Below are positions 1 to 64,000 of a stretch of DNA of 64,000 nt, one piece after another. The position numbers and the translations under genes were made by a program. How positions within the stretch are numbered: the stretch's first letter is position 1; every line of letters starts with the position of its first letter. The notes beneath the pieces are model-generated. The model was not told where the DNA came from and ran no database searches. It was given only the letters and a program-made list of their open reading frames with translations. The stretch is from Salinarchaeum sp. IM2453. Its GTDB lineage: Archaea > Halobacteriota > Halobacteria > Halobacteriales > Salinarchaeaceae. The DNA is taken from positions 2,173,226 through 2,237,225 of the forward strand of contig NZ_CP081183.1 of NCBI RefSeq assembly GCF_019693215.1. Reading direction: 5' to 3'.

Positions 1-1
1 A

Positions 2-679
2 GTCGCTGAGGACATTGTTAATCCTGATCGTAATCTTCCACTCTCAATGGTTGGATCAGTTGTTCTTGTCGGCGTCTTTTATGTTGTGACGCTCCTGATC
101 ACGGGCTACACTTTTCCAAGTGAGGAGTTATTGGAAATGGGTGAGACCGCAATTGTTGACGTGGCAGAGGAGTATCTCGGCTTGGCCGGCGCAATTGCTA
201 TCCTTATCGGTGGATTGCTCGCAACGCTGTCATCAGCAAATGCATCGATATTGAGTGCGTCTCGAGCACTATACGGTCTAAGCTCTGACCGACTTGCTCC
301 ACCGGTTGCTGCAAAAGTCAACCGGGAATATGGTACACCACACTTTGCGTTAGCGTTTGTTGGTGGAACTACGATTGTGCTTGTTGCTTTCGGGCGAACA
401 GAGGTTCTTGCAGAAGTCGCATCGTTCCTACATCTCATTCTTTACGGGCTCATATGTGTTGCACTACTTGTCATCCGACGGCGTGATCCAGGCTGGTACT
501 CCCCATCGTTCCGTTGTCCTGGATATCCAGCTGTTCCAATCATAGGGGGCCTTGCCAGTTTTGCGTTGATTCTGTTCATGCAGCGACTTTCACAGATCCT
601 TGGCATCATCATTTCTGTGATCGCAATCGGATGGTATCTGGTCTATGCAAGAGATGTGAATCTGAAAGATGATCTCTAA
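2..679 (+). CDS. APC-family amino acid permease, C-terminal part
   Basis: The gene runs in from the left edge. The open frame begins at base 2, before the first internal ATG at 47, and opens with the stretch EDIVNPDRNLPLSM, typical of the loop before the last transmembrane half of APC permeases. About six hydrophobic segments follow, roughly TM7 to TM12, so the product is an integral membrane transporter for an amino acid or amine. Substrate cannot be read from this half. In haloarchaea such permeases often sit with universal stress proteins, and two follow at 1984 and 2767, which fits. It converges on the TrmB gene. Confidence 0.85.
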   Translation, partial: VAEDIVNPDRNLPLSMVGSVVLVGVFYVVTLLITGYTFPSEELLEMGETAIVDVAEEYLGLAGAIAILIGGLLATLSSANASILSASRALYGLSSDRLAPPVAAKVNREYGTPHFALAFVGGTTIVLVAFGRTEVLAEVASFLHLILYGLICVALLVIRRRDPGWYSPSFRCPGYPAVPIIGGLASFALILFMQRLSQILGIIISVIAIGWYLVYARDVNLKDDL

Positions 680-803
680 CCAACAGGAACTACCGCGGAA
701 TTGAAGCAATTTATCTAACGCTATTCGCTTTTTATGCCATAGCTGGTATACGGTAATGCCCGTCTTGATCAAGATACAATACCGTTCTGTACTCTCATCT
801 TCT

Positions 804-1622
804 TCAGGGGTCGTTGGCAGGTAATGTCCCTAATCCAGCGGCCATAAGCCGACGGACAATTGCCACAAATCCATTATTAAATCCGCGACCAAACACCGCT
901 TGCTCGCGTACCCCGTTCTCTGGGGTTGTCTCTTCAAATGTACTGACCATAATTGTCGCTTTATCAACCAAGAGCAACCGACTGATCGTCGTATCATCTT
1001 TAGGAATCGGCGACTCGTCTAACCATTTCAACTCAGAGAGGAACACAGAAGTGCTGGGAAGATGTTCCTGCAATTGTCTTTGTGTAGACTCATCGGTCGT
1101 ACCAATTAGAACATTAGCTCCCCGAGCTGCTGCCTCAGCAAGATGATCAATGAGTCGTCCAGATAGATCAACACGTTGATCAAAAATTAGCAGTAGTTCT
1201 TCTTCTGCCTCTGTCGTAAGCTGATTAATTCGGTTTTCAATCGCCGCGCTGCCCGAAAGTGTCCATACCTCATGTTTTACCGATCCGTCGTCGTCAATCG
1301 GATCCATGATTTCCAGTGACTTCTGTAACTCGGCTACCCGCTCGGTATACTCTTTCCGAAGTGTTTCAGTTGCTTCAGGAATTGAAACAGCGCGGAATAC
1401 CTTTGGATTTGAATGCTGGATCTCGATTAAACCTTTTTTTTCAAGTACGTCGGCAGCATCGTACACTCGAGTTCGTGGCACAGCAGAAATCTCGCTTATT
1501 TCCTTTGCCGTTGCCTCCGGCAAGCGCGTCAAAGCGGTAAATGTTCGCGCCTCATATTCTTTTAATCCCAATTTCTTAAGTAATTCAACCGCACTCTGTT
1601 GCTTTTGTGATGTCATATTCAT
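804..1622 (-). CDS. TrmB-family transcriptional regulator
   Basis: A 272-residue cytoplasmic DNA-binding protein. Residues ~10-80 form a TrmB-type winged helix (LGLKEYEARTFTAL, then AVPRTRVYDAADVLEKKGLI), followed by a short coiled coil (~85-110) and a C-terminal effector-like domain with LLIFDQRVDLSGRL. In this family the C-terminal part often senses sugars or other metabolites; here the ligand is unknown. Start could be 1622 or the ATG at 1616. It points away from the Usp gene at 1984 and converges on the permease, so either could be its target (inference). Confidence 0.85.
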   Translation of the reverse strand: MNMTSQKQQSAVELLKKLGLKEYEARTFTALTRLPEATAKEISEISAVPRTRVYDAADVLEKKGLIEIQHSNPKVFRAVSIPEATETLRKEYTERVAELQKSLEIMDPIDDDGSVKHEVWTLSGSAAIENRINQLTTEAEEELLLIFDQRVDLSGRLIDHLAEAAARGANVLIGTTDESTQRQLQEHLPSTSVFLSELKWLDESPIPKDDTTISRLLLVDKATIMVSTFEETTPENGVREQAVFGRGFNNGFVAIVRRLMAAGLGTLPANDP

Positions 1623-1983
1623 GGGGCCCCAACCAATTACACAATAAAGTATAACCGGCTAGAAAAAGATAATTGTTCAGAGAAAAAGACTTTTTCCTGT
1701 TAAATGTGGTAATTTTGTAACTCAGATAATCACAACAAAACTATAACACCCTCACCCGTATTGTCTAATGGCACATGGCACTAGGTCCCAACCATATATT
1801 CGCTGTGTGCTATCTTTCTTTCTTTTTTGCATTCATATTAGTCTAACCAGCAATAGCTACCTGATACAATGCTGGCCTAGTTACATATCAGTACAGAGAA
1901 GTGGCGCCATTTCCCATCAAGTTTTGTAGCTTGTCATTGTGGTGAGCCCATGATATTTAACTCGACAGCTATGAGTACGTGTT
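1623..1983. promoter_or_regulatory. Divergent intergenic region between TrmB regulator and Usp gene
   Basis: About 360 bp without a credible gene. It must carry the promoters of both flanking genes. AT-rich stretches near 1655-1690 and 1795-1850 could hold TATA elements, but I cannot fix a start site. No repeat of the palindrome families is present. Confidence 0.4.
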
Positions 1984-2712
1984 ATGACAGCTCTCAATCG
2001 AGTGCTTATACCGGTTGATGTGTCTGAGTCACCATCGGTTAGTGGAGCACTCGTTAATGCCTTGCCTCCAGCTGACGTGATCCTCCTTGGGTACTGGTTG
2101 ATTCCACACCAGACAACATCGGAGCAAGCCCGTACACAGTTTGGTGCAGAAGGCCAACAGACACTACAGTCCGTTGCTGATCAGATCACAGATTACGGCC
2201 TTGGTGTACAAACAGAATTGGTATTTGCTCATGATCGAAGCCAATTGATCGACAGAGCTACAAACAAATATAACTGTCAATCGGTGCTAGTTCCAGGATC
2301 TGAGTCGCCTTCTACTGACACGCCACGCGGACTGGTACTCGTGAAGCCTGATGCCGATCTCGACCGGATTGCTACGACCATTGGAACACTGTTCGAGGAA
2401 ACTGATGCCGAATTTACACTGTTTCATGTCGCTGGGGATTCGGTCGATCAGCCATACGACACGACTGAATATTTACTTCGAGGGATGAAAAGCCGACTTA
2501 CAGAGCTTGGTCTTGACAAGGATCGGATTTCATGGAAACGATCAATGGCGTATAATCGGGTTGATGCTATTCTTTCAGAAGGTTCTGACTATGATTTTGT
2601 AATCCTGAGTGAATCCGAGCCAACACTGCGGGAGCGAATTTTTGGCCCCGTTCAGTCCGAACTTGCCAAAAATACACAGAAACCCCTGCTTACAGTTCGC
2701 GTTCGTGAATGA
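1984..2712 (+). CDS. Universal stress protein (UspA) domain protein, two-domain
   Basis: A 242-residue protein beginning with the Usp strand motif NRVLIPVDVSES and containing a second alpha/beta repeat from about residue 115 (GLVLVKPDADLDRI, then FTLFHVAG). The usual ATP-binding Gly-rich end is degenerate (LVPGSES in the first half), so nucleotide binding is uncertain. In haloarchaea tandem Usp proteins often accompany APC permeases and may modulate transport; the permease at the left edge fits. Converges with the single-domain Usp at 2767. Confidence 0.8.
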   Translation: MTALNRVLIPVDVSESPSVSGALVNALPPADVILLGYWLIPHQTTSEQARTQFGAEGQQTLQSVADQITDYGLGVQTELVFAHDRSQLIDRATNKYNCQSVLVPGSESPSTDTPRGLVLVKPDADLDRIATTIGTLFEETDAEFTLFHVAGDSVDQPYDTTEYLLRGMKSRLTELGLDKDRISWKRSMAYNRVDAILSEGSDYDFVILSESEPTLRERIFGPVQSELAKNTQKPLLTVRVRE

Positions 2713-2766
2713 GCTAATACAAGATCATTGGTCTGCTCTGTTGTGTGTACATGCAGCCCCGGCGAT

Positions 2767-3216
2767 TCACACGCTGGCTTCTGATGACACAAACACAACT
2801 GGAGTATTTCGTTCTCCGAGCAGCGTTTCTGCAATGGTCTCTGAGGCAAAAAACTGCTGTGTTGCTGATCGTGGCTCGTAATTGAGAACAACGACATCGA
2901 TTGCCTGCTCATCAACAAGATCAAGCAATCCCTGCCGCACTGATTCTGTTGATTCGTCGTTGTACTCCAGTTTACGAAGACCAGCAGTCACCGTTGCATC
3001 GTATCCTTCTCCCATTGATTCAATTTGGCTGAGCATGCCTTCTTTTTCCTCGATCTCTCCACGGGTGAGGTGAGCAACAACGATCTCTGTCTGTGGACTT
3101 CCACCGAACAGTTCAAGAGCCTGACGAATTGTCTCTTTACTTTCAGCAGTAATCTTGAACTGCTCTCTCGTGATTATATCGGTCGTGTCGGTATTAAAGG
3201 GAACGAGTATTCGCAT
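2767..3216 (-). CDS. Universal stress protein (UspA), single domain
   Basis: A 149-residue single-domain Usp. It starts MRILVPFNTDTTD, carries the middle strand TEIVVAHLTRGE, then IDVVVLNYEPRS and the C-terminal strand TPVVFVSSEASV. The canonical GxxGx9GS loop is weak (SATQQFFASETIAE), so this may not bind ATP. It faces the two-domain Usp tail to tail, with about 54 bp between the stops. Confidence 0.8.
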   Translation of the reverse strand: MRILVPFNTDTTDIITREQFKITAESKETIRQALELFGGSPQTEIVVAHLTRGEIEEKEGMLSQIESMGEGYDATVTAGLRKLEYNDESTESVRQGLLDLVDEQAIDVVVLNYEPRSATQQFFASETIAETLLGERNTPVVFVSSEASV

Positions 3217-3704
3217 GATTTCTATTTTGTAGCAAGACGGAAAGTTCTGTTCGATAGAACCAAAAATAGCAATCCATCACGCAGCTCGGGTTGAAAACAT
3301 CAACAAAAATATGTGTTTTGACTGCATGGATTTTCCCAATACTGACGTTTCTTTTACCGGTGGTTGTAACCAGAGAAAGAGCTTCATGCGTGACAGCCAA
3401 CGGCCTCGGGGTCAAGCCCCGAGGGTTTCGGACGACCACGAGTCACTCGGCCTGCTCTATCTATAGACAACTAGGTTATCAGTATTTTGAGTGCTATTCA
3501 CCACATTGTTACAACAATTGTATATTTCACTATCAGAGATAGCTAGTCAGTGCTAGCTTGTCTGTTCACTGATGATCCCTGGCACGTTCTCTAACGTGTA
3601 GGTTGTACATCAGGCTTGAGAGATGCAGAGATACGGACAGCACTTATTGATGTATCCTCCGTAAGGTATGACAGCTATCGTAAAATCCCAGCAGACAGGA
3701 ACCC
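3217..3704. other. Gene-poor gap with one TnpB-type palindrome
   Basis: No convincing gene. The stretch 3395-3470 carries a member of the 21-bp palindrome family (see 3404) and flanking scar sequence. The remainder is AT-rich and presumably holds the mrpF promoter; an AT-rich block near 3640-3660 is a candidate. Confidence 0.5.
3404..3424. repeat. Palindrome family P, copy 1
   Basis: A perfect hairpin with arms CCTCGGGG and CCCCGAGG around a short TCAAG loop. The same motif recurs at least 17 times in this window and lies at both ends of the intact tnpB elements at 32 and 54 kb, so it is read as an IS200/IS605-type terminal hairpin left as a solo copy. Confidence 0.85.
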
Positions 3705-3980
3705 ATGATTGAGCCAAGTATCGGGTATATTCAGACATTGTTTATTGCAGCGGCGACTTTTATTACTCTCATTATTGTGACATTTTACTGGACAAAAAAG
3801 ACCTCGACAGCACACAGCTGCGTGATCACTGTTATCTTCTCCGGTATAAACACTGTTGCCGTACCTGCTTTGTTATCTGTCGGTATTGATGAACTGACAC
3901 TGATCTATACATCACTTCCTTTTTTGATGGCTGTTTCCTTCTTTAGGCGTGCTATTGATGAGGTGATACGCTATGATTGA
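3705..3980 (+). CDS. mrpF: MrpF/MnhF-like antiporter subunit
   Basis: A 91-residue protein with three hydrophobic segments and the C-terminal stretch FLMAVSFFRRAIDEV. Size, topology and the overlapping mrpG-like gene identify it as the F subunit of a multisubunit Na+/H+ antiporter (Mrp/Mnh). The expected mrpA-E genes are not upstream; the 480 bp before it hold only a palindrome scar. It may work with subunits encoded elsewhere, or be an orphan. Product assignment rests partly on mrpG. Confidence 0.7.
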   Translation: MIEPSIGYIQTLFIAAATFITLIIVTFYWTKKTSTAHSCVITVIFSGINTVAVPALLSVGIDELTLIYTSLPFLMAVSFFRRAIDEVIRYD

Positions 3981-4383
3981 ATTTATTTATTTCACGCTAA
4001 TTGTCGTTTGTCTTATCTTTGGAATCTTTTTCACACTGGTGTCAGCAGTCGGAGTAATTCGGCTTCCTGACGTATATTCACGTGCACACACTGTTTCACA
4101 GACCGACACACTTGGCGTAGGTTTGGCGCTTGCTGGAGTAGCTTTTGCAGCAATCGCACTTGGTTGGGGCTCACCGACGGTAAAAATTGTCTTGCTGTTG
4201 TTCTTTATTTTTATTACAAATCCAACGGCAGCACATGCTATTGCTCGTGCTGCAAGTGAACAGGACATAGTTCCGTGGCGAGAAGATGATGATCGAAAAG
4301 ACACAGACCTAGTGAATCGGACTACATCTGATGATACAGGGCATGATATGCCTCGTTCTGACTCTCAAGATACCAGCGAATAG
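3973..4383 (+). CDS. mrpG: MrpG/MnhG-like antiporter subunit
   Basis: A 136-residue membrane protein. Residues 1-95 match the MrpG pattern: three transmembrane helices, the conserved GVIRLPDVYSRAHTVSQTDT segment after TM1 and FFIFITNPTAAHAIARAA near the end of TM3. The tail of about 35 residues is hydrophilic and rich in Asp and Ser, a halophilic extension. The start overlaps the mrpF stop by 8 bp, so the two are translationally coupled. Role: sodium/proton exchange in the cytoplasmic membrane, as part of a larger complex. Confidence 0.85.
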   Translation: MIEFIYFTLIVVCLIFGIFFTLVSAVGVIRLPDVYSRAHTVSQTDTLGVGLALAGVAFAAIALGWGSPTVKIVLLLFFIFITNPTAAHAIARAASEQDIVPWREDDDRKDTDLVNRTTSDDTGHDMPRSDSQDTSE

Positions 4384-4507
4384 CTATATTAAGGCCTGCA
4401 AAATGATCAGTAACGTAGGCCTTTCCGGAAGACCTTTGCTTTGCCCTGTGTAGGAAATGGCTAAAAACAATACCCAGTATCGTTCTACAGAAAAAGCAGG
4501 CAAAGTG

Positions 4508-4528
4508 CCTCGGAGCTTGACCCCGAGG
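4508..4528. repeat. Palindrome family P, copy 2
   Basis: CCTCGGAGCTTGACCCCGAGG, preceded by the left-end signature TACAG...AGCAGGC at about 4488 and followed by TTCAC. It is therefore a complete short unit of about 50 bp without any gene inside. Confidence 0.8.
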
Positions 4529-4590
4529 TACTTCACTACGCTCAAGAACAAGACATACATCTATTCAGACGGCAAATATTTCGTCACCTG

Positions 4591-5073
4591 ATGATTCGCA
4601 CCTACCAACCAGATCGTGATTCTGAGGTTCTCTGGAAACTAAAACAGAGGTTTGAACGCGAGCTTGGAGACACCACTGGTGGTCCAGAAAAAATGTCTCA
4701 ATATGAGGCAAAGCTGGATGATGCATACAGAGATCGCTACCTGCAGTGGGCCGCTGACTGTGTAGCTACAGAAGATTGCATCATGCTCGCTGAGATTGAC
4801 AACGAAGTAGTTGGCTATGCGTTTGTTCTCCCAGAACGCTTTGCGATGATCTGGGACGCTGCCGTGCTTAATGAATTATTTGTTATACCAGATCATCGCG
4901 GTACAGTTGTTGGATCAAGTTTGATGGATGCTGTAATTGAGATTGCCTCAGCACAGGAACTCCCACTGGATCGACTGGTTCTCGATGTTGATCCAACAAA
5001 TAAGCGAGCAAAGACGTTTTACGAGCGGTATGGCTTTGAACACTGGGGAGAGATGGTTGCTCGACCACTTTAA
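4591..5073 (+). CDS. GNAT family N-acetyltransferase
   Basis: A 160-residue cytoplasmic acyltransferase. The core runs from IMLAEIDNEVVGYAFV through LNELFVIPDHRGTVVGSSLM (acetyl-CoA pyrophosphate loop, motif A) to the C-terminal NKRAKTFYERYGFE (motif B). The loop reads RGTVVGS rather than the common RGxGxG/A, a mild deviation. Substrate is unknown. It stands alone, with a palindrome unit upstream and a tnpB scar downstream. Confidence 0.85.
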   Translation: MIRTYQPDRDSEVLWKLKQRFERELGDTTGGPEKMSQYEAKLDDAYRDRYLQWAADCVATEDCIMLAEIDNEVVGYAFVLPERFAMIWDAAVLNELFVIPDHRGTVVGSSLMDAVIEIASAQELPLDRLVLDVDPTNKRAKTFYERYGFEHWGEMVARPL

Positions 5074-5211
5074 CCACTCTTGTTATACTGCTGACGAAAC
5101 CTTACGAGACGATCATCGAAAGAAAATACAACGAGTTGACACAACATATTCAGAAATATCTGTGGCTTGATAGGTTGCTGTCGTCTAATCTTCTTAGTAA
5201 AGGACGTGCGC

Positions 5212-5423
5212 TACTTCTGACCCGACAACAATTCGCGTGTCAGGACTGTGGATACGAGGCAAATGCCGATTACAATGCGGCGAAGAACATCGCCAATCGA
5301 TATTGCGGGTATATCCACCGAGGGCAGAAGTCTCGCGGTGGATGGGCCAGTAGTCAACTGGCCCTGAAGTCAGGGACGTTGAACGTGAACGGTGAGTACA
5401 CCCCTGCCGAATTGCCCGGCTAA
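5212..5423 (+). pseudogene. TnpB C-terminal remnant (IS1341-type)
   Basis: Only the last ~70 residues survive: RQQFACQDCGYEANAD, the second half of the TnpB zinc finger, then the RuvC III stretch ADYNAAKNIANR with its catalytic Asp, then a tail ending in AELPG. No RuvC I or II lies upstream in any frame. A family P palindrome follows at 5444, as at intact tnpB ends. The tail wording (GGWASSQLALKSG) differs from the two full tnpB genes in the window, so this is a third subfamily; smaller scars of it lie near 27.2 and 63.5 kb. Confidence 0.85.
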
Positions 5424-5443
5424 AACGGGAGTCCACTGACAAG

Positions 5444-5464
5444 CTCCGGGGCTTGACCCCGGAG
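5444..5464. repeat. Palindrome family P, copy 3
   Basis: CTCCGGGGCTTGACCCCGGAG, followed by CAGTTGACA. It is the right-end hairpin of the tnpB remnant just upstream. Confidence 0.85.
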
Positions 5465-5577
5465 CAGTTGACAATAATACCAAGATGCATACTCATGGGT
5501 TTCGCTGTGGGAAGAGAAGCTGGGTCATGTGATCATTATGTTGTATGTTATAGATCTGAAGTCATATACTCTATAAC

Positions 5578-5917
5578 ATGAATCACGTACCTAATGACGT
5601 CATTGACAAAATCGATTCCTTTGGGAGAGATCTTCTTCACGGGACGCCATCTCAAGTCGAAGGACAACTTCGACGTGACCTTCGATTGACTATTGGGCGC
5701 AGGCGCGGACTGTTGAAACTGCCGAACTTTGTTATCTTACTGAGCACACACAGGCTCCGCAAACACTCCGTGGCCGAGGTTCGTTTGTAACGACGATCGT
5801 TGACAATGTTGATGATCGACTCCGGTCGTGGGGTGTTACTCCTCCCGACGCCTATGAGTATGTCCGAACAAGAGATAATTCTCACGTATACAGTGGACAA
5901 CTCAGTCTCCCTTAACC
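5578..5917 (+). pseudogene. Frameshifted hypothetical gene
   Basis: Two open frames fit end to end. The first starts at ATG 5578 (MNHVPNDVIDKIDSFGRDLL) and stays plausible to about 5685. From 5688 a different frame gives a well-formed acidic sequence (DYWAQARTVETAELCYLTEH, then TIVDNVDDRLRSWGVTPPDA) ending near 5913. One indel around 5685 would join them into a protein of about 110 residues. I do not recognise the family. Confidence 0.5.
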
Positions 5918-6092
5918 ACCCATTTACACTCCTGAAAGGCGTGAGCTTTCGCCTCGATACCGCTGTAGTCCAATATCCTTCTCACTGACAGTAGGATAGA
6001 CCGCACTAGATACGTAGCAAATGCGATGTTGCTTTTCTCTTCAATATCGAGGCATTCCATACTGTTTTGCTCTTCTAAGTCTATTGTGAGTC

Positions 6093-6338
6093 ATGGACCA
6101 AGACCGTATTCATGCTCAAAAGCCACAGCAAGATCCTGAGAACTGGTCGACTGGACAGATTGAATCAATACGTAGTGAGGACGGACACTGCATTGTGACA
6201 GTTCATACCGATGAAGGTTTGATTGAGCTTACCGTCACTACTGCTATTCGTGACCTCTTTGTGAGCAGGCTGCCAACAACAAAAGAAGAATCGCCAGTCG
6301 GGGAGGTGATCTGGTTTAAACGGCGAGGTAGACATTAA
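6093..6338 (+). CDS. Small hypothetical protein
   Basis: An 81-residue acidic protein with a likely beta-rich core (HCIVTVHTDEGLIELTVT) and a basic C-terminus ending GEVIWFKRRGRH. No cysteines, membrane segment or signal. Codon use and acidity look native. No family recognised. Downstream lies a CobW scar on the other strand. Confidence 0.55.
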   Translation: MDQDRIHAQKPQQDPENWSTGQIESIRSEDGHCIVTVHTDEGLIELTVTTAIRDLFVSRLPTTKEESPVGEVIWFKRRGRH

Positions 6339-6389
6339 TTCGACCGCTTCATTGGCATTATTAAGCGACAAAACCATATCTGTCGTTGC

Positions 6390-6578
6390 TTATCGGTTGT
6401 CTGCAAGGACAAGTTCTTGCTGATTATCGGTTCCAAATGGATCTGGATACGTACTCCAGTTCTCGTTCACCTCTGTATCTATAAGTAGGCAGTCCTCAAG
6501 CCATGTATTTATCTCAGCAATCTTAACGTTGTGCCCAATAAATATAAGCTCAACTTGATAATCTCTCTCTTTATTATC
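6390..6578 (-). pseudogene. CobW-family GTPase, C-terminal remnant
   Basis: On the minus strand the frame ending at 6390 reads DYQVELIFIGHNVKIAEINT and continues to NENWSTYPDPFG. This matches the CobW C-terminal domain and parallels the intact cobW-like gene at 60680 (HTRLVLIGASIDHDEIRT, then NSNWSTLDDPLP). No start or G domain precedes it: the frame hits a stop at about 6579, next to a tnpB-derived repeat at 6593. The rest was probably lost when the element inserted or was deleted. Confidence 0.75.
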
Positions 6579-6592
6579 TCACCGATATTTAA

Positions 6593-6655
6593 AATTTACA
6601 GGCTATGTTCCTGTCCTCAAGGAGCGACCGCTGGGGACGAGTAGGGCGGGGATAC
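6593..6655 (+). repeat. TnpB 3'-end repeat family L, copy 1
   Basis: Begins TTTACAGGCTATGTTCCTG and continues CTCAAGGAGC. The same segment recurs in both orientations (43.3, 51.1, 53.8, 55.9, 56.3, 59.6, 60.6, 63.7 kb) and in some copies still encodes a TnpB C-terminus with KEPPTA or KDPPTA, so it is a vestigial tnpB/omega-RNA end. Confidence 0.75.
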
Positions 6656-6832
6656 AACCGTTCGCTCAGTCAAAAGATACTGTGAACAAATGAGAATGGA
6701 ACTCCTCTGCTTGCTCTGCAAATGATCTTACTACCAGTATTTGAGATGCTCAGCCTGATAATCCTTGGAAAATGATAAATCGAGCACAGTAATCGTACAT
6801 ACCCGATAATCTTCGCCCAAAAAAGTTAGGAA

Positions 6833-7573
6833 CTACGCTTCATGGAGTCGACCGCCATCAACTGCAATGTTCTGACCAGAGAGATAGCTCGCAGCATCAC
6901 TACAAAAGAAAAGAATAGGAGCAGCAACATCCTCAAACGATGCTGGGCGGTTACGAGGGAGGTCAACCACATCAACAACACTGTTCTCAACAACAAACGG
7001 GGAGACAGTGTTGACTGTAATTCCATCGTATTGTGTATCGTAGGCTAATGCTCGAGTGAACATCAGTACAGCTTTTTTTGCTGCAAAGTAGGGAAAGTTC
7101 AAGGGCAATGAGTGGTCGTCACGTGCGTCAGCTACACCGAAGTTGATGATGCGACCCCATTCCTCCTGCCGCATTGCTGGAAGGACTCGCTGGGAACAGA
7201 GGTATGTGCCGTAGAGACATCCTTCGATAGTTCTTTTCCACTCATTGAATGAAAGCTCGTCCCAGTTTCCTCTTGGAAATGGACCAACAGTGTTAATCAG
7301 TATATCAACACTTCCGAGCGTAGATTCACAATCTTCCACCAGTGAATCAACTTCTTGAGAAACGGTTATATCTCCTTGAACAGTTGTTGCTCTGGCTCCC
7401 AAATCACGAGCAGCATCAGCAGTTTCTTCTGCCTCCGTTTTGCTTTCTCGATAATGGACAGCGACATCTGCTCCAGCGTCTGCGAGGTTGAGCAAAACCT
7501 CACGTCCGACACGCTTGGCTGACCCAGTAACAAGCGCAGTTCGACCAGTTAAGTTCGGGTTAAGATCAATCAC
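6833..7573 (-). CDS. Pteridine-reductase-like SDR oxidoreductase
   Basis: A 246-residue Rossmann-fold enzyme. The cofactor loop is TGSAKRVGRE (residues ~16-25), of the TGxxKRxG type seen in PTR1/FolM pteridine reductases. The active site has YFAAK (Tyr and Lys). The usual catalytic Ser is absent: the residue 13 before the Tyr is Asp (GVADARDD), again the PTR1/FolM Asp-Tyr-Lys arrangement. The NNAG strand is NTVGPF. The likely reaction is NADPH-dependent reduction of a dihydropterin or dihydrofolate, though a generic FabG-like role is possible. It stands alone on the minus strand. Confidence 0.8.
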   Translation of the reverse strand: MIDLNPNLTGRTALVTGSAKRVGREVLLNLADAGADVAVHYRESKTEAEETADAARDLGARATTVQGDITVSQEVDSLVEDCESTLGSVDILINTVGPFPRGNWDELSFNEWKRTIEGCLYGTYLCSQRVLPAMRQEEWGRIINFGVADARDDHSLPLNFPYFAAKKAVLMFTRALAYDTQYDGITVNTVSPFVVENSVVDVVDLPRNRPASFEDVAAPILFFCSDAASYLSGQNIAVDGGRLHEA

Positions 7574-7752
7574 AACTCAAGTTAGTATGTGCACCTGCAA
7601 AAACATATGCTATTCTACAACAGTACACATGTTATCTTTTTTTCACGTGAGTGCAGAGATCTGGATGCGGTTTCACAAGCTCGGCTGCTGAATCACTTAC
7701 CTGCTCGCTCCATATGATCACTTCTTGAGAACGAGGACGCAGACTGTCAGAA

Positions 7753-7890
7753 CTAAGAAGGTCGGTTGTTGTCTGGAAGTACCTTCCCTGGGTTAAGAAT
7801 ATTGTTTGGATCGAGTGATGACTTTACTGATTGCATTGCTTGCACTGTTTCTTGGTTATACTCAGAATCAAGGAACCCGATGATAAGGCA
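7753..7890 (-). pseudogene. FAD-linked oxidase (GlcD/Dld type), C-terminal remnant
   Basis: The minus-strand frame ends with SLDPNNILNPGKVLPDNN, the diagnostic C-terminal signature of FAD-linked oxidases of the glycolate/lactate oxidase family. It stays open for some distance upstream, but the sequence before YNQETVQAMQSVK is not recognisably FAD oxidase. A full enzyme has over 450 residues, so this is a tail left by deletion. An intact LUD/Fe-S lactate-oxidation set lies at 48.4 kb. Confidence 0.7.
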
Positions 7891-8102
7891 ATTGAAGAAT
7901 GACTCACTGAAGTCGAACAACGCTGTCCGATCAGCGACAATATCGCTAACACAACACCGACCAACCTCTCTGTTGCCACGCGTTGAATCGCTTCACACAG
8001 AGGATTCGCTATCCTTGTTTTATTGCAACCTCAATGGGTTGTCGTCCACACAAACTATAGGCCTATCACCAACCTGATACAGCTTGATGGTACACTGTCT
8101 TA

Positions 8103-9182
8103 CTATTCCATCTCTTCCAAGATCTCGTCGGGATTCTGAATGTCTGCTTCGGTCTCTCCTTCTTTGATAGCTTGTGCTTCTTGCTCTATCTGTTCGAGAT
8201 CAGCATTGGCTTCTTGACCTATTTCATCAAGAATTTCTTCGATATCGTCAATTCCGAGCAGTTCGCGGGTCTCCTCATCAAATCCAAGGCTATCAAGTGG
8301 TCCATCTTGTGTTTGGACATCGGAGCCAGTAAGATGCTTGCCATATCGGCCAACCAACGATGACAGTTCTTGTGGAACAATAAATGTGCTTGATTCACCC
8401 TGTCCAATTTCCTCAAGTGTTTCCATTCCTTTGTCGATCACTGCTCGTTCACCCATGGACTCAGCAGCGCGGGATGATAGTACTGTGGAAATAGCGTCAC
8501 CCTGTGCTTCGAGAATCTGACTTTGCTTTTCTCCTTGTGCACGGATAATACTGGACTGTTTTTCACCTTCTGCTCGTTCAACAGCACTGCGTCGTTCACC
8601 CTGTGCTTCAAGGATCATTGCACGGCGTTTTCGCTCAGCAGACGTCTGTTTCTCCATGGCTCGTTGGACATCCTTTGATGGGTTTACCTCACGAACTTCG
8701 ACTGATTCAACGCGAATTCCCCACTCGTCAGTGGGTTCATCCAATTCCTCACGAATTCGAGCGTTGATCTCTTGTCGTTTGTTCAGGGTGTCATCAAGCT
8801 CCATGTCCCCGATAACCGCTCGTAAAGTTGTCTGGGCAAGATTTGAGACTGCTTCTTTGTAGTTCTCGACTTCTAAAAATGCCTTCTTCGCATCCATTAC
8901 CTTGATGTAGACGACAGCGTCTGCGGTCACTGGTGAGTTATCTCGTGTAATTGCTTCTTGTCGCGGTATATCGATTGTCTGGGTCCGCATATCGAACCGA
9001 TATGTCTTGGACACAAATGGCGGGACAAAATTGATCCCTGGCTCTAATAGCTCGCGGTAGTCTCCGAGGATAGTCAATGCCCGCTTTTCGTACGCATCGA
9101 CAATCTCTATGGAACTATAAATCGCTATGACAATTAACGTCAGTAGCAATATTCCAACGAATAGTGTCGTGAGTGCAACCAT
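8103..9182 (-). CDS. SPFH/Band 7 (stomatin-like) membrane protein
   Basis: A 359-residue protein with one N-terminal transmembrane helix (residues ~4-25). The SPFH domain follows at ~28-180 (YEKRALTILGDYRELLEPGI, RQEAITRDNSPVTADAVVYI), then a coiled coil with repeated EAQGE/RAQGE units (~195-235) and an acidic tail. Such proteins oligomerise at the membrane and organise microdomains or regulate FtsH-type proteases. The usual NfeD partner is not adjacent. Gene start at 9182 places the ATG directly before the hydrophobic segment. Confidence 0.9.
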   Translation of the reverse strand: MVALTTLFVGILLLTLIVIAIYSSIEIVDAYEKRALTILGDYRELLEPGINFVPPFVSKTYRFDMRTQTIDIPRQEAITRDNSPVTADAVVYIKVMDAKKAFLEVENYKEAVSNLAQTTLRAVIGDMELDDTLNKRQEINARIREELDEPTDEWGIRVESVEVREVNPSKDVQRAMEKQTSAERKRRAMILEAQGERRSAVERAEGEKQSSIIRAQGEKQSQILEAQGDAISTVLSSRAAESMGERAVIDKGMETLEEIGQGESSTFIVPQELSSLVGRYGKHLTGSDVQTQDGPLDSLGFDEETRELLGIDDIEEILDEIGQEANADLEQIEQEAQAIKEGETEADIQNPDEILEEME

Positions 9183-9319
9183 AGCCTACTATTCGGGAGA
9201 CATCCGGGAAAGTCTTATCCTTGGCTGGATTCGCTGTACACCGTATCGCTAACCACCCTCAGTGGACGTTCCTAATTACTAATTAGCAGATACGGTTGGC
9301 GTACTTGTCTTATTTCTCA

Positions 9320-9697
9320 TTATGCCTTGTCTGGATTGTACGCCTCAACTGAATCCACTGGATGCAGGAACGTTTGAATTTCAACCGTTCGCCCTTCTGG
9401 GTCTGTCGCAAAACACTGGTAAATATCAAACGCGTCGTTCGTTGTTGGTGGCTCCTCTACGGCTGATCCTAATTTGTCTGCCAACTGGTCAACCGCTTTC
9501 TGGTCTTTAACGAGAATCGTAATTATTCCGTCTGTTTCCGCCTTGTCCCCATCACAAAATCCAACAAGAATATTCTCGTGCTGGAGAATCGTACATCCAG
9601 CCTCCTGTTCGAGCCATACCTCCATGCCAATTTGGTTGCAATAAAAATCGACAATCTGATCGCGTCGTTCAGTCCGGAAGAAGACAATGCCACCCAT
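9320..9697 (-). CDS. VOC (glyoxalase/bleomycin-resistance) superfamily protein
   Basis: The VOC fold is visible from MGGIVFFRTERRDQIVDFY onward, with CTILQHENILVGFC in the middle and DPEGRTVEIQTFL near the end, which is the last metal-ligand strand. The open frame extends upstream to 9868, but that extension (with CPVCEDHNMC) is unlike VOC proteins. I prefer ATG 9697, which has a TATA-like TTTATT about 28 bp before it and may be leaderless. Substrate is unknown. Alternative starts are 9745 and 9868. Confidence 0.75.
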   Translation of the reverse strand: MGGIVFFRTERRDQIVDFYCNQIGMEVWLEQEAGCTILQHENILVGFCDGDKAETDGIITILVKDQKAVDQLADKLGSAVEEPPTTNDAFDIYQCFATDPEGRTVEIQTFLHPVDSVEAYNPDKA

Positions 9698-9868
9698 GTA
9701 TAACTCGTTTGGGTATCCGAATAAATGCCCATCGGCTCGACACATGTTGTGATCTTCACACACTGGGCACCTAAAGTCAAAAACGACATTAAGCAAAATA
9801 CTCCACGTTTTATGTCCAAATGATAGTTTTCTCAAGTTCTCCGACTTATCAGATATGACCCTGTTCAA

Positions 9869-10515
9869 CTGTATCTCACAGAGAATCTGTTTTTGTGTCA
9901 GCTGGAACGTCTGAACGGTCCAATGGGATTATACGCTGATATTGTCAGAAGTTTAAGAGAATATGGATCATGGCACTAACGCTGTCGTCTGTGATATGGA
10001 ACTGGTCTGAGATCTGCAATTACCCCATAGGCGGCGTGTCTGACTCACCCTGTTCGGCGACATTCGATGTATGCTCGGACTCATTTGTCACAGCATATAT
10101 CACTGCTGGATCATGCTCAAATAACGCCGCACTCGTTTACTGCCAACCCCGACATCGGTCTCAAGGCGACAGTTGTTCTTGATCTGAATTTCTGCAGACA
10201 CCGGATCACGGTATGTTCAGACATACTCCACTCGTTGTGTCTGAACCCGATAACACTCGCGTAGATATTTATACAGAAGCCTCTCATGAAAATTAACTGC
10301 TGAGTTTCTCAGAATTACCGAAGCAGGGGTGAAAAATTGTCTCTAGGTTGTTTACGACGTTCATTGACACTTTTTTTGAACATCCACGACTACCCTTCCA
10401 ACCTTTGCGAAAATACAGCGCAAACAATAGAATCTTTATTTAGTATAATACATATGATATTAATAAAATCAAAAAAAATTATTAAGAGTTGACAAAGCAC
10501 ATAACATAATTAATA
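9869..10515. other. 650-bp gap without a recognised gene
   Basis: Short frames only, none with native codon use. The last ~110 bp (10405-10515) are strongly AT-rich with several TATA-like stretches and act as the promoter region of the DoxX gene. Confidence 0.5.
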
Positions 10516-11889
10516 ATGCCTGCAATAAGCGGGGCCGCAGTGAACACTGATAAATCGATGTCTGAAAATAAGACAAGCTCATGGATTGGTGCGACTAGAG
10601 TTTTGGTTGGACTTTTATTGGCATACGAGCTTGCTTTCGGCGGGTGGTGGAAGCTTAATACGGATTGGATAGGCATCGGAGCGGGGGGACCACTCGCTGC
10701 TCGTGCTGCTCGTGCTGTCTCTGACGGGACATATATCTGGTATTCTGTTATTCTTGAAACCGTTGTAATTCCGTACGCTTGGGTTTGGAGCAATCTAGCA
10801 CTGGCCCTTCAGTTATTGTTTGCTCTCGCTCTTTTGTTCGGGTTCTGGACCCGTCCAGCGGCAGTCATTGGAGTCCTATACTTTATGACTGTGTTCAATA
10901 TGGGCACAATCCGAACCTCCCCAACATTCGCCGTTGCAATTGCTTTTTTGCTCGTTACTAATGCCGGATATCATTACGGACTTGATGCATGGATTCGACA
11001 ACAATCTGGAAAGTGGGCACAGTGGTCTGACAGAATTGCTTCGTTTGGGTCAATATCTCGATCTCGGCATCCGTATATCGCTGCCTCTGCTGCCCTTATC
11101 GGATTGTACTACCTACTGACAATCCCTGAGCGAGGATATGCATTTGCTGATGGGTTGGCTCTTGTCGGAGTCGAACTCACACTACTGAGTGCTGTCGTCG
11201 CTGGTGGCTTTGCATTGGCGTACCGCGGTGCCAACGTGATTTCACTTGCTGCTGACGGACTTCGTGTCTTTATAGGATATCGGCTGCTTCATGAAGTGTT
11301 TGTTCGGATTGACCCAGGAGTAAACACTTTACCTGGATGGGCACCGCTTGAGTCACAAGAGGCAGTGTTTACAGATATCGCAGCTGCTCACATATCACCT
11401 GTTACGATATTTATTGAGGCTGTCATCCTTCCAATACTCCCTGCTTGGGTGATCTTCTTTGCAGTGATCCAGACCGTATCTGGAATTGCTTTGTTTATTG
11501 GCTACCGAACGCGTTTATTTGGATTCATTACGGTTGGCTATCTTGTTATGCTCATCGCGCTTGGATTTGTCCGGTTAGCTCCGCTGTTACTGATGAGTGC
11601 TATCCCTGCAGCCACTCTTGGTGGCAGATATGCAAGTATTGACAGTATTAATGGTCGATCACAGAACCCGATGACGGTTACATTCTCTCAACTTCCCGTC
11701 TCCTCTCAAACGATGTTATACGGTCTGAGCGTCATTTCAGTTGTTTTTGTTGTGGTAGGGCTTGTGCTTGGTGTTGAGCCAAGTGGATATAGATCAACAA
11801 CAGGACAAATTAGTCTAGTAATGATTGGGTTTACTATTGCTGCTTTAGTATTCGGAGCACAGGGCTTTTCATCGCCAGAACAGACCTAA
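10516..11889 (+). CDS. DoxX-family multi-pass membrane protein
   Basis: A 457-residue integral membrane protein with about ten to twelve hydrophobic segments in two related halves. The first half starts RVLVGLLLAYELAFGGWWKL, a DoxX-type first helix; the second contains GYRLLHEVFVRIDPG and more helices. DoxX proteins are implicated in quinone-linked oxidation (thiosulfate:quinone oxidoreductase) or redox sensing, but many are uncharacterised, so function is open. The start could be 10516 or the ATG at 10558 (MSENKTSSW), which would place the first helix nearer the N-terminus. Confidence 0.8.
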   Translation: MPAISGAAVNTDKSMSENKTSSWIGATRVLVGLLLAYELAFGGWWKLNTDWIGIGAGGPLAARAARAVSDGTYIWYSVILETVVIPYAWVWSNLALALQLLFALALLFGFWTRPAAVIGVLYFMTVFNMGTIRTSPTFAVAIAFLLVTNAGYHYGLDAWIRQQSGKWAQWSDRIASFGSISRSRHPYIAASAALIGLYYLLTIPERGYAFADGLALVGVELTLLSAVVAGGFALAYRGANVISLAADGLRVFIGYRLLHEVFVRIDPGVNTLPGWAPLESQEAVFTDIAAAHISPVTIFIEAVILPILPAWVIFFAVIQTVSGIALFIGYRTRLFGFITVGYLVMLIALGFVRLAPLLLMSAIPAATLGGRYASIDSINGRSQNPMTVTFSQLPVSSQTMLYGLSVISVVFVVVGLVLGVEPSGYRSTTGQISLVMIGFTIAALVFGAQGFSSPEQT

Positions 11890-12814
11890 CCGTTAAACGA
11901 CTGACTCGAGTCAAAAAATCAGGTGAGACAGAATAAGGGAACTGTTTCTCTAGCTAGCAGATGATAACCGTAATTAAGTAATTTACCACCTGATATTGCA
12001 ATCTTCTCGCACTCAAAAAGCGTACATGTCGCAAGGTACTAGACCGGTGATAACTGATAGCAGAAGGTAATACTGGGTTTAGGAGCTTTCACAGTAGACC
12101 TTTCGGGAGAGCCTTGATTGATAACTCGGGAAAATTGACCCTGTATACTTTTGATAGATAGATGTCCGCTCTATTCATGTATCCTTGAATTGCAGAAATA
12201 GCTGCTATCAGCTTCTACTCAATCCACTCGGTTTATTCTGCGTACCCTGGCCGACCCGCTAATCAATGTATATTCAACCCGACAGCAATCTTTGATTAGC
12301 GGGCTAGTATGGTTGTTACAGTCGCAATTTATGGATGCGATAATATTTGATAGGCCACTTTGTCCGGAGCTTTTGAGCTTCAGATGCAAACAGACAGACT
12401 ATGTGTATTCCAAAAGTAGATCACACTGCCATTACGCGGTCGTGAGGCAAACGCCCATCTGGGGTGTAGATGAAGTCGACAATTAGGAGCCAATCAGTAA
12501 TGAGAGCGCCAGTCCGACGTTTTGATTCTTTACCGATATGTAGACATGACTGTCCTAGGGTTGTTTGACCGCCTTGGTAAACGAATCATATCGGAATTCG
12601 GGCCACGCCACATCTGAGGAAATCTCTTTCGGGCCGCCGGCCGTAGATCCTGGCAAACACGGTGCCTCTGCATCCCATGTCGGGATCGGAGACGGCAGCC
12701 TGGCCCTGACAAGAGATACATCAGACCGATTGATCTGCAAACCTGAATCTCCCAACCGAGCGGTACGGTACCGTAAGGGGGGAGCCAATATCATCAATTT
12801 GTTGTCGATTCGAA
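11890..12814. other. Gene-poor region with an isolated inverted repeat
   Basis: No recognised gene. It holds a perfect 12-bp inverted repeat (12255-12303). From about 12560 base composition rises in GC, continuing into the lipoprotein gene, which suggests a transferred block. Frames in 12530-12843 exist on both strands but none shows a known domain. Confidence 0.45.
12255..12303. repeat. Perfect 12-bp inverted repeat
   Basis: CCCGCTAATCAA at 12255-12266 and its exact complement TTGATTAGCGGG at 12292-12303, separated by 25 AT-rich bases. It could be the ends of a very small element, a regulator site or a hairpin. No second copy was noticed. Confidence 0.6.
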
Positions 12815-13035
12815 TTAGTCAAGCACAAGAAGTGGGCCGCTAAGCCCGCCGGTTCCAATCGAGCTAATCAACCAGACTACTATCAGGATGATCACACCGA
12901 TTACAACGAGTTTTCGAGCAAACCGATTATGATGCGTGCGATCACGAGCCCTAAGATTACGAGCACAAAGACTCCGACGAGAAACGCGGCCGGGCCCATG
13001 AACAACGGCGCCACTATGGCTACCCCGGGTATCAT
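12815..13035 (-). pseudogene. Small membrane protein gene with an apparent frameshift
   Basis: An ATG at 13035 overlaps the stop of the lipoprotein gene (ATGA). The frame reads MIPGVAIVAPLFMGPAAFLV and VFVLVILGLVIARIIIGLLE, then stops at 12901 after 44 residues. A second frame continues at the same place with RKLVVIGVIILIVVWLISSI and ends at 12815. A one-base change near 12920 would give a single protein of about 73 residues with two transmembrane helices. Either a broken gene or a small gene followed by a dead tail. It was probably co-transcribed with the lipoprotein. Confidence 0.55.
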
Positions 13036-13616
13036 TCTTCATCTTCATACTCGACAGTGATTCCATCAGCGACCGGTTGGAGTACGTACCCGTCAGCTTC
13101 TCTACGCTTAACAGGCGTGAAATCTCCTGTAAAGACTGTGCGGGTATCTTCCCGGATCTCGAATGACTGGTTAAATGTCAGTGGTGCCTCTCCTGGCACC
13201 TCAACGGTCGCGTCAGAGCCATCCTCAAGCGTCGCATCAATCTCATCAATATCCAACTGCAGGAAATCATAGGTCGCCACATTGAGTTCACGCTCGTCGA
13301 TAAGCTGGGTGGTCTCATCCTGTAATTCGACTAAGTCGGCTTGCTGAGCCTCATCGTATTCGTAGTACTCACGGTTGGCTGGCTCTTCGTTATCTTCGTC
13401 ACCGGCCTCTGCTTCTTCTGGGCCGAGCCACATGCCGACAATCGTCACAATGCAGGACGCGAAATCGGCAATATCACCAGGCTGATCGGTAACTTGTGTT
13501 GCAAGCGTTCCGGTGGCGTCATCTCCGAAACATCCCGCGAGCGACGCCATCCCTGCAGCAGTACTGGTGGCGATCAAATATGTTCGTCTACTGGCTGACT
13601 TCTCTTTTTCATCCAT
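13032..13616 (-). CDS. DUF4382-like Tat lipoprotein
   Basis: A 194-residue exported protein. The N-terminus carries twin arginines (SASRRTYLIA), a hydrophobic stretch and a lipobox-like SLAGC at residues ~25-29, typical of haloarchaeal Tat lipoproteins. The mature part (TLATQVTDQPGDIADFASCI, then LQLDIDEIDATLEDG) matches the pattern of DUF4382, a beta-sandwich domain of unknown role. It is very acidic. A small membrane protein gene overlaps its stop by 4 bp, suggesting a two-gene unit. Confidence 0.8.
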   Translation of the reverse strand: MDEKEKSASRRTYLIATSTAAGMASLAGCFGDDATGTLATQVTDQPGDIADFASCIVTIVGMWLGPEEAEAGDEDNEEPANREYYEYDEAQQADLVELQDETTQLIDERELNVATYDFLQLDIDEIDATLEDGSDATVEVPGEAPLTFNQSFEIREDTRTVFTGDFTPVKRREADGYVLQPVADGITVEYEDEE

Positions 13617-13748
13617 TGTTAATATTTTATATTTATCCGATGCTAATACTTATGAATATTCCTTAAGATTATCTCTCTCAGACGAGTATAGCCATCGTGA
13701 TCGTTGTCGTTGACTGCGGCGTATACTGGGTGTCCGATTACTGTTGTA

Positions 13749-13985
13749 CTACAATGGTATCGCTGTGGCGACATTAGCGGAGAGGGCAGCAACCTCAGTT
13801 GAATTGGCATTGGAGACGAGGGTACTGATTGTTTCTCCTAGACTAGTTTCGCTCACACTGATGCTATCAAGTACGTCACTCACGAACTCCGGTACTGCGT
13901 CTGGAAGGCCCTCAGCTGGGCCTTGACTCGGGGATTGATTCTCTGCGTTCTGTACTGCATTGTTCGCGTCTTCTGGTTGCGTCAT
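13749..13985 (-). CDS. Small acidic hypothetical protein
   Basis: A 78-residue protein, Asn/Gln/Glu-rich at the N-terminus, with a likely amphipathic helical part (VPEFVSDVLDSISVSETSLG). No cysteines or clear membrane segment. The family is not recognised. Low GC flanks and the acidic composition favour a real gene, but evidence is thin. Confidence 0.45.
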   Translation of the reverse strand: MTQPEDANNAVQNAENQSPSQGPAEGLPDAVPEFVSDVLDSISVSETSLGETISTLVSNANSTEVAALSANVATAIPL

Positions 13986-14307
13986 TGCATCCGATAAAAC
14001 ACGATCGGTAGGGATAAAAGGGAAATACCATATCGTCGGATTAACCCGAGTATGATCGATTTTTACCTGAGTTAGTTCCCTTTTGCTCCATTTTTATCAA
14101 GCAAACAGTCGGTTACGAATTATGGGCTTCTGTTTAGCAATATAACTTTGAGATCCTCTTCGTACGCGCTCTGGTTGGACTGCATATTTGGCGAACGCTA
14201 CGATATTTCGTCGAAGCTGATCAGTGGTAGATAACGGCTATGCTCCGGGTTCGAGTGTTTTTTATGGCCGTCACGATAGGTTTTGGTCTACTTTGGATTA
14301 CTATTGT

Positions 14308-14451
14308 TTACCGTACCGCTACACCTCTCACGTCACTGCTAGTGTCCTTTAACCAGATTCGATGGCCACAGTACGGGCATCGGATGTTTAATCTATCGCT
14401 GTACTGGCCAGGGATAACTTCTTTTTTACATCTTACACAAGTGTAGTTCAT
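14308..14451 (-). CDS. RpoP-like zinc ribbon (RNA polymerase subunit P paralogue)
   Basis: A 47-residue ORF starting MNYTCVRCKKEV, continuing IRCPYCGHRIWLKDTSSDVR and ending GVAVR. The two CxxC pairs and the CPYCGHRI-K pattern match archaeal RNA polymerase subunit P (Rpb12-like), whose usual form has CPYCGHR followed by LKERSRDVKEV. It is probably a divergent paralogue, since rpoP normally sits with ribosomal protein genes. The SUI1-like gene lies 108 bp upstream on the same strand, so both may be expressed together. Confidence 0.75.
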   Translation of the reverse strand: MNYTCVRCKKEVIPGQYSDRLNIRCPYCGHRIWLKDTSSDVRGVAVR

Positions 14452-14559
14452 GGCTAATCGTGGAAATTGAGGTATTGATCTGTTGCTCGTCTGCGGTAGT
14501 TATTTGACTGGTAACTCCGAGAGGACTCTTTCCCGATTTGGGGGACATGAGTAACTGAT

Positions 14560-14853
14560 TTATCTTTCAACATTGTATCCATGCTCTTTGAGAATTCCCG
14601 GCAACGCATCGCGGTGATCCCCTTGGAGTTCAATCCGGCCATCCTCGACGGTACCGCCGGCGGCGACTTGTGATTTAAGATCAGAAGCAAGGGATGAGAT
14701 ATCGGTTTGGTCCATGTCAAACCCTTCGACAATCGTTACTGCTTTTCCGTACCGTCGTTCTTCAGTTTGTATTCGGAGTGACTGCTCGGATTTTGAGAGG
14801 TCACTGTTACTATCAAGTTCCTCAAGCAGTTCATCGATCGTGTCGTCTTTCAC
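14560..14853 (-). CDS. SUI1/eIF1-family translation initiation factor homologue
   Basis: A 97-residue protein with an acidic N-terminal extension (~30 residues) and a SUI1 domain: RRYGKAVTIVEGFD, then LASDLKSQVAAGGTVEDGRI and ELQGDHRDALPGILKEHGY. These are the hallmark strands and GGT turn of SUI1/eIF1, which monitors start-codon selection on the small ribosomal subunit. It neighbours an RpoP-like gene. It may be a second copy of the family, as haloarchaea usually encode another SUI1 near other translation genes (inference). Confidence 0.9.
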   Translation of the reverse strand: MKDDTIDELLEELDSNSDLSKSEQSLRIQTEERRYGKAVTIVEGFDMDQTDISSLASDLKSQVAAGGTVEDGRIELQGDHRDALPGILKEHGYNVER

Positions 14854-15174
14854 ATATTAAATTAGGTGTCTATATTATTAACTCTGATGGACAAAAAAGT
14901 GATATTAGATCAAAAGTGTGTTGACTCAGCCAACTAAGTATCGAAGAAAATTGGAAACAAGACACTCGTAGGCGTATGATTTGATCGAGGGACTGAGCGA
15001 CGCAAGCATTATCTATAATGCAGATACCAGTCTTGGATTATTAGCCACAGCAGTATCAAGACGGAAATCCCCCCGTTTACAGGTGTGGATGAAGTCAATA
15101 ACTGTGATCTGATTCACACTCGTCGCTCTGGCCGGATATTCCAGAGTATCTATAGGGTAATCTTTGTCCGACTC

Positions 15175-15365
15175 AAATCACTCGATGACGACATAAAACA
15201 ACGGCAACTCCGAGTCATTGGGTGAGATCCACAGAGAACCCACCGGCAGATAGGGGCAGCGGCTGCCTGAATCAGACAGCGCTTTGTTGACCGCAAAACT
15301 ATAATCTCCCGCCCCAAGCGGCATCGGGGGAATCCCATTACATCAGTTGCGTGGAAGAAGTAAAG
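15175..15365 (-). repeat. Family C element end (IS1341-type left end)
   Basis: Reverse-complement similarity over ~190 bp to 44069-44260: CTTCTTCCACGCAACTGA..., GCCGCTTGGGGCGGGAGATT and GTTGCCGTTGTTTTA in the same order. The copy at 44 kb retains both ends; here only the left part is visible. Confidence 0.7.
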
Positions 15366-15467
15366 ACGGGGAACGTGATGGATATGTTCCTTCCGTTGAC
15401 GTTGATAAATTCCGACATATAGCCAGCTGAAAAACATCTGTAGAGAAAGCCGACACCCATATTGACT

Positions 15468-15900
15468 ATGACATTTGAGGATACAGATATATCTGCACAC
15501 CTCATCAAACGGTTTCGAGACGAACCAGACTGATATCGACCAGCCTATTTAAGAAGTATGAGAACAGCAATCTCAAGAAGTTCCATGGCACACGGTATGT
15601 TGTTGGCCACATGGGAAAGGAGCAAACCCCAATCATAAGTGATCTCCTGGCCGTACAAGGCCTGACACAGCTTGTTGAGTTCAAGAACGCTATACTGTTA
15701 TCAGAGATCGCTGCCCCACTGAAATGTATTCATGTGGGGATTTCGGTGAAACAACAACGCGACAGCTCATTGGCCATCTTGACCAGCAGCCAGACGGACT
15801 TGATAAGTGCTTAGAAGAGATGGCCGAACTATCTGATGTCCCACCGCATCTGGTGGTAGCTGCTGAAGACCTTCACTGTAGGAGCTGGATATCTAAATAT
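15468..15900 (+). pseudogene. Frameshifted hypothetical gene remnant
   Basis: Three frames fit consecutively: MTFEDTDISAHLIKRFRDEP (from 15468), then FKKYENSNLKKFHGTRYVVG and IISDLLAVQGLTQLVEFKNA (to about 15725), then CGDFGETTTRQLIGHLDQQ and MAELSDVPPHLVVAAEDLH. Each piece looks like globular protein but stops separate them, so this is a decayed gene with at least two indels. Family not recognised. Confidence 0.45.
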
Positions 15901-16449
15901 AAGCTCTATATTGTCGGCGAAGTTGATTGTTACAATAACCAGAGCGAATGGACCTGATTTATATGCCATCGATACAAGGCCTGCGACATTTGTAACCTCC
16001 ATGTCCAAAACCAAATCGAAAGCTTCGGAATATACATTTAAATATGCTGTACCTATCTATCTTTGAATTGAACTGAGCCCAAAACTTAAATACTCTATAT
16101 ATCGACACCCTGATCCTTGTCTATAGTAAATTTCTGCTGCCGAAATCCATGACAAATATGGGCAAATCACCTTTATACTGTTCCTTTGCTGTAAATTTAT
16201 AGATATTCAACATATCTCAGATCCTTTCTTTGATTCGTACCTTGTAGAGAGTGGAGGTCATGTTTGAGAATCTGTATTGCTATGAGCTATACAATAGTTT
16301 GTATTATGAATAAAATAAATCAATATTACTACATTATTGTCGCTAATACTGGCGCTCTTATAATGTCGTATTATAAATATTACTTTTATTTTCTCACATT
16401 GAGTTGATACAGAGGGAGATTAGCTTTTGACTACAGTAATTTCCCACGT

Positions 16450-17052
16450 ATGGGAAAACCATCATTTGGGTCCGTCCAAGCAGAGCCAACACTAGTAGTT
16501 GCTGACATAACTCCTGTTGATGGTTGCCCTGTCCTTGAGATTTCAGGTAATATTATTTCTATTCAACGCGCAACACGACAAGACCATACACTCTGTGAAT
16601 GCATCATTCAAACACAAGATTCGCAACTAAGTGCTAAAAAATACAATATTCCGGAAGACGCTCAATGTTTTTGCCGACAGTTGGATTGTATTGGATGTCC
16701 ACCACACGTTCGTAGTGTATCAGGAGACATAATTCGCATTGAACTATATCTTCCTAACCGCAGATTTCTTCGGAGAATCCTTTCTGAAATTGAAGCTAGT
16801 ACTGATTCAGTTGATATAATAAGCATCACAAATGAACGTTCGGAGAGACCTTCTGACTTGACCCGGGTTAAGCTTGATAGATTAACAACAAAACAGAAAG
16901 AGGCTCTCAAAGTTGCAACTAAGAATGGGTATTTCTCTGATCCGCGATCCGTTAACATGGAAGAACTTGCGTCACAGCTTGGGATTACTGCTTCTGCATT
17001 TGCAAAGCGACTTAGATCTGCCCAACGACAAGTTTTTACACAGCTTTATTAG
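16450..17052 (+). CDS. Bat-type (HTH_10) transcriptional regulator
   Basis: A 200-residue protein. The C-terminal ~55 residues form the bacterio-opsin-activator-type helix-turn-helix: LTTKQKEALKVATKNGYF, then NMEELASQLGITASAFAKRL. The N-terminal ~140 residues are a ligand or sensor part with a Cys cluster (CFCRQLDCIGCPPH) that could bind metal or sense redox state. It precedes the AOR operon by 95 bp in the same direction and is the natural candidate for its regulator (inference). Confidence 0.85.
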   Translation: MGKPSFGSVQAEPTLVVADITPVDGCPVLEISGNIISIQRATRQDHTLCECIIQTQDSQLSAKKYNIPEDAQCFCRQLDCIGCPPHVRSVSGDIIRIELYLPNRRFLRRILSEIEASTDSVDIISITNERSERPSDLTRVKLDRLTTKQKEALKVATKNGYFSDPRSVNMEELASQLGITASAFAKRLRSAQRQVFTQLY

Positions 17053-17083
17053 TACCAGATATTGGTTAATGATACCGTGTACC

Positions 17084-17092
17084 ATATAAATT
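17084..17092 (+). promoter_or_regulatory. TATA-like element before the AOR operon
   Basis: ATATAAATT about 60 bp before the first start codon, in an otherwise AT-rich 95-bp spacer. Position allows a short leader. No operator repeat was noticed. Confidence 0.4.
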
Positions 17093-17147
17093 GTTTCACA
17101 TATTGAAGTGAATTCTTACTGACTCTTTGCATAAATGAATAACGTAT

Positions 17148-17900
17148 TTGATGACTAATCAACCCGATCAGCAGGCAAGTGATCGTACTGATAACTCTGG
17201 TGAAACTTCGCGTCGAAGGTTTCTTCGCGGGTCTGTTGTGGGTGTTGGAGCCTTCTCAGCGGTAGCAGCCGCTGGGCTTATACGAACGCATGAGGTTGCA
17301 GCTGAAGTGCCTGATTCTGAGGGATACCTCGTGGTTGATTCAGAGATGTGTACAAATTGCAAAACTTGCATGTTAACATGCTCATCTGTCAATGAGGGGG
17401 AAGCGAGCCTCTCAAAGGCACGACTTCAGGTTACTGAAGACCCGCATGGAGTTGGAATGGAGTCAAGCAGAGCGTTTCCACATGATATTGAGGTAAACCA
17501 GTGCCGACAATGCGAAGAGGCACCTTGCGTTGATGTTTGTCCCACAAATGCACTCTATGCTGACGAGGAATCCGGCAATGTTCGACAAATCGAACAAGAG
17601 AAATGTGTTGGTTGTCGGCAGTGCATCGAGGCATGCCCTGTAGTTCCAACTAGAATTACTTGGACTATTGATGATCAAGTGGCTCAAAAGTGTGACTTGT
17701 GTACCAAATCTCCCAACTGGGATCAAGAGGGAGGTGTAGATGGAGATCAAGCATGTGTTGAAGTGTGTCCTATGGGATGTATCGAATATACAGAAGAGAA
17801 GCCAACTCAGGTCGGTGATGAGGGATACGATGTTAATCTGAAACGAGAGAATTGGCAAGAAAACTTTGCCGTCGGAGTTGACGGGGAGGAACCACCATGA
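17148..17900 (+). CDS. Tat-exported 4x[4Fe-4S] ferredoxin-like electron-transfer subunit
   Basis: A 250-residue protein with a Tat signal (SRRRFLRGSVVGVGAFSAV, residues ~21-40). It has four cysteine clusters: CTNCKTCMLTC, CRQCEEAPCVDVCP, CVGCRQCIEACP and CDLCTKS paired with CVEVCPMGC. This is the DmsB/NrfC-type four-cluster layout, which wires a catalytic subunit to a membrane anchor. Its stop overlaps the AOR start by 4 bp. Role: electron transfer from AOR to the cytochrome b at 20313, probably on the outer face. Start at 17148 or the next codon, 17151. Confidence 0.9.
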   Translation: MMTNQPDQQASDRTDNSGETSRRRFLRGSVVGVGAFSAVAAAGLIRTHEVAAEVPDSEGYLVVDSEMCTNCKTCMLTCSSVNEGEASLSKARLQVTEDPHGVGMESSRAFPHDIEVNQCRQCEEAPCVDVCPTNALYADEESGNVRQIEQEKCVGCRQCIEACPVVPTRITWTIDDQVAQKCDLCTKSPNWDQEGGVDGDQACVEVCPMGCIEYTEEKPTQVGDEGYDVNLKRENWQENFAVGVDGEEPP

Positions 17901-19927
17901 TTGGGCACGCAGGCAACATCCTTTACGTGAATCTAACTGACCGTACTGTGGATAAAATACCGACAGAAGCGTACAGCGAGTGGGTTGGAGGCCAAGGATT
18001 AGCATCAGCACTCATCTTTGACCTGATAGATGACTGGTCGACAGGCCCCTATGACCCGGAAAACGTGTATACAATTATGTCTTCCCCACTTGGAGGACTC
18101 CCAGTTCCACAAGGCCCTGGCGGCCGTACAAATCATAATTTCATTGGAGCCCAGCCATATCCCACTGAGTGGTACACTCGAAGTGGCATGGGTGGCCGAC
18201 TGGGAGGGATGCTAAAGATGGCTGGCTACGATGGTATCGCCATACAGGGAAGCGCCAATGATCCTGTCTGGATCAATATTATTGATAATGAGGTGACCAT
18301 TGAGAATGCAGACGACCTGTGGGGTCTTGACACATACGAGACACAAGCACAGATTTGGTCCCGATTACATGAGTCGTCCTCAAACTGGGAGCGACACAAT
18401 AATAGCTCACGATCTTCACAGCGATCTGCGATCGCCACCATCGGACCTGGAGGCGAGAATTTAAGTCGGAACGCTGCCATCATCCATGAATCTGGCAGCG
18501 GTGCTGGCCAGGGAGGTGGCGGTGCAGTGTGGGGATCAAAGAATCTCAAGGCAATCAGTGTGCTCGGAACGGGCGCTGTTGAGATCGCTAACCCAGGAGA
18601 ATTAATTGAATCTAGAAAGTGGATGATAGAAAATTATGGATACGATGTTGAATCTCCAGAGACATTAGGTGATCGACAGATTCCCCGCGAGGCTCGTCAA
18701 CTTGATCGACACCCAGCCTCGCATGCAATTGGAGTCGCTGGAATTCAGTCTGGGCTTGGCTGTATGGGCTGTCACGCAAGTTGTCGATCTCGGACAGAAA
18801 CAGGAAAAGGAAGAGGAAGCCAATGTGTCGACGTGGGGGCCGGAGTTATAGATAAAGAAGGCACTGAGGAACTAAACCGCGACTCGGATAATGTGCAAAA
18901 ATACGGGATTAATGCATGGACGGCATCTGATCTGGGATATCTATATTCCTTATATCAGCTGGGATTCTTTGGTGAGGACGGTGAAATGAATCCTGATCTT
19001 CCATGGAACGAGTATGGTGATGCCTCATTTGCAGAAGAGGTGTACGAAAAAATCGCTAACCGGGAAGGTATTGGTGACGACCTTGCTGAAGGAATGGTTA
19101 GAGCTGCCAAAGAGTGGGGAAGACTTGAGCAAGACCTTGCGACTGGTGAGTTAGCATATGAGAACTGGGGATATTCATCACACTATGACAACCGGGCATT
19201 TACATCAACATGGGGATATCCAAGCATACTGACATCAAGAGACGTGAACCAGCACCTGTTCGTTTATGACTTGTGGTGGATGCCATATAACTGGGAAATT
19301 GAAGGAGAATCTCCACCGGTATCGGCCTCAGAATCGGCTGAGCTTATTCAAAATAAAACACTTCCCCATGAGGTAATGCCAGACTACAGCACATCAGCAA
19401 TATACGGACAAAACGGAATTGAGACCACTGACTGGATTTTACAGTATTCACGGTTCTGGACCAACTCGGTCCAATTCTGCTCACAGGCACTTCCTGATTT
19501 GATTAATGGACATGCTGAGAACTATGATGGGGCTACTCCAGAAATTGAGCCCCGTTTTTTCAATGCTGTAACTGATGAGGATTTGACTTTCGAAGACGGA
19601 ATGGAAATTGGAGATCGTATTCTCCATTTAGATCGGGCAATCTGGACGCTGCAAGGCCGACATCGTGATCAAGAAGTTTTCCCCGACTATATTTATGAAG
19701 TCGAGAACCGACAAGGGCCATTTCCAGTTCAGACAGACGACGGGTGGGAGTACGAGTATATTGAACGTTCTTTAGACCGGTCTCAGGTAGAAGAATGGAA
19801 AACAGAATTCTATGAGTACAAAGGATGGGATGTCGACACTGGACGACCAACAAGAGAGTCACTGGAGGAACATGATCTGGGCTATGTGGCTGATAAACTA
19901 GAGGAGAAAGACGTCCTTCCAAGGTGA
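17897..19927 (+). CDS. Aldehyde ferredoxin oxidoreductase family protein (W/Mo-bis-pterin)
   Basis: A 676-residue AOR-family enzyme. The N-terminal domain starts IGHAGNILYVNLTDRTVDKI and has GPGGRTNHNFIGAQPYP and RSGMGGRLGGMLK for pterin contacts. The [4Fe-4S] ligands are CMGCHASC (near residue 292) with a distal Cys in SVQFCSQALPD. It lacks its own export signal. The Tat-bearing Fe-S partner and cytochrome b suggest a membrane respiratory complex rather than a ferredoxin-linked cytosolic enzyme; E. coli YdhV is the nearest known analogy by gene set. Aldehyde or another carbonyl substrate is likely but not shown. Confidence 0.9.
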   Translation: MIGHAGNILYVNLTDRTVDKIPTEAYSEWVGGQGLASALIFDLIDDWSTGPYDPENVYTIMSSPLGGLPVPQGPGGRTNHNFIGAQPYPTEWYTRSGMGGRLGGMLKMAGYDGIAIQGSANDPVWINIIDNEVTIENADDLWGLDTYETQAQIWSRLHESSSNWERHNNSSRSSQRSAIATIGPGGENLSRNAAIIHESGSGAGQGGGGAVWGSKNLKAISVLGTGAVEIANPGELIESRKWMIENYGYDVESPETLGDRQIPREARQLDRHPASHAIGVAGIQSGLGCMGCHASCRSRTETGKGRGSQCVDVGAGVIDKEGTEELNRDSDNVQKYGINAWTASDLGYLYSLYQLGFFGEDGEMNPDLPWNEYGDASFAEEVYEKIANREGIGDDLAEGMVRAAKEWGRLEQDLATGELAYENWGYSSHYDNRAFTSTWGYPSILTSRDVNQHLFVYDLWWMPYNWEIEGESPPVSASESAELIQNKTLPHEVMPDYSTSAIYGQNGIETTDWILQYSRFWTNSVQFCSQALPDLINGHAENYDGATPEIEPRFFNAVTDEDLTFEDGMEIGDRILHLDRAIWTLQGRHRDQEVFPDYIYEVENRQGPFPVQTDDGWEYEYIERSLDRSQVEEWKTEFYEYKGWDVDTGRPTRESLEEHDLGYVADKLEEKDVLPR

Positions 19928-19933
19928 TCAACA

Positions 19934-20323
19934 ATGCAACTACAACAACCATCTCCAGAACTTGCCAGACAGATTCTTTCAGACGTACCGTATGAAGATC
20001 GACTAACAGCATATAAGATGCGACATGGACCTGGACCACAGCGTCGGAGGCTTTACTCGCTTGAAGAAACTTCTGAATTTCTGTCGATCGATGATGGTGA
20101 TACTCTACAGCAACTTGGTGGAAAAGGCTCTGTCACAGATATTGATTTTGTGGAACTGCAAGACTGGGTTGCTGAAGTTATTGGTGACCAAGAACTCGCT
20201 GCAGCGATTCATAACGAAATTGTGGATGCAGACTGCTATCGAGAAAAGCTACAGCGTATCCAGCCCCTCCTCAAGTCACGAGTCGAACAATCTAAGAAAG
20301 TGGTGAATACTCATGGCGACTGA
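19934..20323 (+). CDS. Small hypothetical subunit or chaperone of the AOR complex
   Basis: A 129-residue acidic, cysteine-free protein (RQILSDVPYEDRLTAYKMRH, then DIDFVELQDWVAEVIGDQEL), mostly helical by eye, with no membrane segment or signal. It begins 6 bp after the AOR stop and its end overlaps the cytochrome b start by 11 bp, so it is in the operon. Comparable operons encode maturation or structural proteins here. I do not recognise the family. Confidence 0.7.
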   Translation: MQLQQPSPELARQILSDVPYEDRLTAYKMRHGPGPQRRRLYSLEETSEFLSIDDGDTLQQLGGKGSVTDIDFVELQDWVAEVIGDQELAAAIHNEIVDADCYREKLQRIQPLLKSRVEQSKKVVNTHGD

Positions 20324-21269
20324 AGAATCTACCTCACCCGATAGCTCGAAAAGTGCTCCTGAGCAGTTACTCGGTTCTGTAGAAAACTCTATCTCTAAAG
20401 GAACTAAGCATCTTATTGTTGCTGGCTTAATCCTTGGTGCAGTCGTTACTGGCATTTATATCGCGTGGACGAATAGCCAACTGTATACATTTGATACTGG
20501 ATTCGCACTAGCCAATCAATATGATATGCTCTTTGACACAGCAACATGGGCATTCCCCGCGGCTGCTTCCGTTGGGCTGATTGGCGGTGGAATCGCGTCT
20601 CTCGCTTCTCGCCCTCACTCGGTTACAGCAACTAAAATTGAACGGCACAAACCGTTTGGGACATTCCTCGAGCACTGGGTCATGGCAGCTGGACTTGTCC
20701 TTTTTGTTATTTCCTACTTTGCACTTGGATTTCTGATGTTCCCACGGCTTGTGACATCGACTGAATCAGTTGGATTTGCGATTAATCTCCATTTCATCGG
20801 GGGTGTTTTTATTGCGTTTGCCGCCTCCTACCATGTTGCTAGTGTCATTATGGGATCTAGACAATTTCTCTTCCCGACTATCTCTGATTTGAAGATGATT
20901 CCTGCAGATCTGAAATCAACATTGCATAGCAGTGATCAACCTCCAGCAACAGGACAGTACCGACCGATGCAGAAAGCTGTCTACTCAATCTGGGCTGTGA
21001 CGTTAGCTATAGTATCCATTGCTGCTGGGATTCGTATTTTCCCATATATCATCGGTTCTGGACCGATATATGGAACAGCCGTCACAGCGCAAGGAATTCT
21101 CACCTTAATAATAACTGTATTACTGATTGGTCATATCGCTTACTACACGTTAATCCCGTCGAACCGACCACTACTCATGTCTATGCTTACTGGCTGGTTG
21201 CCCCGTGAGTACGCAGAAAAGTACCATGACAACTGGACTAAGCAGCTGGATCAAAAACAGGATCAGTAG
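20313..21269 (+). CDS. Cytochrome b-type membrane anchor of the AOR complex
   Basis: A 318-residue membrane protein with about five to six hydrophobic segments (near 35-55, 75-95, 125-145, 160-185, 225-245, 255-280). Histidines lie in or beside helices (FLEHWVMAAG, NLHFIGG, SYHVASV, LLIGHIAYY) as expected for a di-heme cytochrome b. The end GWLPREYAEKYHDNW resembles formate dehydrogenase gamma subunits (FdnI type). Role: passing electrons from the Fe-S subunit to menaquinone. The start lies inside the preceding gene, implying translational coupling. Confidence 0.85.
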   Translation: MATEESTSPDSSKSAPEQLLGSVENSISKGTKHLIVAGLILGAVVTGIYIAWTNSQLYTFDTGFALANQYDMLFDTATWAFPAAASVGLIGGGIASLASRPHSVTATKIERHKPFGTFLEHWVMAAGLVLFVISYFALGFLMFPRLVTSTESVGFAINLHFIGGVFIAFAASYHVASVIMGSRQFLFPTISDLKMIPADLKSTLHSSDQPPATGQYRPMQKAVYSIWAVTLAIVSIAAGIRIFPYIIGSGPIYGTAVTAQGILTLIITVLLIGHIAYYTLIPSNRPLLMSMLTGWLPREYAEKYHDNWTKQLDQKQDQ

Positions 21270-21983
21270 ACCACAAAATAAAGAGTTGCCATACAATGTA
21301 GTAGCATTCACTTTACTTTTTATTTTAAATAAAACGAAAATAGGCTTAACTACGTGATCTTAGCATTTTATACAGTAATTCTACAGGGATACTGTGTTGC
21401 ATAGAGCACTATGACAGACTCACAATAGCATTGTTATCTCGCGAAGTCTCGGTAAACACGGAATGGGCATAACTGCTCTTATATACGTACAGCAGTGGAA
21501 ATTGAATTATCTACTCCTGATCGAGCTATATACGGAGTATGTTGGAGAAGAGGCGTATCAAATTTCCGGACATACAAGAGTATGACTGAATTGAAATTCC
21601 CAATTACGGACGAAAGAAATACTCTAAAAGCACAGTGGGCGTTATGTTATGCTGGTGAACATCCAATTGAACCATTGGTTATGGATACCAACTTATGATA
21701 ACGCTAACTCTCAAATCGGATTCAGAGACAGTGGGTTGGCTCCAATAAGAATTAACACACACTTCCGGATCTAGCTGGGAGAAGGAGTCAAACTAAGACA
21801 CTAGGCTTCTGTTGAACGTGACGCTTGTACTAGATTTGGCATTTCCTGTGAGGATTAGACTGCATACAGCATAGCTCATCAGCTCTGCCGACCTTTTCGT
21901 AGCAATTACTGTTGTGCTTGGCACTGTGCTGAACGGAGAGTGTATGTCAACGTGAACACGGCTGTTCTGACGGGTGGAACATA
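21270..21983. other. 700-bp gap, no recognised gene
   Basis: AT-rich at 21290-21360. A 67-codon frame at 21495-21698 (plus) is open but shows no known domain and could be a remnant. No palindrome family members. Confidence 0.4.
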
Positions 21984-22220
21984 TTATTTTCCTTTGTCGG
22001 ATAGAATAGCAACTCTTGAATAAAGATACCACAGTTGGATTACTAATCCGAAGAACGGAATCATGATCGTAATCTCTGGAACCCGTTCAACAGGGTTTTT
22101 TCCTGCTGTTGTATTGTCACCAGCAAAACGCCGAGTGTCTATCGTAATCAATATCCAGAGCAATAGTTGAAGAAGTAAAAGTGATATTAGAACTGCTGGT
22201 ATCAATCCATTCATTACCAT
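21984..22220 (-). CDS. Small two-helix membrane protein
   Basis: A 78-residue protein with an N-terminal helix (LIPAVLISLLLLQLLLWILI), a polar loop with Arg/Asp, and a second helix (IMIPFFGLVIQLWYLYS). A hairpin membrane topology with both ends on the same side is likely. Unrecognised family and no obvious partner; composition supports a real gene. Confidence 0.55.
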   Translation of the reverse strand: MVMNGLIPAVLISLLLLQLLLWILITIDTRRFAGDNTTAGKNPVERVPEITIMIPFFGLVIQLWYLYSRVAILSDKGK

Positions 22221-22811
22221 ATATTAATGACGCCGGAGTATAATCAGTGTGTGGGCATTCACCGGATTCCCGCTTGCATTTACACACACAGTTCCTGTTA
22301 ACACTAAAGAAAGTAACCAAAGTCAATTCTCCTCAAATATAACTGCTATTCTACTGAGATAGTCGAGCGTATGCGCCATCCTCAACGTTTGTCCGCTGGA
22401 TCTCTTTAGGTCATCGGAGCACTGCCGTTCATCAGCTAACATTGGTAGCATTTTCTCTTACTTTGATGTACAGCGTACTCGCGCTGGACTCCAGGATAAC
22501 ACCCCGTGTGCGAAATGAAATTGAAGCGGCCAGTGATATATATCGATATTAAGTTGAACCCATGTGATAATCCTGTCAATATCTAATGTATAGGCGGTTG
22601 AGGCAACTGCTCAGGGGCTTGACCCTGGAGAAGTTCACTCATTGGATGTCAGTCATACACTGATCCCCAGCTGGTTAGTACAGTGCTTACGTAATCAGTA
22701 TAATATGTGACCTTCCCGGCGGCTTCAGGTAGTTTTATACTGTCGGAAAATAGAAATTAAGCTATCGGGAGACACTTGTTTCTGATTGCGGATCAGGATC
22801 AGTGAGAAGTT
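22221..22811. other. Gap with a minimal palindrome element
   Basis: No gene recognised. It contains the shortest complete tnpB-type unit in the window (22590-22640). Confidence 0.5.
22590..22640. mobile_element. Minimal palindrome unit with both element ends
   Basis: TGTATAGGCGGTTGAGGC, a left-end signature shared with the tnpB element at 54 kb, is followed directly by the palindrome CTCAGGGGCTTGACCCTGGAG (22610-22630, one mismatched arm pair) and AAGTTCAC, the right-end signature. It is as if everything between the ends of a tnpB element had been removed. Confidence 0.7.
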
Positions 22812-22905
22812 GCAGGCCGGTGTGACCGCACCGACCTGCGACGGCTCCCGTAGGTGCGTACGGAAGCCATGCAGAGAATTACGCTACGAGACTATCAAAG
22901 TCTCG
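22812..22905 (+). promoter_or_regulatory. Three tandem hairpins upstream of the coiled-coil/XPB region
   Basis: Hairpin 1 at 22812-22839 (GCAGGCCGGTG / CACCGACCTGC), hairpin 2 at 22843-22868 (GGCTCCCGTA / TACGGAAGCC) and hairpin 3 at 22887-22905 (CGAGACT / AGTCTCG), with 3- and 18-bp spacers, ending 85 bp before the chosen start of the coiled-coil gene. Candidates are a structured 5' leader RNA, an operator array or a replication-type site. Confidence 0.55.
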
Positions 22906-22989
22906 CACGAACAGGTGTATCGCTAGCACATACCATCACCACCAACCCAGCACAGCAGCCTGCTTTTGCTACTACCAGAGGTGGTTGTG

Positions 22990-23880
22990 ATGAGTGATCT
23001 CGTTTCACGAGTTGACGCGCTTGAATCACAAGTGATCAAACTATCTGATCAACTTCAGGCCAAAGACGCACAGATTGACTCGCTGAAAGACGAGATTACA
23101 GAACTCAAAGAAGCAAATGAGGAATTACGTGAAGAAAACGACGAGTTACGCGATGAACTTGAAGAAACGAATGAAGAATTGGATGAGATCAATTCGACAA
23201 TGATTGATATTGAATCTAAACAAGAAGGTTGGGTCACAGAGTGGATCGACCAGTACCGAGACATGCTCTGTGAACTGCACAGCAAAGAACTGCAAAAGGG
23301 CAGTAAACTCCGGAAAGACCACGTCATGCCAGATCTGCTGCCAGACGGGCCTGACCAATTAAAAACAATCAAGCGAGACGGTGAAGTCTTCTACAAAGCC
23401 AAAGACCTTCCAGATGATATCGAAGCAAACGGCCCTGATGCCCTTCCATATGAGGATCTACTGCCAATTCAGAAATTAAACCGGATGGACGAGGATACGT
23501 TTAATCGAACGACAAATTCAGATGCTGAGGAGTTGGCAGCGGAACTGTGGGCTTCCCGTGGAGAGCGACATAGTCCGTGGAAACGTGGGTGTAAAAACGT
23601 CCGTGAGTATGTGTCTGCATCTGATCTAAAGATGTGGATTATTCGAGAACGATCAGATGTATCGCAGGAATACGCGAAGAAACTGGTATCCCGTATTATT
23701 GACGTGATGCATATGCTGACCCGAAATCGAATTCAGGTGAAGAAAAAGACACGTCGAACGGATGGGTTGACCTATCAGGAGCGACGCATCATTATCCCGG
23801 ATGACGCAGAGATTCCCGGAGAATCATCCCCGACAGATACCGATCAATCTAGTCCGGGGACAAGTGTCGTCACCGGATGA
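22990..23880 (+). CDS. Coiled-coil protein with C-terminal winged-helix-like region
   Basis: About 296 residues from ATG 22990, chosen because a GAGGTGGT ribosome-binding-like stretch lies just before it (an ATG at 22966 is also in frame). Residues ~1-75 form a long heptad coiled coil (SLKDEITELKEANEELREEN). The middle is polar, and residues ~185-265 (KRGCKNVREYVSASDLKMWI, YAKKLVSRIIDVMHML) look like a DNA-binding helical domain. Proteins of this build are common near haloarchaeal plasmid and provirus genes. Function unknown. Confidence 0.75.
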   Translation: MSDLVSRVDALESQVIKLSDQLQAKDAQIDSLKDEITELKEANEELREENDELRDELEETNEELDEINSTMIDIESKQEGWVTEWIDQYRDMLCELHSKELQKGSKLRKDHVMPDLLPDGPDQLKTIKRDGEVFYKAKDLPDDIEANGPDALPYEDLLPIQKLNRMDEDTFNRTTNSDAEELAAELWASRGERHSPWKRGCKNVREYVSASDLKMWIIRERSDVSQEYAKKLVSRIIDVMHMLTRNRIQVKKKTRRTDGLTYQERRIIIPDDAEIPGESSPTDTDQSSPGTSVVTG

Positions 23881-23905
23881 ACATGTCCCCGGGGCAAATT
23901 CCACC

Positions 23906-23929
23906 CCTGAGAAGGGTTAATCTCTCAGG
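23906..23929 (+). terminator. Hairpin after the coiled-coil gene
   Basis: CCTGAGA and TCTCAGG, a perfect 7-bp stem with a 10-base loop, 26 bp after the stop. Possible transcript end or processing site; there is no strong T-run. Confidence 0.4.
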
Positions 23930-23941
23930 CAACTAACCAAA

Positions 23942-24068
23942 TTATGTTAGTGCGGTTATGTTAGTGTCGTACGGTTAGTTGTATGTACGTTCTAGCAAAC
24001 GACGAGCAACGACGAAAGAGGGGGACGGGGCTAGAGGTCCCTTCCGGTGACGACACCTGTCACCGGAA
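23942..24068. repeat. Direct repeats and a perfect 10-bp inverted repeat
   Basis: TTATGTTAGTG occurs at 23942-23952 and again at 23956-23966, followed by a related GGTTAGTTG. Then TTCCGGTGAC (24042-24051) and its exact complement GTCACCGGAA (24059-24068). The set lies between the coiled-coil gene and XPB and could be regulator sites or iteron-like elements. Confidence 0.5.
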
Positions 24069-24235
24069 GCGTGGTTCACATGATCTTCTCTATTTAGCTC
24101 GTAATCAATTTGTCCCGGGTAATTTATGCCGCCGATTGTCACATCACCGCTCGTCCAAACGGCAGCCGGCCGCATCGTCTGGATATCTTCTCTAGTCCGT
24201 TTCCGGTCTGTCGTAACTATTCGTATGTCTGTCAA
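23975..24235 (-). CDS. Possible small ORF (hypothetical)
   Basis: An 86-codon minus-strand frame (MTDIRIVTTDRKRTREDIQT). It overlaps the inverted repeat and has no recognised domain. It may be spurious; listed because the spacing leaves room for it. Confidence 0.25.
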   Translation of the reverse strand: MTDIRIVTTDRKRTREDIQTMRPAAVWTSGDVTIGGINYPGQIDYELNREDHVNHASGDRCRHRKGPLAPSPSFVVARRLLERTYN

Positions 24236-24364
24236 ACCGGTATCAGACGTGTACTAAACAGTATCAAGAAGATTAAGCGCTTATTGAGTTAGCTCGTGTT
24301 GAATGAGATGATGTCAGCTCTTTGGAGGAAGTTTTACAAGACGGAATACGTAGTATATGACTGA

Positions 24365-25684
24365 ATGGAGTTGACGTTCGAGCGAGGAACAATTGCCATT
24401 GACGCTGAGCATACCGTTCCATATTCAAAGTGGGACGATCGAACCGGAACCAACCGTGCTCCCGGGTTCCGATACCACGACATCACGAACTATCTTACAG
24501 ATTCGGGAATTTCATACAAAGACAATGTGCTTGATCTGGTACCGTCACCAGAACTGTCCAGTGGCATTGAGCTACGCCCGTACCAACAGAACGCTCTGCA
24601 ACGCTGGCTGACTGACTGCCGTGGTGTGCTTGTTTTACCGACCGGTGCCGGCAAGACCTATATTGGAATGCAGGCTGTTGAAGAAGTCAACGCTCCGGCA
24701 TTTGTCGTCGTCCCCACGCTCGATTTAGTTGATCAATGGATTGAGGAGCTCCAAACATTTGACATCAACATTGGGGAATACACAGGCCGGGAAAAACAAA
24801 TCGAGCCGATCACAGTCTCTACATATGACTCTGCGTATAACCACGCTGAGAAGCTAGGAAATCAGTTTAAACTCATCGTGTTCGATGAGGTTCACCACCT
24901 TGCAGCAGAGGGTTATCGGCAGATTGCCGAATTGTTTGCTGCACCATGCCGTCTGGGACTAACCGCCACATACGAACGCGAAGATGAGAAACACGAAGCT
25001 TTGACCGAATTGCTAGGCGGCAAGGTCTACGAGATTGAGACTGAGGACTTGACTGGCGAATATCTCTCCGAGTACACAGTCGAACGCATCACCGTGGAGC
25101 TAACTCCCGAGGAACGTAGCGCATACGACGAACACGTTGAAACTTTTCGGGATTATCTTCGGTTGACAAACATCACAATGCGTGGTCCTCAGGACTTCCA
25201 AAAAGTTGTGCTGCGAAGCGGAAGTGATCCACGCGCGTGGCAGGCGGTTCGTGCTCGTAACGAAGCGCGGCAGATTGCGTACAATTCTGAGGGTAAAATT
25301 GATGAATTAGCCACTCTGTTAGACCGGCACCGTGAGGATCGAGTTATTATTTTTACTCGATACAATGACCTTGTTCACCGGGTTTCTGATCGATTTTTTA
25401 TTCCTCCGATTACTCATAAGACAGGTAAAGACGAACGCCGCCGGATACTGCAACGGTTTCGAGATGGTACGTACTCGGCAATTGTTAGCTCACAGGTATT
25501 AGACGAAGGTGTTGATGTGCCGGATGCAAACGTTGGTATCATCCTGAGTGGTACGGGCAGCAGCCGTCAGTACCGTCAGCGCCTTGGAAGAATTCTCCGT
25601 CCTTCTGGTGATGTTGCTCAGCTATATGAACTCGTTTCCAGTGGCACCGGTGAAATCAGAACATCGTCCAGACGGAAAGTCTAA
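24365..25684 (+). CDS. XPB/Rad25-type DNA repair helicase
   Basis: A 439-residue SF2 helicase. N-terminal damage-recognition part, then YQQNALQRW, Walker A LPTGAGKTYIG (~residue 98), DEVHH (motif II), LTATYERED with the RED motif diagnostic of XPB, a thumb-like insertion, and the second RecA domain with IIFTRYND, SSQVLDEGVDVP and motif VI QYRQRLGRILRP. XPB opens DNA around lesions in nucleotide excision repair. The Bax1 gene follows after a 3-bp gap, as in many archaea. A start 5' of the window's first ATG was not found. Confidence 0.9.
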   Translation: MELTFERGTIAIDAEHTVPYSKWDDRTGTNRAPGFRYHDITNYLTDSGISYKDNVLDLVPSPELSSGIELRPYQQNALQRWLTDCRGVLVLPTGAGKTYIGMQAVEEVNAPAFVVVPTLDLVDQWIEELQTFDINIGEYTGREKQIEPITVSTYDSAYNHAEKLGNQFKLIVFDEVHHLAAEGYRQIAELFAAPCRLGLTATYEREDEKHEALTELLGGKVYEIETEDLTGEYLSEYTVERITVELTPEERSAYDEHVETFRDYLRLTNITMRGPQDFQKVVLRSGSDPRAWQAVRARNEARQIAYNSEGKIDELATLLDRHREDRVIIFTRYNDLVHRVSDRFFIPPITHKTGKDERRRILQRFRDGTYSAIVSSQVLDEGVDVPDANVGIILSGTGSSRQYRQRLGRILRPSGDVAQLYELVSSGTGEIRTSSRRKV

Positions 25685-25687
25685 TCT

Positions 25688-27196
25688 ATGTTAACCAAGG
25701 AATTATTGGAAGTCACGAAGCGGAAACCAAACATTCAGCCTCGGTATAGAGACATCGACGATTATCAGTCAACTGCTAAAGAGGTAATTGATGTGTATGA
25801 ATCAGGAAAATCCCGGGGCGAAATTGAGGATGCTATTGCTGAACTGGAAACTCATGACACGTTTAAGCTTGTCCGTGGGCTCTCTAAATTATTGGAACGG
25901 CGCGTTACGTTTGAGCAGCAAGCACCAATCACGCCGTCTCGAGTGCGTGACGCGGTCTTTAAACGAGGGATTGTGACATCTGCGGCGGAGCGGAGAGAAG
26001 TCATCGAGATGGTTGCAGCTGATCTCGACGTGACACCAGACGAAATTGAGGATAGTCTCTGGGCAGATCGCGAGCAAGAAGAAATCCTCATATCAGAACC
26101 CGAGATTGGTGCCAAAGAGTTGCTTCGGCAGTACAACCTGTCGCTGACACAGACATTGTTATTTGATGCGATAGAGATTGAGTTTACGGCGTCAAATAAC
26201 TATCAGGAGATCTTCGGGTTAATGGCGTATCTGGGTTTAATGTACACTGTAGACGAGGATTTAGCAGTGACAGTTACCGGTCCTACCGCCTTGTTCAAGA
26301 AGACTCGGAAATATGGCAATGAGCTAGCAAAATTACTACCGAGCATCATGAAGGCGGATGAGTGGAGTGTTACCGCACAGGTCGAGACGGAGATAAGTGA
26401 CGAAACCCGAATCTACGAATTTCCTCTTAACGATGATCAACAAAGGCTTTTTCCCAGCCGAACCACTGTTGAGTCATTCGACAGTGAGGTGGAACGAGAC
26501 TTTGCCGCCCGCATTGATTCACTGGCCGAGGGCTGGACTGTTCATCGGGAGCCAACAATTCTTCGGACAGGGAATCAGGTAATGATCCCTGATTTTAGTT
26601 TCGAACGCAACGAAAACAAGTTTTATCTTGAAATAATCGGATTCTGGACGCCTGAATACCTTCACAAGAAATTAGAAAAAGTCAGAGCAGTAGAGTCAGA
26701 ACATCCGATAATGTTAGCCGTCAACGAGTCGCTTAATTGCACGAAGGCTGACTTCAGCGATGCGAACGTTGAACAAGTATTCTTTTATCAGGACACAATC
26801 CCAGTTAAGCCGGTTCTTGCTCGACTCAACGCGATCGAAGAACGGGAAGCCAAACAAGATCTCCAGACACTCAAGCAAAATAGTATTAATATCTCTACCG
26901 ATGAGATAACTGATATTAAGACGCTCGCCGACACTCATGATGTCGCGTCAGATGCAGCTGAGAGGTATGTGGCCGCAAACTATGATGGAGTCATCTCCAA
27001 CAACAAGTTTGTTCCAACGTCAGTTCTTGAGAAGATCGAAGCAGAGATTGACGCTCTAGATAATACAACCTTGGCCAATGTCAACCAGGTTTTAGAAGAG
27101 TATGGGGTCGCTCAGACGGTCTTGGGCCATATGGACTATACTATCAATTATGTTTCCCTTGACCAAAGTGAAGCAAAAGTCACAAAATCGAAATGA
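25688..27196 (+). CDS. bax1: Bax1 (XPB-associated nuclease, DUF790)
   Basis: A 502-residue protein beginning MLTKELLEVTKRKPNIQPRY, as in DUF790/Bax1. The N-terminal half is helical; the nuclease domain near residues 255-340 has FAARIDSLAEGWTVHREPTI, VMIPDFSFERN and FYLEIIGFWTPEYLHKKLEK, a PD-(D/E)xK-like core (D in PDF, E and a later K). Bax1 forms a helicase-nuclease machine with XPB that unwinds and nicks DNA. Spacing of 3 bp to XPB implies one transcript. The last ~110 residues are a helical extension. Confidence 0.9.
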   Translation: MLTKELLEVTKRKPNIQPRYRDIDDYQSTAKEVIDVYESGKSRGEIEDAIAELETHDTFKLVRGLSKLLERRVTFEQQAPITPSRVRDAVFKRGIVTSAAERREVIEMVAADLDVTPDEIEDSLWADREQEEILISEPEIGAKELLRQYNLSLTQTLLFDAIEIEFTASNNYQEIFGLMAYLGLMYTVDEDLAVTVTGPTALFKKTRKYGNELAKLLPSIMKADEWSVTAQVETEISDETRIYEFPLNDDQQRLFPSRTTVESFDSEVERDFAARIDSLAEGWTVHREPTILRTGNQVMIPDFSFERNENKFYLEIIGFWTPEYLHKKLEKVRAVESEHPIMLAVNESLNCTKADFSDANVEQVFFYQDTIPVKPVLARLNAIEEREAKQDLQTLKQNSINISTDEITDIKTLADTHDVASDAAERYVAANYDGVISNNKFVPTSVLEKIEAEIDALDNTTLANVNQVLEEYGVAQTVLGHMDYTINYVSLDQSEAKVTKSK

Positions 27197-27209
27197 ACTA
27201 GTCAGGCAG

Positions 27210-27370
27210 GTGATGGATAGGTCACCTGTCAACAGGCCCTCAAGTCAGAAACGTTGAGTGTGAACGGTGATTACAGCGGTAGCAGCGCGAACGCCCAAAA
27301 CTTCAGTTGTTAGAGGAAACGGTAAGAGACACAACTGAAGCCATGGGATGAGGTCAATGAGCCCTGCGAG
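27210..27370. repeat. Scars of tnpB-type elements
   Basis: 27219-27280 resembles the tail of the 5.2-kb tnpB remnant (GGCCCTCAAGTCAGAAACGT, then GTGAACGGTGATTACA). 27320-27355 (minus) resembles the family C left end (GACCTCATCCCATGGCTTCA). An open minus frame from 27412 (MVGRRPMTEYLVGALAGLID) is cut by this scar and may be the start of a lost membrane protein gene. Confidence 0.5.
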
Positions 27371-27441
27371 TGCTCCAACCAGATATTCTGTCATGGGCCT
27401 TCGTCCAACCATTTTGCCAACAACCACCTGTCTCAAATTGC

Positions 27442-28020
27442 TCACGTGAGCAGACCAAGTTCACCGAGTCGATTACGGATTCGGTCAACGGCCTGTTCAG
27501 CGTCGTCAGGTTTCTTTCCCCCCGTTATGACGATCTTTCCACTCCCAAATAACAGCAGAACGACATCAGGGTCGTCAATTCGGTAGACGAGTCCGGGGAA
27601 CTGTTCGGGCTCGTATTCGATGTTCTCAAGACCGAGGCCGATTGCAATGGCGTTGAGGTTAAGATTATGGCCCAAATCAGCCGACGAGACGATATTCTGG
27701 ACGGTTACACCGTCCGGTTCAACCAGAATCGACAGATTGCGTAGCTTCTCAAATACAATCTCAACCGCACGGCGCATATCGTCGGTGCTTTTCGCACCAG
27801 TACAAACGATCTTTCCAGAGCGAAACAACAGCAAGGCTGCCTTGGGATCGTTTGTCCGGTAGACGGCTCCGGGGAACACCTCTGGGTCATACTCTATCCC
27901 CTCAAGATCCATCGCTACGGGTTCGAGATCGAGCTCCTGCCCAATTCCGGTCGAGGCAACAACATTCTCGATCGTGATTGTTTCTTTGGGGTCTGTCATA
28001 CTTTCTTTGAGATCTTTCAT
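27442..28020 (-). CDS. TATA-box-binding protein (TBP)
   Basis: A 192-residue basal transcription factor made of two ~85-residue repeats: IENVVASTGIGQELDLEPVA with FRSGKIVCTGAKSTDD, and VQNIVSSADLGHNLNLNAIA with FGSGKIVITGGKKPDD. Both saddle halves are complete. Haloarchaea carry several TBPs; this is one of them, acting with TFB at TATA boxes. The start could be 28020 or the ATG at 27999 (MTDPKETITIENVV), nearer to the conserved part. Confidence 0.95.
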   Translation of the reverse strand: MKDLKESMTDPKETITIENVVASTGIGQELDLEPVAMDLEGIEYDPEVFPGAVYRTNDPKAALLLFRSGKIVCTGAKSTDDMRRAVEIVFEKLRNLSILVEPDGVTVQNIVSSADLGHNLNLNAIAIGLGLENIEYEPEQFPGLVYRIDDPDVVLLLFGSGKIVITGGKKPDDAEQAVDRIRNRLGELGLLT

Positions 28021-28084
28021 ATGTATTCACTGGAGCCGCTACTACCTTGCTGGTTTCGTATTTACAGAGAAAGCAGGCAGCGTG

Positions 28085-28159
28085 CCTTGGGGTCGTCGGA
28101 AACTCTCCGGTTTTTGTGATCGCGAGAATCGGAGATTCTCGAACGACTTGCCCCCGAGG
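28085..28159. repeat. Palindrome family P, branched copy A
   Basis: Outer arms CCTTGGGGTC and GACTTGCCCCCGAGG are separated by about 50 bp with an internal perfect hairpin CGAGAATC GGA GATTCTCG and a weaker hairpin GGAAACTCTCCGGTTTTT. The left flank carries the TACAG...GCAGGCAGCG signature at 28067. The same architecture recurs at 54107. Confidence 0.75.
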
Positions 28160-28365
28160 TAAATGCCGTCAAAGATGTCTATATACTCGACGACAACAGT
28201 TCCCTACTGCTGGAGCAGTTATTGTAGGCTGTCTCGAGGATATTAATTCATCATAAGATTGGTGATCAATAAAGTTCTCGCTGAGATTACTGTCCAGTAA
28301 GAACCAGCAAGTGAGCCAAAATTACCGGAGTACAGACAAGGTAATCACGTATCTCAATAATGGAC
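28160..28365. other. Short gap after branched palindrome
   Basis: No gene. It lies between the branched palindrome and the end of the exonuclease gene. Confidence 0.4.
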
Positions 28366-29394
28366 TCAACTATTACGACTCTTGAGTTCAAACAACGGTT
28401 CAACATCTGAGACAGCATATTGGTATATCATTTCGTATAATGTTCGGTACTTTGTAGTACCCTTCGTACTATTGAGTAGTTCTCGGCCAAAATACGGAAT
28501 ATCACTGCCACTTATTATGGGATCATCCAACGGTCGGTCTTCATCGAAGATTCCAAGTTCCTTTTGTCTATATCGCCAGTCTGTTGCATCCATCCCATGC
28601 TTATAGATATCCCAGTATGTTTTTGGAACATCCGCGACTGTCTCGAGTGAGAATCCCGGTCGCATGAGATCGTCATGCGTTAGCTGCGAAAAGAGATCTT
28701 CAACTCGCTCTACGACATTTCTGTCTTGCTGTGGGAGTGCTTGGCTGGCCAGTTTGGCACGGCCTCGAATATGTCCCAAATCAAATTCGCCATTGTACGT
28801 GAGAAGGGTGTTTGCATCGCGGGTCTCTAACCAGTCACAAAGCTCATTTATGAGATCGATTTCTGCCGTTGGGGATAGCTCTTCTCGGAACAGCACATCA
28901 GTTTCAATTTGACCACTTGGGTGTGGCTGATATCCAACACCAACACACAGTAGCTCAAGATGATCAGAGTTACTCAAATCAAGCTCAGCCTCGTCAACAG
29001 TCTGTATTGTTTCAATATCCAGAGCAAGACGACCGTCAGCTGTATTCAGATCTTCAGGGGTTTTATTTTCTGCGTTAGTTGAGATCAGATCCTCTGGCGG
29101 ATCGACCGGCTCGATACTCAAATCTCCGTAGTTTGGCTCCAGTTCTTTCTGTCCGTTGTAAACATTACCATTTGCATCTTGAAACAGGTACCACTGGTCC
29201 TCTGTCAGTTCGTACTGTGGACTCCCCTCAAACAGTGTGAGAGTCGTCGTATTTCCATCGATATCTGTAAGTAGTATTCGTTCCCGAACATTACCTCCCT
29301 TGTGGATACTGTCAACCTGTGCAACGATGCTGATCTTGGTACCTTCTTCTATATCATCCACCACTGAGGTAGGTAATTTCATATTATGTACCAA
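28366..29394 (-). CDS. OB-fold plus DEDD 3'-5' exonuclease-like protein
   Basis: About 338-342 residues (start at 29394 or ATG 29382, MKLPTSVVDDIEEG). The N-terminal ~95 residues look like an OB-fold nucleic-acid-binding domain (ISIVAQVDSIHKGGNVRERI). The C-terminal part has RNase H-fold exonuclease motifs: ALDIET (Exo I, D and E), LLTYNGEFDLGHI (Exo II) and YQYAVSDVEPLFEL (Exo III). It resembles the proofreading domain of family B polymerases without a polymerase. Likely a DNA or RNA 3' exonuclease; the substrate is not shown. Confidence 0.75.
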   Translation of the reverse strand: MVHNMKLPTSVVDDIEEGTKISIVAQVDSIHKGGNVRERILLTDIDGNTTTLTLFEGSPQYELTEDQWYLFQDANGNVYNGQKELEPNYGDLSIEPVDPPEDLISTNAENKTPEDLNTADGRLALDIETIQTVDEAELDLSNSDHLELLCVGVGYQPHPSGQIETDVLFREELSPTAEIDLINELCDWLETRDANTLLTYNGEFDLGHIRGRAKLASQALPQQDRNVVERVEDLFSQLTHDDLMRPGFSLETVADVPKTYWDIYKHGMDATDWRYRQKELGIFDEDRPLDDPIISGSDIPYFGRELLNSTKGTTKYRTLYEMIYQYAVSDVEPLFELKSRNS

Positions 29395-30061
29395 TTATAC
29401 AGTGCAATAAAAACAGACTGAATAACAACAGTCGAACCAATTGGTAATAGATAAGTATAATGGTAGTTACTGCTGGCAGAATATACATCCGAAATGCACG
29501 CCGGGTAATTTACAACTGATTGCAAACACCCATAGCACAGGAGTAAAGAACTATTTACTCCATCCATTAGAAGCTATGTCTGGCTGAGATATCCGCGGAA
29601 TGCCTCCAATGGCATTGATATTATCCTAAGGACTGCAGACCACTATGCCCCCCTGACAACGGCTGCCAGAATATCCGTTAGGTATCTTAGTACCTAAATA
29701 ACCGACTTGGAAGAACGTCATCCGATTCAGATCCGGTAGGATCTCACAAGCCGATTCAACCGAAATCATCGGGATTCTTGATGTTCATTGTCTGGCCACC
29801 TTTTTCGGGTCACATCTTTGTTGACAAGGTCTTACGATAGCTATACCGCTCATGTGGTTCAAGATCAAGCTCTGCGATCAGCTTCGCTTCGATTAAACGC
29901 TACATCATCGCGCTTGTACTCTTGCTGCCACTTTTGCTTGCCTGGTGTTGAGCAGATAAAATATGCCTCAGAAAAGCAAATTAATCCAGTCTCCTTCAAT
30001 AATCCGTGAAGCGTACCGTGGAGACTCGTAGAAGGCCCTTGTCTACTATGCTCGAAGGTGT
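29395..30061. other. Gap of about 670 bp
   Basis: No intact gene. On the minus strand around 29830-29960 a fragment reads KQKWQQEYKRDDV, then a broken frame; it looks like a decayed coding region of unknown family. Confidence 0.4.
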
Positions 30062-31327
30062 TTACTTGTCGTCATCCGTCTTATTATCACTGAGTAATCC
30101 AGTGTCGAATTCTGTGCGGTTATTGCGGATGAGCCGACCAGTTCCATCGTGTTCCTGTAGAATATCGTTGTCAATGGCCTCATTCACTGATACGACCGTT
30201 TCAGGTGCAACTTTTTCAGTGACCTCAAACGTGGTGACTGGCCGAACCAGTCCCCATAGTGCACCGATTGAGTGAAACAGAAACGCAAGCGGTGTCAACA
30301 ATAAATAGATCGGCCACAGAAGCGGATGCTTTGAATAGCCAACTGCTCCGAACAGCATATACACGAACAAGATGCCGAAGAGTCCCGCTGAGATTAACTC
30401 ATAATACTGCATTGATGGGGCAGTACCCGGGAACAACGTAGCTGCAACAATCAATAATGGGATTAATGGTGAAAACGCCCACGCGATAATCCGCGTGTAG
30501 TATAGTGGACGATAGGCCAGCGGTAGTATATCCCCATCAGCCATTGTCCCAGAAATCCAGCGTCGTCGTTGCTTGATCATAGACCGGAGTGTAGGTGGAG
30601 CCTGATTTCTGAACCGTGTGTCATACACAGCAAATGATATTCCTCGTTCATCAGCTGCTTTCCAGATGAAATTTGTATCCTCCGTGATAGTTGGCCGATC
30701 CCACGTGATTTGATCCTCTATTGACGCACGAATTGCAACCCCGCCCCCCCAAGCATATAATGGATATCGTAGTTTAGGAAACGCGTATTGTTCAAACTGA
30801 TACCCGACCCGGAAGATCTCACAGAGATATGTAATCCGCGATCCGGTATACAGTGGCTTCTCCGTGAACTGGACGATATCAGCATCTGGAAGCCCGACGA
30901 AATCTGTAACAAGCGTGTCCTCATCAAGATACAGGACATACTCTTTGTCGCAGGAAACATTTTGCCGGGCCCACTCGACAGCACGACCTTTATTTATTGC
31001 CTCACACTCATACGACTCTGGAACAACATGTACCGATGCCCCTTCAACGTCCATGGGTTCTTCAGCGATTACCAACACATCACTGATCCCATCAGGAAGT
31101 GCATTAACTGTCCCCTGAACTACATCGACATTATTGATTGTCAGTATTCGAACCTGAATTTCAGATAAATCCCAGTCAGTTTCTTCGGGCTTAACACCTC
31201 TATCACGCCCGAGAATGAAGACCTCGAATATCCACCATACGGCTGAGAAACCATAAAGAATCAAGGCTACCCAGAGCAGAATGATAATTGTGCCAACAAC
31301 TGGGTTCGCAGTAAAAAAATCGATCAC
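30062..31327 (-). CDS. Processive family 2 glycosyltransferase, membrane
   Basis: A 421-residue protein with an N-terminal transmembrane helix (residues ~8-35) and three to four helices after ~285. The GT-A domain shows LYLDEDTLVTDF (DxD), ITEDTNFIWKA and KQRRRWISG, the Q/RxxRW motif of cellulose/hyaluronan-synthase-like enzymes. It probably builds an extracellular polysaccharide or glycolipid at the cytoplasmic membrane. It stands alone; sugar genes at 37-39.7 kb may be functionally linked (inference). Confidence 0.88.
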   Translation of the reverse strand: MIDFFTANPVVGTIIILLWVALILYGFSAVWWIFEVFILGRDRGVKPEETDWDLSEIQVRILTINNVDVVQGTVNALPDGISDVLVIAEEPMDVEGASVHVVPESYECEAINKGRAVEWARQNVSCDKEYVLYLDEDTLVTDFVGLPDADIVQFTEKPLYTGSRITYLCEIFRVGYQFEQYAFPKLRYPLYAWGGGVAIRASIEDQITWDRPTITEDTNFIWKAADERGISFAVYDTRFRNQAPPTLRSMIKQRRRWISGTMADGDILPLAYRPLYYTRIIAWAFSPLIPLLIVAATLFPGTAPSMQYYELISAGLFGILFVYMLFGAVGYSKHPLLWPIYLLLTPLAFLFHSIGALWGLVRPVTTFEVTEKVAPETVVSVNEAIDNDILQEHDGTGRLIRNNRTEFDTGLLSDNKTDDDK

Positions 31328-32242
31328 TCTATTCTGGTTTAGTAATGAAAAATATATATGAGATTTGGTTCACAACAAGATAATCACAAGGCAACGCTGG
31401 ATCGTGTGGGTTCTTTGCTGTCCTCATCTGTTGTCACTCATTAGTTTGCTTTGGGAAACCCCTACGAATGAGGTATTTACGAAGTTGTCCGAAATATAGA
31501 ATTAATTATAAATGCTGAATATCCCCTAACTTACCAACCAGATCGGTAGATAACTTGGTTAAAGTGCCACATCCCGATGACAGTCACACAATCACTACAT
31601 GGTTAGCAAACTAAGAGAGAACAACGCAGGCAATTCGTCTCTGTGTGGATCAATCAACTAGCTGCTCGGGTTTAGTAAACTGGCTCTTTTCCAGCACCAT
31701 TATACTGGTAGCGAGACGAGCGCCTGCCGGCTTTAGCCGTGAAATGAAGCAGACACGATATGATACAAACCTCCCGACACAGACGGCCTGTAATCCTGCT
31801 ATTCCTTTCATATGAGGGATCATGAACTGGTCGACATGCGACATGCTGCTGCGGGGAACGCGCTCACGCTCAAGACGGCGGCGAGTGCATCTCACTACAC
31901 ACAAACAATTCACACCTTTTCGTAGCCCAACCAACACCGGTTGGCATGTCACCACGGCACATTCACTAGTGGCTGTAACGAGAAGTGGGGCCGATGGCCC
32001 GGCCCGCTGTTCACGGTGCTGGACGCGTATGAGTGTTAGTCTCGGTTTGGAAGATCCCCCCGAGCAGATCCTTAACCTGCCACATCCTCAACGAGGGGGG
32101 CCAAAGGTGCATCAGTGAGCTCGCACGTTCACAGCTAGGGGAATCAATTGACTGAATCCCCAATAAAAGAATTCTCCCAAATTCAGTCGTGTTGAGGAAC
32201 CCAAACGGCTGAAGCCGTGTATGTTCTTTCCGGTATTACTGT
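31328..32242. other. 900-bp gap with an IS end
   Basis: No credible gene. 31695-31755 is a family C right end in reverse; 31800-32110 is GC-richer than its surroundings and may be decayed IS sequence. The tnpB element begins at about 32243. Confidence 0.5.
31695..31755 (-). repeat. Family C right end (reverse)
   Basis: In reverse it reads CTGCTTCATTTCACGGCTAAAG, then CGTCTCGCTACC, matching the right end at 44320-44388 and 52190-52226 (ACGGCTAAAGCC..., CGCCTCGCTACCGCTGTAA). Confidence 0.7.
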
Positions 32243-32263
32243 ACAGGCGGTACAAGGCGACTG

Positions 32264-32283
32264 CCCCGGGGCTTGACCCCGGG
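32264..32283. repeat. Palindrome family P, left end of element 1
   Basis: CCCCGGGGCTTGACCCCGGG, directly upstream of the AbrB-like gene. The presence of the same hairpin at both ends of the element is unusual for IS605-type ends. Confidence 0.85.
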
Positions 32284-32328
32284 ATTGAAGCCGACAGCTT
32301 TATACTGAATCAAGAAGTATAATACAGT

Positions 32329-32457
32329 ATGGGTCAAATGGAATGTTACCCGAAGATACGACAGCGCGGTGTCGTTACAATCCCAGAAGAAGTCCGAGAC
32401 GGGCTTAATCTCGAAGAAGGCGACCAACTGAAACTCACCGTCGAAAAACTCGACTGA
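32329..32457 (+). CDS. AbrB/MazE-like small DNA-binding protein of the tnpB element
   Basis: A 42-residue ORF, MGQMECYPKIRQRGVVTIPE then GLNLEEGDQLKLTVEKLD, the swapped-hairpin AbrB/SpoVT fold in minimal form. It ends 22 bp before tnpB. The same ORF with the same spacing precedes the second tnpB at 54 kb, so it is part of the element. Likely role: dimeric repressor of the element's own promoter (inference). Confidence 0.85.
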   Translation: MGQMECYPKIRQRGVVTIPEEVRDGLNLEEGDQLKLTVEKLD

Positions 32458-32479
32458 ACCAAAACTCGACCATCCAACG

Positions 32480-33718
32480 ATGAAACACACGCTTCGCTTC
32501 CGCGCATACCTGCCCGATGACGTGGCGAGCGAAGCGTGGCGACATATCGACATTCTCCGGCAGATTCGCAACCACGCTGTCCGAGACTACTACAACGCAG
32601 ACTACAACGACAGGCCATCTGACTACGACCAACACAACAAACTCAAAAACTGGACAGACCAGTGGCCCACCTTTGCAGAACCCTCTCAACACGCCGCACA
32701 ACAAGCCATCACCCAAATCCACAGCGATCTGGAAACCTTGAAAGAACGGCGAAAAGAAGGCTACGATGTTGGGCGGTTGAAATGGCAAGGAGCGGGCGAA
32801 TTCCGGTCGGTGTCGTACAATCAACCCCGTCGCTGGAACGTGGATCACAACACGGGCGACGACCGGTTCGTGCGACTCCGACTCGAAAAAATTGGCTGGT
32901 TCAAAATTCGAGCAGACCGCGACGTCCCACCAGCAGAGGACATTGACGAGGTAATCCTGAAACAAGAAACGACTGGCGAATGGTACGTCTCACTCGTCAC
33001 CACTGTCGAAGACACTCCAGAGAAACCGTCACTAAGCGAGATCGACCCCGAAGACTGTGTGGGTGTTGACCTTGGTATCACCAGCTACATCCACACTTCG
33101 GAGAACCTGTCCGTTGATACACTTGACCTGTCCGATGAGTACGACCGTTACGCCCGCGAGCAGCGGAAACTCGCCCGAAAAGAACACGGGTCCGCTAACT
33201 GGGAGAACCAGCGTCGGAAGGTGGCCCGAGCGAAACGAACAATCAAGCGGAAGGTCGAAGATTTCCAGCACAAACTGACGACGTGGCTTGTCACAGAGTA
33301 CGATGTCGTGGCCGTCGAAGACTTGGATGTGAAGTCAATGCTGGAAACCAGCCAGAACGCGAAAAACAAGCAAGATGCTGCATGGTCGCGGTTTCTTGAA
33401 CTACTGGAATACAAGGCTAACCTGCACGGCACGCACGTCGCAAAGGTGGAGCCGGAAGGCACGACAAAAGAGTGCGCTGTGTGTGGTGTTGAGACGGATA
33501 AGCCACTCTGGGTGCGGGAACACTCGTGTCCAGCGTGCGGTCATACGGAAGACCGCGATCTGAACGCGGCGAAGAATATGCTCTACAGAGGACTCAAGCA
33601 GTTAGGGCTGGGACAGTCCGAATCAACGCCTGTGGAGACTGCGCTCCCTACGCTCACGCCTCAACGAGAGGCTGTGAGTGCAAAGCGCGTCGTTGAAGCA
33701 GGAGGCCCCGGGGCTTGA
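32480..33718 (+). CDS. tnpB: TnpB RNA-guided endonuclease, copy 1
   Basis: A 412-residue TnpB. The N-terminal part has the REC/WED-like region (HIDILRQIRNHAVRDYYNAD). The RuvC motifs are DLGITSYIHT (Asp), VAVEDLDVKSM (Glu) and HTEDRDLNAAKNML (Asp), with the zinc finger CAVCG...CPACG between II and III. All catalytic residues are present. In IS200/IS605 elements TnpB is guided by an omega-RNA from the 3' end of its gene and right end and cuts DNA to retain the transposon. The stop lies inside the terminal palindrome. AbrB-like gene 22 bp upstream. Confidence 0.93.
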   Translation: MKHTLRFRAYLPDDVASEAWRHIDILRQIRNHAVRDYYNADYNDRPSDYDQHNKLKNWTDQWPTFAEPSQHAAQQAITQIHSDLETLKERRKEGYDVGRLKWQGAGEFRSVSYNQPRRWNVDHNTGDDRFVRLRLEKIGWFKIRADRDVPPAEDIDEVILKQETTGEWYVSLVTTVEDTPEKPSLSEIDPEDCVGVDLGITSYIHTSENLSVDTLDLSDEYDRYAREQRKLARKEHGSANWENQRRKVARAKRTIKRKVEDFQHKLTTWLVTEYDVVAVEDLDVKSMLETSQNAKNKQDAAWSRFLELLEYKANLHGTHVAKVEPEGTTKECAVCGVETDKPLWVREHSCPACGHTEDRDLNAAKNMLYRGLKQLGLGQSESTPVETALPTLTPQREAVSAKRVVEAGGPGA

Positions 33719-33726
33719 CCCCGGGG
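33706..33726 (+). ncRNA. Right-end palindrome, presumed 3' part of TnpB omega-RNA
   Basis: CCCCGGGGCTTGACCCCGGGG, overlapping the tnpB stop. By analogy with characterised TnpB systems the omega-RNA scaffold ends at the element's right end, and the flanking sequence from about 33735 would be the guide. Exact ends are unknown. Confidence 0.5.
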
Positions 33727-33870
33727 TGAGTTCACGCATAGTCACTGCTTGTATATGCATGGGTTATCTCTGGGCTGTTGACTGCAACAAACATCCAAGA
33801 CAGATACCTCAGGAGTTGACTATGTTACAGCTGGTTCTGCGCTTGATCGAACATGTTCATCTATCAGCGA

Positions 33871-34719
33871 TTATCCCGTGACGAGACCACTCGCAATGAC
33901 ACCCCCGACGACAGCAAATACAATGCCAACTGCACCAAAGCCGATTGCTTTCTTTCGCAGTGACTGTTTGACCGTTTCAGGGTCACGATCAAACAATCGG
34001 AACGATGTCGTTTCAGGCTCAGTGATAATATCTTCTTGTGGATTTCGGTCGATTGTGCCAATCATCCAAACATGGTCCTCGTCCTCAAGAATTGCTGCCT
34101 GATACCGATCAGGATCACTTGTCATATTACCAATACTGATTGTGACCGAGTCAGGTATTATATCTTGCAGAAATCCTCCCTGCTCCAGATTGACAGTCTG
34201 TACTCCGTCTTCAAGGTACAGACGATTGTCTTCTAGTGGATCCGTGCTACTAGATAGCGATGAAAGATCAGTACCACTGAACGGGTCAATCCCAGGATTC
34301 TCTGGCTCCACTGTCACTGAGTCTAAAATTGAACTATCGACCTCAATAGAGCGGCCGTCTGCATACACCGTTATATCTCCTACAGCGAGTTCCCCGTCGA
34401 TGGTTCGCCATCGATGGCTTGTTCCCCTGTTACCACTGCTTCGGGATTCTTTACGTTGAATACGCCACGCCCAAACTCCCGGGCGCGACACTGAATCGGT
34501 TAGTTCATCTGGAGCCGTTGTCGGAGTAACAGGTTCTTCAACTTCTAGTTGCCCCTGAATTAACTGGGCACCTTCGGAATTATCGTTTGTGACGGAAGCA
34601 GTATCTTCGCTTACATCGATAATCGACTGCCGTTCACGGTATGTCGCGAACCCGTGGTATAACATAAATCCGCCGACCAGCGCAATTACTCCGCCGACTA
34701 TGATGTTGTCTTCTACCAT
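33871..34719 (-). CDS. GIDE-domain-like membrane protein
   Basis: About 282 residues from ATG 34719 (MVEDNIIVGGVIALVGGFML); the frame opens upstream to 34746. One N-terminal and one C-terminal transmembrane helix (FGAVGIVFAVVGGVIASGLV) flank a soluble domain with VWAWRIQRKESR, TIDGELAVGDITVYADG and a beta-rich core. This arrangement resembles archaeal homologues of the GIDE/MUL1 mitochondrial ligase domain, without the RING finger. Function in archaea is unknown. The tentative family call rests on topology and the central motif. Confidence 0.6.
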   Translation of the reverse strand: MVEDNIIVGGVIALVGGFMLYHGFATYRERQSIIDVSEDTASVTNDNSEGAQLIQGQLEVEEPVTPTTAPDELTDSVSRPGVWAWRIQRKESRSSGNRGTSHRWRTIDGELAVGDITVYADGRSIEVDSSILDSVTVEPENPGIDPFSGTDLSSLSSSTDPLEDNRLYLEDGVQTVNLEQGGFLQDIIPDSVTISIGNMTSDPDRYQAAILEDEDHVWMIGTIDRNPQEDIITEPETTSFRLFDRDPETVKQSLRKKAIGFGAVGIVFAVVGGVIASGLVTG

Positions 34720-34849
34720 ATTTCCACACAGAGAGAACGTATACAATAGATTTCTGGTCTCGGAGAACGGATAGCCCAGAGAGTGTACTTGATCGCTCGC
34801 TAGACCTGCAATTGACTTTCTCTACACTCCTAAGTTATTAGCTGATTGC

Positions 34850-35232
34850 AAGCGCTAAGCCCCCTTCCTCAACGAGCACCGCAGTCCGCATCAGCGGACA
34901 AGGAGCGCAGGAGGGAGGGAATACAGCGCCATCTTCGGTTCAGTTTCACTCTGTGCCGGGTATGTATCATACTGCCAGTCGAAGACTGGAAGTGTGATGG
35001 CAGTTACTTATCGTCTCGGCTTAGAGCCCGACAAGAAAGGCGGTCGAGATGAATCTCGCCATCACCACCGAGTAGGAGTGGGTCACTCCGAATCCACGCC
35101 TCTGGAGACTGCGCTCCCTGTGCGGACCGTCGGCCCACGCCGACCGTCCGTGAAAAAGTGTGTCGCAGAACGAGGAAGCCACACCCTCAGCGAAGCCGTC
35201 AGGCTAAGCAGGGTGGGGTAGTTCACAAGATA
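34850..35232 (+). pseudogene. tnpB remnant and associated end repeats
   Basis: An open frame ending near 35220 reads GVGHSESTPLETALPVRTV, the TnpB C-terminal tail equivalent to GLGQSESTPVETALPTLTP in the full gene. Upstream, 34855-34930 resembles element-end sequence with CCTCAACGAG and GGAGCGCAGGAGGGAGGG. The catalytic domains are gone. A shorter hairpin (GAAGCCACACCC...GGGTGGGG) takes the place of the family P palindrome. Confidence 0.65.
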
Positions 35233-35301
35233 CGATCTGTTTTAGTGAGCGAATTAACCTTTGATTATTCTCTCCGAGTGACCCCGAGCTATTCGGTCAG
35301 C

Positions 35302-35574
35302 TCATTCGCGTGACTTCAGTGATCCAAAGAGACTATAACCAGCCTCAGATGGAGTCGCGTTATCCAACTCGTCGTTAGATGTTGCCGCCTGCAACTCTGA
35401 TTTTGATTCGTGATTGACTTCCAGCACTGATCCAATCATGCGTGCGGAAATCTCATTATGGGAGCCTATGTCCAGTTGATCTCGAATTTCTTTTGGAAGG
35501 GTGACTCTCCCTTTTTCATCAACTTTCAGTGTGACTTCCGTTGCCGATTCCCCATCGACCGATTTATTTGCCAT
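35302..35574 (-). CDS. AbrB/SpoVT-family DNA-binding protein
   Basis: About 90 residues from ATG 35574 (an ATG at 35583 is also possible). Residues ~12-60 carry the AbrB fold: VTLKVDEKGRVTLPKEIRDQ and GSHNEISARMIGSVLEVNHE. The C-terminal 30 residues are polar. Possible roles are autoregulated transcription factor or antitoxin; no toxin gene is adjacent. It is unrelated in sequence to the 42-residue element-borne proteins apart from the fold. Confidence 0.8.
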   Translation of the reverse strand: MANKSVDGESATEVTLKVDEKGRVTLPKEIRDQLDIGSHNEISARMIGSVLEVNHESKSELQAATSNDELDNATPSEAGYSLFGSLKSRE

Positions 35575-35944
35575 ATTTTTCACCTTATTCGCATTGCATC
35601 TTGTTGAACAAAAATCTTTGCCAGATCGTATAGTTCATTTACTGTGTAAGTTATTGTAACAAAACAGCAGCAAAAGTATAAAAAATGCTGGCTGAAGTTG
35701 TGGCAATGCCGTTCAGTTGGTGAATAATCGGACCGACTAATATCTCTCCAAGAGCGTGAGGATTATGTATACAAACGTTGGAAAGTAGTTTTGGGCAGAT
35801 CAATATAACAAAAATCCGGAAAGCATCAACGGACCGCTGCAGGGATCGAAGACTACCTTCCTGGGGTGCTGTGTCGGGATCAACGTTACACAGTCACGTT
35901 CGGCGGTCGCGATGTTCCTGAGTTAGGCTGCCATAGGTTAAACG
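35575..35944. other. Gap of 370 bp
   Basis: AT-rich promoter-like DNA to ~35690, then no recognisable gene. It may hold a decayed fragment. Confidence 0.4.
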
Positions 35945-36346
35945 ATGACAGAATCCAGAACCAACAATAAGACAATCACTACATTTTGTCTCGGCGATAC
36001 GTATTTATTTAGTCACTACTTCGACCGCGAAGATTTGTTCGTCGAACTGTGTGAGTACTATGATGATGATGAATACGTGTTCGAGATACCTGCCGAGGAG
36101 TTCAAACACGTCAAGGATCTTCTTATGCAGAACCATTACAACGTCATTACCGTCGAAGATATCCAGGCATACTGTGTGGTCATTGATCAATATGAAGAAC
36201 ATGCGGATATTCTCCAAGACTCGGTACTCTCGTGGAAACGCCGCGGTCATCGGTTTTTTCTGATGGATACTGAAATAGCGGTCAACAAGGCAGTCAATCA
36301 GGGGGCAACGCGGATCAGTGAGACTGAGTTTGCAATAGGACTGTAA
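35945..36346 (+). CDS. Hypothetical protein (haloarchaeal)
   Basis: A 133-residue acidic soluble protein (TYLFSHYFDREDLFVELCEY, then YVFEIPAEEFKHVKDLLMQN and SWKRRGHRFFLMDTEIAVNK). Mixed alpha/beta composition, with no membrane part or clear catalytic motif. It looks complete and native. I do not recognise the family. Confidence 0.65.
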   Translation: MTESRTNNKTITTFCLGDTYLFSHYFDREDLFVELCEYYDDDEYVFEIPAEEFKHVKDLLMQNHYNVITVEDIQAYCVVIDQYEEHADILQDSVLSWKRRGHRFFLMDTEIAVNKAVNQGATRISETEFAIGL

Positions 36347-36441
36347 TCTGTACGCTCTGTGAGGAGCAACCTCGTTCCTTCTAGACCGGAATAACACCTT
36401 GTTTTTCATAGCTTGGGTAGCCAACTAATGTGTGAAATAAT

Positions 36442-36458
36442 CCGGGTCAACTCCGAGG
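36442..36458. repeat. Palindrome family P, degenerate copy
   Basis: GGGTCAACTCCGAGG with the reverse left-end signature (GCACGCTGCCTGCTTTCCCTGTA) following at 36458-36480. A complete short unit in minus orientation with a decayed arm. Confidence 0.65.
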
Positions 36459-36524
36459 CACGCTGCCTGCTTTCCCTGTAGAAGTACAGATATCCGAGTT
36501 TCACACTACTGTAATTTTACAGAG

Positions 36525-36665
36525 TGGGCACGCGAGGATTCGAACCTCGGGCTGTCCGTGCGGGACCAGATGAACAATGGGATTGTGATCATGTCGCGCG
36601 AACTCACAACCACAATAATATTGGGCCCATAACACGGCCGTTCTCCCGAACTGAACTACGCGCCC
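36525..36665 (-). tRNA. tRNA-like gene with ~65-nt insertion in the anticodon arm
   Basis: On the minus strand the acceptor halves are GGGCGCG and CGTGCCC plus discriminator A; the D arm is GTTC...GAAC and the T arm is CGAGG TTCGAAT CCTCG, with a 5-nt variable loop CAGCC. These are canonical. The anticodon arm is split: GCCGTGTTATG... on the left and ...CCCGCACGGA on the right with ~65 nt between, containing a hairpin (TTGTGA/TCACAA). I could not fold a clean bulge-helix-bulge or assign an anticodon, so it is either an intron tRNA with a non-canonical site or a decayed gene. Confidence 0.6.
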
Positions 36666-37245
36666 TATTTATTTGATGTAAATCATCCCTAAAATAATTT
36701 TGCAATTTGTTGTACAATAACATACATATAGTTACATATTTCTATGTAAGTGTTCATCAGCGACTGAATAGATCACAGTAGATATGCATACACGCATTCA
36801 CTCTATGCTATTCAAATAGTGAAAGTGCCCTTGAGTCAAGTATTTGTGCATCTCTGATCTCACATTGAAGTAAACTTCACAGACACTGCCGACAGATTGA
36901 GCAGCAACTCCAAACAGAGTAGTGCATTTTCACCCGTACCGTCGGCGTATATTGGTATAGACAGATCATAGAAGCATCTGCAGAGAGGTAGGTCGAGTAC
37001 CTCGGGGGTCAACATCAAGATAGTTCACAAAAGAGCTGGTCGCGTGTTTCGGGATTTGGTCCCGAGGTTGTCGACGGGATTCATATCGCTTACTGCAGTA
37101 ACGGGTGTGTCACATCTCACCAAGAAATGATTAATACATCTGGGAAATCTTCTTTTTGGTACATTGAGTGCATACTGTTGGAATCTTCTAGGTGATCGGC
37201 ATCCGTTGTTATAGTGCGTTTACTAAATAGAAAACAGATGTGTCA
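36666..37245. other. Gap with two partial palindromes
   Basis: 36670-36740 is AT-rich and includes promoter sequence for the tRNA-like gene. At 37000-37013 lies CCTCGGGGGTCAAC (half unit), and at 37048-37067 TTCGGGATTTGGTCCCGAGG (full, looser hairpin). No gene. Confidence 0.5.
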
Positions 37246-38337
37246 CTACCCAGTAGTGTTGTGTAGCTGTAACAGAAATTGCTCGATCCGGTCAACTGCT
37301 GTCTCCCAAGTCGGGTGCTTATGAAACCGTTCCTGTGCTGTCTCTCCCAGCTTAGCAAGCTGATCTCGATTAGTTCCAAGCCACTCAAGCGTATCGCGCA
37401 GCGGTTCAGGCTTCTCTGGCGGGATCAAGATACCGCTTTCGCCATTGTCAACGACCTCCCGGGCTCCACCAGAACAGGTTGCGATCGCTGGCAAGCCGAA
37501 TGCCATCCCTTCGAGGTAGACAATCCCGTATCCTTCGTACTGTGAGGGTACAGCAAGAATCTGATGTTCAGTGAGGAGTTCATGGAGCTGTGTATCACTA
37601 ATATGTCCAGTAAAGTCGACCTGTGATTCGACACCATTTGAAGCGATTAGCCTTTGAACTCGCTCTGTGTACTCTGGATTGACCGTTGGATCGCCGACAA
37701 CCGTCAATGACCACGGAACATCAACATCGGTCAATGCTTGTACAAGTGTATGTAGCCCTTTTCGCTCAATTATTGACCCGATAAATAACACCTCAAGTGC
37801 TCCTGACTGCCTTGCCCGCTCACGAATCTCTTCTAGTGATACATCTGGAGAGATATGGTCTGTTCCAGGTCGGGCGACTGTGTTCGGCAGACCACCGCGA
37901 ATCTGTTCGACAGTCGCTTTTGTTGTCTGGCTGTTGTATATACAACCGTCAACCGTTCTTAGATATGCCCACTCCATGAAGCGGTAGCAAGCTACTCTGT
38001 GTTGACACCACGATTCTGATGACCGTAAATGGTGAACAATAGTGACGATTGGTGGTCTGTTGGATTGTGCCCGGATACGTAGGTTCGGTCCAATCAGCGA
38101 CGGGTGGCAGAGTTCATCTTCAACTAATACATCCACTTCGGCTGCCAGGTGCTGAACTTGTCTGTTCAGTGATTTTGACACGTTGTCCAGTAGATTTCGC
38201 CGGTAGCTATTGCGTTGCGGCGAAACAACTTCAACGGTGTGTTCTCGTTTCCGGAGTCCGTCCATTACTCGTCTATCGTAGAGATAGCCACCACTGGTTT
38301 GGTCGAGACCATCATAAACAACTAAGCCAATTTTCAT
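37246..38337 (-). CDS. Group 1 (GT4) glycosyltransferase
   Basis: A 363-residue GT-B enzyme. N-terminal Rossmann domain starts MKIGLVVYDGLDQTSGGYLY; the donor-binding domain has VLFIGSIIERKGLHTLVQAL and EGYGIVYLEGMAFGLP, the EX7E motif. It transfers a sugar from a nucleotide donor to a glycan or lipid acceptor in the cytoplasm. The epimerase at 38816 is divergent and could supply a sugar nucleotide; together they suggest a small glycosylation locus. Confidence 0.9.
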   Translation of the reverse strand: MKIGLVVYDGLDQTSGGYLYDRRVMDGLRKREHTVEVVSPQRNSYRRNLLDNVSKSLNRQVQHLAAEVDVLVEDELCHPSLIGPNLRIRAQSNRPPIVTIVHHLRSSESWCQHRVACYRFMEWAYLRTVDGCIYNSQTTKATVEQIRGGLPNTVARPGTDHISPDVSLEEIRERARQSGALEVLFIGSIIERKGLHTLVQALTDVDVPWSLTVVGDPTVNPEYTERVQRLIASNGVESQVDFTGHISDTQLHELLTEHQILAVPSQYEGYGIVYLEGMAFGLPAIATCSGGAREVVDNGESGILIPPEKPEPLRDTLEWLGTNRDQLAKLGETAQERFHKHPTWETAVDRIEQFLLQLHNTTG

Positions 38338-38815
38338 CAGTGATCAGTCGTGTATGTTGTCGCTAAGGACTTGGTTTGTATAAGATATATTGTATATGAA
38401 AGACTTCTGGACAGCAAGGCTATTTGATGACGTTGCTGTATACATAACACTACAGTATATCTGCATGGTAAAAATTATAACGTAGATTATACTTTTGCTA
38501 ATCACATCACAGGATACACGCCTGCTGTGAACTGCCTTGGAGTCAAGCCCCGTGGCATTCGCCTCGACTTTCTGTAAAAACAACCATCGGCAGTGTGAAC
38601 CGGAAAGTCGTTCCCTCACCGTATTGTTCGGCCGTATCCTGTCAACAACTATTGTCGGCGATGCTATACTTGTATCTGTGTCAGGATTAAGATTGGTTCC
38701 AGCCTTCGTGATCATAGTCTGAGTAGTGGGCTTAAATTATTAGAAATAATATAGGAAAATGTTTGATACTTTTGTTTATAATAACTGGAGACACACTTTT
38801 CAATTGTCCATCATA
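38338..38815. other. Divergent gap with one palindrome unit
   Basis: Contains a family P unit in reverse: CCTTGGAGTCAAGCCCCGTGG at 38535-38555, ending in TTTCTGTAA at 38570. The flanks are AT-rich and hold the promoters of the GT4 and epimerase genes. Confidence 0.6.
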
Positions 38816-39745
38816 ATGAATGTCATGGAGCAGGCCCGGATTTTGGTCACTGGGGGGGCCGGGTTTATTGGCTCAAACATTGCCAACGAACTCGCCAAGC
38901 GAAACGATGTTATCGCTATTGATGATTGTTATCTTGGCCACCCAGAAAACCTCACTGACGATGTCGAATTTTCTGAGCGGAGCGTTCTTGACAACGATCT
39001 ACCAACGAACGTCGATGTGGTAATTCATCTTGCCGCACTCTCCTCGTATGGGATGCATGAGGACAATTCAACTCAGGGAACCCGTGTCAACGTTGAGGGC
39101 TTTGTCAACGTCGTTGAGCAGGCTCAGCAAGATGGCTGTGAGACCGTGGTTTATGCCTCTACATCCTCTATTTATGGGTCCCAGACTGAACCCTCATCTG
39201 AAAACATGGAAGTAATGGCGAGTACCGCTTATGAGGCTTCAAAGCTTGCTCGAGAGCGGTATGCGGAATACTTTTCAACTCATCATAATATCTCGATGTG
39301 CGGTCTTCGATTGTTCTCAGTCTATCAGGGGTACGACGGGGCTGAGGAGCACAAAGATGAGTACGCCAACGTTATCGCTCAATTTGCGGACAACATCGCT
39401 CGAGGCCATCCACCGGAACTCTACGACGATGGTACGCAGACGCGAGATTTTATTTACATCACAGATGTGGTTAGAGCGTTTGAAATGGCTGCTAAGCACG
39501 AATTAGATGGGATATATAATATTGGTACTGGACGGCGTGTTTCATTTAACGAGCTGGTTAAGATGCTCAACGAAGAGCTCGGGACGGACATTAAACCCGA
39601 GTACGTTGAGAACCCAATCCCTGATGACATCTATATTCGAGATACATGTGCTGACTCGACCAAGTTTACCAACGCAACTGGCTGGAATCCCGAAATTCCG
39701 TTGGAAACAGGACTTAAGAGGGTCTGTTCTGCATACACCGAATAA
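38816..39745 (+). CDS. NAD-dependent epimerase/dehydratase (UDP-sugar type)
   Basis: About 309 residues from ATG 38816 (38825 and an upstream ATG at 38759 are alternatives; the upstream 19 residues are unlike the family). Rossmann motif TGGAGFIGSN, catalytic VYASTSSIYGS and YEASK (Tyr/Lys), then GLRLFSVYQGYDG and DFIYITDVVRAFEMA. These mark an extended SDR acting on a nucleotide sugar, of UDP-glucose 4-epimerase or related type. It likely feeds the glycosyltransferase encoded divergently upstream. Confidence 0.9.
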   Translation: MNVMEQARILVTGGAGFIGSNIANELAKRNDVIAIDDCYLGHPENLTDDVEFSERSVLDNDLPTNVDVVIHLAALSSYGMHEDNSTQGTRVNVEGFVNVVEQAQQDGCETVVYASTSSIYGSQTEPSSENMEVMASTAYEASKLARERYAEYFSTHHNISMCGLRLFSVYQGYDGAEEHKDEYANVIAQFADNIARGHPPELYDDGTQTRDFIYITDVVRAFEMAAKHELDGIYNIGTGRRVSFNELVKMLNEELGTDIKPEYVENPIPDDIYIRDTCADSTKFTNATGWNPEIPLETGLKRVCSAYTE

Positions 39746-39910
39746 TCTCATTTCTATAGGTATCTACGGAGATATAGGCTGAGTGCTTCAAGATCGTGCA
39801 AAAAACTTTCATTTCTCGCGATAACGAGTGACAATGGTTCTTGGAACACTTGGCGCCGGAGTAGTCCACATCTATGAGTTACTCTGAAAGTTAGGTCAAA
39901 TTGAGACAGT

Positions 39911-39975
39911 TCACCATCCAAAGTAGTGGCCCCAGAGGATGAGTAAGATCATCACTACGAATACCGTTCCTATTT
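39911..39975 (-). pseudogene. Small membrane protein, 3' fragment split by IS607
   Basis: The minus-strand frame KIGTVFVVMILLILWGHYFGW ends at 39911. It completes the 5' fragment at 42434-42563: one transmembrane helix each. Joining the two across the IS607 element gives a protein of about 64-66 residues with two helices. Confidence 0.7.
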
Positions 39976-41751
39976 TCAGCAGTGTTCAGCAGTGACCCGT
40001 TGGAATTGGGTGTACTGGCGGGTGGTTGGGCCACATCCATCACTACCATCCGCATTCGACTCGGACAGGACGACAGCGGGCGCTATGACAGCCGACCCAC
40101 CACCAACGGTCGCCCTTGCCTGCTCAGGCCTGTAAGCAACAACGCCACGCCCGAACGTGAGTCGCGTACCAGCGGAACGGCGGGCTGGCACGGATTCGCA
40201 ATCCCCCGTATAGGAGGACGTAAACCCGTGATCCAGCCCATCCGTCCCGCTGAAGAACACGCGGGCCACGTTCACCGCCGCGACGTAATCCCGGTCGCCT
40301 TCGAATCCACATCGAGCGTTGGCGCACCGGAAGTGCCCGCCCCACCACACTTTCTCATCGTGATCAGGCGACTTACACGTGTGCCCGGTTGAGCCACACC
40401 GCGGGCACACGCGACTCGTGTCCTGCGGATACACCCGCTCAACATCCACGCCGACGTGCTCACAGCGGTACTCGATCTTCTCGATGATCTCGCGCCGTGC
40501 CCAACTCGACAACTCCCACGACAACCCGCCTTCACCCGACGGCGGGGAGAGCGACCGCAGATCCTCGTGAACGACGGCGTCCACATCGTACACCAAGGCG
40601 AGCGCGACCACTTGATTCGCCACATCATGTGTCAACTGCTCGCGCTTCTGCTGGATCTTGTTGTTCACCCGTTCGTACTCCGCCTGTACCTCTTTGAACT
40701 CGTCTGTGTAATCTCGTCCGTTCCGTCGAAGTTCCGCTAATCTGGCGTTCAACCGTTGCCGTTCTCGGTGGAGTCGGCGCATCTTGTCGCGGTCGGCAAA
40801 CCGAACGAAGTGCGGCCGCGACACCTGTTCGCCGTCCTCGTCAACGACGACAGCCGTCACGTCCTTGCGCATTCCGGCGTCGAGTGCCAACACACGGTCT
40901 GCATCACCGTCGGCGTCGGTAGTGTCTATGTCGACGGGGAACGAGAGTTCGTAGAATTGGTCGCCGTTCTTCCGCCTTGAGGACTGGAATTCGGGGGCTG
41001 ACAGAGAACCGCGCGCGGTAAGCGTGTGGAAGGCGTCGTACCCGTCGAGGTTGTGTTCGTGCCACGACCAGTCTCCACGGCTTTCAGGCGTCACGGTATC
41101 GGGTGTCTTCATCTTCACCGTCAATGACTGGTCGTCTTCGTCGTACTGGTATTTGATGGCTTGGCCGCTGGCGGGGCCATCGTCTGCCGAGTACGGTAAC
41201 ACGCCGTTGCTGTACTCCGGCGGGTCTTGCAATTCGAAATACGACTCGGGGTATCGGCCGTGGCGGTCGTAGTACGAGTTGAGTTGGTCGATGAGAACGT
41301 CGACGTAGCCGCTGGAGAGGTACTCGCCGTCCTCCCACAGCTCTTCTTTGATGCGTCGACGGTGGATTCTGCGGATCTTGTGCGTAGGGAAGAGGTCTTG
41401 AATGGCTTGGAAGGCTTTGCGGCGGTCAGCGTGGCTCCGTAGAGTTTCACCCACCTTCTGGAGGATGCACCGCCGGATGCGTGACGGTAGGTATAGCTCA
41501 AAGTCCTCTGGCGGTGCCTCACCGTGGATTGTTTTGTACAGGGTGTAGTCGTCGAGTTCTTCGAACGGTTGGTGTTCGTCGAAGTACTTCCACGCTTGAT
41601 GGTCGGAGTTGGAGATACCGGTGAGGTGTTCCGGCGTCCAGCGGGTGTAGAGAACGCGGGTGGCGACGTGTTGGACGAACTTGTCCAACCGTTTGTGTTG
41701 GTCGCGGTGGGTGTCCGGTAGTCGAACAGGCAACGAGAGATGGTCACTCAT
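39976..41751 (-). CDS. tnpB: TnpB of IS607 element (long form)
   Basis: A 591-residue TnpB. An N-terminal ~230 residues are larger than in the IS1341-type copies here. RuvC I is VLALDAGMRKDVTAVV (Asp), RuvC II VVHEDLRSL (Glu), and RuvC III GDRDYVAAVNVARVF (Asp), with a CPRCGSTGH...CANARC zinc finger. The last ~85 residues (after ARVFFSGTDG) are Gly/Ala/Ser-rich and probably cover the omega-RNA region. Nuclease activity is likely, guided by RNA from the 3' end. It overlaps tnpA, so the two are co-translated. Confidence 0.9.
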   Translation of the reverse strand: MSDHLSLPVRLPDTHRDQHKRLDKFVQHVATRVLYTRWTPEHLTGISNSDHQAWKYFDEHQPFEELDDYTLYKTIHGEAPPEDFELYLPSRIRRCILQKVGETLRSHADRRKAFQAIQDLFPTHKIRRIHRRRIKEELWEDGEYLSSGYVDVLIDQLNSYYDRHGRYPESYFELQDPPEYSNGVLPYSADDGPASGQAIKYQYDEDDQSLTVKMKTPDTVTPESRGDWSWHEHNLDGYDAFHTLTARGSLSAPEFQSSRRKNGDQFYELSFPVDIDTTDADGDADRVLALDAGMRKDVTAVVVDEDGEQVSRPHFVRFADRDKMRRLHRERQRLNARLAELRRNGRDYTDEFKEVQAEYERVNNKIQQKREQLTHDVANQVVALALVYDVDAVVHEDLRSLSPPSGEGGLSWELSSWARREIIEKIEYRCEHVGVDVERVYPQDTSRVCPRCGSTGHTCKSPDHDEKVWWGGHFRCANARCGFEGDRDYVAAVNVARVFFSGTDGLDHGFTSSYTGDCESVPARRSAGTRLTFGRGVVAYRPEQARATVGGGSAVIAPAVVLSESNADGSDGCGPTTRQYTQFQRVTAEHC

Positions 41752-42370
41752 CAGCAGTCACCTCGGTTTCGACTGCGTTGACGACCTGCTGCTTTTTCGA
41801 TGATCTCATCCCGTAGAGTTTGCCGGAGAAGCTGGCGACGAGCCTGATGAGGTCATCGACAAGTTCTTGCTGTGCGGTTTTGTCCGTCTCGTCTTCGACG
41901 ACAGTGATGGTGACGCCGTGGTGGTCGAAGAGTCGTTCGAGATAGGAGAAGCCAAAGCGGGTGAGTCTGTCCTCGTAGGTGACGAGGACGCGTCCAAAGT
42001 CCGCATCTGGAATCTCGTCGAGAAGGGTGTTGAGACCGGGTCTATCTTCGTTGAGGCCGCTGCCAACATCGGTGTAGGTGGTTTCGACCGTCCATCCGTT
42101 GTCGTGTGCGTATTCTCGGAGGCGGTCGAGTTGACGGTCGAGGTCGCCGTTTTGTTTTTGCCCGTGGCTGGAGACGCGGGCGTAGAGGGCAACTTGGTCG
42201 CGGGGGCGAGCATCACCAGCGAGGCGGAGGAGTTCGCGGTGTGGGATGCGTCGGTCGCCGCCGGGTGTGCGTGTGTGGTCGAGGTCACCGTTTCGGCACC
42301 ATCGTTTGACGGTTTCGGGGTGGACGCCGAGTTCCTCCGCGAACTCGCCGATAGCGTACGACCGTGGCAT
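41744..42370 (-). CDS. tnpA: IS607 serine recombinase TnpA
   Basis: A 208-residue transposase. The N-terminal MerR-like helix-turn-helix (IGEFAEELGVHPETVKRWCR) is followed by a serine-recombinase catalytic domain: VALYARVSSHGQKQNGDLDR with the nucleophilic Ser, FGRVLVTYEDRLTRFGF and a C-terminal helix. This is the standard IS607 order (DNA-binding domain first). It catalyses strand exchange of the element. Complete, with no frameshift. Confidence 0.93.
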   Translation of the reverse strand: MPRSYAIGEFAEELGVHPETVKRWCRNGDLDHTRTPGGDRRIPHRELLRLAGDARPRDQVALYARVSSHGQKQNGDLDRQLDRLREYAHDNGWTVETTYTDVGSGLNEDRPGLNTLLDEIPDADFGRVLVTYEDRLTRFGFSYLERLFDHHGVTITVVEDETDKTAQQELVDDLIRLVASFSGKLYGMRSSKKQQVVNAVETEVTADE

Positions 42371-42433
42371 TGTCTTGTTGTTAATTGCTGCTTACTACTG
42401 TTTAAAGATTCGGAATTCAAAAACAGTTACAAA

Positions 42434-42563
42434 CCCCAGTTAACATCCAAATCAGACTTCCAGTCATGACATAAGAGATATACCCAATAGCGGCCAAGAC
42501 GGCAACATACGTCGCCTGCTTTGTGGCCTTTATTTGAAGAAAGGAATCATCATCTGCGCTCAT
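42434..42563 (-). pseudogene. Small membrane protein, 5' fragment split by IS607
   Basis: From ATG 42563 the frame reads MSADDDSFLQIKATKQATYV, then AVLAAIGYISYVMTGSLIWM, and reaches LTG where the IS607 element begins; the remaining codons to the next stop come from the element edge. The 3' part lies at 39911-39975. Confidence 0.7.
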
Positions 42564-42812
42564 GTTTCCATCATAGTATCCACGTTAATATATATTAGAA
42601 TTGATGGATGCTGAAAGATGAGTTTAGGTCTATTCAGAGTGAGTTGATTCAGTATAGTACTCTCCGTGTTTCAGTAGCCCCAGACGCTGTTACCAGATGA
42701 CAGAATAGGAACTTTAGCATACTGGATTTATCAGAAGCGCAGACAAGTATTCATCAGACGAAAAAATCACGGCTGGAAAAGGCTTATACTGTGCCATAAT
42801 AACACATACCAT

Positions 42813-43010
42813 ATGACAGAAGGATGCTATCATTGCCAGGACACTATTGATCACGGTAATGGACATCAATGTCCCAGATGTGGAAAAGTTGCCCATTTGA
42901 CGTGTTTAGAGAATCACGGACTTGTTGGGGAGAAGGGTGGTGGAATGTTGAGTCGTCCGACAACATATACAAAATGCCCAGCTTGTGGCGAAGAAAAACC
43001 ACTTAATTAG
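42813..43010 (+). CDS. Small zinc-binding (RING-like) protein
   Basis: A 65-residue protein with paired cysteines and histidines: CYHCQDTIDHGNGHQCPRCG, then HLTCLENHGL and CPACGEEKPLN. The CxxC...CxxC-HxxC...CxxC spacing is that of a two-zinc treble-clef or RING/PHD-like fold, which in archaea often mediates protein or nucleic-acid contact. No other domain. Promoter probably within the AT-rich 42700-42800. Confidence 0.75.
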   Translation: MTEGCYHCQDTIDHGNGHQCPRCGKVAHLTCLENHGLVGEKGGGMLSRPTTYTKCPACGEEKPLN

Positions 43011-43663
43011 TCATATGGTGCTATCGGCTGCGACAACGATTTATCAGCTATCACATGGTGTGCTCTACAGAGATTATATGGCAAGGGCTTCGGGAGACGT
43101 TCCTGAGGTTTTCATAAGTGATCACAGCCGACTCCGTTAATACATACCACAGTGTGTTATAACCTATGTATACAAACTCCCAGTGTCTTCATGAGCTTTT
43201 ACGAAGATTCGAGGCGAACGCCTCGCGCTTCAGCGCGGGGAGGATGTCAACAGGTGTCCGGTAATACGATCTCTTTATTCACTGAAGATTCGGTAACAAC
43301 CCGTATGCAACGCTGTCATTACATCGCTCGTAGTAATCAGTGGACTACCCTTGCCTACTCACCGCCGTTGGCGGCTCCTTGAGAACAGGATGTAGCCTGT
43401 AGAAGCTAAAACTACTCTTGTACTGGTATGTAAATCATCACAGTCTTGAACTTAATATTGAAATCGATTCCATCTGATTTTCCAGTATTCCGACGCATCA
43501 ATCATCCCAGGATCAATCCTTATAGTATCTATCTGTTTGCTATGAGCTCTGTTGCAGATAGTAAATTATCGAATTCATGTTAGATGGCTAAAGTGCTGAA
43601 GTAACGTAAATTATTGTTTGAGTTACCGAAGGGCTTTGTTTACTATGATGTGTTTATTCGGAT
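43011..43663. other. Gap with two IS-end scars
   Basis: 43211-43252 holds a double hairpin, GAGGCGAACGCCTC and CGCGCTTCAGCGCG, followed by GGATGTCAACAG: a right end of a different IS200/IS605-type family. 43344-43412 is a family L repeat in reverse. No gene; AT-rich promoter sequence before ybjQ. Confidence 0.6.
43344..43412 (-). repeat. TnpB 3'-end repeat family L, copy 2
   Basis: CTACCCTTGCCTACTCACCG, then GGCGGCTCCTTGAGAACAGG and GCCTGTAGAAGCTAAAACT. It is the reverse complement of the copy at 6593. Confidence 0.75.
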
Positions 43664-43978
43664 ATGCAAGTAGTCAGTACAGAAACGATTCCAGGTGAAG
43701 AGATTGACGAAGCTCTCGGCATTGCTCGGGGGAATACAGTTGAGGCCCGTAATGTTGGACGGGATATTACGCAGAGCCTTCGCAATCTTGCTGGTGGAGA
43801 GTTAAAGGCCTACTCTAAGCTACTTACTGGTGCTCGAGATGAAGCATTGCAACGGATGATTGAAGACGCTGAAGAGTTGGGTGCTGATGCCGTTGTCAAC
43901 GTGCGAATGGAAACATCAACCATTGCGTCAGGCGGCTCTGAGGTCATCGCATACGGGACTGCTGTTCGGCTCCAATAG
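43664..43978 (+). CDS. YbjQ/UPF0145 family protein
   Basis: A 104-residue cytoplasmic protein covering the whole YbjQ fold: VVSTETIPGEEIDEALGIAR, GELKAYSKLLTGARDEALQR and AEELGADAVVNVRMETSTI. The family forms pentameric rings and is annotated as putative heavy-metal binding; true function is unclear. It stands alone, followed by a MITE-like element. Confidence 0.92.
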   Translation: MQVVSTETIPGEEIDEALGIARGNTVEARNVGRDITQSLRNLAGGELKAYSKLLTGARDEALQRMIEDAEELGADAVVNVRMETSTIASGGSEVIAYGTAVRLQ

Positions 43979-44068
43979 TGCTTCTCTGCGTGAACCACTC
44001 AAGAACAGTCGTTATTTTGAGATCGATTTTATCCTTAAAAAGTGAACTATAACTTTGCGGGTGAGTAG

Positions 44069-44388
44069 TTGACTTCCTCCACACGACTGAAGTCGTTGGA
44101 TTCCCACGGCACCGCGCCGCTTGGTTGGGATATTATGGTTTGCGACCGACGAGCACTGGCTGAGCCAAGCAGCCGTTACTCCGATCCGCTGGTGGGAGCG
44201 TAGTTCTGCCCCAGTGACTTGGAGGTACCGTTGTTTTACGTCGAAGGCGCTAATTATAGGTCAATCTATGTACATGCTTGTATTCCGTAGCATATCCAGC
44301 TGTAGCTACGAGCATCGAACGGGGCCCAGTTGTCGGCTTCATCCACACCCGTAAACGGGTGGGCGTTCGCCTTGCTACCGCTGTAAAA
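44069..44388 (+). mobile_element. MITE-like family C element
   Basis: A 320-bp element with no gene. The left end begins GTTGACTTCCTCCACACGAC; the right end contains GTTGTCGGCTTCATCCAC, a short hairpin around CACCCGTAAACGGGTGGGCG and ends CGCCTTGCTACCGCTGTAA. Partial copies lie at 15175, 31695 and 51745. It resembles internally deleted IS1341-type elements of haloarchaea. Confidence 0.7.
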
Positions 44389-44422
44389 GTACGTACTTCT
44401 GCTGACAAAAACCCATGTCTGA

Positions 44423-45328
44423 CTATCTGCTGGCATTTATCTTGATATCCCGAAAGAGTTCAACAAATGAACTGACAAACGTTTCGACAGCCCCATCTTC
44501 TCGAGCAAGACCAAGATACGGTTCGATGAGTTCTAGCTCCAGAACGAGGATGTCGTTATCCCGTTCGACATAGTCCACACGTGCATATGGTAGGTCTGCG
44601 GGTTCACATGCAAGGAATGTACAGGCTTGTTCAAGTACTGCGCGGGCACTTTTGATAATATCTGTGTTAGGATCATAATCGAGATCTGGCTCTGTGAAGT
44701 CACTGAAGTCGCCCGGTTTTGTCAAATCATTCCACGCATGACTGTATTCTCCTCGAATAAATACGATTGAGCGTTCGCCTTGACTGATCTCCGGGACGAA
44801 TTGCTGAACAACAGTGTCCCCATCAGCACAGGCAATGTTGAATCGTGCCTGATCGTTCTTTGCTTCCCCGATGCTCGTTCGCCAGACACCGGCTGAACCG
44901 GCTCCTACAGCAGGTTTGATAACGGCTTTGTCCCACCCTTGCTCACGTAGAATTTTCTTGAGTGATATTTCTGTACCTCTCTCCAGACATACTGATGGCG
45001 GAATTGGGACGCCGACATCTTCGAGATCGCTGTAGTAGGATTTGTGCGCATTCCACCGGATCACTGGAACCGGATTGTAAGCGGTGACTCCATTCTCCTC
45101 AAGCTTCTCTAGAAATGATTGAAATTCAGCAAAATCAGTATGGTAATCCCAGCAGGATCGGATCAGGACAATATCATAGCTCGATAGATCACCGGCGTCT
45201 GACCAGACAACCGGATCAACCTGATATCCTTGATTCTTGATTTCAGTGGCAATTGCTTGTCCGTCTTCCGTCAAGTCAGCATACTCTTCGTCAGTAATAA
45301 TTCCAATGTGGGGTTGATCAGATGTCAT
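44423..45328 (-). CDS. ATP-grasp family ligase
   Basis: A 301-residue ATP-grasp enzyme. N-terminal domain IGIITDEEYADLTEDGQAIA, then DIVLIRSCWDYH. The ATP-binding core has KAVIKPAVGAGSAGVWRTSI, VVQQFVPEISQGERSIVFI and YARVDYVERDND with VLELELIEPYLGL (Mg/ATP ligands). Similar haloarchaeal proteins are related to glutathione synthetase or RimK-type carboxylate-amine ligases. Substrate unknown. Confidence 0.85.
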   Translation of the reverse strand: MTSDQPHIGIITDEEYADLTEDGQAIATEIKNQGYQVDPVVWSDAGDLSSYDIVLIRSCWDYHTDFAEFQSFLEKLEENGVTAYNPVPVIRWNAHKSYYSDLEDVGVPIPPSVCLERGTEISLKKILREQGWDKAVIKPAVGAGSAGVWRTSIGEAKNDQARFNIACADGDTVVQQFVPEISQGERSIVFIRGEYSHAWNDLTKPGDFSDFTEPDLDYDPNTDIIKSARAVLEQACTFLACEPADLPYARVDYVERDNDILVLELELIEPYLGLAREDGAVETFVSSFVELFRDIKINASR

Positions 45329-45720
45329 TTGTCAATAATCACTCTGACACAGTTTTGACCAATATAGAACAATCCATCAACACGAGGTGTTAGGCTAAAG
45401 CTAAACAGGTCACAGAGCACTGCTGATATCTCTGTCTGCCCATCAGTATCGAAATCGGTAGACTGCGTGTTCATTACGTTGCTCATATCAACATGTTACG
45501 GCCAGTGCTATTTTAACTCTTACAGGCTAGACACCGGTTTACAAGGAGTCATCGAAGGAAGCGAGTAGCCAAGACAGTTCAATGCCGTAATTTCTTATAT
45601 AGGAGACGGCATCTTCAGCTGTTAGAACCGAGCAGGCTAAGTACTCCTTGAGAATTGTTTCCTAACACCTCTACAATTCCTAACCAGTCTACAGAGAAAT
45701 AGGCAGAGTGCCTCGGGGCT
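45329..45720. other. Gap leading into the IS630 element
   Basis: No gene. A short unit TACAGAGAAATAGGCAGAG (45691-45709) leads into a half palindrome CCTCGGGGCT (45711-45720) interrupted by IS630. Confidence 0.5.
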
Positions 45721-46865
45721 TAATGAGTATGAAAACTTTTGTGAGCTAAGCTCGATAGAAGAGTAATGGAGCGCTCACGTCGAAAAGAAATTAAGCGTCA
45801 CTTGACTGAGGAAGAAATCGATAAATTACTGCGTGAGACCGAAGACGATCACCACCTCCGCAGGCTTGGATTTTTGAAAAATCTCTACCAAGGCGACTCG
45901 ATCCCGGAGGCCGCCGACCGAGAAGGTCGGTCGGCCACCACCGGTGGTCGCTGGGCCGACGCTTGGAACGAGGACGGCTTAGATGGACTGATGCCGAGTC
46001 TCGGGGGCGGCCGGCCCCCGAAAGTCGACGAGGATGAGCAAGAAGAGCTGGTCGAGATGCTTCGTGACGGCCAACCGTGGAAATCACAGGAGATTCAGCA
46101 TCTTCTCCAGGAGGAATTCGGCGTTTCCTACAGTCCAAATTACCTTGGTACCTTCCTTCGGGAACTCGGTCTCTCATACGCGAAACCACGGCCAAAACGT
46201 CCACATCGACCAGAGAATCCTGATGAAATCCTCGAAGAGCGCGTCGATGACGCGCTCGACGAGGGCAACCAGCCACACAACAAACGTGAGGGAGAAGACG
46301 AGAAAGGATGGACTGTTGACGATGATATCTGCACCGATGGTGGTACAGTCCTCGGATTTTTGACGCATCGAAGCCACAACCGTACGATAATTCACGACGT
46401 GTCTGGTACGTAGACGATCCACACATTGAGCGGGAGTTAGTCAAGACACACGATTCTGCGGTTGGATTCTACGCGCTCAACGGCGAGAGCTTGGTTGAGT
46501 TCACTGAAGACGAAAAGAAGGAACGAATCTGTGGTGTATTAGAAATGGTTCGCGAGCAGAATCCCGGCAAGCGGATTCTGCTCGTTTTGGATAAGCACGG
46601 AGCTCATAGATGTAAATACACGCGCAAGCGTGCGCATGAACTCGGAATCGACCTGATTTTCATTCCATCAGGCTCACCGCACCTCAACCCAATCGAACAG
46701 GTCTGGAAACATCTCAAGTGGACGATGGCACCGATTGTCGTTGACAACGAAAGTGAATTCAAAACCCTTGTTCAGAGAACGTTCGAGAAAATAACGAACC
46801 GTGTCAGCTTCGCAAAGAAGTGGTGTGAGAAGTTCCTTGACTTTCAAAAGTTATCTTAGTCATTA
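45721..46865 (+). mobile_element. IS630-family insertion sequence
   Basis: Terminal inverted repeats TAATGAGTATGAAAACTTTTG (18 of 21 matching) at 45721-45741 and 46845-46865. TA lies at each outer end, as expected for IS630/Tc1 target duplication. The transposase spans most of the length. 1145 bp is typical of the family. Confidence 0.88.
45766..46859 (+). pseudogene. IS630 transposase, frameshifted at a T-run
   Basis: Frame 1 starts at ATG 45766 with a helix-turn-helix part (IDKLLRETEDDHHLRRLGFL, GGRPPKVDEDEQEELVEML) and runs into GWTVDDDICTDGGTVLGF. From TTTTT at about 46356 the correct frame shifts: DASKPQPYDNSRRVWYVDD continues as VGFYALNGESLVEFTEDE, ILLVLDKHGAHRC (second Asp) and SPHLNPIEQVWKHLK (Glu). 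One extra T would restore it. Either one base was lost or the T-run supports programmed frameshifting. The DDE residues are otherwise present. Confidence 0.85.
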
Positions 46866-46934
46866 TGACCCCGAGGCAGTTGACACGATATATGGCGTAA
46901 ATATAACTCTAAGTAGTACCTTACTGATAACACG

Positions 46935-47261
46935 ATGCATATCCCTCAGGAAGACTTACAGGACAAGCTTGAGGCGACTGCCACCGATTCTGTTGGACTC
47001 ATTGATACGGAAACGATGACCATTGGTCTCAAACGGTACAGTAAAGACGCAGCGAAAAAGAAAGGAAGCCGAAAGCATACTGAAGATGAATTGTATCATA
47101 TCATTGGTGGGGCAGGAAGAATAACCGTGGGAGATGAGGTATACTCAGTCACTTCGGGGGATCTAGTTTATATTGAACAAGGAGAATCCCACGACATCAT
47201 TGAGATTCATGATGAACTCACTGTTCTGAAAATACTCACCGACAAATCGGCATTCAACTAG
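46935..47261 (+). CDS. Cupin-domain protein
   Basis: A 108-residue single-cupin protein. The core is SRKHTEDELYHIIGGAGRIT, DEVYSVTSGDLVYIEQGE and SHDIIEIHDELTVLKIL. The two cupin motifs are recognisable, with His and Glu ligands partly altered (HxxxE...H), so metal binding is likely but not certain. It starts 75 bp after the IS630 element, whose arrival may have displaced its promoter. Confidence 0.85.
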   Translation: MHIPQEDLQDKLEATATDSVGLIDTETMTIGLKRYSKDAAKKKGSRKHTEDELYHIIGGAGRITVGDEVYSVTSGDLVYIEQGESHDIIEIHDELTVLKILTDKSAFN

Positions 47262-47363
47262 TAAGTATCTCTACTATTGTTCCCAGATGTTGATATTCTA
47301 GAGGTGCCAAATACCAGACAATACCGCTAGGTTTTATTTTTATTCTTATATCTACATTAACTA

Positions 47364-48233
47364 ATGGCGAACAAAGATATTCCAACACTCGTTGAGCCAG
47401 ACTGGTTAGAAAAACGCCTTGATGATCCAGATCTCTGCGTAGTCGATTGTTCCGTAGATCTTACCTATGATATTGAAACCGGAGAAGCAGAATGCAGCTC
47501 TCTCCAGGACAAGTGGGAAGAATCGCACATCCCAGGGAGTATATTTGTTGATCTTATGGTCGACCTCTCTGAGACGAAAGACCCAGATTATGCGTTTCAA
47601 TTGCCTGATCCAGAAGATTTCGCTACGGAGATGGAGTCTGTTGGTATCGGAAGTGATACTCGCGTCGTGGTGTATGATAACGCCAGCAACGAATGGGCTG
47701 CTCGTTTCTGGTGGATGCTACGTGTCTTTGGTCATGATCAAGTTGGTGTACTAAATGGCGGTTGGGAGCGATGGACAAATGAGGATAGGTCCACGTCATC
47801 AAAAGGTCCAACAATTTCAGATGTGACATTCATACCGGAATATAATCCAGACTTCGTTGCGGATAAAAAGGAAGTGCTGTCGTATATCTCAGACGAAAAT
47901 ACTGATGAGGCTCATGTAGTCTGTGCTCTTCCGCCAGACGAGTACAAACTGATTCATATCCCGAACACAAAAAACGTCCCTGCAATAGGTGAGTCTGCTC
48001 TCGTTGATGCCAAAACAAACACGTACCTCTCCGAGAACGAGATTCGAAATCGATTCAATGAGGTCGGTGTTACGGAGTCAGATAGACTGGTGACATACTG
48101 CGGAGGCGGGATTGCCTCGACCAGCGCAGCCCTTGCAGCGTATGCATCCGGAATTGAGAATGTTGCTGTGTATAACGGTGCTCTGGAAGAATGGCGTAGT
48201 GACTCCTCGCTTCCAGTAGCGACAACCGACTAA
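47364..48233 (+). CDS. Thiosulfate/3-mercaptopyruvate sulfurtransferase (tandem rhodanese)
   Basis: A 289-residue enzyme of two rhodanese domains: an inactive N-terminal one (LCVVDCSVDLTYDIETGEA, IPGSIFVDLMVDLSETKDP) and a C-terminal one with active-site loop VTYCGGGIASTSAALAAYA. The catalytic Cys is followed by GGGIAS, typical of archaeal TSSA-type sulfurtransferases. It moves sulfur from thiosulfate or mercaptopyruvate to thiophilic acceptors in the cytoplasm. Single gene. Confidence 0.93.
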   Translation: MANKDIPTLVEPDWLEKRLDDPDLCVVDCSVDLTYDIETGEAECSSLQDKWEESHIPGSIFVDLMVDLSETKDPDYAFQLPDPEDFATEMESVGIGSDTRVVVYDNASNEWAARFWWMLRVFGHDQVGVLNGGWERWTNEDRSTSSKGPTISDVTFIPEYNPDFVADKKEVLSYISDENTDEAHVVCALPPDEYKLIHIPNTKNVPAIGESALVDAKTNTYLSENEIRNRFNEVGVTESDRLVTYCGGGIASTSAALAAYASGIENVAVYNGALEEWRSDSSLPVATTD

Positions 48234-48393
48234 TACAACTGTTGTGTCATAATCACTTCGCTAGTATCAATTGCAGACATGCACCCGATAAAGTAAGGAC
48301 TATACGAGCGAGAACTGACTCATGAACAAATGGCTAAGCACCCGCTTCACAATCACATAGAGTGCAAGCAGATGAACTGTGGGAGGGGTATAG

Positions 48394-48894
48394 ATGGGTA
48401 CCGTTGATCGTTTTTCCAAGATGGCAGAGACGACCGGTGCTGAGGTCCACACGGTATCCAAAGAAGATGCAAAGGACGTGCTTCAAGAATTAATCAAACC
48501 ACCTGCAGTAGGTGTGCAACCACTCACCGATACTGTTTCTCTCCCATCCATTGTTGATCCCCCGACTAAACAGAAGTTCATAGATGAGGCCAAGACCGGA
48601 ATCACAGATGCAATCATTGGGATTGAGACGCTTGGAAGTGTTGTGATCCCCTCTGACGGTCGACAGACAGGACCAGTTAGTCTCTTTCCTGCACGGCAAA
48701 TTGCTATTATTGAAGCATCCGACATTGTACCTGACATCGAGACAGCATTTTCTGTACTACACGACCAGTATGGCCAAGGTATGGACAATACTGTGATCGT
48801 TACTGGCCCCAGCTCTACCGGCGATATGGGCGAGTTGGTAACTGGTGTCCACGGCCCAGGAGAATTACATATTGTGGTGATCTGCGATGAATAG
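48394..48894 (+). CDS. LutC-like LUD-domain protein
   Basis: A 166-residue LUD-domain protein (ITDAIIGIETLGSVVIPSDG, ARQIAIIEASDIVPDIETAF, VTGPSSTGDMGELVTGVHGP). It corresponds to LutC of the LutABC L-lactate utilisation complex. Its stop overlaps the LutB-like gene by 8 bp. Lactate oxidation to pyruvate with electrons to menaquinone is the likely role. Confidence 0.88.
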   Translation: MGTVDRFSKMAETTGAEVHTVSKEDAKDVLQELIKPPAVGVQPLTDTVSLPSIVDPPTKQKFIDEAKTGITDAIIGIETLGSVVIPSDGRQTGPVSLFPARQIAIIEASDIVPDIETAFSVLHDQYGQGMDNTVIVTGPSSTGDMGELVTGVHGPGELHIVVICDE

Positions 48895-51064
48895 TGATTC
48901 ACACGCGGATTATACAGAATATATTCGTAATCTCATCGATAACGAAGGTAAACAGATTGCAGATAATGCTCGATATCTCAATAGAAGACGGTACGCTGCA
49001 TTTGAGGAGCTTGACACAGACGAACACGAACATCTCCGTGCTGAAGCTCGGTCAATCAAAGAAGACGCAATTGATCGGCTCCCTGAGCTGATTGATCAGC
49101 TAACCGAACAGGTTGAAGCAAATGGCGGCTCAGTATACCTTGCTCAAGACGCTGCCGACGCAAACGCCTATATCCAGGAAGTCTGTGATGATGTGGACGC
49201 TGACACAGTCGTCAAGAGCAAATCAATGACAAGTGAAGAGATTCAGATTAATGATGCCCTTTCAGCTGCAGGCATCGATCCAGTTGAGACAGACCTGGGT
49301 GAGCTGGTTATCCAAGTCGCAGACGACGATCCCTCTCATATCGTGGGGCCAAGTCTTCACAAGTCTCGCGGCGATATCGCTGAATTATTCAACGAGTATT
49401 TTGACCCAGAGGAGCCACTTGAAACAGCAGAAGAGTTGACACAATTTGCTCGTGACTATCTTGCTCAACGAATTGAAAAGGCCGAAGTCGGGATGACCGG
49501 GGCAAATTTTCTTGCTGCAGATACAGGGACAATGTGTCTGATCACAAATGAAGGAAATGCACGAAAAGTCGTCGAAGCAACAGACACACATATTGCAGTT
49601 GCAGGGATTGAAAAGATTATTCCTTCATTTGAGGACCTTGCTATCTTCCTTCAATTAGTTTCTCGATCGGGAACGGGACAACCAATTTCATCATATACAT
49701 CTTTGTTCTCACCACCAATCGATACACCACCGGTTGAGCGGGATCAGCGAGAATTCCATCTTGTATTAATCGATAACGGTCGAATGAAAATGCGTGCGGA
49801 TGATCAGCTTCGTGAAACGTTGTACTGTGTACGCTGTTCTGCTTGTCTCAATTCCTGCGCAAACTTCCAGTCTGTTGGCGGTCATGCTTTTGGGGGTGAG
49901 ACATATACCGGCGGTATCGCGACCGGTTGGGAAGCAGGTGTACATGAGCAGGGTTCCGCATCAGAGTTCAATGATTTGTGTACTGGCTGCTCACGGTGTG
50001 TAAACCAGTGTCCAGTAAAGATTGACATTCCGTGGATCAATACCGTAATTCGAAATCGCATTAACCGCGAGGAAGATCCAAACACATTTAATTATCTTGT
50101 TGATGGCCTTTTGCCTGATGACGCACCTACTGGGATCAGTCTGCAGAAGCGCTTTTTCGGGAACTTCGAGACGATAGCAAAGATCGGCGCTACCACAGCT
50201 CCTCTCTCGAACTGGACAGCCAGCACCTCTGTGATTCGTATCCTCATGGAAAAGGTGCTTGGCGTTGATATGCGTCGGGACCTTCCAACATTTGCGACTC
50301 AGACACTTCAGGACTGGTTTCAATCACGTGAATCACCACAGACTGATACAGTCACTCGACAAGTTGTGTTATATCCTGATCTCTATACAAACTACATTAA
50401 TCCCGATCGTGGAAAGTCTGCTGTGCGAGTATTAGAAGCACTCGGAGTAACAGTGAGGATGCCGTCTGTCCGATCTAGTGGCCGTGCACCTCTATCACAG
50501 GGGATGGTGAAAATGGCCTGTAGTCATGCACAGGCTGTGATCGAAACCCTCAATCCGTATATCGAAGCTAATTGCGATATTGTTGTTGTTGAACCAAGCG
50601 ATCTTGCAATGTTCCGGCAGGAATACGGTAGATTAGTCGACAAAGAGAGCTACAAACGGATCTCCAAAAACAGCTATGAGATCATGGAGTATATTCATCA
50701 ATTAAGCGAGAGTGGAACTGACCTTGACGTACTTGGCCAAAGTGACGATACACAGGTCTTTTATCATAGCCACTGCCAGCAGCGCACACTAAATATTGAA
50801 GACTATACTAAGCATATTCTTGAGCAACAAGGCTATCGGCTGAAAACAAGTGATGTTGAATGTTGTGGGATGGCAGGATCGTTCGGATATAAAAATAAAT
50901 ATTATGACCTAAGCGTTGATGTCGGGAGTGATCTACAGAGCCAGTATACAGAGTACGACATACCTGTTATAGCAAGCGGTACTTCTTGCCAGGACCAAAT
51001 CGCCGACCTGTCAGACAACCGTCCGCCACATCCGATTGAACTGATCGATCCTAAATATAATTAA
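48887..51064 (+). CDS. Fused LutB-LutA lactate oxidation protein (LUD + 2x[4Fe-4S] + CCG)
   Basis: A 725-residue protein. Residues ~1-290 are a LUD domain (VVKSKSMTSEEIQINDALSA, EVGMTGANFLAADTGTMCLI). Two 4Fe-4S motifs follow: CVRCSACLNSCANFQSVGG and CTGCSRCVNQCPVKIDIP. The last ~270 residues are a cysteine-rich CCG-type region ending in DVECCGMAGSFGYKN. Together these are LutB and LutA in one chain. It probably oxidises L-lactate with the adjacent LutC. Fusion is the distinctive point. Confidence 0.9.
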   Translation: MNSDSHADYTEYIRNLIDNEGKQIADNARYLNRRRYAAFEELDTDEHEHLRAEARSIKEDAIDRLPELIDQLTEQVEANGGSVYLAQDAADANAYIQEVCDDVDADTVVKSKSMTSEEIQINDALSAAGIDPVETDLGELVIQVADDDPSHIVGPSLHKSRGDIAELFNEYFDPEEPLETAEELTQFARDYLAQRIEKAEVGMTGANFLAADTGTMCLITNEGNARKVVEATDTHIAVAGIEKIIPSFEDLAIFLQLVSRSGTGQPISSYTSLFSPPIDTPPVERDQREFHLVLIDNGRMKMRADDQLRETLYCVRCSACLNSCANFQSVGGHAFGGETYTGGIATGWEAGVHEQGSASEFNDLCTGCSRCVNQCPVKIDIPWINTVIRNRINREEDPNTFNYLVDGLLPDDAPTGISLQKRFFGNFETIAKIGATTAPLSNWTASTSVIRILMEKVLGVDMRRDLPTFATQTLQDWFQSRESPQTDTVTRQVVLYPDLYTNYINPDRGKSAVRVLEALGVTVRMPSVRSSGRAPLSQGMVKMACSHAQAVIETLNPYIEANCDIVVVEPSDLAMFRQEYGRLVDKESYKRISKNSYEIMEYIHQLSESGTDLDVLGQSDDTQVFYHSHCQQRTLNIEDYTKHILEQQGYRLKTSDVECCGMAGSFGYKNKYYDLSVDVGSDLQSQYTEYDIPVIASGTSCQDQIADLSDNRPPHPIELIDPKYN

Positions 51065-51072
51065 ATTTAAAT

Positions 51073-51145
51073 TTTACAGGTTACGTTCCTGTTCTCAAGG
51101 AGCAACGCAGTGAGTAAAGCAAACGAGTAGCGCATCAGGGTGAGG
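51073..51145 (+). repeat. TnpB 3'-end repeat family L, copy 3
   Basis: TTTTACAGGTTACGTTCCTG, then TCTCAAGGAGCAACGCAGTG. Same orientation as the copy at 6593. Confidence 0.75.
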
Positions 51146-51219
51146 ATGCAGCCGTCGCTCAGCCCACGAAGAACCATTCAACTTAGGCGCTGCCGAATCA
51201 CAGAAATTCAAGACGGATG

Positions 51220-51240
51220 CCACGGGGCTTGACTCCGAGG
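51220..51240. repeat. Palindrome family P copy
   Basis: CCACGGGGCTTGACTCCGAGG with GTTGACA following. The arms are slightly unequal. Confidence 0.8.
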
Positions 51241-51423
51241 TTGTTGACAGTAGTAACAACAGAACCACGTTAAGTAGAATCGCTTGCGATTTTTGACCTC
51301 CTCACACAGATGAAGCCGTGGGGAGAGGTCAAGTAATGTACATCCTGTTATCTTATCAAAAGCTATTCCTATAGCCGGAATGTTGCTATCAGTAATATAA
51401 GTACAGAATAGATTATTTGTTAT

Positions 51424-51624
51424 TTAGGCTGTCCATGTATCGCCCCACTTTGACTGTGGAATTCTCAGCCGCTCTCCTTTGCCGTCGCCATCGATACGTT
51501 CAACAATAACAGCGTTAATTTTCCCAGCGGATGAGGTCTCTTTTTTTACAACCTGGTATTTACCTTCTCTATCTTTAAGATCTTCAACGGTGTCACCGAC
51601 TTCAACTGTACTGAGATCTTCCAT
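51424..51624 (-). CDS. Small hypothetical protein
   Basis: A 66-residue charged protein (LSTVEVGDTVEDLKDREGKY, then GKINAVIVERIDGDGKGERL). It looks like a small beta-barrel of SH3 or KOW-like type, though I cannot assign a family. Flanked on both sides by element scars. Confidence 0.5.
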   Translation of the reverse strand: MEDLSTVEVGDTVEDLKDREGKYQVVKKETSSAGKINAVIVERIDGDGKGERLRIPQSKWGDTWTA

Positions 51625-51744
51625 GTTATACCATATGTTTTCAAACTACGTTAGATTATCTACCTACCCTGGTTTTCTAAGTGCATCCTTGAAAAGAAGT
51701 GGTTAGGGTACATGACTCGCCCGCATGGCAACGTTAGCCGAAGT

Positions 51745-52226
51745 TGACCTCCTCCCACCCGTGAACGGGGTGGAATTCCCTCAGACGTGGTGTGGCCCCA
51801 ATCCTGATATGATCCGTTTGTTCGGGCGGCAAGGCCGCCTCGGTGCAATCATATCCATGTCTCGATCACACATTAAAGCTCCGGAATAGCCCAATCCCGT
51901 GGAACACTTCCCAGTTGTCGGCTCCATCCCACGGCTAAAGCCCTGTCTCTTACCCACAAATGAAGTCGCTGTCGGGATCGATGAGATCGGCTGAAAATGC
52001 CAATATCTACGGATATAACACCCTCATAGAACAATTTTGCTGATCTCGGTTATCCGCGTTCAGTCACTCCCCGCTGCCGATATCACTGCCCGAATCGCTA
52101 CTCATCTCGATCTCTTGAGCACAGATCGGGGTCGACAGCGTCTGAAACGTCCGTTTGAGTCTCGTGAACCTATGGGCAAGAGACAGGGCTAAAGCCGATG
52201 GGCTTTCGCCTCGCTACCGCTGTAAA
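51745..52226 (+). mobile_element. Family C MITE interrupted by a second MITE
   Basis: Left end GACCTCCTCCCACCCGTGAA, right end CGCCTCGCTACCGCTGTAAA. The right-end hairpin CACGGCTAAAGCC...GATGGGC is split by a 244-bp insertion. Without it the element would be about 230 bp. Confidence 0.75.
51943..52186. mobile_element. 244-bp MITE with CTGTCTCTTACCCA ends and 10-bp target duplication
   Basis: Left end CTGTCTCTTACCCA and right end TGGGCAAGAGACAG, 13 of 14 matching. The 10-bp flank GGCTAAAGCC is repeated exactly at 51933-51942 and 52187-52196. No transposase; ends starting CTGTCTCTT with long duplications are typical of IS4-group elements. Confidence 0.85.
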
Positions 52227-52246
52227 CAAAATAATACTGACTAGAA

Positions 52247-53716
52247 TCAGAAGAGAGCTAGTGCCTCATATGGCAAGAGATACAGCATGACAGCTAGGAA
52301 CGGCGTCAGTGCGATTAGCATCACAATAGCATAGCCGAACATTTCACGGGCTTTGATCCGTGTAATTGCAAGGAGTGGAATTGCCCAGAATGGATTAACT
52401 AAATTCGTGTGGGCGTCACCAACTGCATACGCCATTGCAGCATGTCCAAACTCAACACCCAGTCCCTCTGCAGCTTCCATTAGTGGAGGGCCTAGAACTA
52501 GCCATTGGCCACCACCAGACGGAATAAACGCGTTTGTGATTGCAGCAACGAGCCATGCAATAACCGGGAATGTCTCAGCAGTCGACGCGTCAATAAGCAC
52601 TTCTGCAATATATGTTGCAAGACCGGATCCACTCATGATCCCCTGAATACCGGCGAAAAATGGGAATAAGAGAATAATTCCTGCAGCTGCAGTCGCTGCT
52701 TCACCGAATTTTTCCCTGTATGCAGATGGATTTGTCCAGATCAATAATCCTGCCATCAGAAACCCGAAGTTAACAACATTAAGATCCCATGCCCCGAGCC
52801 CGTCCGTGATAAGCATGTAGAACACATATGTGAATCCAGTTATTCCAATGATCCCTCCCAGTATCAAGCTATTATCAATGCGTTCTGCCGGTGTTTTTGC
52901 TTTGCTCTCTTCTCTGCCATCCTCCTCGCCACCATCCGCTTCTTGGCTAAAGAGTTCACTTTCAGGAATATATTCTGTGATGTCTCGGGCCTGCTTGCCG
53001 GACGGTGTAATGGCATAAAGAACAAGTGATGCAAAGATAATCGAAAGGATGGTTAATGTAATCCCATATCCATGTGCGATTGTCTCTGTGATTGGGATAC
53101 CGTCATTCGGAAGCATATCAAACACTGTTCCGTCCCCAACTGACCCTGAATCAGTAAGCAACAGTGGGCCAGACCCCGACAGCCCCCAGTGCCAAGTAAG
53201 CCCCAGCCCCATGTAACCAGACACTGCAAGCAACGGATAATGGACATCAATCCCTTTCTTGTGCGCGACTTTACCCATCTCTCGAGCGAAGATCGCCCCC
53301 AAAATGAGACTAAATCCCCAATGAATCCATGCGATTGCCATCGAAAAGACAGCAACAAGCACGACAGCTTGTGGAGGTGTTGACGGGATATGTGCAAGCC
53401 GGACCAGTATTGCATTTGCTTTAGGATGGTAGGCAAGTGCAAATCCGGTCATTAGGATAACAGTCATTTGCATGGCAAATGCAAGGAAATCCCAGAATCC
53501 ATCAAACCAGTGTTCGATTAGCCCAAGTGGTCCTGCTGTTCCTCCTTCAGCTTGCTCAATTATGCCTAATTCGCCGAGAAGTAGCGCAGCGAAGAAGACA
53601 ATATATGTGAGCAAAATAGCAAAGAGAAATGGGCTTGGCATCCACCGTTCAACAGTGTTTGCAATCCGTATTCCCAACTGCTCAATTGTCAAGCCCTGAG
53701 TATCATTACTTGACAT
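52247..53716 (-). CDS. AtoE-type short-chain fatty acid transporter
   Basis: About 489 residues from ATG 53716 (an ATG at 53734 is also in frame; 53716 is closer to the conserved start MSSNDTQGLTIEQLG). Around eleven to twelve hydrophobic segments, with VERWMPSPFLFAILLTYIVF, AIAWIHWGFSLILGAIFARE, IPSGGGQWLVLGPPLMEAAE and DAHTNLVNPFWAIPLLAI. These are AtoE-family signatures. Probable uptake of acetoacetate, butyrate or related acids at the membrane; the lactate set at 48.4 kb suggests an organic-acid lifestyle. Confidence 0.9.
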   Translation of the reverse strand: MSSNDTQGLTIEQLGIRIANTVERWMPSPFLFAILLTYIVFFAALLLGELGIIEQAEGGTAGPLGLIEHWFDGFWDFLAFAMQMTVILMTGFALAYHPKANAILVRLAHIPSTPPQAVVLVAVFSMAIAWIHWGFSLILGAIFAREMGKVAHKKGIDVHYPLLAVSGYMGLGLTWHWGLSGSGPLLLTDSGSVGDGTVFDMLPNDGIPITETIAHGYGITLTILSIIFASLVLYAITPSGKQARDITEYIPESELFSQEADGGEEDGREESKAKTPAERIDNSLILGGIIGITGFTYVFYMLITDGLGAWDLNVVNFGFLMAGLLIWTNPSAYREKFGEAATAAAGIILLFPFFAGIQGIMSGSGLATYIAEVLIDASTAETFPVIAWLVAAITNAFIPSGGGQWLVLGPPLMEAAEGLGVEFGHAAMAYAVGDAHTNLVNPFWAIPLLAITRIKAREMFGYAIVMLIALTPFLAVMLYLLPYEALALF

Positions 53717-54089
53717 GCATATATACCAAATCATCCGTCTTACCTAAATATTCGCAAACGGCAGTGAAATCTCGGTGACGCCCCGTTCGCTCCTTAATGA
53801 GGAGAAAATGCTTGTATAGTTTTACGATTGTCTTCCAAGTTGACTACCCCTGCCTATTCGACGCCGTTGGCGGCTCCTTGTGGCGGGGGCTTTCTGGTTC
53901 CACGACGCGCTTTGCAGATCTAAATTCAAACTCTATATGTCTCGGCATGTTGACCGGTGAAATACTCCGCAAGCAAGGCCCGAGGCATTCGGCTTGCTTG
54001 CTCTGTAGGTATCAACATATGCCTCCTCCCCGCCATTGCTATCATCGTCTGCCCCCTCAACAATTGTTCCTTCCATTCCAGAATGTATA
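53717..54089. other. Gap of element scars
   Basis: 53842-53915 is a family L repeat whose minus frame still reads AKRVVEPESPRHKEPPTASN. 53970-54010 holds a family P half-unit (GCAAGGCCCGAGGCATTCGG, ending CTCTGTAG). No gene. Confidence 0.6.
53842..53915 (-). repeat. TnpB 3'-end repeat family L, coding copy
   Basis: The minus-strand frame reads AKRVVEPESPRHKEPPTASN and ends RQG*, i.e. the last residues of a TnpB. This shows what the family L repeats derive from. Confidence 0.75.
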
Positions 54090-54106
54090 GGCGGTTGAGG
54101 CGACTG

Positions 54107-54180
54107 CCCCGGGGTCATCCGAAAACCTCCGGTTTTCGTGATCACGAGAATCGAAGATCTCGAACGACTTGACCCCGGGG
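54107..54180. repeat. Palindrome family P, branched copy B
   Basis: Outer arms CCCCGGGGTC / GACCCCGGGG enclose about 50 bp with CGAAAACC/GGTTTTCG and CGAGA...TCTCG hairpins. Same layout as 28085-28159, with base changes in both arms of hairpins. Confidence 0.75.
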
Positions 54181-54224
54181 TTGAAGCCGACAGCTTTATA
54201 CTGAATCAAAAAGTATAATACAGT

Positions 54225-54353
54225 ATGAGTCAGATGGAATGTTACCCGAAGATACGACAGCGCGGTGTCGTTACAATCCCAGAAGAAGTCCGAGACGGGC
54301 TTAATCTCGAAGAAGGCGACCAACTGAAACTCACCGTCGAAAAACTCGACTGA
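54225..54353 (+). CDS. AbrB/MazE-like small protein of the tnpB element, copy 2
   Basis: A 42-residue ORF, MSQMECYPKIRQRGVVTIPE then GLNLEEGDQLKLTVEKLD; it differs from copy 1 by one residue near the start (Ser for Gly at position 2). Same 22-bp gap to tnpB. Likely element repressor. Confidence 0.85.
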   Translation: MSQMECYPKIRQRGVVTIPEEVRDGLNLEEGDQLKLTVEKLD

Positions 54354-54375
54354 ACCAAAACTCGACCATCCAACG

Positions 54376-55635
54376 ATGAAACACACGCTTCGCTTCCGTG
54401 CGTATCTGCCCGATGACGTAGCAAGCGAAGCGTGGCGGCACATCGACATTCTCCGGCAGATTCGCAACCACGCTGTCCGAGACTACTACAACGCAGACTA
54501 CAACGACAGGCCATCTGACTACGACCAACACAGCAAACTCAAAAACTGGACAGACCAATGGCCCACCTTTGCAGAACCCTCTCAACACGCCGCGCAACAA
54601 GCCATTAGTCAGATTCACAGTGACCTAAAGACGCTGCAAGAACGCCGAAACGAAGGCTACGATGTTGGGCGGTTGCGCTGGCAAGGTGCAGGCGAATTTC
54701 GGTCGGTGTCGTACAATCAACCCCGTCGCTGGAACGTGGATCACAACACGGGCGACGACCGGTTCGTGCGACTCAGACTCGAAAAAATTGGCTGGTTCAC
54801 CATCCGAGCAGACCGCGACGTACCACCAGCGGACGAGATTGATGAGATAATCCTGAAAAAAGAAACGACTGGTGGATGGTACGTCTCACTCGTGACGACG
54901 GTGGGTGACACACCCAAGAAACCGGCGGTGAGTGAGATTGACCCCGAAGACTGCGTGGGCGTTGACCTTGGCATTACCAGCTACATCCACACGTCCGAGA
55001 ACTTGTCCGTGGATACGCTCGACCTGTCCGATGAGTACGACCGTTACGCACGCGAGCAGCGGAAACTCGATCGGAAAGAACACGGTTCGGGCAACTGGGA
55101 GAAACAACGCCGGAAAGTCGCCCAAGCGAAACGAGCAATCAAGCGGAAAATGCGCGACTACCAGCACAAACTGACGACGTGGCTTGTCACAGAGTACGAT
55201 GTCGTCGCAGTCGAAGACTTGGATGTGAAGTCAATGCTGGAAACCAGCCAGAACGCCAAAAACAAGCAAGATGCCGCGTGGGCACGGTTTATCGAACTGC
55301 TGGAGTACAAAGCCGAGCTCCACGGCACGCACGTTGAGACGGTCGAACCTCGCGGGACGACCAAAGAGTGTTCGGTCTGTGGGGTCGAGACAGCTAAGCC
55401 AATCTGGGTACGCGAGCATTCGTGTCCAGCGTGCGGCCATACCGAAGACCGCGATCTGAACGCGGCGAAGAATATTCTCTTTCGTGGTTTGAAGCAGTTA
55501 GGGGCGGGACGCTCCGAATCAACGCCTGTGCAGACTGCGCTCCCTACGCTCACCCCTCAACGAGAGGCGGTGGGTGCAAAGCGCGTCGTTGAAGCAGGAA
55601 CTTCCTTCCGCGAGGCCGGAAGCTCCGGGGCTTGA
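54376..55635 (+). CDS. tnpB: TnpB RNA-guided endonuclease, copy 2
   Basis: A 419-residue TnpB very close to copy 1. RuvC motifs DLGITSYIHT, VAVEDLDVKSM and HTEDRDLNAAKNIL and the zinc finger CSVCGVET...CPACG are intact. The DNA is a mosaic: stretches nearly identical to copy 1 alternate with stretches full of synonymous changes (for example around 54600-54660 and 54890-54950). The C-terminus is longer by seven residues (EAGTSFREAGSSGA). The stop again lies in the terminal palindrome. Confidence 0.93.
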   Translation: MKHTLRFRAYLPDDVASEAWRHIDILRQIRNHAVRDYYNADYNDRPSDYDQHSKLKNWTDQWPTFAEPSQHAAQQAISQIHSDLKTLQERRNEGYDVGRLRWQGAGEFRSVSYNQPRRWNVDHNTGDDRFVRLRLEKIGWFTIRADRDVPPADEIDEIILKKETTGGWYVSLVTTVGDTPKKPAVSEIDPEDCVGVDLGITSYIHTSENLSVDTLDLSDEYDRYAREQRKLDRKEHGSGNWEKQRRKVAQAKRAIKRKMRDYQHKLTTWLVTEYDVVAVEDLDVKSMLETSQNAKNKQDAAWARFIELLEYKAELHGTHVETVEPRGTTKECSVCGVETAKPIWVREHSCPACGHTEDRDLNAAKNILFRGLKQLGAGRSESTPVQTALPTLTPQREAVGAKRVVEAGTSFREAGSSGA

Positions 55636-55643
55636 CCCCGGAG
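55623..55643 (+). ncRNA. Right-end palindrome of element 2, presumed omega-RNA 3' part
   Basis: GCTCCGGGGCTTGACCCCGGAG-type hairpin overlapping the tnpB stop, followed by AGGTTCAC. Sequence after ~55652 would serve as guide by analogy. Confidence 0.5.
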
Positions 55644-55656
55644 AGGTTCACACATT

Positions 55657-55863
55657 GCAACGGTTACTAACGAAAAATATGATAGCGAAGTTGTGAGATC
55701 AAAGCCGCTTGTTGAGTTTGGCGACTATGTCAACCGAGGTGAGAAAGTCGCTGAGCCACAACCAGATGACAGGGGATTTAGTGTGTGCCACCACGCTACC
55801 ATAGATGGTGTCGTGTCTGATGTGACTCCACGCGAAATTGAAATTCGTGGACATGATATCTAA
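55657..55863 (+). pseudogene. C-terminal remnant of a barrel-sandwich-type protein
   Basis: An open frame of 68 codons without a start reads ATVTNEKYDSEVVRSKPLVE, GDYVNRGEKVAEPQPDD and HHATIDGVVSDVTPREIEIR. The G-x-V-x-x-GE-x-V then H-x-x-x-DG-x-V pattern is that of a barrel-sandwich hybrid (lipoyl-like or RnfC-type) domain. It starts right after element 2, whose presence removed or displaced the 5' part; I find no matching 5' part upstream of the element. Confidence 0.6.
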
Positions 55864-55868
55864 ACTTG

Positions 55869-56207
55869 TTATGTGAGCTGCCCCTGTCTACTCGCCGCTG
55901 TTGGCGGATCCTTGAGAAAGGGGATTTCTGGTTCAACGACGCGCTTTGGAGACACATCATTGGCTGTTACCTTAGTGTTCCCAGAAAGCACAGTCTCCGC
56001 AGGCACTGATTCGGCCATACCCTGACCTACCGTCTGCGCAGTTGCTTTAACTCCAAGCTTTTCCAATCCGAGGCGTGGCCAATATTCTTGTGTGAGGGTG
56101 TAATTATATACTTCTTTACAGGTTTGAATATCGGTCCATGCAGCAGTGGCTGTCTCGGCGTATTCCGGCGTTGCAGCGTACTTGAACGCCTCCTTAGCTA
56201 CGACCAT
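55869..56207 (-). pseudogene. Internally deleted tnpB (N-terminus joined to C-terminus)
   Basis: A 112-codon frame begins MVVAKEAFKYAATPEYAETA, continues TAAWTDIQTCKEVYNYTLTQ (a TnpB-like start) and jumps to the tail LGVKATAQTVGQGMAESVPA and AETVLSGNTKVTANDVSPKR, with EIPFLKDPPTAASR. All RuvC and zinc-finger parts are missing. The open frame is preserved. It is a MITE-like derivative, and its end is a family L repeat. Confidence 0.75.
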
Positions 56208-56264
56208 ACTGTAAGATATTCGATTATCTTAAACGTGCGGAAGACAAGAGAGCGCACGGCGGTA

Positions 56265-56335
56265 TCCCCGCCCTGCTCTACTTGCTCTCTTCGGTGGCTC
56301 CTTGAAGACGAGGACGTAGCCTGTAGAAGCTAAAA
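56265..56335 (-). repeat. TnpB 3'-end repeat family L copy
   Basis: CCCGCCCTGCTCTACTTGCT, then GGTGGCTCCTTGAAGACGAG and GTAGCCTGTAGAAGCTAAAA. Confidence 0.75.
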
Positions 56336-56485
56336 CTCTGGGGGTTTGTATCAACAGTATTTCTGTGAGAACTACTAATGAGTTCAGAACACAGTTCTGA
56401 GGATTGTAATATCGAGAAATCCTGTTTAGCTCTTATAGGCCGTTTCTCCTTTCTCCAGGCATTACCTACGACAGAGAGTGAACTG

Positions 56486-56506
56486 CTCTGGGGTCAAGCC
56501 CCGTGG
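56486..56506. repeat. Palindrome family P copy
   Basis: CTCTGGGGTCAAGCCCCGTGG, then CATCCGCCTCGAGTTTCTGT, i.e. a short unit in reverse orientation. Confidence 0.75.
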
Positions 56507-56560
56507 CATCCGCCTCGAGTTTCTGTAATATACTCGATACGGGAGATCTCCCTGGATAGG

Positions 56561-56743
56561 TCAGGATTCTCCTCGGGGTACCAAGATATTTTCTATCAGT
56601 TCTGCTCGAAAATGTGACATTGTATTATTGTACTGGTCTTCAAGATCAGTCAATCCAATCCAAGCAATACCAGCACCATAGAGATCAGGATACTGTTCCA
56701 TCTGCCAGTAGGCAGAATATCCACCAAGATCCAGCAAAGACAA
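56561..56743 (-). pseudogene. S9-type prolyl oligopeptidase, internal remnant
   Basis: The minus frame reads LGGYSAYWQMEQYPDLYGAG, then IAWIGLTDLEDQYNNTMSHF. This is the stretch around the nucleophile region of S9 peptidases (normally GGSYGGYSAYWQ), with the G-S-Y-G box decayed to SLLDLGGYS. No start or end of the gene is nearby. Confidence 0.65.
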
Positions 56744-57146
56744 TGACGCAATCCTCGTCTAGAAAGTTATATCGCTCAAGTAGACTCCTCAGCACCAGTA
56801 ACAATGTCAATACAGGCGCGTCGTGGAGAGCGTTACCGTCACTCTATTGTTCAAGTTCACTACTTTTGATATCAAAAACATGGATTTAGTCGTGATCGGT
56901 AACATCATAGTATAGTGTTACTTCTGGGCTTATGCGGCACAGGGCACTGATCTCTCTTCCTCGAAGATCGAGCGAAGTGAGTGAGTAGGGAGGGGACAGA
57001 GCGCCCGTCTTCTGTTTCCTTTCACATATTCTATTATAAATAATAAGCCTAATACTTCAGATGGTATATTAGGGCTAATTTCAGAGAGCTGAACCATAAT
57101 AACCAAAATGGATTACTCTTCAGATTAATCTGTGGTGTAGATACAT

Positions 57147-58247
57147 ATGAAAACCGACGCAGCAGTAATCTATGAAGAAGGCGGACCGTTTACGATTGAA
57201 TCTGTAGAAATAGAACCGCCACAAGATGACGAGATTCTCGTAGAAATTGCTGGGGTTGGGTTCTGTCACACTGATGTCTTGGCTCGAGATCAGCACACTC
57301 CTACCCGTCTGCCAGCAGTACTCGGGCATGAGGGGGCTGGCGTTGTTCAAGAAGTTGGAGATGCAGTGACTTCCATTGAGCCGGGCGACTCAGTTGTGCT
57401 ATCGTTTGATTATGATGATCAATGTCCGAACTGTAATCAAGGGGATGTTGCCTACTGTGAGGGATTTTTCCCACATAACTTCATTGGTCGTCGACCTAGT
57501 GATGGGAGCTCTCCACTGTCTAAAGGCGATGAAACTATTAGTGGGCGGTTTTTCGGACAGTCATCATTCGCACAACATGCAATTGCTACCGAACGAAATG
57601 CCGTGAAAGTCCCGGACGATGCCCCATTGGAATTACTTGGTCCGCTCGGGTGTGGGATACAGACTGGTGCTGGCGGCGTAATTAATGCATTGAATGCTCA
57701 AGCAGGCTCGTCGATTGTCATCTTTGGAGCTGGTTCTGTAGGTCTCAGTGGACTTCTTGGCGCCAACGTGAAGGGTTGTAGTGAAAAGGTTGTAGTTGAT
57801 ATACAACAGTCCCGACTTGAAAAAGCAGAACAACTTGGGGCAACAAACGTCATTAACCCTAACAAGGTAGATGATGTTGGAGAAGCGATTCGAGAATATC
57901 TTGATGGTGGAGTAGATTACAGCTTGGAAGCTACTGGGGATCCCTCTGTGCTGCGACAAGCTGTGGATGTACTTCAACAAGGAGGTACCTGTGGTGTTGC
58001 TGGTGCCCCGCCGGTAGGCACCGAAGTTTCATTGGAAGTCAATACAATTCTCGCTGGTCGAGAGATCCGTGGGATTACTATTGGAGATGCACATCCGAAG
58101 GAATTTATCCCAGACTTAATTGACCTCTACCAAGACGGTCAGTTCCCATTCGATGAACTCATAACGCTATACGACTTTGAGAATATCGAACAGGCTGTCG
58201 AAGATCAAAAAAGTGGAGAAGTTATCAAACCAGTTCTGACAATGTAG
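57147..58247 (+). CDS. Zinc-dependent alcohol dehydrogenase (MDR)
   Basis: A 366-residue MDR enzyme. Catalytic zinc ligands: GFCHTDVLARDQ, then GHEGAGVVQEVG; cofactor loop IFGAGSVGLSGLLGA. The aryl-alcohol/S-hydroxymethylglutathione subgroup is suggested by the long spacer and FIGRRPSDGSSPLSKG. The structural zinc site reads DDQCPNCNQGDVAYC, with Asp where the first Cys is usual (three of four Cys). NAD(P)-linked oxidation of an alcohol, or the reverse, in the cytoplasm. Solitary. Confidence 0.92.
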   Translation: MKTDAAVIYEEGGPFTIESVEIEPPQDDEILVEIAGVGFCHTDVLARDQHTPTRLPAVLGHEGAGVVQEVGDAVTSIEPGDSVVLSFDYDDQCPNCNQGDVAYCEGFFPHNFIGRRPSDGSSPLSKGDETISGRFFGQSSFAQHAIATERNAVKVPDDAPLELLGPLGCGIQTGAGGVINALNAQAGSSIVIFGAGSVGLSGLLGANVKGCSEKVVVDIQQSRLEKAEQLGATNVINPNKVDDVGEAIREYLDGGVDYSLEATGDPSVLRQAVDVLQQGGTCGVAGAPPVGTEVSLEVNTILAGREIRGITIGDAHPKEFIPDLIDLYQDGQFPFDELITLYDFENIEQAVEDQKSGEVIKPVLTM

Positions 58248-58541
58248 TTTCGTTTTGCTCACAATTTTATTTGGTCCTCTAACGCAAACAGTGTGTTCTG
58301 CTTTGATTTTGTTAGTAATATTTGAATTTACTGCAGGGGGATCCGACTGTTTTGACCATCAAGTGGTTCACAGACAGATTGCTTTGGCCTTGAGTGTATA
58401 GCAGTGTACAGTGGAAGTGAGAAGCCTACGGCCTTAGTCGTGAAAAGTGGTCAATACGACCTCGTCACAAGCCTGCTACAATTCAAAATAATAGTTGCTG
58501 AGTTATGAACGAAGCATATTCAAAGATCATATCGTTATTCA
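58248..58541. other. Intergenic region
   Basis: About 290 bp, AT-rich near 58290-58330. 58385-58450 shows weak similarity to element-end sequence (GAAGCCTACGGCCTTAGTCGTG). Promoter for the amidohydrolase probably near 58500. Confidence 0.4.
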
Positions 58542-59576
58542 GTGCAGAATGCGAGCATGAAAGAAATCACGGGGACGATTCTCGCTGGGAAATCCTTTGA
58601 TCCAATCCGCGGTCGTGTTATTATTAACGACGGTCGGATTGAGGCAGTTGAAAGGGCAAATACAGAATCAACGGATATTATCCTACCAGCATTTGTCAAC
58701 GCACATACCCACCTTGGAGATTCTGTTGCTAAAGAAGCAGCTGTCGGAAAGTCACTTGAGGAAGCAGTAGCCCCTCCAGATAGTCTAAAACATCAACAAT
58801 TAGCAGGTGCTGATCAATCTGATCTTGTATCGGCGATGCGCCGAACACTCCAGTTTATGGAACAGACTGGTACTGTCTCTTGTCTGGACTTTCGAGAGTC
58901 TGGCATCCCTGGCGCCCGTGCACTTCGTGAAGCGGCTGAACCCCTATCGATTGACCCATTTATTTTTGGAAGTGGAGATTCGTCCGTTCTTGATATTGCC
59001 GACGGGTATGGCGCTTCAGGAGCAAAGGACGATGATTTTACCAAAGAACGTGCTGCTTGTCGAGACCGTGACGTTCTGTTTGCGATCCACGCTGGAGAGC
59101 CAGATGCAACCGACATACATCCAGCGCTTGATCTAGAACCGGATTTATTGATCCACATGGTGCACGCAAAGCAGGAGCATCTTACTCGAGTTGCTGAGCA
59201 GTCAGTGCCAGTTACAGTATGTCCTCGTGCGAATGCTGTCCTCGATGTTGGAACGCCTCCAGTACGGGACTTACTCGATCACACAACTGTTGCACTCGGG
59301 AGCGATAATGTAATGCTTAATCCGCCGTCAATGTTCCGCGAAATGGCATATACGGCAAAACAATTTGATGTCACCGCTCGTGAGGTGCTTCAAATGGCGA
59401 CTTCGGCTGGTGCTGAGATCGTCGATCATGATGTTGGTGTAATTGCCCCCGGTAAACGAGCAGCACTTACTATCCTTGATGGAGACTCTAACAATCTGGT
59501 TAATTCGGCTGACCCAGTCCAAGCAGTTGTTCGACGTGCAACAGGACTGGATATCAAACGCGTGATTTTGAATTGA
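58542..59576 (+). CDS. Amidohydrolase-superfamily enzyme (metal-dependent)
   Basis: A 344-residue TIM-barrel hydrolase. It starts MQNASMKEITG (58542; 58557 is the alternative and is closer to the family start). Metal-binding AFVNAHTHLGDS, then IHAGEP (His), MVHAK (His) and LGSDNVML (Asp): the HxH...H...H...D set. A probable deaminase or amide hydrolase on a small nitrogen compound; the barrel-type and short C-terminal beta-sandwich support an SsnA/cytosine-deaminase-like subgroup. No neighbours in operon. Confidence 0.87.
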   Translation: MQNASMKEITGTILAGKSFDPIRGRVIINDGRIEAVERANTESTDIILPAFVNAHTHLGDSVAKEAAVGKSLEEAVAPPDSLKHQQLAGADQSDLVSAMRRTLQFMEQTGTVSCLDFRESGIPGARALREAAEPLSIDPFIFGSGDSSVLDIADGYGASGAKDDDFTKERAACRDRDVLFAIHAGEPDATDIHPALDLEPDLLIHMVHAKQEHLTRVAEQSVPVTVCPRANAVLDVGTPPVRDLLDHTTVALGSDNVMLNPPSMFREMAYTAKQFDVTAREVLQMATSAGAEIVDHDVGVIAPGKRAALTILDGDSNNLVNSADPVQAVVRRATGLDIKRVILN

Positions 59577-59870
59577 CTTTCTCAAATTTCGATGAAAACG
59601 GCCATTGGGCCCCGTGAAATGGTAGTAATGTCTAACTTTTACAGGCTATGTCCCAATCCTCAAAGGTCCACCGAAGGGATAAGTGAACAGGACTGACTTC
59701 CTCCGACAGCCAAGGCCAGTCCTTTCGCTTTGAGATACTGTAATTCACTTCTACCTTTGGGCAAGCTTAATGCTTTAGTGTCTTTTTGGATTCGTACAGA
59801 TACCATTTATTAAGTCATGGAATAAGTTAACAACATCTATGTAGGAGAATCATAAACTTACTCATGATAG
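59577..59870. other. Intergenic region with a family L repeat
   Basis: 59636-59690 is TTTTACAGGCTATGTCCCAA with CCTCAAAGG, a family L copy (plus). The rest is AT-rich, with the peroxiredoxin promoter around 59800-59850. Confidence 0.55.
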
Positions 59871-60542
59871 ATGAAACACGAACCTGTTTCGCAACAACCA
59901 CAACTAGGAGAGTCATTTCCTGATCTTACCGTTCAGACATCGCACGGAGAACTTTCACTTCCTGACGAATACGAAAATGAGTGGTTTGTACTGTTCAGTC
60001 ACCCAGGTGACTTTACACCGGTCTGCACAACTGAGTTTGTAGCATTTCAACAACGATACGATGAATTTTCCGATTTAGGCGTTAATCTTATTGGACTGTC
60101 TGTTGATCGAGTGCACTCACACATCAAATGGATTGAATGGATTGAAGAAGAGCTTGACGAACAAATTGAGTTTCCGATTATTGCTGACGATACAGCTTCA
60201 GTTGCTAGAAGGCTCGGGATGATTCACCCCAAGATGGGAACAAGTACGGTTCGAACAGTATACGTTGTTGATCCTAATGGGGACATTCGTTTGCAACTTC
60301 AGTATCCAATGGAAGTTGGACGAAATATTGATGAAATCCTTCGGTCTATCCGTGCACTGCAGACTACGGATGAAGAGAACGTGGCTGCTCCAGCGAATTG
60401 GCCGAACAATGACAACTTTGGAGATCGTGTTTTACTTGCTCCACCATCTGATATGAATACCGCTAAACAACGGAAATCAGACGCCGAATCAGATGAATAT
60501 GAATACCGCGACTGGTGGTTCTGTCTGAAGGATAGAGAGTAA
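59871..60542 (+). CDS. 1-Cys peroxiredoxin (Prx6 type)
   Basis: A 223-residue thioredoxin-fold peroxidase. Active site is HPGDFTPVCTTEFVAFQ, with the peroxidatic Cys and conserved Thr/Pro; SVDRVHSHIKWIEWIE follows and DTASVARRLGMIHPKMG marks the Prx6 class. It has no resolving Cys, so reduction needs an external thiol. It reduces hydrogen peroxide and organic hydroperoxides in the cytoplasm. Single gene on this strand; next to a family L repeat. Confidence 0.95.
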   Translation: MKHEPVSQQPQLGESFPDLTVQTSHGELSLPDEYENEWFVLFSHPGDFTPVCTTEFVAFQQRYDEFSDLGVNLIGLSVDRVHSHIKWIEWIEEELDEQIEFPIIADDTASVARRLGMIHPKMGTSTVRTVYVVDPNGDIRLQLQYPMEVGRNIDEILRSIRALQTTDEENVAAPANWPNNDNFGDRVLLAPPSDMNTAKQRKSDAESDEYEYRDWWFCLKDRE

Positions 60543-60625
60543 ATATAGTGAAAACCGTTCTGATTTTCAGAAGTATTTAGGAGTCTTCAACCACATTCAA
60601 TAGTACTAGCGGGGATGCACTGTGT

Positions 60626-60681
60626 CACACTCCCGTTTGCCGATCCTTGAGAACAGGAGTACAGCCTGTAGATGGTAAGCT
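60626..60681 (-). repeat. TnpB 3'-end repeat family L copy
   Basis: CTCCCGTTTGCCGATCCTTG, AGAACAGGAGTACAGCCTGT, in the short gap between the peroxiredoxin and cobW-like genes. Confidence 0.7.
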
Positions 60682-61951
60682 ATTCAGCAATTCCGACTTC
60701 TGTAGATTCATCATCCGAGTCGGAATCAGTGTTTTCATCGCCCTCAGGTATGTTAAATTCGGGAAGAGGATCGTCAAGTGTTGACCAGTTGCTGTTCATC
60801 TCTTCGTCATCAAGAACACACTTATGTAAGTCAGTGCGAATTTCATCGTGATCGATTGACGCCCCGATTAGCACAAGTCGGGTATGACGATCTCCATACG
60901 GCTCTTCCCACTCCTCTTTGAGCTCAGGATATTTCTCGAAGACTCTCTGCTGTTCTTCCAGCGGCAAGCTCGCTACCCACTGTACTCCGGGAGCTATTCG
61001 AATCGACTGGCCTGCAACATGAAGTTCAATGGCACGGTCGTCACGTCCAGCAAGCCAGACATGACCTTTTGATCGAACGACTCGGTCAGGGAACTCATCG
61101 AGGAACGTGGCAAAGCGACTAGGGTGGAATGGCCGGTCAGACTCGAACACGAATGAAGTAACACCGTGCTCTTCTTCTGCACTCTCATGTGGTTCTCGAA
61201 GCTCCTTCATCCATCCAGCTGACTGACTGGCTTCCTCAAAGTCGAATAGTTCAGTGTCTACCAGCAAGTCTGGATTAACTTTACCGTGCGTGGTTCGGAC
61301 AATCTCTGCCCGTGGCTGGAGAGTCTCAAGCAGGGATTCGATTTTATCAAGTTCTTCGTCATCAACTAGATCGCACTTATTTAGTACGAGTACATCGCAG
61401 AACTCGACCTGCTCAACAAGTAAATCTCCGAGGTGCTTGTCGGTCCCATCATCATCAAGCACCGCATTAGATGACATTGCATCAGAGAATTGATGTGCAT
61501 CAACGACTGTGACAGTTGTGTCAAGGTAGCAGTGCTCAAGTGGTTCAACCCCCGTCTCTTCGTGGAAATCTGTTGAATCCATATCCTCAATCCCATCAAA
61601 TCCGAGGGTTAGAGTTTGTGCGACTGGAAGCGGTTCTGCTACGCCAGTTGACTCCACCACAACAGCGTCAAACTTTTTTTCGGATGTCAGCCGATCAATT
61701 GCCTCAAGCAAATCACCTCGAAGTTCACAGCAGATACAGCCATTTGAGAGTTCAATTAACTCTTCGTCTTCTTCAGAAATATCTGATGACTCAGCAACGA
61801 GGTCAGCATCGACATTCACCTCACCCATATCGTTAACTAAAACGCCGATATCGCGATCAGCGGCAGTACTAAGCAGATGATTTACAGTTGTGGTTTTTCC
61901 AGCTCCGAGTATACCGGATAGAACTGTAATTGGTATTGTTTGTTCGCTCAC
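60680..61951 (-). CDS. CobW-family metallochaperone GTPase
   Basis: A 423-residue GTPase. Walker A GILGAGKTTTVNHLL, the metal-binding SNGCICCELRGDLL, a switch/Walker B region with DAVVVESTGVAEPL, and the base-specificity NKCDLVDDEEL. The CobW C-terminal domain follows with GHVWLAGR, HTRLVLIGAS and SNWSTLDDPLP. Probably delivers Zn or Co to a client enzyme. The C-terminal tail is very acidic. A divergent FAD protein starts 88 bp away. Confidence 0.93.
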   Translation of the reverse strand: MSEQTIPITVLSGILGAGKTTTVNHLLSTAADRDIGVLVNDMGEVNVDADLVAESSDISEEDEELIELSNGCICCELRGDLLEAIDRLTSEKKFDAVVVESTGVAEPLPVAQTLTLGFDGIEDMDSTDFHEETGVEPLEHCYLDTTVTVVDAHQFSDAMSSNAVLDDDGTDKHLGDLLVEQVEFCDVLVLNKCDLVDDEELDKIESLLETLQPRAEIVRTTHGKVNPDLLVDTELFDFEEASQSAGWMKELREPHESAEEEHGVTSFVFESDRPFHPSRFATFLDEFPDRVVRSKGHVWLAGRDDRAIELHVAGQSIRIAPGVQWVASLPLEEQQRVFEKYPELKEEWEEPYGDRHTRLVLIGASIDHDEIRTDLHKCVLDDEEMNSNWSTLDDPLPEFNIPEGDENTDSDSDDESTEVGIAE

Positions 61952-62039
61952 ACTATAATAATACTAATATCTATATTAATATATTTTGTTATTATACTAA
62001 ATAGATTTAATAAATTAGAGAACAAAGGTAGGTATAGCA
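61952..62039. promoter_or_regulatory. Divergent promoter between CobW-like and FAD genes
   Basis: 88 bp, almost all A/T (TATATTAATATATTTTGTTA and neighbours). Both genes start within it. TATA elements in both directions are likely; a metal-responsive operator would be expected if the pair is zinc-regulated, but none can be read. Confidence 0.5.
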
Positions 62040-63290
62040 ATGGAAAGTTTTCGATGTGCGATTGTCGGAGGCGGTATTCATGGTGTTTATATGGCTGGTC
62101 GAATACTCGAGGAGACACAGATTACAGCATCAGAACTTGTCGTCATTGATCCAAATAAGAAATTGCTGAGTACATTCAGACAGCGAGTTTCAGCCTGTGG
62201 GATGGAGACACTTCGATCACCATATGTCCATCACGTCGGAACAGATCCGTTCTCATTAGAGACTTACGCAGAAGCAAATCACCGCGGAGGAGAACTTGTG
62301 GAGACCGTTCATTATCCTGAGCGTCCAACACAGTCATTATTTTTTGACCACGCTGACAATGTTATTAGCCGGTCGAAACTTGACAAATTACATTGGACTT
62401 CTAAGCTTGAAAATGCACAGTATGTCACTAATTCGTCGAGCGAATCTAGTGTCCAACTTATTCTTGAGACTGATGATGGTTCCATGATGGTTGATACGTG
62501 CATTCTCGCCATTGGAGTTGGCGATCAGCTAACAATTCCTGAATGGGCTGCCAACGTTGAAGATATTAAGCATGTTTGGGGGGAGTTTAATCGATCGAGA
62601 CGCTGTGAGCGGACGATTGTTGTAGGAGGTGGAATCACTGCTGGACAATTAGCAACAACCATTGCTGGCAGACAAATTAAAAATACCGGGTCAGAAACAG
62701 AACACATCCAAGTTCTTACTAAATCACCAATTGAGTGGGAAACCACTGAAGCACCTCCCCCATGGCTCAACTGGGATCACATCGAACGAGAACTTCATCA
62801 GTATCCGCCGGCGTCACAACAGCGGTATAACCTGATATGTGAGGTAAGAAATGACGGAACAATGCCTCCATACCTATATGATAAAATTGACAGCTATCGG
62901 TCGGATGGTATTCTTGATCTTACGGAAGGGAATGTTGTATCAGCACGGCAGGAGGGTGATCAAGTCGAGCTTAGACTTGCCTGCGGTGACAAAATAACTG
63001 CAGACCGGGCTGTTCTTGCTACAGGGTTTGATTCTTCATTTCAGATTCCATTAGTTGACCGGCTTGCAAATTCGTTAAACTTGGAGCGGGGTTATCGGGG
63101 GTCTCCTGTCCTTGATGATGATACGCTTGGGTGGCACCACCATGATAAAACAGATACACCGTTGTATGTGACGGGGGCATTAGCGCTGTGTACTGTTGGG
63201 CCATTCGCATCAAATATTGTTGGTGCTCGTCGGAGTGCTGACCGTATTATTCCTGCAATTAAACAGAGACTAATATGTAAACCATCTTAG
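62040..63290 (+). CDS. FAD/NAD(P)-binding oxidoreductase
   Basis: A 416-residue flavoprotein. N-terminal dinucleotide loop CAIVGGGIHGVYMAGRIL; a second GxGxxG-like loop IVVGGGITAGQLATTIAG (residues ~199-216), and AVLATGFDSSFQIPLVDRL. This layout resembles single-chain monooxygenase or lysine/ornithine-hydroxylase-like proteins that use NADPH and FAD. In several organisms such genes neighbour cobW-type chaperones. The 88-bp divergent spacing here suggests coordinated control (inference). Substrate unknown. Confidence 0.85.
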   Translation: MESFRCAIVGGGIHGVYMAGRILEETQITASELVVIDPNKKLLSTFRQRVSACGMETLRSPYVHHVGTDPFSLETYAEANHRGGELVETVHYPERPTQSLFFDHADNVISRSKLDKLHWTSKLENAQYVTNSSSESSVQLILETDDGSMMVDTCILAIGVGDQLTIPEWAANVEDIKHVWGEFNRSRRCERTIVVGGGITAGQLATTIAGRQIKNTGSETEHIQVLTKSPIEWETTEAPPPWLNWDHIERELHQYPPASQQRYNLICEVRNDGTMPPYLYDKIDSYRSDGILDLTEGNVVSARQEGDQVELRLACGDKITADRAVLATGFDSSFQIPLVDRLANSLNLERGYRGSPVLDDDTLGWHHHDKTDTPLYVTGALALCTVGPFASNIVGARRSADRIIPAIKQRLICKPS

Positions 63291-63334
63291 CACTGAAACT
63301 ATTTCTTTGCCCTCGGGTAGTTGACTAGTCAACG

Positions 63335-63410
63335 GCCTCGGCGTCAAGTGGCTCGAGAAGTGAAGTGTCTTGTCATCAGGGGAATCTTCGATCTCTGTAC
63401 GACCCCGAGG
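63335..63410. repeat. Palindrome family P copy with an internal insertion
   Basis: Left arm CCTCGGCGTCAAG and right arm CGACCCCGAGG are 50-60 bp apart, as in the branched copies, but the inner part does not obviously form the same hairpins. Confidence 0.55.
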
Positions 63411-63484
63411 TTTGTCAGTGGGCTCTCGCTCTACTAGACCGTAGTTCGGTAGGTCTGGTCTGACCAGTCACGTTCACTGCCCCT

Positions 63485-63535
63485 AAGTTAAGAGCTAGTC
63501 AACTGGTGGCCCATCCACCGCGAGACATCTGCCTG
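63485..63535 (-). repeat. Scar of third-subfamily tnpB tail
   Basis: In reverse: GTCTCGCGGTGGATGGGCCA followed by GTTGACTAGC, matching 5330-5360 (GTCTCGCGGTGGATGGGCCA). Confidence 0.7.
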
Positions 63536-63640
63536 TAATAGATCCATTCATATCCCAAGCCACTACCTGACAAATGTTTATACAATAGAGAGAACCAGCC
63601 CCACTGTTGAACGTTGTTGGCGTCATTGAGTGTCGGCCGC

Positions 63641-63663
63641 CTCCAAGGGGGCAAGCCCCGTGG
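63641..63663. repeat. Palindrome family P copy
   Basis: CTCCAAGGGGGCAAGCCCCGTGG, then TATCCGCCTCATACCGTCTG. Confidence 0.7.
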
Positions 63664-63687
63664 TATCCGCCTCATACCGTCTGTGAA

Positions 63688-63758
63688 ATACCCCTGCCTA
63701 CTCGCTTCCGTCGTTCGCTCCTTGAGAATGGGGGACTTAGTCTGTGAGAGCTAAATGC
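63688..63758 (-). repeat. TnpB 3'-end repeat family L copy
   Basis: ATACCCCTGCCTACTCGCTT, then GTTCGCTCCTTGAGAATGGG and TTAGTCTGTGAGAGCTAAAT. Confidence 0.7.
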
Positions 63759-64000
63759 TACTTCCTTGTTTCAAACTAGATAACGAGGCGGGGTCCCCGA
63801 TCTACTGCAGATGGACTCATCAGCCGTCCGGTTAGAGAGGTGTTCGTCAATATCTTATCAAGTCAGGAGCGAGGACGCTATGGAAGCCAAATGCACTGGA
63901 TTTCTCTTTTTTGGATAGGGCCGAGTTTGCTGACAGGTCCCGAGCCCCGTGTTTGAGGCCGATGACAGAATAAAACAACAATCGTGACAAGTAAGCTTTA

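Follow-up and report, generated by a model that had tools for sequence, protein, structure and literature searches.

Four closely packed genes in Salinarchaeum sp. IM2453, whose genome is a single 2.66-Mb contig, raised the question of whether this haloarchaeon wires an aldehyde oxidoreductase (AOR) to its membrane, as an earlier note on the sequence had suggested, or whether the AOR-family enzyme encoded there belongs to a different kind of respiratory complex. The locus was analysed within a window of 64,000 nucleotides, meaning the whole stretch of DNA under study, which spans contig positions 2,173,226-2,237,225. The evidence below indicates that it probably encodes an archaeal respiratory complex of the Ydh type (Class V WOR), in which the catalytic subunit L, the Fe-S subunit S and the cytochrome C would be wired to menaquinone, and for which an ordinary aldehyde is an unlikely substrate.

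All four genes were recovered on the + strand, as S (17151..17900), L (17897..19927), W (19934..20323) and C (20313..21269). S and L overlap by 4 nt (17897-17900), L and W are separated by 6 nt, and W and C overlap by 11 nt, confirming the tight spacing and overlaps described earlier. For S, the ATG at 17151 was preferred as the start, the TTG at 17148 being the mechanical first start. A regulator gene, R (16450..17052, + strand), lies upstream of S at a spacing of 98 nt; it is co-conserved with the other genes and had been left out of the earlier note. Downstream of C, no ORF of at least 80 aa was present before 22966, and no RNA elements were detected between 13000 and 24500 at gathering thresholds.

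Subunit L contains both AOR-family domains (AFOR_N, 5e-49; AFOR_C, 2e-33), and its nearest NCBIfam model was YdhV (PRK09849, 3.5e-68), conventional AOR models not scoring best. The four expected cysteines of the earlier description are present as cluster ligands, with C289-x2-C292-x3-C296 (18761..18784, +), aligned with YdhV and conventional AORs, accounting for three of the four [4Fe-4S] ligands and Cys528 (19478..19480, +) for the fourth; a fifth and last cysteine, Cys310 (18824..18826, +), had been missed. MAFFT placed Cys310 in one column with YdhV Cys336, and HMMER, in a profile alignment made separately, paired it with BamB Cys322. According to a review, the YdhV and BamB cysteines are protein ligands to the metal, both proteins are devoid of the second-shell residues usual in the aldehyde-oxidising clades, and aldehyde-oxidising AOR members have no protein ligand at the metal (PMC12096430). 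Cys310 is predicted from these alignments to be a protein ligand of the Mo/W ion in L, which is expected to hold bis-MPT molybdenum or tungsten and one [4Fe-4S] cluster. Together with R448, D449, H453 and C528, it was invariant in all Ydh-type archaeal L sequences (15/15), H453 lying near His448 of AOR but out of register. Conventional haloarchaeal AORs had no cysteine in the position-310 column. The column of Glu313 was occupied by a gap, D, S, N, G, T or A in core L sequences and by Glu in none, whereas Glu was found there in four of five conventional haloarchaeal types sampled and in PfFOR.

A maximum-likelihood tree was built from 25 rows, the BamB and PfFOR rows being partial and rebuilt from the HMMER alignment. 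The eight core archaeal L sequences formed one clade (100/100), within which the window L had the longest end branch (0.78), and this clade joined YdhV, four further Methanohalarchaeum L sequences and three L sequences from another halobacteriote genus (98/95; YdhV is the sole bacterial Ydh-type row, on a long branch, and the exact joining order is unsure). The comparison with YdhV that had been proposed beforehand thus placed L on the YdhV side and separated it from conventional haloarchaeal AORs, three paralogs from the host genome among them. Because of this placement, the extra Cys310 and the loss of Glu313, the conventional AOR reading of L was rejected: AOR sensu stricto has no protein ligand and carries Glu313 and His448, whereas L has the cysteine at the 336/322 column and the Glu313 loss that mark the cysteine-ligated YdhV/BamB subgroup. 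Judged by sequence, L is a Ydh-type AOR-family subunit and no conventional aldehyde oxidoreductase, and the name given to it earlier is not supported.

The same residues bear on whether L could be a genuine aldehyde oxidoreductase that oxidises aldehydes at the membrane and is connected to the menaquinone pool, as its AOR-family fold, conserved cluster cysteines, and membrane and Fe-S partners would allow. Such an enzyme is difficult to reconcile with a cysteine in the YdhV/BamB metal-ligand column, with the loss of Glu313, and with aldehyde-oxidising members being free of a protein ligand at the metal (PMC12096430), and the genome already holds three conventional AOR paralogs. Cetobacterium CsWOR41 is the one other relative that has been studied, and none of 46 aldehydes was oxidised by it, in a preparation of L that was only partly purified and lacked the S subunit (PMC13328260). 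Since Cys310, the missing Glu313 and the inactivity of CsWOR41 all disfavour aldehyde chemistry, this reading is regarded as quite unlikely. A BamB-like reductase of an activated substrate, for example a CoA thioester, would share with L the metal-ligand cysteine and the missing second-shell Glu; however, BamB is cytoplasmic and would not encounter its CoA substrate outside the cell, genes for Bam partners were not seen among the ORFs inspected around the archaeal loci, and BamB, as a partial sequence, fell outside the Ydh side of the tree, making this a very improbable reading. The AlphaFold model of L matched the AOR/BamB fold (E about 1e-28 to 1e-24), with pLDDT below 50 at residues 249-321, the Cys310 region, where the geometry of Cys310 is not readable.

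Subunit S proved to be the Tat-signal 4x[4Fe-4S] protein that had been described, a ferredoxin-like subunit with an RRRFL motif (R21, R22; codons at 17211-17216, +) that is invariant in orthologs, and with 16 cluster cysteines, invariant in five archaeal orthologs, from which 4 x [4Fe-4S] are expected. Its best PDB matches were small subunits of AOR-family complexes (9mqx_E, 6x6u_B, 8c0z_C). Five sister S proteins of Methanohalarchaeum carry a lipobox (GVSGC) after the twin-arginine motif, an arrangement that implies a place outside the membrane for the S family. No export signal was found on L or W, and no clear cleavage site in the sequence of S, as would be expected if L sat on the cytoplasmic face, with the S signal as an uncleaved anchor only and a cytoplasmic substrate linked to C. 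This arrangement is considered rather unlikely, given the invariance of RRxFL in all core S orthologs, the Tat lipoproteins among the sister S proteins, and the periplasmic reading of Class V WORs on the same grounds (PMC13328260). The preferred reading is that the complex is probably outward-facing and membrane-anchored.

Gene C encodes a membrane cytochrome b, composed of a b561/FdnI-like domain (PF01292, cytochrome b561, 8e-11) and about two extra N-terminal helices. The earlier description of a multi-helix protein with helix-borne His holds, except that one His conserved elsewhere is glutamine here. In six archaeal C orthologs and in YdhU, the fourth helix of the b561 domain keeps an H-x13-H pair; in the window C, the first TM4 His is replaced by Gln260 (21090..21092, +), and H121, H160, H174 and H274 are kept. 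The replaced His is probably a haem ligand in the relatives. By analogy with FdnI, a His at this position would coordinate the haem closer to the outer face, and electron entry may therefore be altered in the window copy. Membrane wiring of the complex is supported by homology.

Orthologs of L outside the host were found in only three of 392 sampled genomes of the class (49-52% identity, E < 1e-190), and W adjoins L in those same three genomes. Two of the three belong to the genus Halodesulfurarchaeum, one being taken as Halodesulfurarchaeum formicicum HSR6, a sulfur-respiring obligate anaerobe (PMC5437934). The order R-S-L-W-C was found at all three other haloarchaeal loci. A named-genome scan and a phylum-wide search also recovered the module in Candidatus Methanohalarchaeum thermophilum and one relative (Methanonatronarchaeia, halophilic methanogens), arranged as S-L-W-rSAM-C at two loci and otherwise as S-L-W-C-rSAM, where rSAM is a radical-SAM gene. 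Overall, the S-L-W-C order, with R or with the radical-SAM gene between W and C, is kept at seven loci in six genomes from several families, including every L ortholog locus that has a cytochrome. Conservation of the four-gene order in other genomes, which had been set beforehand as a refutation test, was therefore observed in three haloarchaea and two methanogen genomes; together with the clade of L and its partner genes, it supports the earlier proposal of an AOR-family complex, here of the YdhV kind, that is linked to Tat export and coupled to a cytochrome b. The order turns up again in other haloarchaeal and methanogen families, which chance would not explain. Few genomes have the module, its distribution is patchy, and its genes are tightly linked. 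A mobile or viral origin was rejected because L had no match in plasmids or IMG/VR, and W had none in phages.

The third gene, W, encodes a protein of 129 aa, as described before, and was present at seven of seven loci with C and absent from all five Methanohalarchaeum loci without C. It is an orphan: no Pfam match was obtained, and its AlphaFold model, which is predicted to fold (pLDDT 84), had no PDB match (best E 0.64). Homology of W to YdhW was considered and rejected, there being no profile similarity (hhalign probability 0.2%, E 0.3, against one YdhW sequence only). W is proposed to be a maturation factor or an extra subunit. A gene with B12-binding and radical-SAM domains accompanies W at the other loci (6/6). 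This gene is absent from the window and was undetected in the host genome, in a search run without a positive control for a family readily found by BLAST at the other loci; tblastn showed no remnant downstream of C.

The missing radical-SAM gene and Gln260 in C suggest that the window copy may be divergent or decaying. In the extreme case, the locus would be degenerating: with its radical-SAM partner and a haem ligand lost, a once intact complex would no longer function in the host, a reading to which the long end branch of L also points. Against such degeneration, all five genes are open and tightly packed, and they retain the Tat motif and every one of the 16 + 5 functional cysteines; degeneration is considered unlikely, and a working Ydh-type complex is the preferred reading.

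No COX1 (haem-copper oxidase) was found in the host genome, which is 98.6% complete, a control haloarchaeon being positive, and COX1 was missing from four of the five other module-bearing genomes and present in one (G317). The host encodes two cytoplasmic-type formate dehydrogenases, one exported formate-dehydrogenase-like enzyme, and two PhsA-like and one TtrA-like enzyme (thiosulfate/tetrathionate-type reductases), in addition to its three conventional AOR paralogs besides L. This gene set fits a sulfur-respiring anaerobe. The regulator R is of the HTH_10 (Bat/DmsR) type (Pfam HTH_10, 2.5e-18), and its N-terminal domain, with four invariant cysteines (C26, C49, C75, C83), matched DmsR_N just above the cut-off (3.8e-6; 27.6 bits against 27); it occupies the same position in the three other haloarchaeal loci, at 27-29% identity. 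In Halobacterium, DmsR positively controls the anaerobic terminal reductase operon dms (PMC1447603).

In the mechanism we propose, L would hold a bis-pyranopterin molybdenum or tungsten, with Cys310 as protein ligand and a [4Fe-4S] cluster nearby, and would dock on S, whose four clusters would form an electron wire. S would be exported via Tat, probably carrying folded, cofactor-loaded L to the outer face, and would exchange electrons with the haem(s) of C, which in turn would exchange them with menaquinone. W most likely aids cofactor loading or assembly of the cytochrome-linked form, and R is probably a redox- or anaerobiosis-responsive activator. Because R is DmsR-like and DmsR positively controls a reductase operon, a terminal reductase, with formate or hydrogen as the source of its menaquinol, is slightly favoured over a dehydrogenase. 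A more specific version is put forward only tentatively and may well be wrong: that L is an outer-face, Cys-ligated Mo/W terminal reductase (or dehydrogenase) of AOR fold in halophilic anaerobic archaea, acting on a substrate new to the AOR family and matured with W and, in most members, through modification of the enzyme or its cofactor by a B12-dependent radical-SAM protein.

The earlier label of an undescribed respiratory complex was overstated. In bacteria, this kind of complex has carried the name Class V WOR (clade 41) since 2026, from a survey that reports bacterial taxa only (PMC13328260); the class is already known in bacteria, and the archaeal hosts, W and the radical-SAM link are the new points. 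The literature searched gave no account of archaeal Class V members, of W, or of the radical-SAM link. No substrate or role is known for the E. coli ydh operon or its relatives in bacteria. The search for the reaction is narrowed by the physiologically restricted hosts described here (sulfur-respiring haloarchaea and methyl-reducing halophilic methanogens), with W and the radical-SAM partner offering new handles on enzyme maturation. Seven Ydh-type catalytic subunits are encoded in one 2-Mb methanogen genome, and the reaction class may therefore make up a large share, so far overlooked, of anaerobic life in brines.

Compared with known systems, the archaeal locus resembles E. coli ydhYVWXUT in having an Fe-S subunit before the AOR-family L, a small uncharacterised protein third and a b561-type cytochrome later, and L resembles YdhV in its clade (98/95) and conserved metal-ligand cysteine. 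It differs in having no YdhX or YdhT, a W that is not recognisably YdhW, a clear RR motif in S, extra genes in the form of R and, at other archaeal loci, a radical-SAM gene, and archaeal hosts. The S-L pairs of Methanohalarchaeum thermophilum (L060-L064) have the same L family and a Tat-exported four-cluster S, one pair (Mhal_3) falling within the core L clade; they differ from the window locus in that their S, predicted to be a Tat lipoprotein, has an additional N-terminus resembling a zinc finger, and in having neither C, W nor a radical-SAM gene as a neighbour. Class II benzoyl-CoA reductase BamB(C) (PDB 4z3w) shares with L the AOR fold, a Cys ligand to tungsten (Cys322) and the absence of Glu313, but is cytoplasmic and multi-subunit, with no Tat signal or cytochrome b. 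Conventional haloarchaeal AORs (for example Haloferax WOR83, PDB 9q1t; the three paralogs of the host) have AFOR_N, AFOR_C and mostly the same cluster motif, but no cysteine at 310, Glu at the Glu313 column in four of five types, and a separate clade. The haloarchaeal DMSO/TMAO reductase operon dmsREABCD likewise begins with a DmsR-like regulator and encodes a Tat-exported Mo enzyme system, its catalytic subunit being of the DMSO reductase family as opposed to the AOR family. The closest comparison is with Class V WOR, defined by L, S and a further subunit: W and cytochrome C are adjacent and co-conserved here, and membrane association is predicted. Its taxon description covers bacteria, and the haloarchaeal and Methanonatronarchaeia hosts constitute a range extension that touches no mechanistic criterion. 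The Class V WORs of bacteria are read as outward-facing Mo/W complexes (PMC13328260), as is the complex described here in its best reading.

A B12-binding radical-SAM gene was present at all loci containing W, the 129-aa orphan protein, other than the window (L025, L026, L027, L031, L043 and L044), with two copies at L044, and was absent from the window. The position occupied by this gene in relatives corresponds to 21270–22965 of the window, immediately 3′ of the operon, a stretch of ~1.7 kb that contains no ORF of 80 aa and has no remaining similarity to the radical-SAM gene.

The last gene of the W-containing operon of genome G317 (L026:13152–14117) encodes a 321-aa AFOR_N-type protein with neither the cluster motif nor Cys310, a stripped-down protein like L, the catalytic subunit. 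The 2.1-Mb genome of the methanogen Methanohalarchaeum (G409) carries seven Ydh-type L genes (L031, L043 and L060–L064), five of which have as partner a predicted Tat-lipoprotein S protein with a zinc-finger-like CPYC...H..H at its N-terminus.

Translations were also read elsewhere in the window. Several TnpB-like ORFs, two almost identical to each other, and one serine-recombinase-type ORF were recognized (32480–33718, 39976–41751, 41744–42370 and 54376–55635), and they mark this region, where GC is raised, as mobile-element-rich. At 47364–51064, the products of two genes resemble LutC/LutB-type proteins of lactate utilisation and a third gene is rhodanese-like; these genes may form another menaquinone-linked dehydrogenase set.
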